A stretch of DNA of 26,799 bases from a virus. A program made the translations under genes and the position numbers. The notes under the pieces are model-generated. The model ran no database searches. It saw nothing but the letters and a program-made list of their open reading frames with translations, and was not told the origin of the DNA. How positions within the stretch are numbered: position 1 is the stretch's first letter; every line of letters starts with the position of its first letter. The stretch spans positions 1 to 26,799 of IMG/VR virus record IMGVR_UViG_3300030329_002117; one strand, 5' to 3'. This document shows positions 1 through 26,799 of the stretch, piece after piece.

Positions 1-848
1 TTTATATCACTCCCACCTGAAAATGGTGTAACTTGTGTAACACAAACTTGTGAAGCATCTCTAAAACTTTGTAAATCTATATTAGCTGTAGCAATACCTT
101 TGCCATATCTTTCATTTCTTAAATAATCTAATAAACAAAATGCTGGATTTGTAGAAAATGTTTCAGATGACTCATTTAAACTTGCATCTAATGTTACAAC
201 TTTTCTGCCTTTTATTTTTGCTTGAACAGTTGGTATTCCACCAAACACATCTTGATTCCATTTAAACTTTAGAGCAAGATAACAAATACCTGATAGTTTA
301 TGATTTGACCCCCAAGAAGATAATGATGATAAAAGAGAAGATGCACTTTGTCCATCAGTTCCAAAATGAGGTTCTATTGTAATATAACTAACATCACTTT
401 TATAAAAATTACTATCTGAACTTGCTACTGTTCTTTGTGTATTATCTGTCAATGCACCATTAAATGTAACAACTTTATCATCAACCTTTATTTGTTCTAT
501 TGAGTTTATTTCTCCCTCACAAAGCACTAATGCAATATATAAAAACTCATTATCTGTACCTGATGTTTCTATAAATACTCTTGTTCCACCAATTAATCTT
601 TCTCCATAAACAACAGGAATTGATGAATTATTTGATTGTTTATTTACTAATATTCCTCTTTCTGTTTCTTCAAAATCATTTGTACCAAAGTCAGGAATTT
701 CTGGTTTTCTTGATCTTACAAATAACCAACCAACAGCAAAAATACCTAAAGCAACAAAAGGATTTATATTACTTAAAAAATTAAATGCTCTTACTGCTTT
801 AAAAACTTTTGAAACACTTTTAAATGCTTTACTTATTGAAAAACCCAT
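1..848 (-). CDS. Tail-tip (lambda J-like) protein, C-terminal part cut off by window edge
   Basis: This is the N-terminal 282 or so residues of a tail-tip protein; the reading frame stays open to position 1. The ATG at 848 overlaps the stop of the upstream tail gene (TAATG). A hydrophobic stretch at about residues 28-45 (NPFVALGIFAVGWLFV) is followed by a segment with the words VVYGERLIGG and, near residue 245, NPAFCLLDYLRNERYGKGI. The latter closely matches the 'NPA..LLDYL....YG.G' signature of tip-attachment proteins (lambda gpJ and relatives), which sit at the distal end of the tail and carry receptor-binding parts. Position as the last gene of the tail module agrees. The C-terminal half, where host specificity would lie, is outside the window. 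The 67-codon plus-strand frame at 581-784 is a shadow. Confidence 0.85.
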   Translation of the reverse strand, partial: MGFSISKAFKSVSKVFKAVRAFNFLSNINPFVALGIFAVGWLFVRSRKPEIPDFGTNDFEETERGILVNKQSNNSSIPVVYGERLIGGTRVFIETSGTDNEFLYIALVLCEGEINSIEQIKVDDKVVTFNGALTDNTQRTVASSDSNFYKSDVSYITIEPHFGTDGQSASSLLSSLSSWGSNHKLSGICYLALKFKWNQDVFGGIPTVQAKIKGRKVVTLDASLNESSETFSTNPAFCLLDYLRNERYGKGIATANIDLQSFRDASQVCVTQVTPFSGGSDI

Positions 849-1414
849 TATGCTCGACCCCACTTAATATCTAATACAGTTTGACTTGCAAAATCCATAC
901 CAACATCTGTATTAAAAAATCTTTGTTGTGAATTATTATTTGTTTGTCTGCCTGACTTTTTTTCAAAGTCTGCCCAATGAGATACAACTGTTAAAATTAC
1001 TGTTGATTCTGTTGTTGTTTCATCTATTTGAAAAGTATCTATATTGCCTGAATATAATAATATAGGGTCAGATATAATTGCATTTGAACTATCTAAAAAT
1101 CCTCTAAATATATCAACACTATCATTTACTACATTTTCATTTAAACAAGTTGATATAAATGTTTGGTCTGCACCAGATAAAGCAAGTTGTAGTGATGTTT
1201 TAGTTAAATCTGTTTCTTCTGTAAATGATGGTAAAGATACTAAAAAAGATGATGGCGAATAGGTAACACTAGAACCTGATATTGAAGATGTAAGACTAAA
1301 TCCGCAGTCTGTTATATTTACTGGTGTTCCAAAACCAATAGTAATGAGATGGATTGGCCTAATCTCATTTGTTGCTAATTCGTTTTTTACTGCTGTCGTT
1401 AGTGTTCTCGCCAT
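848..1414 (-). CDS. Distal tail / minor tail protein (DUF2163-like, lambda L position)
   Basis: A 188-residue structural protein between the distal tail protein and the tip protein. The N-terminus (RTLTTAVKNELATNEIRPIHLI) and the C-terminal SGRQTNNNSQQRFFNTDVGMDF followed by DIKWGR resemble a widespread family of phage minor tail proteins, often annotated DUF2163, that assemble in the tail-tip baseplate. In between is a beta-rich sequence typical of hub proteins (LTKTSLQLALSGAD). A GAGGACT Shine-Dalgarno-like sequence stands just before the ATG. Its stop overlaps the next ATG by one base, so the two are probably translationally coupled. The assignment rests on remembered family motifs and gene order. 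Confidence 0.75.
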   Translation of the reverse strand: MARTLTTAVKNELATNEIRPIHLITIGFGTPVNITDCGFSLTSSISGSSVTYSPSSFLVSLPSFTEETDLTKTSLQLALSGADQTFISTCLNENVVNDSVDIFRGFLDSSNAIISDPILLYSGNIDTFQIDETTTESTVILTVVSHWADFEKKSGRQTNNNSQQRFFNTDVGMDFASQTVLDIKWGRA

Positions 1415-1595
1415 AGTCCTCGTAATAACTTCTTATTATGCTTTCTGTACCTTTTATCATGGTAAAATTAAATTTACTATCAGGTTTTTTATAGTCTTTT
1501 AAATCGTTTAAATTAGTATCTATTTCATCTTCATTGACAATTGCTGTAGCTTCAAACTCTGCACTAACTAAATGTGTTATCTTGTATTTTTTCAT
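1365..1595 (-). CDS. Small hypothetical tail-module protein
   Basis: A 76-residue protein that I do not recognise. It starts at an ATG overlapping the stop of the upstream distal-tail gene (TAATG) and overlaps the following gene by 50 bp. The first 50 residues look like a compact alpha/beta sequence (MKKYKITHLVSAEFEATAIV), while the last 25 (YGENTNDSSKKRISNK) are polar and lie in the overlap. It occupies the slot between the lambda M-like and L-like genes. The large overlap leaves some doubt about the C-terminus, but the coupled start and lack of another gene here support it. Confidence 0.6.
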   Translation of the reverse strand: MKKYKITHLVSAEFEATAIVNEDEIDTNLNDLKDYKKPDSKFNFTMIKGTESIIRSYYEDYGENTNDSSKKRISNK

Positions 1596-2215
1596 TATAT
1601 GGATTCTTCAACATCAATCTCAAACTGATATAAAAGGTTTCCATCTTTGTCAGAGCCAACAACACCAAATTCTTGTATGTCATTGGTAAGATGAACTGTA
1701 AAAGGTATATTATCATAACTCACAGTTTCATCATTTGCTAAATTAGAAATTAAAGGTGGCTCTATTGTAACTGTAGCCGCACCTGAAGAACTAGTTACAT
1801 CTGCAACAACCATATAAACTTTTGTATGTCCATTGAATTTTATAAAATCTCCAACCCTTAAGCGATTCGCTGTATCAGCCGCAAACCCATCAATAGCAAT
1901 AGTATTATCTCCAGCAGTATGACTTCCATTTACAGCTAATGTTCCTGTTTCTACACCTCTTGCATCTTCAACTTCTGGTGGGATTATTGTAAAGTTTTCT
2001 TTACCTGATCTTTGTTTGATAATGAAACCCATAAGTTCGCCATATATATCTGATCTTTTTCCTGTAATTATTTTAGCAGTAAAACCAAATCTTTGATTAT
2101 CTATTTGTCTTGAAAGTTTTTTACCTGATAATGATTTTGAAATAATTGTATTTTGAACTGATTGAATACCCATAGTTTCAAAACCAGCACTTGATATTGG
2201 AAAAGCACCTGACAT
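1595..2215 (-). CDS. Distal tail protein (lambda M / DUF2460-type position)
   Basis: A 206-residue protein immediately downstream of the tape measure, joined to it by a TAATG overlap. It begins MSGAFPISSAGFETMGIQS and has a first half typical of tail distal proteins (ENFTIIPPEVEDARG). A beta-rich insert follows with RVGDFIKFNGHTKVYMVVADV, a motif seen in many marine phage tail proteins that resembles a small domain placed on the tail surface or hub. It probably joins tail tube, tape measure tip and baseplate hub. Function is inferred from position and overall sequence character; no catalytic residues are seen. Confidence 0.72.
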   Translation of the reverse strand: MSGAFPISSAGFETMGIQSVQNTIISKSLSGKKLSRQIDNQRFGFTAKIITGKRSDIYGELMGFIIKQRSGKENFTIIPPEVEDARGVETGTLAVNGSHTAGDNTIAIDGFAADTANRLRVGDFIKFNGHTKVYMVVADVTSSSGAATVTIEPPLISNLANDETVSYDNIPFTVHLTNDIQEFGVVGSDKDGNLLYQFEIDVEESI

Positions 2216-4068
2216 TATACTAACTCCCCTCTGCCTTTTTCATTTAAAGCATTATTAATTATTGATGTTATTGTTCCTCTGTTTTCTACTAAAGCTTGGT
2301 CAAACCCTCTTGAATCTATTGTATTAATATTAAAATTAACATTAACAGCACCACCAGCAGTTCCTCTTGCCGCTTGTGTAATTTGACCTGAAGAATTGGG
2401 TATAAACATTTCTGCACCTCTTTCTCCGACAATAGTTGGCTGTCCTTTTCTTACTGCACCACCAGATGCAAAAGTTGGTAAAAAACTTGATGCAACATTA
2501 GCAAAAGTGCTAATTAAATTTTGTTTATTTTGTTTTTTTTGTGTGTTTAAAATATCTTTTTCTATCGCTAATTGTTTTAATTTTTGACCTATAACAGTAT
2601 TGTTCATAAATATTAAAACAGATTGTCTAGCAATTTGTTCTATTAATGCGGCAAGTATTCTAGCAAATACATTGATAGCTAAATTTTTTAAAGTGTCTGT
2701 TAATTTTTCTCCAAACACTATTGATCTTGCTAAAGCTTGTGATGTTTTTGTAATTGCATCATTTATCCCCTCTGCAATAATCATGTGCATATTTTTAAAC
2801 TTGTCTTGAATATCACTTAAAGCACCTCTATTTAGTTCATCAAACTTGTTAATAGCTTTTTCAGTTGCATTAGGAATTTTTACAGATAGTTCATGTTCAA
2901 AATCATGTAATATAATATTTGAATTTTTAAAAACTTCTTTTATTGGTATTAAAGTTTTTTGTAAATCTCTTGCGTCAGGTAAAACATTTTTAACACCATC
3001 AGAAAAATCTTCAAAACTATTTTTCATATCATCAAATAGTTTTTCCATACCTTTAAATGCTACAAATATTGCACCACCTTTTACTATAGCTTTTGCTATT
3101 CCTAATAATCCACCTTTTGTAAATAGAGTTGCAAATCCAAAAGTCATCATAGCTTTTGCAACATTTGTTATTGCTATTGCAAGGTTAGTGAATAATGTAA
3201 CAACTTTAACAGATATTAGTAATTGAATTAAAATAACAAATTTATCCATATTATTTTTCATAACAATAACTGCATCTGCAACTTTTTTTACTGCAAAACC
3301 TAAAGCTATTCCTATGTCTTGTGCTATTTGATCTATTTGTTTTGAGTTTTGCTCTAAAAATTTATCTAAAGCACCAAACTCTTTTTTAAGACTTTCAAAA
3401 AGACCAGCTTCTAATATTACTTTTTTAAAATTAAAAACTTTATCTCCAATCATAGATAAAGTACCAGTAAATGTTTCTGCTAAATCATCAGTTGCTTTTC
3501 CAAATCTTCCGCCTTTTCCAAAAACTTCTTCAAATCTTTTAACTGTTGCTTCGATAGATACTGTTGCACCAGCTTGGAAACCAAGCATATTTCTAACACC
3601 TTTTTCTCTGAATAAGTCTGCCGCACCAATACCAGCACTAAATGATCTTTGTATTTGTTCTGCTGTTGTTCTAAAATCTAATCCTGTTACAGCCGCAACA
3701 TTACCAGTTATTTCTAACATTTTTTGAAGATCGTTAGCATTGTCTGTAACTGTTGCTAAAATACCTGAACCTGATTGTATTTCTTCTAATGAAAAAGGAA
3801 CTCTTGATGCAAACTTGACCATATTGTCAAATGCTTTTGCACCCTCATTTGTATCTTTAAGTAAAAATTTTAATCGAACTCTTAAATTTTCTAATTCTTT
3901 ACCAGTGCTTACTAAATTTCTGATAACAAGACCAGCACCAAGACCTATGAAAGCATTTTGTAAATTAAAAACAGCACCTTTTACTTTTGCTAAAGCACCT
4001 TGCACTCTACCTAAAGCTTGTTTAGTTTTATCTCGTGCTACTATGTCTATATTTAATTTTTGTGCCAT
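2215..4068 (-). CDS. Tail tape measure protein
   Basis: A 617-residue, mainly helical protein that sets tail length and occupies the tail lumen. It is the longest gene in the window and follows the tail chaperone pair, the standard position. The N-terminus (LNIDIVARDKTKQALGRVQGAL) is a typical tape-measure start, followed by a phage-tail tape measure core with VPFSLEEIQSGSGILA and LDFRTTAEQIQRSFSAG. Hydrophobic stretches lie around residues 280-345 (VILIQLLISVKVVTLFTNLA). Near the C-terminus is FASGGAVRKGQPTIVGERG followed by AEMFIP, a very common tape-measure signature. At 617 residues the tail would be relatively short if the usual 1.5 angstrom per residue rule holds. ATG at 4068 overlaps the stop of the frameshifted chaperone frame. 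Confidence 0.92.
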   Translation of the reverse strand: MAQKLNIDIVARDKTKQALGRVQGALAKVKGAVFNLQNAFIGLGAGLVIRNLVSTGKELENLRVRLKFLLKDTNEGAKAFDNMVKFASRVPFSLEEIQSGSGILATVTDNANDLQKMLEITGNVAAVTGLDFRTTAEQIQRSFSAGIGAADLFREKGVRNMLGFQAGATVSIEATVKRFEEVFGKGGRFGKATDDLAETFTGTLSMIGDKVFNFKKVILEAGLFESLKKEFGALDKFLEQNSKQIDQIAQDIGIALGFAVKKVADAVIVMKNNMDKFVILIQLLISVKVVTLFTNLAIAITNVAKAMMTFGFATLFTKGGLLGIAKAIVKGGAIFVAFKGMEKLFDDMKNSFEDFSDGVKNVLPDARDLQKTLIPIKEVFKNSNIILHDFEHELSVKIPNATEKAINKFDELNRGALSDIQDKFKNMHMIIAEGINDAITKTSQALARSIVFGEKLTDTLKNLAINVFARILAALIEQIARQSVLIFMNNTVIGQKLKQLAIEKDILNTQKKQNKQNLISTFANVASSFLPTFASGGAVRKGQPTIVGERGAEMFIPNSSGQITQAARGTAGGAVNVNFNINTIDSRGFDQALVENRGTITSIINNALNEKGRGELV

Positions 4069-4597
4069 TATTTATATTTCCTTGCTTCTGCTAAGTTCTT
4101 TTGTTTTTTATACTCATCTTGCTCTTTTTTCAAGTAAGCTATCCAAAGATTATAATGGCTCATAGGCATATCTAATACCTTTTGAATTGGAAGTTTTAGT
4201 CTATCAGCAACCACCAACAAAGATTGTATGTCAGGGTCGCTTGTTACTTTTTTTGAGCTTCTTCTATCGATGTATCTGCAAGTATTTTATTTGCTATTGT
4301 TGCAATAACATTTGAATCTGCTTTTTTTTGTAAAGCAAGTTTATCTAATGGGTCAAAAGCTTTTACTAAATCGCCTTTATCATTTTTAATCATAAGTTTC
4401 ATCATTAACAGATCAACAAGAACTGTTAAATCTTGAAAGTTACTTGATTTTTTAAATATTATATTTTTCTGTTCAAGTGTTAAAGGTTCTGAATAAAAAA
4501 CAGATGGATTACCATGCTCGTCTTTCCACTCAGGAACTTCAATAGTAATAGTTTGCAGAGTCTCAAAATGAGTTTTTACTCTATCTATAACTGACAT
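4068..4597 (-). CDS. Tail assembly chaperone, -1 frameshift fusion (lambda GT-like)
   Basis: Ribosomes that slip back one base at 4253-4247 do not stop at TAA 4246-4244. They continue into an open -1 frame (GTA ACA AGC ...) for 59 more codons and stop at TAA 4070-4068, overlapping the tape-measure ATG. The product would be about 176 residues: the 117-residue G-like part plus a T-like tail containing LLVVADRLKLPIQKVLDMP and SHYNLWIAYLKKEQDEYKK. A hydrophobic-aromatic 'MP...Y..W.AY' segment at this position is typical of the second part of tail chaperones in long-tailed phages. In lambda the GT fusion loads the tape measure and tail tube subunits. This frame has no good start of its own, which supports expression by frameshift. 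Confidence 0.85.
4244..4597 (-). CDS. Tail assembly chaperone, short form (lambda G-like)
   Basis: A 117-residue protein between the tail tube gene and the tape measure gene, the invariable place of tail assembly chaperones. The sequence contains PSVFYSEPLTLEQKNIIFK and ends EEAQKK, with the last three codons CAA AAA AAG forming the slippery site directly before TAA. This short form should be made by most ribosomes and the longer form by frameshifting. The phage virion does not normally contain either form. A 9-base gap separates it from the tail tube gene upstream. Confidence 0.85.
   Translation of the reverse strand: MSVIDRVKTHFETLQTITIEVPEWKDEHGNPSVFYSEPLTLEQKNIIFKKSSNFQDLTVLVDLLMMKLMIKNDKGDLVKAFDPLDKLALQKKADSNVIATIANKILADTSIEEAQKK
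4247..4253 (-). other. Programmed -1 ribosomal frameshift site, A AAA AAG
   Basis: On the minus strand the chaperone gene ends GCT CAA AAA AAG TAA. The zero-frame heptamer A AAA AAG is the same slippery sequence used by E. coli dnaX. Here the zero-frame stop follows at once, which is expected to raise slippage. The -1 frame is open for 59 codons and ends exactly at the tape-measure start. No strong downstream hairpin was obvious by eye. Confidence 0.85.
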
Positions 4598-4606
4598 AAA
4601 TTAATA

Positions 4607-4993
4607 TTAAGCAGTTCCCCTTGTTAATGTTCCTGTTCCTTGAAAAGTAACTGATCTAGTAGTAATTGCATCCAATCCAACATTAACACTCATACCTGTA
4701 ATAATTCCAGAACCAGAAAAAATCTCATCCCCTGAACCATCTCCCTCTGCACCTAATACAAAAGAGATAGAAGTTCCAGCAGTTAATGTTTGTTGTGGAG
4801 AATCAGTTTCATCGTAACTCATTTCTAAAGTTCCTGAAAATGATGTTCTTCCAGCAACAAATGACTTTGTGCTGTCTGATAATTGAGTGTCCTCTACTAC
4901 ATCAGCAGTAGTTTCAAGTGTAAAACCTGTTAGTTCGCCAATGCCTGTTCCACCAGCTTTTACTACTCCTTCTTTTCCGTGATGTGTTGCCAT
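4607..4993 (-). CDS. Major tail tube protein
   Basis: A 128-residue, beta-rich protein that most likely polymerises into the tail tube. The sequence reads as a single tube domain: HGKEGVVKAGGTGIGELTGF at the start, then GTLEMSYDETDSPQQTLTAG in the middle and a C-terminal AITTRSVTFQGTGTLTRG. The 'G.L...S...DE.D..Q' and 'V.F.G.G' elements are typical of small TP901-1/lambda V-type tube proteins. It lies directly upstream of the chaperone pair. The start has an AAAGGAAAA Shine-Dalgarno-like sequence that lies inside the end of the preceding small gene. Being the most abundant tail protein, it should be easy to detect in virions. Confidence 0.85.
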   Translation of the reverse strand: MATHHGKEGVVKAGGTGIGELTGFTLETTADVVEDTQLSDSTKSFVAGRTSFSGTLEMSYDETDSPQQTLTAGTSISFVLGAEGDGSGDEIFSGSGIITGMSVNVGLDAITTRSVTFQGTGTLTRGTA

Positions 4994-5130
4994 TTTTTAT
5001 TTTCCTTTTTACTTGTTTGTTTTTCTTCTTGTTTAACTTGCTTCCAACCTAAACTTATAAAATTATCAACCTGAGTTTCATTGATAGTAATTTCATTCCC
5101 ATCTTTATATAATTTAATGTCTTTAGCCAT
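4963..5130 (-). CDS. Small hypothetical protein upstream of tail tube gene (55 aa)
   Basis: A 55-residue gene in the gap between 4993 and 5142, overlapping the tail tube gene by 31 bp. ATG at 5130 is preceded by AAAAGGACTT, a good ribosome binding site. The protein contains IKLYKDGNEITINETQVDNF then LGWKQVKQEEK and a lysine/glutamate-rich tail. The short 'lysine-rich strand, E/Q-x-VDxF-x-x-LGWK' layout recurs in small phage proteins near tail genes, possibly a degenerate SAP-like or adaptor fold, but I cannot give a function. Confidence 0.7.
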   Translation of the reverse strand: MAKDIKLYKDGNEITINETQVDNFISLGWKQVKQEEKQTSKKENKKWQHITEKKE

Positions 5131-5141
5131 AAGTCCTTTTA

Positions 5142-5357
5142 TTAGTTTTCTTCTTCTTCGTCAATATCTTCATCATTATTATCTTCGTCAAAATCTTCTC
5201 CTGAGTCATCTTCCCATTTTTCATCTTCAACATCATCTCTTAAATCAGCAAGTAAATCTTTGACTTCTTCACACATAATAGATTCTTTGTCATGCAATTT
5301 TTCAATGCTATCTATTTTCTTTTCTATTTTATCAATAATTTTATCTTTGTTTGCCAT
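5142..5357 (-). CDS. Small acidic hypothetical protein (71 aa)
   Basis: A 71-residue protein that begins with a lysine-rich amphipathic segment (KDKIIDKIEKKIDSIEKLHD, probably a coiled coil) and ends in an extremely acidic tail of about 25 residues, almost only D and E with a few N. ATG is preceded by AAGGAGAATAT, a near-perfect ribosome binding site. It sits between the tail terminator-like gene and the tail tube gene. I do not recognise the family. Short acidic proteins in head or tail modules may act as assembly helpers or decoration proteins, which is only a guess. Confidence 0.7.
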   Translation of the reverse strand: MANKDKIIDKIEKKIDSIEKLHDKESIMCEEVKDLLADLRDDVEDEKWEDDSGEDFDEDNNDEDIDEEEEN

Positions 5358-5370
5358 ATATTCTCCTTAT

Positions 5371-5811
5371 TTATGGTGTTCCAGCTTGGAACTCATAAGT
5401 ACATCTAACAACCATTCTTATCCCACCAATAGGAAACAATGTACCCTCATCTGTTTCTACACTTATAACTTCTGTATCAAGTGCGTTGTTACTTCTTGTA
5501 ATATCAGATTCTAACTCTGTTTCAATAGCTGTGATTAATTGGTTTCTTAGTGTGTCAATATTAGATTCAGCACCTTTTACAAATCCAAGTATAGCAAAAT
5601 CAACAGTTCCTATTCTTGTTTTTGCACCACTTCCTAATTCTTGATCTTCTCTAGTTTCTTCTGATGTTTGTACTATTACTGCTGGATATTGTTTATCTGA
5701 CAACTCATCTAATTGAAATGGTTGTCTAGTAGCTTTTTTAATTGTTATTGGGCTACTAATACCAGAGATAGTAGATAAAAGGTTTGATGCAATATTTTCT
5801 CGTACACTCAT
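5371..5811 (-). CDS. Tail terminator-like protein (lambda U position)
   Basis: A 146-residue protein with ATGA overlap to the upstream gene. Features are a helical N-terminus (VRENIASNLLSTISGI), DKQYPAVIVQTSEE and a C-terminus with FPIGGIRMVVRCTYEF. The 'P.V.V...E' and terminal 'R......Y' pattern is typical of the small tail terminator/tail completion family that caps the tail tube at the head-proximal end. Gene order (virion morphogenesis protein, this, tail tube) supports this. The assignment is from position and style, not from a decisive motif. Confidence 0.7.
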   Translation of the reverse strand: MSVRENIASNLLSTISGISSPITIKKATRQPFQLDELSDKQYPAVIVQTSEETREDQELGSGAKTRIGTVDFAILGFVKGAESNIDTLRNQLITAIETELESDITRSNNALDTEVISVETDEGTLFPIGGIRMVVRCTYEFQAGTP

Positions 5812-6278
5812 AATCTCGACATTCTTAATTCTTTTTCTATAAATCTTTTAAACTGCTTACTTATAATCTTTTCTGTTCTATCATTAAACCCAAAAAATTC
5901 TCTGTTTTTTGCTCCCATCATTACTTGATTGAATAAAGCCCTTTGTCTCATTTGTGCATTTGTAAAACCTAAAGATACTTTGTGTTTGCCTGTTTTTTCA
6001 CTTGTCAAACTTCCTAACATTCTACCTGAATAAAATAAATCTTCTTTAGTTGGCTTTCCCTCTCTTTCTAATCTTTTAACATATTGAGGTGTATATTCTT
6101 CAAAAGGAGAATCGTTTTTATCAACACCTTTTTTTGTTTTAGTTCTTATAATATCGATTAATTGAAAACCAGCTTGTTTAACACCCTTGTCAATTATTCT
6201 AGCTAATTTAGATTCAAAATTTTTAAATTTTTTACTTAATTGTTTTGTGTTAGATTTAATCTTTAACTCTACAGCCAT
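5808..6278 (-). CDS. Phage virion morphogenesis / tail completion protein (HK97 gp10-like)
   Basis: A 156-residue basic protein with a helical start (ELKIKSNTKQLSKKFKNFES), a middle segment SPFEEYTPQYVKRLEREGKP, then FYSGRMLGSLTSEKTGKHKV, and finally NREFFGFNDRTEKIISK. The 'Y...K......D...SG.M..SL' and terminal 'R.FFG...' words are hallmarks of the phage virion morphogenesis/HK97 gp10 type of neck or tail completion protein. Both ends are coupled to neighbours: TAATG at its start and ATGA at its end. Confidence 0.8.
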   Translation of the reverse strand: MAVELKIKSNTKQLSKKFKNFESKLARIIDKGVKQAGFQLIDIIRTKTKKGVDKNDSPFEEYTPQYVKRLEREGKPTKEDLFYSGRMLGSLTSEKTGKHKVSLGFTNAQMRQRALFNQVMMGAKNREFFGFNDRTEKIISKQFKRFIEKELRMSRL

Positions 6279-6763
6279 TATCTAGTCAATCTTCTAAATC
6301 CATGTAAAGGTTCTCTCTCTGAAACTTGGACAGTTCCATCTCCTGTTTCATCATACTCTACGCCATCTTCAAGTATAGTTCTCCATTCTTTATTGTACTC
6401 TGACATATAAAACTCGCCCATTCTCTCAAATCTATCTTTTTCTGTTTCAGGTCTAAACTTAGTTAATGCTGGACAAAGAAATCTACCTAAAAATAAATAT
6501 ACTCCAGCTCTTTCAAACTGATCTAAATTAACTTTTGTATCAACCATCTCGGCAGTATTTAAAACTGTAATATCTGTAAATATATTTGTTTTGTAGGTTT
6601 GCCACCACTCTACTCTTAACTGTCTTAAAATATCATTTGTTGTTTGTGCAAAAAAATTAGTTGCTTCAGTATCAGTTGAAGCAATACCAAAACCAAAAGC
6701 ATCAGGTTGATATTTAGTAACATCACTTGCAGTTATAACATTTGCACCTGAAAAGTTTGCCAT
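6278..6763 (-). CDS. Head-tail connector-like protein (161 aa)
   Basis: A 161-residue protein placed after the capsid gene where head completion/adaptor proteins are normally found. It begins ANFSGANVITASDVTKYQPD, then has a helical segment with QLRVEWWQTYKT and RAGVYLFLGRFLCPALTKF, and the words ERMGEFYMSEYNKEWR. The aromatic-rich helical bundle is compatible with a gp6/gpFII-like adaptor, but I do not see a defining motif. The start follows the stop of the 33-residue membrane protein by one base; the stop overlaps the next start (TAATG). Confidence 0.65.
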   Translation of the reverse strand: MANFSGANVITASDVTKYQPDAFGFGIASTDTEATNFFAQTTNDILRQLRVEWWQTYKTNIFTDITVLNTAEMVDTKVNLDQFERAGVYLFLGRFLCPALTKFRPETEKDRFERMGEFYMSEYNKEWRTILEDGVEYDETGDGTVQVSEREPLHGFRRLTR

Positions 6764-6764
6764 A

Positions 6765-6866
6765 TTAACCTACTAAACTAATAATAATTACAATAGCAAC
6801 AATAACACCAGCAGTTACTTTAGGATTATCTTTTGCCATTTTCCAATATTTTTTTATATTTTTCAT
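6765..6866 (-). CDS. 33-residue single-span membrane protein
   Basis: The gap between 6763 and 6863 is filled by a 33-codon gene whose ATG overlaps the preceding stop (ATGA) and whose TAA ends one base before the next ATG. The N-terminus is basic (MKNIKKYWKMAKDNPKV) and is followed by a hydrophobic helix, TAGVIVAIVIIISLVG. The predicted topology is N-in with one membrane span. Very similar tiny basic/hydrophobic proteins occur in the head modules of other marine phages as far as I recall. Function unknown; an antiholin-like or membrane-anchoring role is possible. Confidence 0.75.
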   Translation of the reverse strand: MKNIKKYWKMAKDNPKVTAGVIVAIVIIISLVG

Positions 6867-7066
6867 TTCTTTTTCCTTGTTTTCTTTTTCTTTGTTTTTA
6901 ATTTAACTACATTATCAGAAATGTCTTTTACTGTCGCTTTTTTAATTTCTTTTTTTATTGAATCAACAGGAGCAAATCCATTTCTTTTATAAAATCCTAA
7001 ATTAGCTTTATAATATTTTTTGTCTTTAATAATTATTTTTTTGCCATTTGTTAATTTAATATCCAT
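6863..7066 (-). CDS. Small lysine-rich protein after capsid gene (67 aa)
   Basis: A 67-residue protein just downstream of the major capsid gene. It has a short strand-rich N-terminus (MDIKLTNGKKIIIKDKKYYK), FYKRNGFAPVDSIKKEIKKA, and ends with a run of lysine/arginine (LKTKKKKTRKKK). ATG is preceded by AAAAGGAGAAAATT. The basic tail suggests contact with DNA or with an acidic protein inside or on the head, but this is inference. The stop overlaps the ATG of the 33-residue membrane protein. Confidence 0.7.
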   Translation of the reverse strand: MDIKLTNGKKIIIKDKKYYKANLGFYKRNGFAPVDSIKKEIKKATVKDISDNVVKLKTKKKKTRKKK

Positions 7067-7084
7067 AATTTTCTCCTTTTATAA

Positions 7085-7108
7085 GTGAGGGCAGTTTCCC
7101 ACCCTCAC
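7085..7108 (-). terminator. Hairpin after major capsid gene
   Basis: GTGAGGG (7085-7091) and CCCTCAC (7102-7108) form a 7-bp GC-rich stem with a 10-base loop, 15 bases beyond the capsid stop codon. A second small dyad, TCCAAT/ATTGGA (7115-7130), overlaps the stop. There is no clear T-run behind the stem on the minus strand (TTATAAAA), so it may be an attenuator or an mRNA-stabilising 3' end rather than a full terminator. Confidence 0.55.
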
Positions 7109-7122
7109 AAAGTATCCAATTA

Positions 7123-7980
7123 TTATTGGATTGATGAGTCTGCTTCGACTTCACAACCATTAGTGTCGTTTAACTCTGCTACACCATAAACTGCTGTTGC
7201 AACAATTTCATCAGCCCGTAAGCTGGCATCTCTTTGCGTTTCGATTTTTAAATCTTGCATCATAGCTATTCCTAAAGCGTCTGGGTGGAATACTGCACCT
7301 TTGTAATCTCCAGTTGTTCCTGGATCATTACTTGATGAGTCTGTCATATTTGAAGTTTCAAATATATTTACCCCAGCTATTTGACCTACTATGCTTGATC
7401 TTAAAATTTCATTACCAACACCTGGATTTGGGTTAGCAAATGTATTTGTAAGACCTGATTTTAAGTCAAATGCTACTTGTGGATGGATTACAGCATTAAG
7501 ATTGTCTCCTGGTACAGAATTTGCTCTTAATTTTGCAACTGCTTGGAAGATTAATGATGCTGACATAGCTGTTGAAGCTGATCCGACAGTAGTTGAAAAA
7601 CCACCGAATAAAGCTGTTAAGTCTTTGTCAATTTTTTTTGCAATAGCTTCTCCAAATAATCTACCAATATCAGCCGCTACATTTCTTGGTGCTGAATTTC
7701 TTGCTAAATCTGTAAGAGTTGTCAGTATCCCATGCTCTGAACAAGTAATTGTTTTTGATGTTGGGTCTATTGCTGTGTTAGATAAATCAGATGCTTCCGA
7801 TACAGCCGCCGCCGAAACAGCAGAGTAAATTGGAACTTCAACTGACTTTCCACCACCTGTTACTGCATAGTTTCTTACAAGTGGTCTCATAATTGATCTT
7901 TCACTTGCTACGAACAATGCTTCTGCTACAATCTCAGTATATAATTCTGAGAGTGTAGAACTTGTGCTTTCGTTTGCCAT
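7123..7980 (-). CDS. Major capsid protein
   Basis: A 285-residue protein directly after the scaffold gene, in the standard capsid position. The sequence shows SELYTEIVAEALFVASERSI, an N-terminal arm leading to GGGKSVEVPIYSAV, then ILTTLTDLARNSAPRNVAAD and a C-terminal domain with AVIHPQVAFDLKSGL and AVFHPDALGIAMMQDLKIET. The 'HP....L' pair and final 'R...A......V.GVAE' are typical of HK97-fold capsid proteins in marine siphoviruses. AAAGGAC precedes the start. No protease gene lies nearby, so the scaffold is either self-cleaving or removed without a dedicated prohead protease. Confidence 0.88.
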   Translation of the reverse strand: MANESTSSTLSELYTEIVAEALFVASERSIMRPLVRNYAVTGGGKSVEVPIYSAVSAAAVSEASDLSNTAIDPTSKTITCSEHGILTTLTDLARNSAPRNVAADIGRLFGEAIAKKIDKDLTALFGGFSTTVGSASTAMSASLIFQAVAKLRANSVPGDNLNAVIHPQVAFDLKSGLTNTFANPNPGVGNEILRSSIVGQIAGVNIFETSNMTDSSSNDPGTTGDYKGAVFHPDALGIAMMQDLKIETQRDASLRADEIVATAVYGVAELNDTNGCEVEADSSIQ

Positions 7981-7995
7981 TTTATTTGTCCTTTG

Positions 7996-8700
7996 TTATT
8001 TATTTGTTAAGTTTATTTGAACAGGAGCAGAGTCTCTTTGTTTGCGATACTCAGCATACTTTTGTCGATCTTCTGCCTTGCTCATATCTAAATCCTGAAT
8101 ATTAAATGGTTTTACAGTTTTCCCCTCGATGCTATTTTGGCTACCTGAACCAGACAATGACCCTTTTCGGAAATGTGGGTTAGCATCTAAAAACTCTTTA
8201 ACTCTATCTTCAATCGTTAATAGTTCCCCTTTTGGGTTATAACGAATATTTTTATTGTTATCAAGTATTTCTATTCTCCCATCATCATTATAATTAACTT
8301 CGCTTTTTAATAATGAAACTACTTGGTCAGGAGCAATAGCATTATTCTTAGAAGCTAATGACATAATAGAATTATCTACATTAATTGTTTTAACTTTAGA
8401 CTTCCAATCAGCTAACTCTTTATCTTTTTCAGCTATTCTAGCTTTCATAAGATTTTCTAAATCAGCTTTTGTTTTTGCATCTTGGATTTGTTTTTCTTTT
8501 GCAAGTTCTTCTTCTTGTTTCTTAGCTTCATCAAGTTGTCTTTGATGTTTTGCTTTTTCAGCTTCTAGTCTTTGTTTGACTATTCTATCAACATCTTCTT
8601 GATTAAAACTTGGTGTTGGTTTCTCGTCAGTTTGAGTTTGTTTAACTTCAGCTTCCTGAACATCATTTTGCGGTTGATTAACCTGTTTGTCATCTGACAT
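7996..8700 (-). CDS. Capsid scaffold protein
   Basis: A 234-residue, highly charged protein immediately upstream of the capsid gene. After an acidic, glutamine-rich N-terminus comes a long heptad-like segment of about residues 33-105 (VDRIVKQRLEAEKAKHQRQL and similar), a strong coiled-coil candidate. Residues 106-170 look like a small domain (APDQVVSLLKSEVNYNDDGR), and the C-terminus has ANPHFRKGSLSGSGSQ, a word very common in phage scaffold proteins. Its role would be to guide procapsid assembly. Confidence 0.85.
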   Translation of the reverse strand: MSDDKQVNQPQNDVQEAEVKQTQTDEKPTPSFNQEDVDRIVKQRLEAEKAKHQRQLDEAKKQEEELAKEKQIQDAKTKADLENLMKARIAEKDKELADWKSKVKTINVDNSIMSLASKNNAIAPDQVVSLLKSEVNYNDDGRIEILDNNKNIRYNPKGELLTIEDRVKEFLDANPHFRKGSLSGSGSQNSIEGKTVKPFNIQDLDMSKAEDRQKYAEYRKQRDSAPVQINLTNK

Positions 8701-8714
8701 TTTTTCTCCTATGT

Positions 8715-9710
8715 TTATATTATAAGTTCGCCTTTACTATCATACCAATCAGGATTGACATAACTAAACTGATGTCTGCAATTATACCCACCTCTTACTA
8801 CAAATGGGTTGCCTGATTTTTTACCTGACCAAGACCTACTTTGCCATAAATCTTTGATCTCGTTGATGGTAAAAAGTCCACCTTTTCTTTTGTTATATAC
8901 TCCATTTACTAGGTTTTTGCAAAGTTCTCTAGTTGTTGGTATTACATCTCCATAGTATTTAACAAAAGTCAGCCCAGCATCCCTTGATTTATTGAAGTTT
9001 AAGGTTGCATCAAAATCTCTTAATGAATCGTTTAATATCTGACTAGCATATCTTTTCATGTTTTCTCCAGCCCTATCTCTAGCGAATTTAGTCTGAAGTG
9101 TCTGTATTGATCTATCTACTTGTGCCTTTTTCGACTTGTTATATTTGTTTCTATTAATATAATCTATAAGCTTTTGTGCTTCTGCATCATCTGAACTTGC
9201 ATAAATACCATTGATGGTTTGTCTAAGTTCTTTTTCTAATTCTGTAAATTCATTTCCTACTAATACATTCTGATATGTAACCTCTGATAGTTTTCTAGTA
9301 AATGTATTTGATACATCTTTAAACTGTGTAAAGTATTGTTGTTTTAGATTTTTGACTAAGGCTAAATCTCCTTTTGTAAGTTCTTGAAACTCAACAGGAA
9401 TATTACCTATTCTTTTAAATGCTTTCTCAACTCTTTTTGCTTGTTTAGTAAAACCCTCTCTAACAACTGTATCTGACCAAGCTAGATATTCTCTATCAAG
9501 TATTGCTTTTATTTTTGGTCTAATTGCTATTGCACTTTGAAGTTCTATAAGTCTGCCGTCAGAAGTTCTTCTTAAATCTTTATTTGCTAATGCTACTACT
9601 TCTCTTTCTATTTTATCTAAAGCTTTTACGAGTGATCTGTAATAATTTGCTTCTGCTATCTCAATTTGTTTGATTCGATATTCTGTTGATTTTTTTACTA
9701 TATCTGACAT
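8715..9710 (-). CDS. MuF-like minor head protein
   Basis: A 331-residue protein between the plus-strand gene and the scaffold gene. The N-terminal 230 residues are helical and charged. The C-terminus carries the MuF-domain pattern: YYGDVIPTTRELCKNLVNG, then FTINEIKDLW, and GNPFVVRGGYNCRHQFSYV, with the conserved GGYNCRH close to the end. MuF-like proteins are minor head components bound near the portal and are often ejected with DNA. It starts at an ATG some 200 bases after the inserted plus-strand unit begins, so this transcript may need its own promoter, which I could not identify with certainty. Confidence 0.82.
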   Translation of the reverse strand: MSDIVKKSTEYRIKQIEIAEANYYRSLVKALDKIEREVVALANKDLRRTSDGRLIELQSAIAIRPKIKAILDREYLAWSDTVVREGFTKQAKRVEKAFKRIGNIPVEFQELTKGDLALVKNLKQQYFTQFKDVSNTFTRKLSEVTYQNVLVGNEFTELEKELRQTINGIYASSDDAEAQKLIDYINRNKYNKSKKAQVDRSIQTLQTKFARDRAGENMKRYASQILNDSLRDFDATLNFNKSRDAGLTFVKYYGDVIPTTRELCKNLVNGVYNKRKGGLFTINEIKDLWQSRSWSGKKSGNPFVVRGGYNCRHQFSYVNPDWYDSKGELII

Positions 9711-9846
9711 AAAAATTGTCTTATCAAAAAAACATCAAAAACGCAAAAAGTGTTTTAGTGTCGCATCAACCAGCTAACACCCTAAAATTTCAATCGTCTA
9801 CTTTTCAACAAGTTCGTCAAAACTAAAAAAATTAAAAAAGTGAATA

Positions 9847-9855
9847 TGGTATAAT
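9847..9855 (+). promoter_or_regulatory. Extended -10 promoter for the plus-strand gene in the head module
   Basis: TGGTATAAT is a consensus TATAAT with the TGn extension, located 58 bases before the start codon. The upstream -35 position is only A-rich (around 9827-9832), as expected for an extended -10 promoter. It points away from the head genes. The surrounding 9711-9846 stretch is A-rich and contains no gene. Confidence 0.65.
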
Positions 9856-9913
9856 GGGTTATGAAAAATAAAAATGTAAATTTAATTGTTTTCATAGAAA
9901 GGAGAAAATCTTT

Positions 9914-10246
9914 ATGGGATATAAATTAAAACCAAGTATTCCTATTGCAGAAAATACACCTGATAATGTAACTAAATTCACTATGGGTTATTATTATGCA
10001 GATGAACTTGCTGGAGTTTTTTATGAATATGACGACAAGTCAAATTTAAAAGAAACACATTTTGTTTTTAATTGTGGTTATAATGTAAAGTATTATATCT
10101 ATACTACAAAAACAATTCTTTTAAAAGAATATTCAGCAGTATATTTGGATAGTTTAGCTGATGAGTGTCCTGATAAATTTAGAAAAAAAGGACACCCACA
10201 AGATAAAGATAACCAAAAGTTTTTAGGTTATAAACATTGGAAATAA
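9914..10246 (+). CDS. Inserted plus-strand hypothetical protein (110 aa), moron-like
   Basis: A 110-residue gene on the opposite strand from all surrounding head genes, with AAAGGAG 9 bases before the ATG, its own promoter at 9847-9855 and a terminator at 10256-10281. The protein is soluble and rich in tyrosine: TMGYYYADELAGVFYEYDD, then FVFNCGYNVKYYIYTTKTI and a C-terminal FRKKGHPQDKDNQKFLGYKH. I do not recognise a family. Self-contained genes with promoter and terminator inside a virion module are classic morons, often acting on host physiology or superinfection. No homology can be claimed here. Confidence 0.8.
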   Translation: MGYKLKPSIPIAENTPDNVTKFTMGYYYADELAGVFYEYDDKSNLKETHFVFNCGYNVKYYIYTTKTILLKEYSAVYLDSLADECPDKFRKKGHPQDKDNQKFLGYKHWK

Positions 10247-10255
10247 TGTAAAAAT

Positions 10256-10281
10256 AAGGCGATCAGAAATGGTCGCCTTTT
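10256..10281 (+). terminator. Bidirectional intrinsic terminator
   Basis: AAGGCGATC (10256-10264) pairs with GGTCGCCTT (10271-10279) around the loop AGAAAT, a 9-bp stem with one G-T pair. TTTT follows on the plus strand, and on the minus strand ATTTTTAC follows, so both directions have a T-run. It ends the inserted gene and also overlaps the portal stop codon, and would stop transcripts coming from terminase and portal. Confidence 0.85.
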
Positions 10282-11695
10282 AAATTTCTTCTTGCTCTAC
10301 TTCTTGATCTTCTTGTTCAGTTTCATCTTGTGTAAATTGACCAACTTCTGAAGCTGAGTCTATTTCATCAAATATCTCATTTAATTTTTCGTTGTCATCT
10401 ACTACTGCTCTTGCAATTTCTTTATCTACTTCTTTCATAAATGTAGGAGAGCCAATACTTAGTGATTTAGCTTGTTGATAGTAAATTAAATCAGTAGCAT
10501 AATCTCTTATGTTAAATGAATCAGGATAATTTATTTCGCCATCAAATGTAGCATTTTGAAATAGTGCATATAGTCTAAATATTTGTTCTTCTGCTATTTG
10601 TAGATTGTCTGCTTTTTCTGATAGTCTTGCATTAAGTAATTCAAATTCTGTTTGTAAAGCTATTCCTGAAGATACTGCTTGTTTAGTTGTTCTTACTGCT
10701 CCTGTATGTGCTATTCTATTTATTGCATTAACTTTATTATTTATTGATTCCATAATAGCTTGTAAGTTTTGACCTGATGGTTGAAGTAGATATGGTTTTA
10801 AATTAGGCTCTAATTCTTCAGGCATTTCTATTACAGCACCAGCACCAGCAGACGCATTAACCGATGGAGTCTTAACTAGACTAGGATGATTAGTTAATCT
10901 GATAAGCTGTTCTACTTCTGACAATTCATTATAGATAGCTTTTTGCAAATCAGCTATGTCTGTTAGGTCTGATTGACCAATTCCCTTTTTGTGCGATTTG
11001 GAATTGTATAAGATAACTGCTGGTATCTTGCCAATCAGATTATCGGCAGTATCTATTATTGTCGGTTCGTCTCTGTCTGACTTTGCATAGACAGTTTCAA
11101 TCCGATCAAGATACCATAATCTAAAGTAAGTTCCGCCATCTTTATCTACTTCTTCTCTTACTTTAAGATAATCTAAAGTGTATTTACCATTTATTTCTCT
11201 TTTGAAATTCCAATCTAAAACATTCTCAGGTGTTAATATTGATATGTAAGGTCTTATTTCTTGATCTAGTTCTTCTGCTCTAGTGTTTGTTGTTACTTTT
11301 GGTTTATCTAAAACCATAAAACAATGTCCATAAATAGAAGCATAGTTTTGTGCTTGTTTCATAACAGAGTCAAAGTGGTTTCCGTCTAAGTCAGAGTCTT
11401 TTAAGAATGATTCTAAACTAGGTTCATCAGCCATAGCACCAAAATCTCTTGATGCTTTTACTCTAAATAAAAATGATGAGTAGATTTGAATAATGTTTTT
11501 ACAATGATTATCGCATGGAGTATTAGCAAGTCTTTGATTAAACTCGTTGTCTAATTCTAAATTGTATCTGTTAAGATATTGACCAAGTGTGTAATCATAT
11601 CCACCATTAAATGATCTAATATAATATTCCCATTGATTTACATTTTCTTTATAATCTTTATGTACCTCAAATGCTTCGTCTCGTGAATATGCCAT
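10280..11695 (-). CDS. Portal protein
   Basis: A 471-residue portal protein directly after the large terminase (3 bases between stop and start). Features include MAYSRDEAFEVHKDYKENVN at the start, GGYDYTLGQYLNRY, a long middle domain with LRLWYLD-like segments (YFRLWYLDRIETVYA) and helical regions such as IADLQKAIYNELSEVEQLIR and TKQAVSSGIALQTEFELLNA, typical of the portal stem/wing. The C-terminus is very acidic (DETEQEDQEVEQEEI). The portal forms the dodecameric DNA channel at one capsid vertex and docks the terminase. Confidence 0.88.
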   Translation of the reverse strand: MAYSRDEAFEVHKDYKENVNQWEYYIRSFNGGYDYTLGQYLNRYNLELDNEFNQRLANTPCDNHCKNIIQIYSSFLFRVKASRDFGAMADEPSLESFLKDSDLDGNHFDSVMKQAQNYASIYGHCFMVLDKPKVTTNTRAEELDQEIRPYISILTPENVLDWNFKREINGKYTLDYLKVREEVDKDGGTYFRLWYLDRIETVYAKSDRDEPTIIDTADNLIGKIPAVILYNSKSHKKGIGQSDLTDIADLQKAIYNELSEVEQLIRLTNHPSLVKTPSVNASAGAGAVIEMPEELEPNLKPYLLQPSGQNLQAIMESINNKVNAINRIAHTGAVRTTKQAVSSGIALQTEFELLNARLSEKADNLQIAEEQIFRLYALFQNATFDGEINYPDSFNIRDYATDLIYYQQAKSLSIGSPTFMKEVDKEIARAVVDDNEKLNEIFDEIDSASEVGQFTQDETEQEDQEVEQEEI

Positions 11696-11698
11696 AAT

Positions 11699-12934
11699 CT
11701 ATTTCATTGTCCATCTTGTAGGTCGTGAACTTGGCATTTGAACTACTAAAGGTTTTATGTAATCAATCATGTAACCTAAAGCGTCATTCATATGGTCAAA
11801 TCCATCCTCTTTGTCAGGAATATTTGTATCTTCCTTGTATGTTTGTCTTTGTAATCCTTTTATCAATGTTTTGCAAGATTTGGAAACAAAAATATGTCTA
11901 TTCCCATTAGTATCTTTCAGTTTAGAATTAACTGCATTGATTCTATCTCTTACTGCTGGATGTCTTGATTTTACTTTTACATTAAAACCAGCATTAATTA
12001 AAATAGATAAATCTGTTCTACCACCAGCAGATGTCTTTCTTTGTTTTGATGCTGGGTCAGGATATATGAATATTGGTATTTTAGTTCCGTATCTATCTCT
12101 TATCTCTTGCACCATTTCATCAGTATTACTTGAATAAATTACTACTTCATCAACAATATAAATCTTTTCTTTCTCTATCTGAGCAACACAAGCACTCATT
12201 GGGTCAACATTGAAGTCCATACCAATATGAAAAGGTTTATTATAATCAATAGTTTTTTTAACTACTGACTCTATTGGATGAAAATTATAATAAATAGCAC
12301 CAGCATAGTTTTCAAAAGTACCCTCAAACTCTTGTCTAAATGTTCTTTGATCTAAGTCTTGTCTAGCTTGATTAAGTTCTTTCTCAGATACCATACCACC
12401 TTGTAAAGTAGTAAATTGAAAGCTATCCCATTCAGGGTCTTGCTTACCTTTGAGATACATTTCATAACTCCAATTACCATAACCTTTTGGAGTACCACAC
12501 ATCATAACATGACCAAGTGTATCTGATACTGATGCTCTCAATACTTCAAACCATGCTCTCTTATCTATATCTGCAAACTCATCTAATATAAGAAAATTTA
12601 AACCTGTACCTCTAAGTGTGTCAGGTAAATCAGCAGATTTTAATGATATGGTGCTATTTGTTTTTCTTATAGTTATTGTAAGTGTAGTTTCGTTAATATC
12701 TTCTATCCAATTAAACTGATTAAGAACTTCTTTTAACTGACTCCAACAAATATCTTTAGCCATCTTTAGAGTTGGTGCTACATACCATATCTTTTGATTT
12801 GGCTTAGATGCGTATTTCATCATCTCAGTTATAGCAAGATATGTTTTACCAAATCTTCTACCTGATATTAAAACTCTAAATCTCTTGTTTGATGATGATA
12901 TGAGATGTTGTGGTTTTGTTAAGGTTATTTTCAT
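11699..12934 (-). CDS. terL: Terminase large subunit
   Basis: A 411-residue packaging ATPase/nuclease. Residues 24-31 are SGRRFGKT (Walker A), 116-119 ILDE (Walker B with catalytic E) and 146-151 CGTPKG (coupling motif). The nuclease domain starts with HIGMDFNVDP (Asp about 240), followed by IYIVDEVVIY, IYPDPASKQRKTSAGGRTD and a C-terminal DGFDHMNDALGYMIDY, the usual last metal-binding segment. I place the start at the ATG at 12934; the frame also has a TTG at 12943 that lies in a GGATG-like spacer and is less likely. It overlaps the upstream small gene by 59 bp. The portal gene follows. Confidence 0.95.
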   Translation of the reverse strand: MKITLTKPQHLISSSNKRFRVLISGRRFGKTYLAITEMMKYASKPNQKIWYVAPTLKMAKDICWSQLKEVLNQFNWIEDINETTLTITIRKTNSTISLKSADLPDTLRGTGLNFLILDEFADIDKRAWFEVLRASVSDTLGHVMMCGTPKGYGNWSYEMYLKGKQDPEWDSFQFTTLQGGMVSEKELNQARQDLDQRTFRQEFEGTFENYAGAIYYNFHPIESVVKKTIDYNKPFHIGMDFNVDPMSACVAQIEKEKIYIVDEVVIYSSNTDEMVQEIRDRYGTKIPIFIYPDPASKQRKTSAGGRTDLSILINAGFNVKVKSRHPAVRDRINAVNSKLKDTNGNRHIFVSKSCKTLIKGLQRQTYKEDTNIPDKEDGFDHMNDALGYMIDYIKPLVVQMPSSRPTRWTMK

Positions 12935-13133
12935 TACATCCAAATTTTATGTAAATATTATATTTATTAACATCATCTCTACCTATTTCAATAATCTTAT
13001 CATAAGCTTTTGTATAACCATCTAGCATACAACTATAAGCATCTACATAATTTTCTTTGTATTGGTGTGGTGGCATACAGGTTGTTTTACTATCCACATA
13101 TGCACACATGATCATCGTCAGAACAAATTCCAT
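12876..13133 (-). CDS. Small Cys-containing, probably exported protein (85 aa)
   Basis: An 85-residue protein with AAAGGAAAAAGTAA just before the ATG. A short hydrophobic N-terminus (EFVLTMIMCAYV) is followed by cysteines at about residues 10, 19, 35 and 66 in a compact segment with CMPPHQYKENYVDAYSCML, IEIGRDDVNKYNIYIKFGC. The even spacing and hydrophobic start suggest an exported, disulfide-bonded protein. The last 20 residues overlap the terminase start. Similar short cysteine proteins are, as I recall, frequent in marine phages. Function unknown. Confidence 0.65.
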   Translation of the reverse strand: MEFVLTMIMCAYVDSKTTCMPPHQYKENYVDAYSCMLDGYTKAYDKIIEIGRDDVNKYNIYIKFGCNENNLNKTTTSHIIIKQEI

Positions 13134-13281
13134 TTACTTTTTCCTTTTGTATTTTCGGTGTGTTTGAACTCTCCAAGTCCAATGGAATATTGCCCTTGTT
13201 ATTTTTTCTATTTTTTGTAACACCCAATCTATCATTAGTTAATCTCACTTCGTTTTCGTATGTCCTATCTTCGTCAATCAT
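13090..13281 (-). CDS. Small hypothetical protein (63 aa)
   Basis: A 63-residue frame starting two bases after the preceding stop and overlapping the next gene by 44 bp. It is polar, with LTNDRLGVTKNRKNNKGNIP and a Cys-containing end, ICSDDDHVCICG, encoded in the overlap. There is no clear ribosome binding site, so it would depend on translational coupling. It is the only gene-like frame filling 13134-13283. Composition looks like a real disordered phage protein, but the evidence is modest. Confidence 0.5.
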   Translation of the reverse strand: MIDEDRTYENEVRLTNDRLGVTKNRKNNKGNIPLDLESSNTPKIQKEKVNGICSDDDHVCICG

Positions 13282-13283
13282 AA

Positions 13284-13484
13284 TTATTTTAATTTTTCTA
13301 TTCTTAATATTTTGTTATCTGCATCTAGTTCAGCTTTAACACGAGAACACATATATACTGCGTTGCTGTTCCTAGTTGCTATTCTTTTTTTTTCTAAACA
13401 TTTAGAAATTGATGGAGTCCAAGTCATTTCAACAAGTTTTTGATCTACACCTACAAACATCAATAAAGCTACTATAGTTTCCAT
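13284..13484 (-). CDS. Small two-Cys protein with hydrophobic start (66 aa)
   Basis: A 66-residue protein whose ATG overlaps the preceding stop (TAATG). It begins with a short hydrophobic stretch (METIVALLMFVGVDQKL) and has cysteines at 29 and 46 in ISKCLEKKRIATRNS and VYMCSRVKAELD. The layout (weak signal-like start, Cys in a helix, second Cys further on) resembles the genes at 12876-13133 and 14147-14353, so the three may be a divergent family of small exported proteins. Function unknown. Confidence 0.65.
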   Translation of the reverse strand: METIVALLMFVGVDQKLVEMTWTPSISKCLEKKRIATRNSNAVYMCSRVKAELDADNKILRIEKLK

Positions 13485-13849
13485 TAGTGATTACCATTTC
13501 TTAATTTTTCTATTTGTTTATTTATAATATCTACTTGCTCTTTTAAATGATCTATATTGACTTTATTGTATCTACTAGCTTCTATCTCTTTTTCAATAGA
13601 TTCTATCTGTCCAGCTAAATGCTCTATAAGCATAAACATTTCTAAATTCTTTGGTTCTTGTTCAGCTTTTTTTAATAAATCAGCTTGAAACAAAGTATCA
13701 GCAGTTTCTAATGCACCTATTCTTCCTGTAAGATTTGCATATCCAAATACTGCACCAGATACTACAAGTATAATTCCAATTAAATTTGCTAATGGTAATT
13801 GTAATTTAGACTCGGAACTAACTTTAATTGTATCGTCTTTTTTACTCAT
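13484..13849 (-). CDS. Membrane-anchored coiled-coil protein (121 aa)
   Basis: A 121-residue protein with a polar N-terminus (KDDTIKVSSESKLQLPLANL), one membrane span at about residues 22-42 (LIGIILVVSGAVFGYANL), and a C-terminal helical part from residue 45 (AQEPKNLEMF-like segment, IESIEKEIEAS, VDIINKQIEKLRNG) that looks like a coiled coil. Proteins of this style next to packaging genes in marine phages are usually left unnamed. Topology with a short N-terminus and long coil outside recalls spanin i-type or hemolysin-XhlA-like helpers. No lysis motif is seen. Confidence 0.7.
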   Translation of the reverse strand: MSKKDDTIKVSSESKLQLPLANLIGIILVVSGAVFGYANLTGRIGALETADTLFQADLLKKAEQEPKNLEMFMLIEHLAGQIESIEKEIEASRYNKVNIDHLKEQVDIINKQIEKLRNGNH

Positions 13850-14127
13850 AATTTAAAACCTTTCTTCCATGATTGGATTGCCCAATATGCGCTAGAGAGA
13901 GTAACTTGTTTTCCGCTTCTTCTAACCTTTGCTAAGATAGGTCTAAATCTAGCAAAAAACATTCTCTGTCTTGTAGGATTATTCTTTCTAATTGGCATAC
14001 CTTTTGCACCGAATCTAACTATTTGAACTCTGCCTGTTCTTTTGTTTCTTACAAATACACCAAACTTCTTTGAAGCAGATGGTGTTCTAAAAGGTTTATT
14101 TAATTTTCTATTTCTTGGTAATGACAT
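13846..14127 (-). CDS. Small basic hypothetical protein (93 aa)
   Basis: A 93-residue, very basic protein: SLPRNRKLNKPFRTPSASKK, FGVFVRNKRTGRVQIVRFGA, then FFARFRPILAKVRRSGKQV and a C-terminus AYWAIQSWKKGFKL. The first half, with a strand pair ending VRFG and followed by 'M.I.....R', matches a small conserved phage protein family I remember from marine and enteric phages (often annotated DUF6321-like), whose function is unknown. The start codon and the following gene overlap by ATGA. Confidence 0.65.
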   Translation of the reverse strand: MSLPRNRKLNKPFRTPSASKKFGVFVRNKRTGRVQIVRFGAKGMPIRKNNPTRQRMFFARFRPILAKVRRSGKQVTLSSAYWAIQSWKKGFKL

Positions 14128-14146
14128 ATTTTGTCAATACCATACA

Positions 14147-14353
14147 TCATTCACAAATAAAACCTTGAAATGTACCACGACCATCTTTTAAAAACCAAGC
14201 ATTCCTTTTTTCATCGTAAATAGATATTTGTTCTCTGTGTTCGTTTCCTAAATCCATACATTCATGGACATCTATTGGTCTTGTAAATTCTAACCTTTCT
14301 TTAATAACTTCTCCCTCAAATGACAGTAATAATAATATAATATATTTACACAT
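14147..14353 (-). CDS. Small Cys protein with hydrophobic N-terminus (68 aa)
   Basis: A 68-residue protein with MCKYIILLLLSFEGEV at the start, a minimal signal-like segment, cysteines at 32 (IDVHECMDLGNEHR) and 67 (FQGFICE), and a charged middle. It starts on the stop of the upstream gene (TAATG). It shares the 'hydrophobic start, Cys in a helix, Cys near the end' layout with two neighbours (12876-13133, 13284-13484). Function unknown. Confidence 0.62.
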   Translation of the reverse strand: MCKYIILLLLSFEGEVIKERLEFTRPIDVHECMDLGNEHREQISIYDEKRNAWFLKDGRGTFQGFICE

Positions 14354-14559
14354 TATCTTCTAAAATGTCTTTGTCGCCATTGGTTACAGACATAAACATC
14401 TTTTACACCAAAGCTTTTAAAAATATTACAGAAAGAGTGTTTGTTGCTGTACTGACCGCAGTTCCCACAGCTACCTCTACCTGATGATGGTCTAAAATCC
14501 TGTGGTAATCTAAAATCTATTATCTCTCCGTTAGGATAGAAGTTTGATCTTTTATTCAT
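14353..14559 (-). CDS. Four-Cys metal or Fe-S binding small protein (68 aa)
   Basis: A 68-residue protein with cysteines at 31, 34, 44 and 58 and Trp at 61: CGNCGQYSNKHSFCNIFK and VYVCNQWRQR. A CxxC(x9)C(x13)CxxW pattern resembles a high-potential iron-sulfur type site or a small zinc ribbon; it occurs in tiny phage proteins next to terminase genes. The N-terminal 30 residues are polar (FRLPQDFRPSSGRG). Which metal is bound cannot be decided from the sequence. Its ATG overlaps the stop of the upstream 52-codon gene (ATGA), and its stop overlaps the next start. Confidence 0.68.
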   Translation of the reverse strand: MNKRSNFYPNGEIIDFRLPQDFRPSSGRGSCGNCGQYSNKHSFCNIFKSFGVKDVYVCNQWRQRHFRR

Positions 14560-14714
14560 CTTCCACCCCTATTATAAGATTTGAATGATCTTTTTTTAGA
14601 TTTGTTCATCGAACTAAATTTTGGTCTGCGTTTGCTTATAGATGTTTTTTTGAATTTAGCTTTAGATTCATAAGCAACAGTTTTACCAAATATATTACCC
14701 TTTTTCTTTGCCAT
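14556..14714 (-). CDS. Small basic protein (52 aa)
   Basis: A 52-residue gene filling 14560-14694: MAKKKGNIFGKTVAYESKAK, then FKKTSISKRRPKFSSMNKSK and a final KSYNRGGR. It is very basic and without acidic patches, as for a nucleic-acid binding peptide. The start overlaps the terminase-small-like gene by 20 bp and the stop TGA overlaps the next ATG. I recall near-identical 'TSI...PK.SSMNKSKKR...YRGQGR'-type proteins in other marine phages at this place, so it is probably a conserved gene. Confidence 0.75.
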   Translation of the reverse strand: MAKKKGNIFGKTVAYESKAKFKKTSISKRRPKFSSMNKSKKRSFKSYNRGGR

Positions 14715-15087
14715 TCAAATCTTTAACTTCTTCTGCTTTAGCTTCTATGATTAATGGTAAAGGCTCGGTAACATTAGTTTGTTGTACTTTATCGGACATT
14801 CCTAAGTAGTTTTTACTTAAAAATATTTGCATATTAGTATTGTCTTTTTTAACTGCTTTATCCCACATTTTTTTTCTTAAACTAGCTTTACCTTTTTCTT
14901 TGTATTGGTCGATAATTTCGGCATAATTTCTTTTTAAAGTTCTAGCAGATACATTTAAAACACTTGCTATTTCATAATCAGGGCAACCAATAGAAGCTAA
15001 ATTTTTTAATATTTCTATATCTAGAATTATCTTAGGTCTACCAGCACCTTTTCTATTTTTGGTCATATTTGCCTTAATTTTGTCCAT
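14695..15087 (-). CDS. Terminase small subunit-like HTH protein
   Basis: A 130-residue protein with an AT-hook-like stretch near the start (KGAGRPKIIL), a helix-turn-helix in IGCPDYEIASVLNVSARTLK, and a helical C-terminal half with ASLRKKMWDKAVKKDNTNM and IFLSKNYLGMSDK, the standard layout of small terminase-like phage DNA-binding proteins. In lambda-type packaging the small subunit recognises the packaging site. Here it is separated from the large subunit by about 1.8 kb of small genes. CGGAG stands upstream of the start at 15087; an in-frame ATG at 15066 is the alternative. It overlaps the methyltransferase gene by 14 bp. Confidence 0.78.
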   Translation of the reverse strand: MDKIKANMTKNRKGAGRPKIILDIEILKNLASIGCPDYEIASVLNVSARTLKRNYAEIIDQYKEKGKASLRKKMWDKAVKKDNTNMQIFLSKNYLGMSDKVQQTNVTEPLPLIIEAKAEEVKDLNGKEKG

Positions 15088-16234
15088 TTTCTAACTCCGC
15101 TTTTTTGCCTGTAAAGTTTTCCCACCTTTTAATTATTACATCGCAATATTTAGGGTCTAATTCCATTAAAAAACCATTTCTATTTAATTTTTCACAAGCA
15201 ATTATTGTACTTCCTGACCCACCAAATAAATCTATAACATTGTCATCAGATTTAGAAGAATTTTTTAATGCTTTTTCAATAAAAGCTATTGGTTTAGGAG
15301 TTGTGTGATCTTTAACTTTTTTTTCTTTATAAACTTTCCAAACTGATGTTTCTTTTCGATCTCCAAACCAAGAGTGCGTACCATTTTTGTTCCAACCATA
15401 TAAACAAGGCTCGTGTATAGATTGATAATCTGTTTGAGATAAAGTTAGAGAATTTTTTTCCCATATAATCATTGAACTAAAATGAAAATATTTTCTAAAA
15501 ACATTATGAAATATATCTGCACACCTATCTGAGTGAAAACAATAGATTGATGCACCTGATTTAGAAACTAATTGATAATGATAAAATGATTTTTCCAAAA
15601 GTTCTTCTAATCCTTTTCTATCATCATTTTTTATTCCTTTATAATCGACTCCATAAGGTGGGTCTGTGAAAATCATATCTGCTTTTTGATTATTAATTAA
15701 TTTTTCTACTAATTCTGTATCTGTACTATCTCCACACATAAGCCTATGATTACCAAGTATCCAAATATCTCCTAGTTTAGATATAGGCTCTTCAGGTGTT
15801 TCAGGTACTTCATCCTCATCAGTTAAACCTTGTTTTTCCTCAAATAATATATTGTTTAATTGTTCATCATTAAAACCTAACAAATCTAATTTAAAATCTT
15901 TAGCCTCTAATTCTTTTATTTCCATTTTAAGTAATTCATTATCCCATTCAGATTCTTCAGCAGTTCTATTATCAGCTATTCTATATGCGTTTATTTGTTC
16001 TTCTGACAAATTATCTATTACAGATATAGGCACTTGTTTGAGTCCTAATTTTTTACTAGCCCTAAATCGAGTATGTCCAGCAACAATAACCATATCTTTA
16101 TCAACCACTATTGGTTGTCTAAAACCATATTCTTTTAATGACATAGCAACTTTTTCAATAGCTTGTTCTGATAGTTTTCTAGGATTATTTTCGTATGGTT
16201 TAATATTAGATATTTCAGCAAGTTTGATTTGCAT
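15074..16234 (-). CDS. ParB/sulfiredoxin-domain DNA methyltransferase fusion
   Basis: A 386-residue two-domain protein. Residues 1-110 are a ParB-type domain: ISNIKPYENNPRKLSEQAIE, then VIVAGHTRFRASKKLGLKQV (GHTRFRA at 53-59) and AYRIADNRTAEES. A linker rich in Asp/Glu (residues 132-150) leads to an amino-methyltransferase: GDSTD at 168-172, DPPY at 191-194 (catalytic) and FGGSGST at 337-343 (S-adenosylmethionine binding). DPPY before FxGxG marks the beta class, N6-adenine or N4-cytosine. Such fusions are common in phages and may protect phage DNA from restriction or mark it during packaging. No cognate restriction gene is present, so it is a solitary enzyme. Confidence 0.92.
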   Translation of the reverse strand: MQIKLAEISNIKPYENNPRKLSEQAIEKVAMSLKEYGFRQPIVVDKDMVIVAGHTRFRASKKLGLKQVPISVIDNLSEEQINAYRIADNRTAEESEWDNELLKMEIKELEAKDFKLDLLGFNDEQLNNILFEEKQGLTDEDEVPETPEEPISKLGDIWILGNHRLMCGDSTDTELVEKLINNQKADMIFTDPPYGVDYKGIKNDDRKGLEELLEKSFYHYQLVSKSGASIYCFHSDRCADIFHNVFRKYFHFSSMIIWEKNSLTLSQTDYQSIHEPCLYGWNKNGTHSWFGDRKETSVWKVYKEKKVKDHTTPKPIAFIEKALKNSSKSDDNVIDLFGGSGSTIIACEKLNRNGFLMELDPKYCDVIIKRWENFTGKKAELENGQN

Positions 16235-16237
16235 ATA

Positions 16238-16522
16238 TTATATTAATATCTTTTTTAACTCCTTAATGCAACCAATAGGAAAAACATTACGATCACTAAA
16301 ACTTTCTTCGTTCTCATCATAACTAGCAAATGTTTTTAAATGTTTCTTATCTTTAGAATAAACATATCCTGTTGTTGTCATCAAAGCTGGTTTCATAGCA
16401 TCAAATTCTTTAGAACTTGCGTGTCCTGAATCTCCTAAAATATCCCACCACTTAATCTCATAAAAATAAAACTTTTTTTTGTTAATTGAAATGTGTCTAA
16501 ATTTTGACTTTTTTTTAACCAT
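16238..16522 (-). CDS. Conserved small hypothetical protein (94 aa)
   Basis: A 94-residue alpha/beta protein starting on the stop of the preceding 44-residue gene (TAATG). Notable words are FYFYEIKWWDILGDSGHASS, EFDAMKPALMTTTGYVYSKD and FPIGCIKELKKIL. The 'W.DI.GDSG.A...E...M.PA' pattern recurs in small proteins of other marine and cyanobacterial phages as I remember, without known function. It lies just before the methyltransferase gene. Confidence 0.68.
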   Translation of the reverse strand: MVKKKSKFRHISINKKKFYFYEIKWWDILGDSGHASSKEFDAMKPALMTTTGYVYSKDKKHLKTFASYDENEESFSDRNVFPIGCIKELKKILI

Positions 16523-16656
16523 TAATGTTTGCTCTTATCTATTGATTCTACTATTGCTCTGTAATATTCTAGTTGCCTTTTTAGCATTTTATTTTCAATA
16601 GACAGCTTAATCAATCTTTTTCTGACATATTTAAAAATACGCAACAAACCTATCAT
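16522..16656 (-). CDS. 44-residue basic helical protein
   Basis: The gap between the replication-like gene and 16522 holds a 44-codon gene starting with an ATGA overlap and ending on the next ATG (TAATG). It is a basic amphipathic helix (IGLLRIFKYVRKRLIKL) leading into a leucine/lysine heptad-like region (NKMLKRQLEYYRAIVES). It could bind membrane or DNA. Family unknown. Confidence 0.6.
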   Translation of the reverse strand: MIGLLRIFKYVRKRLIKLSIENKMLKRQLEYYRAIVESIDKSKH

Positions 16657-17219
16657 TGGTATTCTTTTATTGGTTCATCTTTCCACTTGTGTTTCAAATA
16701 CTGTTTTCCAGCTTTTTCTAGCAAATGATACTCTCCCCACTCGCCAACTTTTTTATAACCATTATTCACATCCTTGCTTGACCCTATACTAATAGAGGTA
16801 TTAGTATTATGTGTATTAGTATCAGGCGATAGCTGGTGTTGAGGTGGTTGCACATCCTCTAAGTATTGGTATTTGTCATAGTTTAAGCACTCAATTATGC
16901 TTACTTTTCGGCTAGGGTGGTTAGAGGTGGGCAAAAGGTGGTGTATTCTTACATTAATCATCTTCCTATTTTTAAGTCTTTTTATAAAAGTCCTCATTTC
17001 AGAATAAGTAATACCCCATATTTCAGCATTTTTTCTTAACGGAAATATTAACTCTGCTTTTTTTAGAAATATTTTGTTATCTAAAAAGTTCAGGGTCTTA
17101 TCTCTGTGAGTTGCCTGACTAATCATATATATCCATATTGCGCATTGTTTTAGATTTTTAAATACAGGAGATTTCCATATCTTTCTCCAAACTAAAAAAT
17201 ACCCACTATTGCGTTCCAT
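16653..17219 (-). CDS. Winged-helix replication-organiser-like protein
   Basis: A 188-residue protein with GAGAGGATAGAAG ahead of its ATG. The first 100 residues resemble a DnaD/phage replisome-organiser N-terminus: GYFLVWRKIWKSPVFKNLKQ, AIWIYMISQATHRDKT, then IFLKKAELIFPLRKNAEIWG and EMRTFIKRLKNRKMINVRIH, where the last part is a wHTH ending before a wing. The rest (residues 105-160) is Ser/Thr/Asn-rich, and the C-terminal segment (WGEYHLLEKAGKQYLKHKWK) is charged. It may bind the phage origin and recruit host helicase. No helicase or primase is visible in this window. The assignment is by architecture only. Confidence 0.65.
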   Translation of the reverse strand: MERNSGYFLVWRKIWKSPVFKNLKQCAIWIYMISQATHRDKTLNFLDNKIFLKKAELIFPLRKNAEIWGITYSEMRTFIKRLKNRKMINVRIHHLLPTSNHPSRKVSIIECLNYDKYQYLEDVQPPQHQLSPDTNTHNTNTSISIGSSKDVNNGYKKVGEWGEYHLLEKAGKQYLKHKWKDEPIKEYQ

Positions 17220-17509
17220 TCTTCTATCCTCTCTCTCAATTGTTTTTGTAATTGTTCTTCTGTTCCATATTTAGACTCAAAAGCTTTTTTACCTAAATGA
17301 ACAGATATTTTACCTGTCCTATGGTGTGAAGCACATAAAGGCAAAATGTTAAAATGTGAGGGTCTTAGACCCATTCCTGTATGCTTTCTGATGTGATGTA
17401 TCTCGCAAGGAACAAAAACTTTACCATCTATCTCACAAGCTATACATCCATAATCAGCTACTTGTTGCATCCACTTTTTCTCTGCTACTGTTGGTCTTTT
17501 TTTTGCCAT
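17192..17509 (-). CDS. Ref-like HNH endonuclease
   Basis: A 105-residue protein in the style of phage P1 Ref and its short phage relatives: GCIACEIDGKVFVPCEIHHI (residues 21-40), then GMGLRPSHFNILPLCASHH (45-63) and VHLGKKAFESKYGTE. Cys 22, 25, 35 and 59 with His 38, 39, 62 and 63 give the HNH metal sites. Ref is a RecA-dependent DNA endonuclease; this one is shorter, lacking the N-terminal arm of P1 Ref. It probably acts in recombination or branch processing with the exonuclease and SSB encoded upstream. It overlaps neighbours at both ends. Confidence 0.85.
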   Translation of the reverse strand: MAKKRPTVAEKKWMQQVADYGCIACEIDGKVFVPCEIHHIRKHTGMGLRPSHFNILPLCASHHRTGKISVHLGKKAFESKYGTEEQLQKQLRERIEEWNAIVGIF

Positions 17510-17775
17510 ACTATCGCTGTTTTACCATAAGGTGTTTGTCGTCTATTACAACTATCTTCTACAAGTCCAAGAAGCTGTAATTCTCTGACTCTAGCACATA
17601 CACTAGATAATGGCATTTCTAACTCTCTTGCAATTTCATAGTTTGTAGATTCTTGAAACTTAATATATTCATAAACTTGTTCTCTTTTTGTCAATTTATC
17701 TTTTTTATTATTAAAAGCAGATTTACTTGTATCTGTATAATTATAAGCTTGATAGTCTATTTCTAATTGTTTCAT
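17485..17775 (-). CDS. Winged-helix DNA-binding protein (96 aa)
   Basis: A 96-residue protein whose middle reads KREQVYEYIKFQESTNYEIA, then LEMPLSSVCARVRELQLLGL, and ends with a wing, VEDSCNRRQTPYGKTAIVW. This 'T..EIA..L..P.S.V.AR.REL...GLV..S..RR.TP.G..A.VW' pattern is a common small phage winged-helix protein. It could repress or activate the early genes, or act in replication. AGGAAA precedes the start. It overlaps the Ref-like gene by 25 bp. Confidence 0.8.
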   Translation of the reverse strand: MKQLEIDYQAYNYTDTSKSAFNNKKDKLTKREQVYEYIKFQESTNYEIARELEMPLSSVCARVRELQLLGLVEDSCNRRQTPYGKTAIVWQKKDQQ

Positions 17776-17972
17776 TAGTGTTTCCTATCTAAGTTATGTA
17801 TTTGTTTTTTAATTGTATTACTTGCTTCATCAAGTATTTCATTAAGTAATTTAGTAATTGGATGTTCTTCGTACAATGCTCCACTTGACATCATCATTTC
17901 TCCAATTTCAGTTGCTTCTCTTATCGTAGTTCTTTTTATCTCTAACTTTATTTTTCCATTATCTTTGTTCAT
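17775..17972 (-). CDS. Small hypothetical protein (65 aa)
   Basis: A 65-residue helical protein: KIKLEIKRTTIREATEIGEM, then SGALYEEHPITKLLNEILDE, and a C-terminal NTIKKQIHNLDRKH. It starts on the stop of the 39-residue membrane gene (ATGA) and its stop overlaps the next start (TAATG). I do not recognise it. Position in the SSB-to-Ref operon suggests an accessory role in DNA metabolism. Confidence 0.65.
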   Translation of the reverse strand: MNKDNGKIKLEIKRTTIREATEIGEMMMSSGALYEEHPITKLLNEILDEASNTIKKQIHNLDRKH

Positions 17973-18088
17973 AACAATATTGCTCCTATAATTAAACCAA
18001 GTATGAAGCCGACTATATATTCTCGATTATATAGCGACCACACACTCAGTTTTTCTTTTAGTTTATTAAAATGGTGGTAAATCATCAT
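17969..18088 (-). CDS. 39-residue single-span membrane protein
   Basis: A 40-codon gene (including stop) that starts inside the last codons of the SSB gene (ATG at 18088, or at 18085) and ends on the next ATG. After a basic N-terminal part (HHFNKLKEKLSVWSL) it has one membrane span, EYIVGFILGLIIGAILL. Function unknown; it is notable as a membrane peptide within a DNA-metabolism operon. Confidence 0.65.
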   Translation of the reverse strand: MMIYHHFNKLKEKLSVWSLYNREYIVGFILGLIIGAILL

Positions 18089-18485
18089 CAAAAGATTCAT
18101 CAGGTTTAGCCACTTGCTGTTGCACCTGTGGAATTGCTTGTGCGATTGGTTTCATACCATCCACATTAGGTTGAGGTTTATAAGGTTTAATCATAATAAA
18201 ACTCAAAACCATTTGTGTATCTCCTTGATCGTATTTATTTGGAGTCTCAATAGTTTGAGTTTTAGCCATCCATTTACCTGTATAACCTTGTTTAACAAAG
18301 TTTTGAACTCCCTCTGTTAAATACCATTCATTTATTTGTGATAGCTTATATTTTTTCTTTGTTAAGCTACAAGTAAATAAACTTTTGGCATCAGCTTTGT
18401 ATTCAAATTTAGGTGCTTTTTTACCTGTTGGTCTTAAATACAATGTTAATGCACAAAAAGGTGTTTTTTGTTGTTGTTGGTACAT
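18066..18485 (-). CDS. ssb: Single-stranded DNA-binding protein
   Basis: A 139-residue protein with a short OB-fold-like N-terminal part (KTPFCALTLYLRPTGKKAPK, then CSLTKKKYKLSQINEWYLTE and AKTQTIETPNKYDQGDTQMV), a Gln/Pro-rich linker (residues 105-130), and the acidic tip ESFDDDLPPF at the end. The final DDDLPPF is the SSB tail that binds partner proteins such as exonucleases, helicase loaders and RecO. It differs from bacterial SSB in its core and is typical of compact phage SSBs. CAAAGGAGCAACTA stands before the start; the gene directly follows the PD-(D/E)XK nuclease. Confidence 0.85.
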   Translation of the reverse strand: MYQQQQKTPFCALTLYLRPTGKKAPKFEYKADAKSLFTCSLTKKKYKLSQINEWYLTEGVQNFVKQGYTGKWMAKTQTIETPNKYDQGDTQMVLSFIMIKPYKPQPNVDGMKPIAQAIPQVQQQVAKPDESFDDDLPPF

Positions 18486-19255
18486 TAGTTGCTCCTTTGT
18501 TTATTATATTCCTCTTTTCTTTTGTTAAAGTCTTTTTCAAGACTTAAAAGATATTTACAAGCTTTAAAACCTTTTAGATACTTAGGCTTGACTTGAAATA
18601 CCCTCATTTCAACTTTCTTAACAGGTTCTTTAGGAATATTTATAACTGCTAAGAAGTCTATTTTTAAATTAGTAGAATCTTCAACTAATTTTTTATAAGT
18701 ATGAATTTGAATTGGCATATCTATATAAAAATCTTTAGATGTTTTAAAATCCAATATTCCAATCTTACCTTTATATTTAACCAAGCAATCCAATGTTCCG
18801 CACACATCAAGTTCTTTTGAATAGTATGTTTTTTCTGTCTCGATTACTTTGATTTTTTTGCTATCCCAAAACTTCTTAAAATCAGCAAACATTTTTTTAA
18901 GAGGTTCAGTAGTAGGAGTAATAATTTCTTTACCAAGAATATAATCTTCAGCTAAAGAGTGCATATTAGTTCCAATGTTTCTAGCATCTTCTTTTATTTG
19001 TTTTACCCTATATTTAAGTTCATCAAGTTTTTTTTGTGACTCATCAATAGGAACTTTATTTATTTTATCTAATTGCATCTGTGCTTGATAAACGCAATCT
19101 TCTGACCACCATATAAGAGGTTTTTTACCAAATCTTTCTCCTATAATATTTGTCACTCCTTGTTTTATTACACCATTAACTTTATACCTTGCAGACCTAC
19201 TGTTTGGGCTAAAGTCAATTTCATTTCCGTGTTTATCTTTACTCTTGATTATCAT
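18485..19255 (-). CDS. PD-(D/E)XK exonuclease (RecB/Cas4-like)
   Basis: A 256-residue nuclease. Its catalytic core is visible as LDVCGTLDCLVKYKGKIGIL (GTLD at 153-156) then DFKTSK at 169-174 and, downstream, MPIQIHTYKKLV (QxxxY motif). His 99 in NIGTNMHSLAEDYI fits the N-terminal H motif of the RecB-type family. It would degrade or process double-stranded DNA during recombination or replication, working with the SSB encoded next to it. No annealing protein (RecT, Erf, Sak) is recognisable in the window, although the unknown gene at 20320-20853 is a possible candidate. It overlaps the XRE regulator gene by 17 bp. Confidence 0.85.
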   Translation of the reverse strand: MIIKSKDKHGNEIDFSPNSRSARYKVNGVIKQGVTNIIGERFGKKPLIWWSEDCVYQAQMQLDKINKVPIDESQKKLDELKYRVKQIKEDARNIGTNMHSLAEDYILGKEIITPTTEPLKKMFADFKKFWDSKKIKVIETEKTYYSKELDVCGTLDCLVKYKGKIGILDFKTSKDFYIDMPIQIHTYKKLVEDSTNLKIDFLAVINIPKEPVKKVEMRVFQVKPKYLKGFKACKYLLSLEKDFNKRKEEYNKQRSN

Positions 19256-19679
19256 TTTTTTCTCTCTTTCTTCTATGATATTTATGTGCTTCTACTATAT
19301 GACTATCTGAAATGTCGCTTGAAATATCATATTTATTTACATATTTATTTTTATTTATAAATTTGTAACCATTCTCAGTAATTGGCTGAACAAAGTAGTT
19401 TCTATCACACTTTAGAAACTCTGCTAACTTCAATTCATTCATAATACTTACAGAATTTATACCTTTCTCGTATTTTTGAATTTGTTGAAATGTAACATTA
19501 ATTGCTTTTGCCACTCTTGTCTGAGTATAGCCACGCATTAGTCTCATCTTTTTTAATTGCAAACCATAAATCTTTTTCAAAACTTTATCGTTTTGATGAT
19601 CTGATACACCAAACATATTAAGATTTGGTGGAATCAAATGACTTATTTCTGCAATCTTATCTTGGTTTTTTAGGTACAT
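19239..19679 (-). CDS. XRE-family transcriptional regulator
   Basis: A 146-residue DNA-binding protein. Residues 40-98 form an XRE HTH: LQLKKMRLMRGYTQTRVAKA, then INVTFQQIQKYEKGINSVSI and KLAEFLKCDRNYFV. The N-terminal 35 residues (IAEISHLIPPNLNMFGVSDH) and a C-terminal tail from about 105 (NKYVNKYDISSDISDS) are polar. The HTH word 'VTFQQIQKYEKG' is very close to alphaproteobacterial XRE regulators, which suggests a host of that class. It is the best candidate for the protein binding the dyad at 21934-21969. There is no integrase, so it is not clear evidence of lysogeny. Confidence 0.88.
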   Translation of the reverse strand: MYLKNQDKIAEISHLIPPNLNMFGVSDHQNDKVLKKIYGLQLKKMRLMRGYTQTRVAKAINVTFQQIQKYEKGINSVSIMNELKLAEFLKCDRNYFVQPITENGYKFINKNKYVNKYDISSDISDSHIVEAHKYHRRKREKNDNQE

Positions 19680-19866
19680 AAAAAGCCCATTCCTTTCGTT
19701 CTCTCTCTGTCAATTTATTAAATTGACCTTGCCAACAAGTCCGACAGAGTAATGACTCGTTGAAAAGGGTACTACCCTCAAACCATGCTAATTTTTCTAC
19801 TTTATCATTAAAGCATCTAGCACAGATATAAGATAATTTTTTTGTATGTGTTGATAGTTTAGGCAT
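19657..19866 (-). CDS. Zinc-ribbon-like small protein (69 aa)
   Basis: A 69-residue protein with two CxxC pairs, C15-C18 (SYICARCFND) and C41-C44 (SLLCRTCWQG), a clear zinc ribbon. The C-terminal part is charged (FNKLTERERKEWAFY). Start preceded by GAGGAACAAATAA. It overlaps the XRE gene by 23 bp, which hints at joint expression, and may modulate transcription. Function unknown. Confidence 0.72.
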   Translation of the reverse strand: MPKLSTHTKKLSYICARCFNDKVEKLAWFEGSTLFNESLLCRTCWQGQFNKLTERERKEWAFYVPKKPR

Positions 19867-20320
19867 TTATTTGTTCCTCAAATGGTATGTCTCTTTTTAC
19901 TTTTTTCAATTCCATGCCAAAAAGTTTTAAATCAAATATCGCCAAATCATTATCATTTGAGTTATATCTAATATGAAATACCCAACCTCGATCTACTAAT
20001 TTATATCCATCAGGGTCATTCATAATAATTTTTGGAATTGAATCTAATCTGTGTTCTTCACACATAATAGTAATTACCTTTTGTTCAACAGATTTTTCAG
20101 ATTCAAAATACATAAAAAAACCATTTTTATTTGGTTTAATATTTGTCATTCCAGCTTGATATAAACAATAAAAAATTTTACATAACTCAGGTCTTTTTTC
20201 GTAAATTTTACAACCAACACCAATATCACAATGATTGCACCATTTATATTCAGGTTTGAAATTTTTTATGTATGGAAGTTTGCAACATAAATTACAATCT
20301 CCACACTCTCTTTTTTTCAT
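19859..20320 (-). CDS. YkgJ-like Cys-cluster protein
   Basis: A 153-residue protein with cysteines at 6, 9, 12, 13, 28, 31, 37, 47 and 52: KRECGDCNLCCKLPYI, WCNHCDIGVGCKIYEKRPE and LCKIFYC. The 'CxxCxxCC...C......P..C' pattern matches the YkgJ/FliB-like zinc- or iron-chelating domain (family of uncertain biochemical role). The C-terminal 100 residues (VITIMCEEHRLDSIPKIIMN and so on) form a separate soluble part. Phage copies are rare enough to be noteworthy. It starts on the stop of the preceding gene (TAATG) after AAAAAGGATATTAACT. Confidence 0.75.
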   Translation of the reverse strand: MKKRECGDCNLCCKLPYIKNFKPEYKWCNHCDIGVGCKIYEKRPELCKIFYCLYQAGMTNIKPNKNGFFMYFESEKSVEQKVITIMCEEHRLDSIPKIIMNDPDGYKLVDRGWVFHIRYNSNDNDLAIFDLKLFGMELKKVKRDIPFEEQINA

Positions 20321-20853
20321 TAGTTAATATCCTTTTTAGTTTTTTTAACCATCATAAAACCTCTTGCATAAGGTCTTGGGTCATTAAAAAGTTTTGTTGT
20401 TTCCAATACTTTAAAACCTTTTAATTCAGCTATGCGTCTCATATCATCTCCCAAATCAAGTTCTAAAAATCTAAAAATATTTTCCACACCTTTATCTGTA
20501 AATTTAACCCACAGATATTTTTTGACCTTTTTAATTTTTATAAAACCAAGTCTATTTAATTTGTATAATTCAGCATAAACAAGAAGTTTTAACTCCTCTT
20601 TAGGTGTGAACATACCAATTAAAAGATTTTGAGTTTTTTTATCTCGTAAAGTATCTAAAATTTTATTAACTATTTGTACTGCTTGAATTTCACAATAAAT
20701 AGTTTTACCACCACTTTTAAATCTTTTATCTAACTCAAAAAATATTCTTGATGATAAATAATTGATTGCTGGTTTTTTAGAATTACTTGCTAACAAACCA
20801 ACAACAAAATTTCTTTTGTCTTTTGAAACATTTAGAAATTTATATTTCATCAT
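20320..20853 (-). CDS. Hypothetical protein of the early operon (177 aa)
   Basis: A 177-residue basic protein of unknown family: KDKRNFVVGLLASNSKKPAI, then IYCEIQAVQIVNKILDTLRD, KEELKLLVYAELYKLNRLGF with KKVKKYLWVKFTDKGVENIF. The segment from about 95 to 140 reads like a small winged helix (helix, turn, helix, 'KKYLWVKFTDKG'). It lies between the lipoprotein/early genes and the YkgJ-like gene, so it is likely an early-expressed DNA-associated protein. Either of two ATGs (20853 or 20850) could be used. Confidence 0.65.
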   Translation of the reverse strand: MMKYKFLNVSKDKRNFVVGLLASNSKKPAINYLSSRIFFELDKRFKSGGKTIYCEIQAVQIVNKILDTLRDKKTQNLLIGMFTPKEELKLLVYAELYKLNRLGFIKIKKVKKYLWVKFTDKGVENIFRFLELDLGDDMRRIAELKGFKVLETTKLFNDPRPYARGFMMVKKTKKDIN

Positions 20854-21064
20854 TATCTTCTTTCTTATTTACAGAAAATTTTTCTTTTTTTCTTCTAGTT
20901 ACTTTTGTTACACCCTCTGATCTAGGTGTAGGTAGGGTGCTTCTATCAACCACTTGATGACCAACTCTAATAGGTTTTTTATTTAAAAGACCTTTATCAT
21001 CTAAAGCTTTTAAACAAGCTTGATCTAATAAAAAATCTGGGTCAAGTATTTTAATTGAGGACAT
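20840..21064 (-). CDS. Small hypothetical protein (74 aa)
   Basis: A 74-residue protein with GGGGAGAAATCATA before its ATG. It begins SSIKILDPDFLLDQACLKAL and ends in a basic/acidic tail (VTRRKKEKFSVNKKEDNDEI), with a central PIRVGHQVVDRSTLPTPRSE. I do not recognise it. It overlaps the lipoprotein gene by 14 bp upstream and the next gene by 14 bp downstream. Confidence 0.62.
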   Translation of the reverse strand: MSSIKILDPDFLLDQACLKALDDKGLLNKKPIRVGHQVVDRSTLPTPRSEGVTKVTRRKKEKFSVNKKEDNDEI

Positions 21065-21326
21065 TATGATTTCTCCCCTCTAAGCATTTTCTGTAAATAT
21101 CTGTATATTGAGTCTCAGCTTTAGGAGACAATATCCAAAAGTTAATATTACTTAAAAATGTCGTATTGTTTTTTGCAAGTTTCTCACACAAAATTATATC
21201 GTTTGAAATGTTACTTGCGTTAGATGTTTCAAACTTAGACTTGCCTTTTGTGTCAATGATTGGGTCAAATTTTGCACAACCATTTAAAAAAGCGACAAGT
21301 ATCGCTAGTAAAAGTATGTTTTTCAT
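21051..21326 (-). CDS. Small lipoprotein (91 aa)
   Basis: A 91-residue protein with a lipoprotein signal peptide: MKNILLLAILVAFLNGCAK, where Leu-Asn-Gly-Cys (Cys 17) is the lipobox. The mature part contains PIIDTKGKSKFETSNASNIS, LCEKLAKNNTTFLSNINFWI and PKAETQYTDIYRKCLEGRNH. The 'D..G......N..N...DI..C..LA..N' and 'E..Y..IYRKCL.GRGH' style resembles small lipoproteins I recall in SAR11 and its phages, so it may have been taken from the host. It could act at the cell envelope, for example in superinfection exclusion; that is inference. Confidence 0.8.
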   Translation of the reverse strand: MKNILLLAILVAFLNGCAKFDPIIDTKGKSKFETSNASNISNDIILCEKLAKNNTTFLSNINFWILSPKAETQYTDIYRKCLEGRNHNVLN

Positions 21327-21328
21327 AA

Positions 21329-21637
21329 CTATCTGTCCTCTCTCTTTATAAAGTCGCTGGATGATATTTTATTTGGTGCATCTTCCAAGCAACTTGTTTC
21401 TTTTGAAACCTCAGTTTCTTTAGCTTTTCCAACAGATCTTGTTCTTTCACTATCTGCTTGTCGTACTTCGCTTGAAGCTTCACTATTTGCTTTTGCATTT
21501 AGTTTCTCCTTTACAAAGTTTTCCACCTCTATCACAGGTGTTTTGGGATTAAATATAACCCCAAAATCTTTATACACCTTTTTTAGCAAATTAAATGACT
21601 TATTTCTAGTGTTAATTGATAATATTAATTTAGGCAT
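21329..21637 (-). CDS. Hypothetical protein of the early operon (102 aa)
   Basis: Start chosen at the ATG at 21637: it overlaps the upstream stop (TAATG) and has GGGGGAGAGC directly before it, whereas the longer frame begins at a TTG inside that ribosome binding site. The protein begins MPKLILSINTRNKSFNLLKK, continues VYKDFGVIFNPKTP and VIEVENFVKEKL, and has a low-complexity C-terminal half rich in A, E, S and R (SSEVRQADSERTRSVGK). The function is unknown. Confidence 0.6.
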   Translation of the reverse strand: MPKLILSINTRNKSFNLLKKVYKDFGVIFNPKTPVIEVENFVKEKLNAKANSEASSEVRQADSERTRSVGKAKETEVSKETSCLEDAPNKISSSDFIKREDR

Positions 21638-21870
21638 TATGCTCTCCCCCAAGTTGCTTTATCATTTGTAATAGTAGAATCTTTTAAAAGATCATTCATT
21701 GATACAATCCAAACTTGACAATCACTTAATCTAGTTGGTGCATAAACAATAAAAGTAGCATAACCATTTTTTTTTACTTCCATTATATAACCTTTTACTG
21801 TTTCTTTTCTTGATTTATAAATGAATACTGTTTTATCAGAAATCCATTTATTTATTTTTTCTTTGTTCAT
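21637..21870 (-). CDS. First gene of the leftward early operon (77 aa, SH3-like candidate)
   Basis: Start chosen at 21870 because AAAGGAGAGAGT precedes this ATG; the frame could be extended to an ATG at 21894, which has no ribosome binding site. The protein has NKEKINKWISDKTVFIYKSR, ETVKGYIMEVKKNGYATFIV and a segment SDCQVWIVSMNDLLKD. The strand-rich pattern V...V.G.I....G....FIV is compatible with a small beta-barrel (SH3/KOW-like). It is the first gene after the divergent control region, so it is probably expressed very early. Confidence 0.68.
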   Translation of the reverse strand: MNKEKINKWISDKTVFIYKSRKETVKGYIMEVKKNGYATFIVYAPTRLSDCQVWIVSMNDLLKDSTITNDKATWGRA

Positions 21871-21902
21871 ACTCTCTCCTTTTGTTTTTTTCATAATGTC
21901 CT

Positions 21903-21931
21903 ATTTAAGCATAAAAGGACTAGAAATTCAA
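21903..21931 (-). promoter_or_regulatory. Candidate promoter of the leftward operon
   Basis: On the minus strand TTGAAT (21931-21926), a 17-base spacer, then TTAAAT (21908-21903) preceded by TGC, an extended -10 feature. It lies 33 bases before the chosen start of the first leftward gene, whose ribosome binding site is at about 21876. An alternative -35 (TTGAAA within the dyad) with GATTAT at 17 bases is weaker. Not proven. Confidence 0.5.
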
Positions 21932-21933
21932 CC

Positions 21934-21969
21934 TTTGAAATAATCGCTTAAAACCTAGCTTATTTCAAA
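21934..21969. repeat. Perfect 10-bp inverted repeat (operator-like dyad)
   Basis: TTTGAAATAA (21934-21943) and TTATTTCAAA (21960-21969) are exact inverted copies around a 16-base spacer (TCGCTTAAAACCTAGC). The right arm includes the -35 of the plus-strand promoter, and the left arm lies just upstream of the leftward promoter. A dyad shared by two divergent promoters is the usual form of an operator; the XRE protein encoded at 19239-19679 is a candidate ligand. The symmetry might in part reflect paired -35 elements. Confidence 0.7.
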
Positions 21970-21992
21970 TTAGATACAAGTTATAGTAGAAT
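21964..21992 (+). promoter_or_regulatory. Candidate promoter of the plus-strand operon
   Basis: TTCAAA (21964-21969), a 17-base spacer and TAGAAT (21987-21992) fit sigma-70 well. Transcription starting around 21999 would leave an untranslated leader of about 187 bases before the first gene at 22186. The -35 falls inside the dyad repeat, so binding there would repress it. Confidence 0.55.
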
Positions 21993-22033
21993 ATTTTAAC
22001 ATTTTGAGATTAAAAGCAAATCAGATACAAATG

Positions 22034-22114
22034 ATTCGTTATGATATTTATAAATTTTATGATAGAGAGAAATTAATGCGAAAGCATCAAAGTATTATTT
22101 TTTTCATAACGAAT
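22034..22114 (+). repeat. Spaced perfect 11-bp inverted repeat in the leader
   Basis: ATTCGTTATGA (22034-22044) and TCATAACGAAT (22104-22114) are exact inverted copies, 59 bases apart. The enclosed stretch holds a direct repeat of TTATGATA. It lies in the presumed leader of the plus-strand operon, so the transcript could form a long-range stem; alternatively the halves are two binding sites. A weak TTG-started frame of 61 codons (22004-22189) crosses it but has no ribosome binding site. Confidence 0.6.
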
Positions 22115-22133
22115 ACTTTTAGGTTAAAAAGAA

Positions 22134-22169
22134 GTGTTAGGCAGTTTTTCTCTCTCTACTGCCTAGCAC
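22134..22169 (+). promoter_or_regulatory. 12-bp stem-loop directly before the first plus-strand gene
   Basis: GTGTTAGGCAGT (22134-22145) pairs with ACTGCCTAGCAC (22158-22169), 12 bp with one G-T pair and a 12-base pyrimidine loop (TTTTCTCTCTCT). It ends 5 bases before the AAAGGAG at 22174-22180. No T-run follows, so it does not look like a terminator; it could control translation of the coiled-coil gene or protect the mRNA. The CU-rich loop could pair with Shine-Dalgarno-type GAGAG sequences. Confidence 0.65.
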
Positions 22170-22185
22170 ACTTAAAGGAGCAGAT

Positions 22186-22461
22186 ATGAAAGATGATCGC
22201 GGCGACCTAGATTTAACAAAACAAATAGAAATCAAAGATAAAGAAATAGAAACACTCAATAGTGTTGTAGTAAATCTTAAAAATATTATTGATATGAAAG
22301 ATGCTGAAATCACAGCTAGAGAAAGTGTTAGTGAAAGTCATAAAAAATTAAATGGAGAGTTAAGAAAAGAATTAGATCAAGTTAAATCCGATAATAAAAA
22401 ATTAGCAAAACAAGTAGAAGATTTAGAAATAGAAGCAAAAGAAATGTTGGCTTATCCATGA
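22186..22461 (+). CDS. Coiled-coil protein (91 aa)
   Basis: A 91-residue, almost wholly helical protein: LTKQIEIKDKEIETLNSVVV, NLKNIIDMKDAEITARES and LNGELRKELDQVKSDNKKLA with heptad spacing throughout, no membrane span and no Cys. AAAGGAG lies 5 bases before its ATG. It is the first gene of the plus-strand operon; ATGA overlap links it to the lipoprotein gene. Function unknown; it may be a multimeric partner of the membrane lipoprotein. Confidence 0.72.
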   Translation: MKDDRGDLDLTKQIEIKDKEIETLNSVVVNLKNIIDMKDAEITARESVSESHKKLNGELRKELDQVKSDNKKLAKQVEDLEIEAKEMLAYP

Positions 22462-22625
22462 TAATATTTGGTAAATCAATACATAGAAAATATAATAAAT
22501 ATATTGTTGTAATATGTTTTGTTATACTTTCATTTTTACTTTTATCTTGTTCAAAAATAGAATTTGACCCTACTACAACATCTTTAAAATACATTTTACA
22601 AAAGGAGCATAAATGGAAACCATGA
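22458..22625 (+). CDS. Small lipoprotein (55 aa)
   Basis: A 55-residue gene whose ATG overlaps the preceding stop (ATGA). The N-terminus is basic (FGKSIHRKYNKYIVV), then a hydrophobic core (ICFVILSFLLLSC) with the lipobox Leu-Leu-Ser-Cys at residue 31; the mature peptide is only about 25 residues (SKIEFDPTTTSLKYILQ). Its end overlaps the start of the next gene by 13 bases. The very short mature part is reminiscent of outer-membrane spanin subunits (Rz1 type), though it lacks the proline-rich composition. Function unknown. Confidence 0.72.
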   Translation: MIIFGKSIHRKYNKYIVVICFVILSFLLLSCSKIEFDPTTTSLKYILQKEHKWKP

Positions 22626-22957
22626 ACTTAAACAGTAGAGAAGCATATAAAAAAATGACAGAAGCAAGTAATGATTGGTCTGAGTGGGCTGAGAAAGCAA
22701 TTATACTTGACGAAGGACGCAAAGCTATGTTTTCAAAACTTTTTCTTAAATATAAATTAGATACTAAAACTGTTGGAGAAGCTGAACACAAAGCTAGAAC
22801 TGACCCTGAGTATAAAGAAATAATTAAAAGCTATGCTCATGCAGAAGCTAACTTAATAAAAGCAAAACTAATGTATAATAATTTAGATCGTTACTTATCT
22901 GTTAGACAAACAGAGGTAAAAAGAGATTTAACCCTTGCTGGTAAGCAAGAGGGATGA
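22613..22957 (+). CDS. Helical hypothetical protein (114 aa)
   Basis: A 114-residue helical protein with AAAGGAGCATAA just ahead of its ATG: NLNSREAYKKMTEASNDWSE, AEKAIILDEGRKAMFSKLFL, ARTDPEYKEIIKSYAHAEAN and LDRYLSVRQTEVKRDLTLAG. The last two segments look like a repeated helix pair. I recall small phage proteins of this kind (often 'structural/recombination-associated hypothetical') but cannot name a function. It is the third plus-strand gene. Confidence 0.7.
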   Translation: METMNLNSREAYKKMTEASNDWSEWAEKAIILDEGRKAMFSKLFLKYKLDTKTVGEAEHKARTDPEYKEIIKSYAHAEANLIKAKLMYNNLDRYLSVRQTEVKRDLTLAGKQEG

Positions 22958-23007
22958 CAAAATTCTTTATGATGATTCTGCTCCTTTTAAAGTTGATATA
23001 TTCATAA
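22954..23007 (+). CDS. Possible 17-residue hydrophobic peptide
   Basis: ATG at 22954 overlaps the preceding stop (ATGA) and AAGAGGG stands directly before it. The 17-residue peptide (MTKFFMMILLLLKLIYS) is almost entirely a membrane-helix-like segment. It could be a toxin-like or regulatory micro-peptide, or simply a chance frame; the coupling favours translation. Confidence 0.35.
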   Translation: MTKFFMMILLLLKLIYS

Positions 23008-23012
23008 AGATA

Positions 23013-23038
23013 GACCCATCAGGGAGACTTGGTGGGTC
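23013..23038. repeat. 8-bp stem-loop in the convergent intergenic region
   Basis: GACCCATC (23013-23020) pairs with GGTGGGTC (23031-23038), one G-T pair, loop AGGGAGACTT. On the plus strand it follows the last plus-strand gene; on the minus strand it is followed by TATCTTTAT, so it could end the leftward transcript. There is no clean T-run on the plus side. Confidence 0.55.
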
Positions 23039-23040
23039 GC

Positions 23041-23099
23041 TAGTGTAGAGGACAAATAAAATAAATGTAAAACAACTATGTGTAATGTTCTCTACACTA
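23041..23099. terminator. 14-bp arm inverted repeat with 31-base loop, convergent junction
   Basis: TAGTGTAGAGGACA (23041-23054) and TGTTCTCTACACTA (23086-23099) pair over 14 positions with one G-T pair. The right arm overlaps the stop codon of the convergent gene. It begins 2 bases after the stem-loop at 23013-23038, so the two could stack. The position between convergent operons suits a two-way terminator, but the AT-rich 31-base loop and lack of T-run are unusual. Confidence 0.5.
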
Positions 23100-23333
23100 A
23101 TGTTTTGTAATATCTAATCCTCTTATATCTGTACTTTCTGTGATTGGTTTTACTGTGTAGTTATAATCTATAAGCTTTACATCAGGATATTGACTCATAT
23201 CTTTTATTAGCTGTTGAAGCTTATTATGTGATGGTGTTGAATCTACAAATCTTAAACAAACAAAATGACCAAATAATTCATAAGCTGATTCTAGCTGAAA
23301 CTCTACTTCTATAATTACTGCATCGTTGTTCAT
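23097..23333 (-). CDS. Hypothetical protein (78 aa)
   Basis: A 78-residue protein, last gene of the leftward lysis-associated block: AVIIEVEFQLESAYELFGHF, then CLRFVDSTPSHNKLQQLIKD and a strand-rich end VKLIDYNYTVKPITESTDI. It has an alpha/beta character and no signal or span. Two ATGs two codons apart are possible. Function unknown. The stop codon lies within the right arm of the terminator-like inverted repeat. Confidence 0.6.
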   Translation of the reverse strand: MNNDAVIIEVEFQLESAYELFGHFVCLRFVDSTPSHNKLQQLIKDMSQYPDVKLIDYNYTVKPITESTDIRGLDITKH

Positions 23334-23344
23334 TCATATCTATA

Positions 23345-23722
23345 CTATTTCTTTCTCATTATGTCTGCACCTTTAAGACCATAAATTGCAGATACAACTC
23401 CAATGAATATAGCTTGATACCAATAAGGAAGATTTTTAAAATATTCAAAAAATAAATCTAATTTAGTACGAATCTCAGGATCGTCAGAGAAAACAGACCA
23501 ACCCAATAAAAGAATAGGCAAAGATACGAGAACCAAGACAAATTCATCTTTCCAACCATTATCATTACTCTCAATAACTTTCGCTTTATATTCAATCTCG
23601 CCTTTCGCCATCTGCTCTGCATGAAGCATCTGAGCATCTGACATTAATTGTTTTGTTCTTTGTTTATTTTGATATATCTTTGCTCCTGTCTTTACACCCA
23701 AGCTTAATAAATTCAACCACAT
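23345..23722 (-). CDS. Holin-like membrane protein (3TM/GTA-type)
   Basis: A 125-residue membrane protein. Start chosen at the ATG at 23722, which overlaps the preceding stop (TAATG) and has AAAGGAGATAAAATA before it; the frame extends to 23749 without such a site. The N-terminus is MWLNLLSLGVKTGAKIYQNK, a basic helical part follows, then two spans, EFVLVLVSLPILLLGWSVF and WYQAIFIGVVSAIYGLKGAD, with basic end IMRKK. The 'WKDE.VL.L.S.PL...' and 'P.WY......V.A.YG..G' pattern is typical of the phage 3TM-type holins, which form the membrane lesion for lysis; the endolysin is encoded about 2 kb upstream. Confidence 0.75.
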   Translation of the reverse strand: MWLNLLSLGVKTGAKIYQNKQRTKQLMSDAQMLHAEQMAKGEIEYKAKVIESNDNGWKDEFVLVLVSLPILLLGWSVFSDDPEIRTKLDLFFEYFKNLPYWYQAIFIGVVSAIYGLKGADIMRKK

Positions 23723-23964
23723 TATTTTATCTCCTTTAATAGTTCGCAATAGTGAATTGCTTTGTCTATATCTTCATTACCATTTTTTTCGCCAAAACGA
23801 CACACATACTTAATTATGTTTCCTTGTATAAAACTCAGCTTATTTTTAGTAATAAACTCTATTGGCTGTATTTTAAAGTCTTTGTAGTGCTTACCACCTA
23901 TTTGTCTCTGAGTAGCCCTCTCTGTAGCTCTATGTGGCTTTAATGTACCCTTTTTGTTCCTCAT
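23722..23964 (-). CDS. DUF3310-family protein
   Basis: An 80-residue protein with RQIGGKHYKDFKIQPIEFIT, KNKLSFIQGNIIKYVCRFGE and NEDIDKAIHYCELLKE. The 'VGG.HY....IQP.EFI....L....GN.IKY..R...KN..EDI.KA.HYLE' signature is the DUF3310 family, frequent in phages (a link to nucleotide metabolism has been suggested but I know of no defined activity). Start overlaps the metallophosphoesterase stop (ATGA) and stop overlaps the holin-like start. Confidence 0.88.
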   Translation of the reverse strand: MRNKKGTLKPHRATERATQRQIGGKHYKDFKIQPIEFITKNKLSFIQGNIIKYVCRFGEKNGNEDIDKAIHYCELLKEIK

Positions 23965-24662
23965 ACAAGCTTATTAATCCAATTACCTTTATTATTTAAT
24001 ACCATTGGCAAAAGTCTTGGTATTCCATCAATAATTATACCACAACCTAGAATAAACCTTGTTTTGAAGTTTTTAGCATAGGCAAAAGCTAATGATTTTT
24101 GATTTATCAAACAACCTACATTCATAGCAAAAAATAAATTATCAGGATTTGCCCACCAAGAAACTACAAACTTTGTATGATAATGACCTTGTACTGCTGA
24201 CATACCCATAGTTTGAGATACCTTTAAAACATCTGCACTTCTGCCATGAGTAAAAAAACATCTTTGTTTATTTGGTAAATCAAGGGTTAAATCATCAACC
24301 CATTTCCATTTTTTTGTACCTAAAAAATCTCCATAGTCTTTTAAAAACTCTTTACTCATTCCATATTTTAATGCTCGTCTATAAACTAAACTTGAGTGAT
24401 TAGATTCTACCTCAATCATTTTTGGGTAAATAGATTCTAATTCTTTTATATAAATTTTTGATTGTTTAAGTTCATGACCAGCAGAATATAAATCTGGGTC
24501 GTGTGTGTGCATATTGATTGCATGAAAATCCAACAAATCGCCTATATTAACAACAAAATCTGGTTTGTATTCTTTTTTAATTTCTTTTAAAAATGATATT
24601 GAGTCTTTATGATGATATGGAATATGAAGATCAGATATAACTAATATTCGCTTAAAGGTCAT
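23961..24662 (-). CDS. Calcineurin-like metallophosphoesterase
   Basis: A 233-residue phosphoesterase. Motifs in order: SDLHIPYHH (D11, H13), GDLLDFHA (D42), SNHSS (N88, H89), FTHG (H139) and GHYH (H160, H162). The third motif usually reads GNHD; here the Gly is Ser and the Asp is Ser, so the third motif is altered although N and H, the usual metal/catalytic pair, are kept. Two-metal enzymes of this family act as nucleases, phosphatases or 2',3'-cyclic phosphodiesterases; substrate cannot be told. Phage copies are common in marine phages. Its neighbours are DUF3310 and a small membrane protein. Confidence 0.9.
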   Translation of the reverse strand: MTFKRILVISDLHIPYHHKDSISFLKEIKKEYKPDFVVNIGDLLDFHAINMHTHDPDLYSAGHELKQSKIYIKELESIYPKMIEVESNHSSLVYRRALKYGMSKEFLKDYGDFLGTKKWKWVDDLTLDLPNKQRCFFTHGRSADVLKVSQTMGMSAVQGHYHTKFVVSWWANPDNLFFAMNVGCLINQKSLAFAYAKNFKTRFILGCGIIIDGIPRLLPMVLNNKGNWINKLV

Positions 24663-24678
24663 ACAATGACCTATACAA

Positions 24679-24864
24679 CTATTTCGAGAGTAAGTAAAGT
24701 AATTGACCTAAAACTAAAAGTCCGATTGCACCAAGAGAATATAAAATTCTATCAATGTCTTTCTTCATGTGGGAAAGATGATTATTAATTACGAGGTTTA
24801 GTTTTTGATTCACTAATTTAATTCTACCATCTATCTCTACAAATTTTTCTTTATTAGTTTTCAT
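24679..24864 (-). CDS. XhlA-like small coiled-coil membrane protein (61 aa)
   Basis: A 61-residue protein with a polar coiled-coil-like N-terminal part (IDGRIKLVNQKLNLVINNHL) and a C-terminal membrane span at about 40-60 (ILYSLGAIGLLVLGQLLYLL). This architecture resembles hemolysin XhlA-type phage proteins that accompany lysis genes. It starts with a TAATG overlap to the preceding basic gene. It lies in the same leftward block as endolysin and holin-like genes. Confidence 0.68.
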   Translation of the reverse strand: MKTNKEKFVEIDGRIKLVNQKLNLVINNHLSHMKKDIDRILYSLGAIGLLVLGQLLYLLSK

Positions 24865-25112
24865 TATCTTTTTTTTCGCTTTCTTCTAAGGTCTGTATCA
24901 TGTTTTCTGCTTCCTCTTAAAAAACTTAAAACTCTCCCCATTGACCACGCAGCCATAGATGTACGAGGTCTTGAACCTGATGATAAATATGCACCTTGTC
25001 CTCTACGATATACTTTTTTAAGCATACCTAAAGTTATGTTTTTTCTGTTCTTAGCTTTTGCTCTAAGTGATGAAATAACTTTTGCTGATAGTGGTCTTCT
25101 TCTAACTGCCAT
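24864..25112 (-). CDS. Conserved basic phage protein, DUF5824-like (82 aa)
   Basis: An 82-residue, very basic protein: AVRRRPLSAKVISSLRAKAK, then GMLKKVYRRGQGAYLSSGSR, AAWSMGRVLSFLRGS and RKHDTDLRRKRKKR. The words RRGQGAY.SSGSRP.TS..AW...R...FL.GS...D.DL are those of a small conserved marine-phage family that I remember as DUF5824-like. It is likely a nucleic-acid-binding structural or packaging aid, but this is inference. Starts with a TAATG overlap after the upstream gene. Confidence 0.72.
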   Translation of the reverse strand: MAVRRRPLSAKVISSLRAKAKNRKNITLGMLKKVYRRGQGAYLSSGSRPRTSMAAWSMGRVLSFLRGSRKHDTDLRRKRKKR

Positions 25113-25297
25113 TATTTTACTCTCGCTTTAAACATTGATCTTGGTATCCTAGCACCTGATTTATATAAAGCTGACATAGATTTTAAAAGACTTGCTCTTG
25201 CTGATCTTTTGCCACCTTTAAGACCTGATAAATACTTTTTAGGTAAATCAGTTTCTTTATCTTTTGGTACTTTTCTTCTTTTTCTTTTTTTTGCCAC
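25112..25297 (-). CDS. Small basic protein starting at GTG (61 aa)
   Basis: The 61-residue frame starts with GTG at 25297, with AAAAGGAGAA seven bases upstream. Sequence: AKKRKRRKVPKDKETDLPKK, then YLSGLKGGKRSARASLLKSM and YKSGARIPRSMFKARV. The 'PKKYL.GL.G..R..R..L....LY..G.RIP' pattern recurs in marine phages next to the previous gene. The start lies within the end of the 36-residue gene. Function unknown; probably binds nucleic acid. Confidence 0.7.
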   Translation of the reverse strand: MAKKRKRRKVPKDKETDLPKKYLSGLKGGKRSARASLLKSMSALYKSGARIPRSMFKARVK

Positions 25298-25370
25298 TTC
25301 TTCTCCTTTTACGCATTGGTCTTTTGTTTATCATCTCAGCTAATGTAGATGTTGTTGTAAATCCATTCAT
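25260..25370 (-). CDS. 36-residue basic protein
   Basis: A 36-codon gene with ATG overlapping the preceding stop (ATGA) and overlapping the next gene by 38 bp. It has a short polar N-terminus (NGFTTTSTLAEMINKRP) and a lysine/arginine C-terminus (KRRSGKKKKKKK). It was found because the gap 25298-25366 otherwise stays empty and its frame is intact. Confidence 0.55.
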
Positions 25371-25549
25371 TTCCCTACATTCCTCATAGCTTTGTTATGT
25401 GCAGAAGCAAATGTGCTTCCATTTTTTAAAGACCTTGCCATTGACCTCATGTGTTTTAACGAGTGATGAACTGCGTGTCGTCTCATGGTTTTTTTTTGTC
25501 TTGGTGTTAAATCTTTAATTATATTTTTAATTGATGCTACTTTAACCAT
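25367..25549 (-). CDS. Small basic protein (60 aa)
   Basis: A 60-residue protein: VKVASIKNIIKDLTPRQKKT, then HAVHHSLKHMRSMARSLKNG and FASAHNKAMRNVGK. The 'LTP.QK..M..H...H...HM..M...M..G..F..AH..AM..VG' pattern is a small family found in many marine phages. ATG overlaps the preceding stop (TAATG). It has several histidines (HAVHH, AH), unusual for a simple DNA-binding peptide. Function unknown. Confidence 0.72.
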   Translation of the reverse strand: MVKVASIKNIIKDLTPRQKKTMRRHAVHHSLKHMRSMARSLKNGSTFASAHNKAMRNVGK

Positions 25550-25635
25550 TATCTTTTCCTTTTATTCATTTTTGGTTTTTTAGCTTTTTTCTTTTTTTTC
25601 TTTGGCTTCATTCCACCACCATAATGATAAGGCAT
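25549..25635 (-). CDS. 28-residue basic peptide gene
   Basis: A 28-codon gene between two coupled genes: AAAGGAGAAAATA precedes its ATG and its stop overlaps the next ATG. The N-terminus is MPYHYGGGMKPKKKKKK, the rest almost purely lysine. Peptides beginning MPYHYG are, as I recall, recurrent in marine phages. Confidence 0.6.
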   Translation of the reverse strand: MPYHYGGGMKPKKKKKKAKKPKMNKRKR

Positions 25636-25636
25636 A

Positions 25637-25735
25637 TTATTTTCTCCTTTTTGTTTTTTTAGTTTGTTTTTGTTTCTTCAATATAGCTTTTTGTAAAGCC
25701 ATTGGAAGTTTCTTTTGTTTCTTTGTTAGTGCCAT
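25637..25735 (-). CDS. 32-residue basic peptide gene
   Basis: A 32-codon gene following the endolysin. Its protein is MALTKKQKKLPMALQKAILK plus a lysine-rich tail. The MALTKKQKKLP.ALQ.AIL word is a very common tiny protein in marine phages as I recall. It ends one base before the 28-residue gene begins. The upstream region has AGGAGAAAAA before the ATG (25736-25746). Confidence 0.62.
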   Translation of the reverse strand: MALTKKQKKLPMALQKAILKKQKQTKKTKRRK

Positions 25736-25743
25736 TTTTTCTC

Positions 25744-26226
25744 CTAGTTTTGTAATTTACCACCTGACCATTTTGCATCAGGTAATCCATTTATATACTT
25801 ATCTCCAGAATATGTCAGCACTTGTTTTCTATTAGAACCTTCTACAAAAGAACAATGAACCCAACCACTATTAGGTTCTCCCTCTTTCCAAAATTCTAAT
25901 ATAAGTTGGTCAAAGTCTGTATTGTTTTGAATCCATAAAGCTACTTGTAAATTAGATACACCAGCTATTTCAAAATCTGCCGCCTCTCCTTTTGTATGTT
26001 GTGATGTTGCTTTTGAACCTATTGCCTCACATAACTCAGGGCTTCTATATCCTGATGTAATTGTAATTGGTTTATCAAACTTTGCTCGTACAGGTTCTAA
26101 TACTCCATAACAAAGATCAGTAAGATTTTTTATTTCTCCACTTCCAGCTTTATTTTCTATACCCTTTCGAGTAGCTGTCATGGACTTTTCAAATTCTTCT
26201 AATTTAAAATGTTTTGAAAGTTGCAT
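25744..26226 (-). CDS. Endolysin, M15-type peptidase
   Basis: A 160-residue peptidoglycan peptidase of the M15/VanY-like kind: TITSGYRSPELCEAIGSKAT, then SQHTKGEAADFE with H77 and D84 as metal ligands, and GWVHCSF with H124 as the third. Leading residues (QLSKHFKLEEFEKSMTATR) are the usual start of small single-domain phage M15 enzymes. It cleaves peptide cross-links in peptidoglycan to release virions. No signal peptide is visible, so release should depend on the holin-like protein at 23345-23722. AAGGTAA precedes the start, 2 bases after the tail fibre stop. Confidence 0.9.
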   Translation of the reverse strand: MQLSKHFKLEEFEKSMTATRKGIENKAGSGEIKNLTDLCYGVLEPVRAKFDKPITITSGYRSPELCEAIGSKATSQHTKGEAADFEIAGVSNLQVALWIQNNTDFDQLILEFWKEGEPNSGWVHCSFVEGSNRKQVLTYSGDKYINGLPDAKWSGGKLQN

Positions 26227-26228
26227 AA

Positions 26229-26799
26229 TTACCTTGCGTTTGTTGGCACACCATTAGAATTTGTAAAGGGTGATTCTGCAAAAGCCATATAGACATAAGT
26301 TGCACCTGATGTATTTACAGCGCTTGAATTATTTCTAATTTTAAAACCATTACTTAAAATATCTAAATGATCTGTTGTTGTTTCAGTACCATTAACATCA
26401 GCAAATAAAGCATCATTATCTGGGTTATAACCTTCTCTTTTATTATCAAATATATTCCAACTATTACCTGAACCAGATGATAATTTAATCAGAACCCAAG
26501 CTGGTTTAAATCCTGTAAAAATCATAGTACCAGAATTTGACCCATTTCCAACATAGCTTGAAAACTTACTGAAACCTTTTATTGGTGTCCATAAATAAGC
26601 TATATAATTTGCAGAACTTCCATTAGTGCTTGTACTTGATTTAACTCGGAACACTGAACTCGTTGGCTCAGTATCATCCCAAGTGCTATCATCATCAGAA
26701 GTTGCGGCATCACTGTTTAATTGTAAATGATCCGTACCAGGCGCTGACGTATTTTTTTCATGATAAACAGCCCATTTTACACTTGAACTTCTATTTTTT
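26229..26799 (-). CDS. Tail fibre protein, C-terminal part (N-terminus outside window)
   Basis: The reading frame is open to the window edge; the visible 190 residues are the end of a fibre or appendage protein. They include KWAVYHEKNTSAPGTDHLQL, STWDDTEPTSSVFRV, then a beta-sandwich with YLWTPIKGFSKFSSYVGNGS, TMIFTGFKPAWVLIKLSSGS, NIFDNKREGYNPDNDALFAD, then HLDILSNGFKIRNNSSAV and TYVYMAFAESPF. The 'G..K.GSY.GNGS..G.....GF.PAWV..K' and final 'Y.AFAE.P' words mark the DUF7483-type fibre domain, common in marine phage fibres. A GTG inside (26654) is not taken as the start because the upstream frame carries on with the same domain. Confidence 0.8.
   Translation of the reverse strand, partial: KNRSSSVKWAVYHEKNTSAPGTDHLQLNSDAATSDDDSTWDDTEPTSSVFRVKSSTSTNGSSANYIAYLWTPIKGFSKFSSYVGNGSNSGTMIFTGFKPAWVLIKLSSGSGNSWNIFDNKREGYNPDNDALFADVNGTETTTDHLDILSNGFKIRNNSSAVNTSGATYVYMAFAESPFTNSNGVPTNAR

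Follow-up and report, generated by a model that had tools for sequence, protein, structure and literature searches.

A counter-oriented gene between the portal and MuF-like genes of a pelagiphage probably occupies an expression socket with a resident promoter and exchangeable cargo

Between the portal gene and a MuF-like gene of a marine phage, a single small gene runs against the direction of all its neighbours, which raises the question of how it came to lie within a head operon and from which promoter it could be read. The window analysed here is a stretch of 26,799 nucleotides (IMG/VR record IMGVR_UViG_3300030329_002117). Its terminase, portal, scaffold, capsid and tail genes match those of the pelagiphages HTVC026P, HTVC202P, HTVC111P and HTVC112P, which places it, by sequence similarity, among the HTVC111P-type pelagiphages (the name used in PMC10504331). 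As an earlier, sequence-only reading of the window had stated, the head genes around the unit all lie on the minus strand and the unit lies on the plus strand. The same reading had named the gene downstream of the portal gene MuF; its position and a C-terminal NCRH motif agree with this, but no MuF model in Pfam or PHROG matches at significance, and the gene is called MuF-like below. The features of the locus are collected in Table 1.

Table 1. Features of the portal/MuF-like locus in window coordinates.
Feature	Position	Strand	Basis
MuF-like head gene, 331 aa, flanking	8715..9710	-	Position and motif
Resident leader, kept in relatives with a different gene	9711..9872	+	Homology to L023, L255 and L160 (to 9883 in L045)
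Hairpin-like AAAACGCAAAAAGTGTTTT at module start, possible weak terminator, absent in some copies	9738..9756	+	Sequence; varies between contexts
Module core: TGTCGCATCAA (9759-9769), AACACCCTAAAA (9776-9787), TCGTCTA (9794-9800)	9759..9800	+	38 non-redundant copies
Extended -10 promoter element TGGTATAATG	9847..9856	+	67-69 bp from core in 61 of 70 instances
Segment that is exchanged (5'UTR, cargo ORF, terminator)	9873..10279	+	No homology in L023, L255, L045, L160
Shine-Dalgarno sequence AGGAG	9900..9904	+	Sequence
Cargo ORF, 110 aa, Tyr-rich, without known family	9914..10246	+	ORF list, family searches, codon test
Terminator hairpin that may be bidirectional, immediately before the portal stop codon	10256..10279	+	Fold; compensatory stem changes in relatives
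Portal gene, 471 aa, flanking	10280..11695	-	PF05133, E 2.4e-11; phrog_145, E 5.5e-64

The insert comprises 569 bp, and the self-contained plus-strand unit that had been proposed for it is borne out, in that an extended -10 element, a Shine-Dalgarno sequence, an ORF and a hairpin are all found in the sequence; no -35 element is recognisable upstream of the extended -10 in the window. The hairpin has a folding energy of -15.1 kcal/mol on the plus strand and -10.6 kcal/mol on the minus strand, and it is flanked by U-rich sequence at either end. Hairpins that closely resemble it lie beside the portal stop at the end of 52 inserts, most of them flanked by T-rich sequence in the same way, and the stem shows compensatory changes among relatives (GGCGATC:GGTCGCC, GGCCATC:GGTGGCC, GGCAATC:GGTTGCC); 14 of the 66 inserts described below have no terminator hairpin. 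As had been suggested, a bidirectional terminator might plausibly interrupt the head operon. By its predicted elements, the insert is a self-contained, counter-oriented transcription unit.

In the 5'UTR of the window (9861-9904), the sequence ATGAAAA...TTTTCAT lies just 5' of the Shine-Dalgarno sequence, and the cassettes L194 and L230 have a similar arrangement (TTATGAA..TTCATAGAAAGGA), possibly a shared 5'-end stem. The window version of this stem (9861-9895), which was spotted by eye, is not the predicted minimum-energy fold and was set aside.

Portal/MuF-like junctions of related phages were collected by scans with alignments of the MuF-like and portal proteins, and further loci were then added by sequence patterns. 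The alignment scans alone gave 73 distinct empty and 35 occupied junctions; after addition of the pattern-drawn loci there were 80 distinct empty and 66 occupied ones, an occupied share that is inflated by the pattern-based drawing. At an empty junction, the portal stop and the MuF-like start codon (ATG) are 3-4 bp apart, while occupied junctions hold inserts of 304 to 932 bp, 63 of the 66 with an ORF of 51-205 aa that runs opposite to the head genes. These counter-oriented ORFs fall into 36 unrelated families. Among isolates, HTVC026P and HTVC112P have an empty site, and HTVC202P and HTVC111P carry counter-oriented genes (70 aa and 152 aa, respectively) unrelated to that of the window. In two of the exceptions, L044 and L049, the junction holds a DNA methyltransferase-like gene (about 240-260 aa, named by motif and not by model) on the strand of the head genes. 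The site is thus empty in most relatives and filled with unrelated counter-oriented genes in others, which agrees with the earlier reading of the unit as a moron; relatives that are empty or variable at this site are the opposite of the universal conservation which that reading had named as speaking for an ordinary structural gene. Comparison of relatives identifies the junction as an insertion hotspot. In the literature searched, no description of this hotspot or of the promoter module described below was found, which is weak evidence of novelty.

Some further differences between the window and the isolates concern neighbouring regions. The early module of the window (18066-21894), with an HTH gene at 19239-19679 and its neighbours, shares the strand of the head genes in the window and in HTVC026P; in HTVC111P and HTVC202P it runs against them, which is suggestive of an inversion of this module. 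The MuF-like protein of HTVC026P (L002:1325-3151) has 608 aa instead of the usual approximately 330, and its C-terminal extension bears a HEFGHH motif resembling that of zinc metallopeptidases, with a sub-threshold Pfam match only. The HTVC026P portal protein is 96% identical to that of the window; for the MuF-like protein, identity over the shared part falls to 70%, and this drop suggests a recombination boundary. In HTVC111P, gp45 (18179-18331) is annotated on the minus strand; an overlapping plus-strand frame (18151-18300) matches the window ORF at 4068-4220 with 72% identity, so that gp45 was probably assigned to the wrong strand.

Conservation within the unit is highest upstream of the cargo, in a module of about 100 bp (9738-9856). 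The interval given by the sequence-only reading, 9847-10281, omits this best-conserved part, at 9738-9800. With the module, which that reading had missed, the locus appears no longer as one inserted gene but as a promoter that stays in place while its cargo can be exchanged. A match to the non-coding sequence in front of the window promoter was first seen in HTVC106P, a member of another phage group, where it precedes an unrelated gene of 61 aa. Pattern searches located the module in 70 distinct places; the contigs are metagenomic, many of them short, and these instances are not all independent. By upstream context they fall into five groups, each with 6 to 20 members, and several singletons, on contigs related to HTVC111P-type, HTVC106P and HTVC023P-type phages. 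Over 38 non-redundant copies, the consensus reads TGTCGCAYCWA-N6-AACACCCTAAAA, followed by a CGTCTA or GCTCTA block, A/T tracts and TGnTATAATG, and the core is almost invariant. Although the intervening sequence differs, the core and the extended -10 element are separated by 67-69 bp in 61 of the 70 instances. It is this fixed distance that supports TGGTATAATG as a promoter element, as its match alone is not significant (0.57 expected by chance in the window), and the conserved spacing across a diverged spacer argues for a transcription complex that spans the interval.

Each of eight records checked as a whole, and HTVC106P as a ninth, contains one copy of the module, and none was found in eleven other isolate genomes searched, HTVC027P among them. 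The latter phage has a counter-oriented cluster, gp32-gp34, upstream of its large terminase gene (16499-17670, L343) and without the module. As gp33 and gp34 belong to a separate early-to-middle expression cluster (PMC12753301), this cluster is a possible functional parallel. Candidates for the origin and reading of the module were also considered and rejected. An 18-mer search of genome contigs for host copies of the core matched only unrelated bacteria and was attributed to chance. The HTH gene of the phage was discarded as a regulator of the promoter module, because its relatives occur in HTVC026P, HTVC111P and HTVC202P, all without the module. A boxA-like (antitermination) reading of the TCGTCTA/TGCTCTA block was dropped, since many copies have CGTCTA in place of GCTCTA.

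Three relatives, L023, L255 and L160, share the flanks of the window and carry other genes. Homology to them ends at 9872, 17 bp past the -10 element, and resumes at 10280 with the portal stop (at 10289 in L045). The 110-aa protein of the window is a singleton in the clustering of cassette proteins, and the exchange of its gene is therefore inferred from relatives. Of 14 cargo families, eight are found behind the module in two or more contexts. The median identity of modules is 0.78 for the same context with different cargo and 0.60 for different contexts with the same cargo, at a background of 0.64, and in 47 of 60 cases, against a mean of 13 and a maximum of 24 in shuffles, a module and its nearest different-cargo neighbour share their context. 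As the instances are not fully independent, the values are to be read as a description of the pattern, not as exact probabilities. As the main result, the module tracks its genomic context and not the gene behind it. Together with the occurrence of the same gene families behind different resident copies, this indicates that the promoter stays and the cargo is exchanged. The link between module and cargo is not absolute: L308 has a different leader, although its cargo belongs to a family of the module class.

A core that is common to several loci and phage groups and lies close to the crossovers could instead serve recombination or attachment and mobilise whole cassettes, with no regulatory role. 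This is unlikely, as the core remains with its context while the cargo moves, and the fixed distance to the -10 element across a diverged spacer would be needless for a recombination site; in addition, no integrase is annotated in HTVC111P or HTVC106P. Slightly less probable still is a small RNA, or an antisense control of the MuF-like gene, encoded by the conserved stretch, whose place upstream of the cargo would then be a matter of chance. The higher conservation of the core than of the promoter and the hairpin in many copies would fit such an RNA, but the hairpin is not universal, Rfam gives no match, and the module always points towards the cargo, even in contexts without a MuF-like gene upstream.

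A subset of module-driven cassettes, to which the window does not belong, has a conserved 5'UTR and, right after the ORF stop, a segment of about 14-22 bp complementary to the end of this 5'UTR (L014, L045, L052, L074, L083, L196, L200, L211-L214, L227, L228, L240, L242 and L249). The paired arms surround ORFs of at least three unrelated families, and seven different arm sequences keep their pairing, for example GTGAATACGACTA/TAGTCGTATTTCAC and GTGAATATGATCCGGC/GCCGGATCATGTTCAC. They could form a panhandle in the mRNA or mark the two ends of a mobile unit as terminal inverted repeats; a search of Rfam gave no match for these cassettes.

A second class of promoter appears to be present at this site, in the counter-oriented inserts without the module. 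In 46 of 47 of these inserts (L003, L004, L036 and 43 others; the exception is L308), a repeat GTTC-N7-GTTC is located at a distance of 3-8 bp from the start codon of the MuF-like gene; its N7 takes eight different sequences, and the repeat occurs at none of the 80 empty junctions. The repeat is situated about 35 bp upstream of the likely -35 element of the cargo promoter. The LexA box of alphaproteobacteria has the form GTTC-N7-GTTC (PMC3323433), and both lexA and recA are present in SAR11 (PMC2864753, PMC12753301); the repeat is therefore described here as LexA-box-like. No cargo family is common to the two classes, compared with 10 mixed families expected. Outside the portal/MuF-like locus, the string ATTTGACCTTTATATCAA of the LexA-class leader is found in unrelated contexts and without the box, so that this leader looks locus-specific. 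The repeat could also derive from duplicated 3' codons of the portal gene (GAACAR repeats), but the spacing of exactly seven nucleotides, kept while their sequence varies, speaks for selection.

The 110-aa ORF has coding character, with a codon use like that of the phage's own genes: its codon log-likelihood exceeds that of all 2000 shuffles, and an ORF of at least 110 aa arises in 8 of 2000 simulated inserts. Its GC content (26.4%) is below that of the portal (31.6%) and MuF-like (31.3%) genes and within the range of the phage's genes (24.7-38.1%). The protein was rightly described as tyrosine-rich, its 13 Tyr in 110 residues (11.8%) being the highest share among 70 ORFs from the portal/MuF-like site, and as having no recognisable family, as it has no match in Pfam, PHROG or PADLOC. 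A tblastn search against phages returned one insignificant match of 25 residues (HTVC022P, E 0.5), and no homologues were found in viral contigs. Structure prediction, which had been proposed as a check, was run with AlphaFold2 without relatives and gave no usable model (mean pLDDT 40). Judging from the pattern only, the host or competing phages are the most likely targets of the product, in defence, counter-defence or takeover, rather than a role in the virion. Its location among head genes would suit an ordinary head or assembly gene; this is very improbable for a gene that is absent from most relatives, is replaced there by unrelated genes, and has the opposite orientation with, at the sequence level, its own promoter and terminator. 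A selfish homing element with its own endonuclease, as might be suggested by the homing endonucleases found between head genes in freshwater relatives, such as the counter-oriented HNH gene next to the capsid gene of DSL-LC06, can hardly account for 36 unrelated families at one site, and neither 35 representative cassette proteins nor the window ORF have a nuclease domain in Pfam, PHROG or PADLOC.

As read from the comparison of relatives, the locus combines a hotspot, counter-orientation, a resident promoter module and exchanged cargo. The account that we consider probable is that it serves as an expression socket for accessory genes in a pelagiphage, with a resident promoter and exchangeable cargo. 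The module would be read by the host RNA polymerase, and a putative factor would bind the core about 70 bp upstream of the -10 element, where it could help or restrain the polymerase. This factor is more likely to come from the host than from the phage, given that the module is common to phage groups whose head genes differ. Reading by the host polymerase would also allow the cargo to be transcribed independently of the leftward late genes. Exchange may proceed by recombination, with one crossover just downstream of the -10 element and the second at the terminator or beyond it. More tentatively, and with somewhat less than even confidence, the core and extended -10 may constitute a previously undescribed regulatory element of several SAR11 phage groups, present once per genome, read by a conserved host factor and used as a common socket for trading single accessory genes; in sister phages, a LexA-box module would have taken its place at the same site.

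Few organisms in the sea are as abundant as SAR11 bacteria and their phages, and to our knowledge most pelagiphage genes are without known function. A conserved promoter in front of exchangeable single genes would provide a sequence handle for accessory, probably host-interaction, genes across metagenomes, and the portal/MuF-like locus would mark a plug-in site for such genes in viruses of the ocean's commonest bacteria. The putative module-binding factor represents a concrete target for the largely unstudied transcription control in SAR11 and its phages.

Several known systems share features with this locus. Integrons likewise have a resident promoter that serves exchangeable cargo, but no integrase is annotated in the complete HTVC111P and HTVC106P genomes, and instead of a cassette array there is one cargo unit of one or two genes. 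In the anti-CRISPR locus of Pseudomonas Mu-like phages (PMC4378225), small unrelated ORFs also trade places at one site. That locus has a regulator gene (g9/aca) beside the cargo, whereas the window unit is a single ORF; no HTH domain was found among the 35 representative cassette proteins, and there is no evidence for CRISPR inhibition by the cargo. The Tab moron of Pseudomonas phage JBD26, which provides phage defence from the prophage (PMC10884400), is like the window unit a small opposite-strand gene with its own promoter inside a late operon, in this case between the terminase genes. No sequence relation between the two was found, and no integrase is annotated in the close relatives of the pelagiphage.

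A moron is a single coding region with its own promoter and terminator, located between genes that are adjacent in relatives (PMC4378225), as in lambdoid and Pseudomonas Mu-like phages, where such insertions often vary between phages. The window unit agrees with this at the sequence level, being inserted between adjacent genes with a predicted promoter and a predicted terminator of its own. Morons come and go as whole units together with their promoter; here, in contrast, the promoter would be a resident module of several phage groups, and the gene is exchanged. In this respect, the locus resembles the PeSLs (promoter-early stem-loop cassettes) of T4-type phages, in which a conserved promoter and stem-loop are associated with the shuffling of small genes (cited in PMC4503421 and PMC4177764). 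Common to both are gene shuffling and a conserved composite of promoter and stem-loop, represented here by the module with an upstream hairpin in many of its copies and by the terminator hairpin behind the cargo. PeSLs occur in many copies per genome and in T4-type phages, whereas the module is single in each of nine module-bearing records, occurs in HTVC111P-type and HTVC106P-type pelagiphages, and has a long conserved core about 70 bp upstream of its promoter. Because of the differences in copy number and phage type, the unit is best classified from its sequence not as a member of the PeSLs but as a moron with PeSL-like promoter-terminator shuffling.
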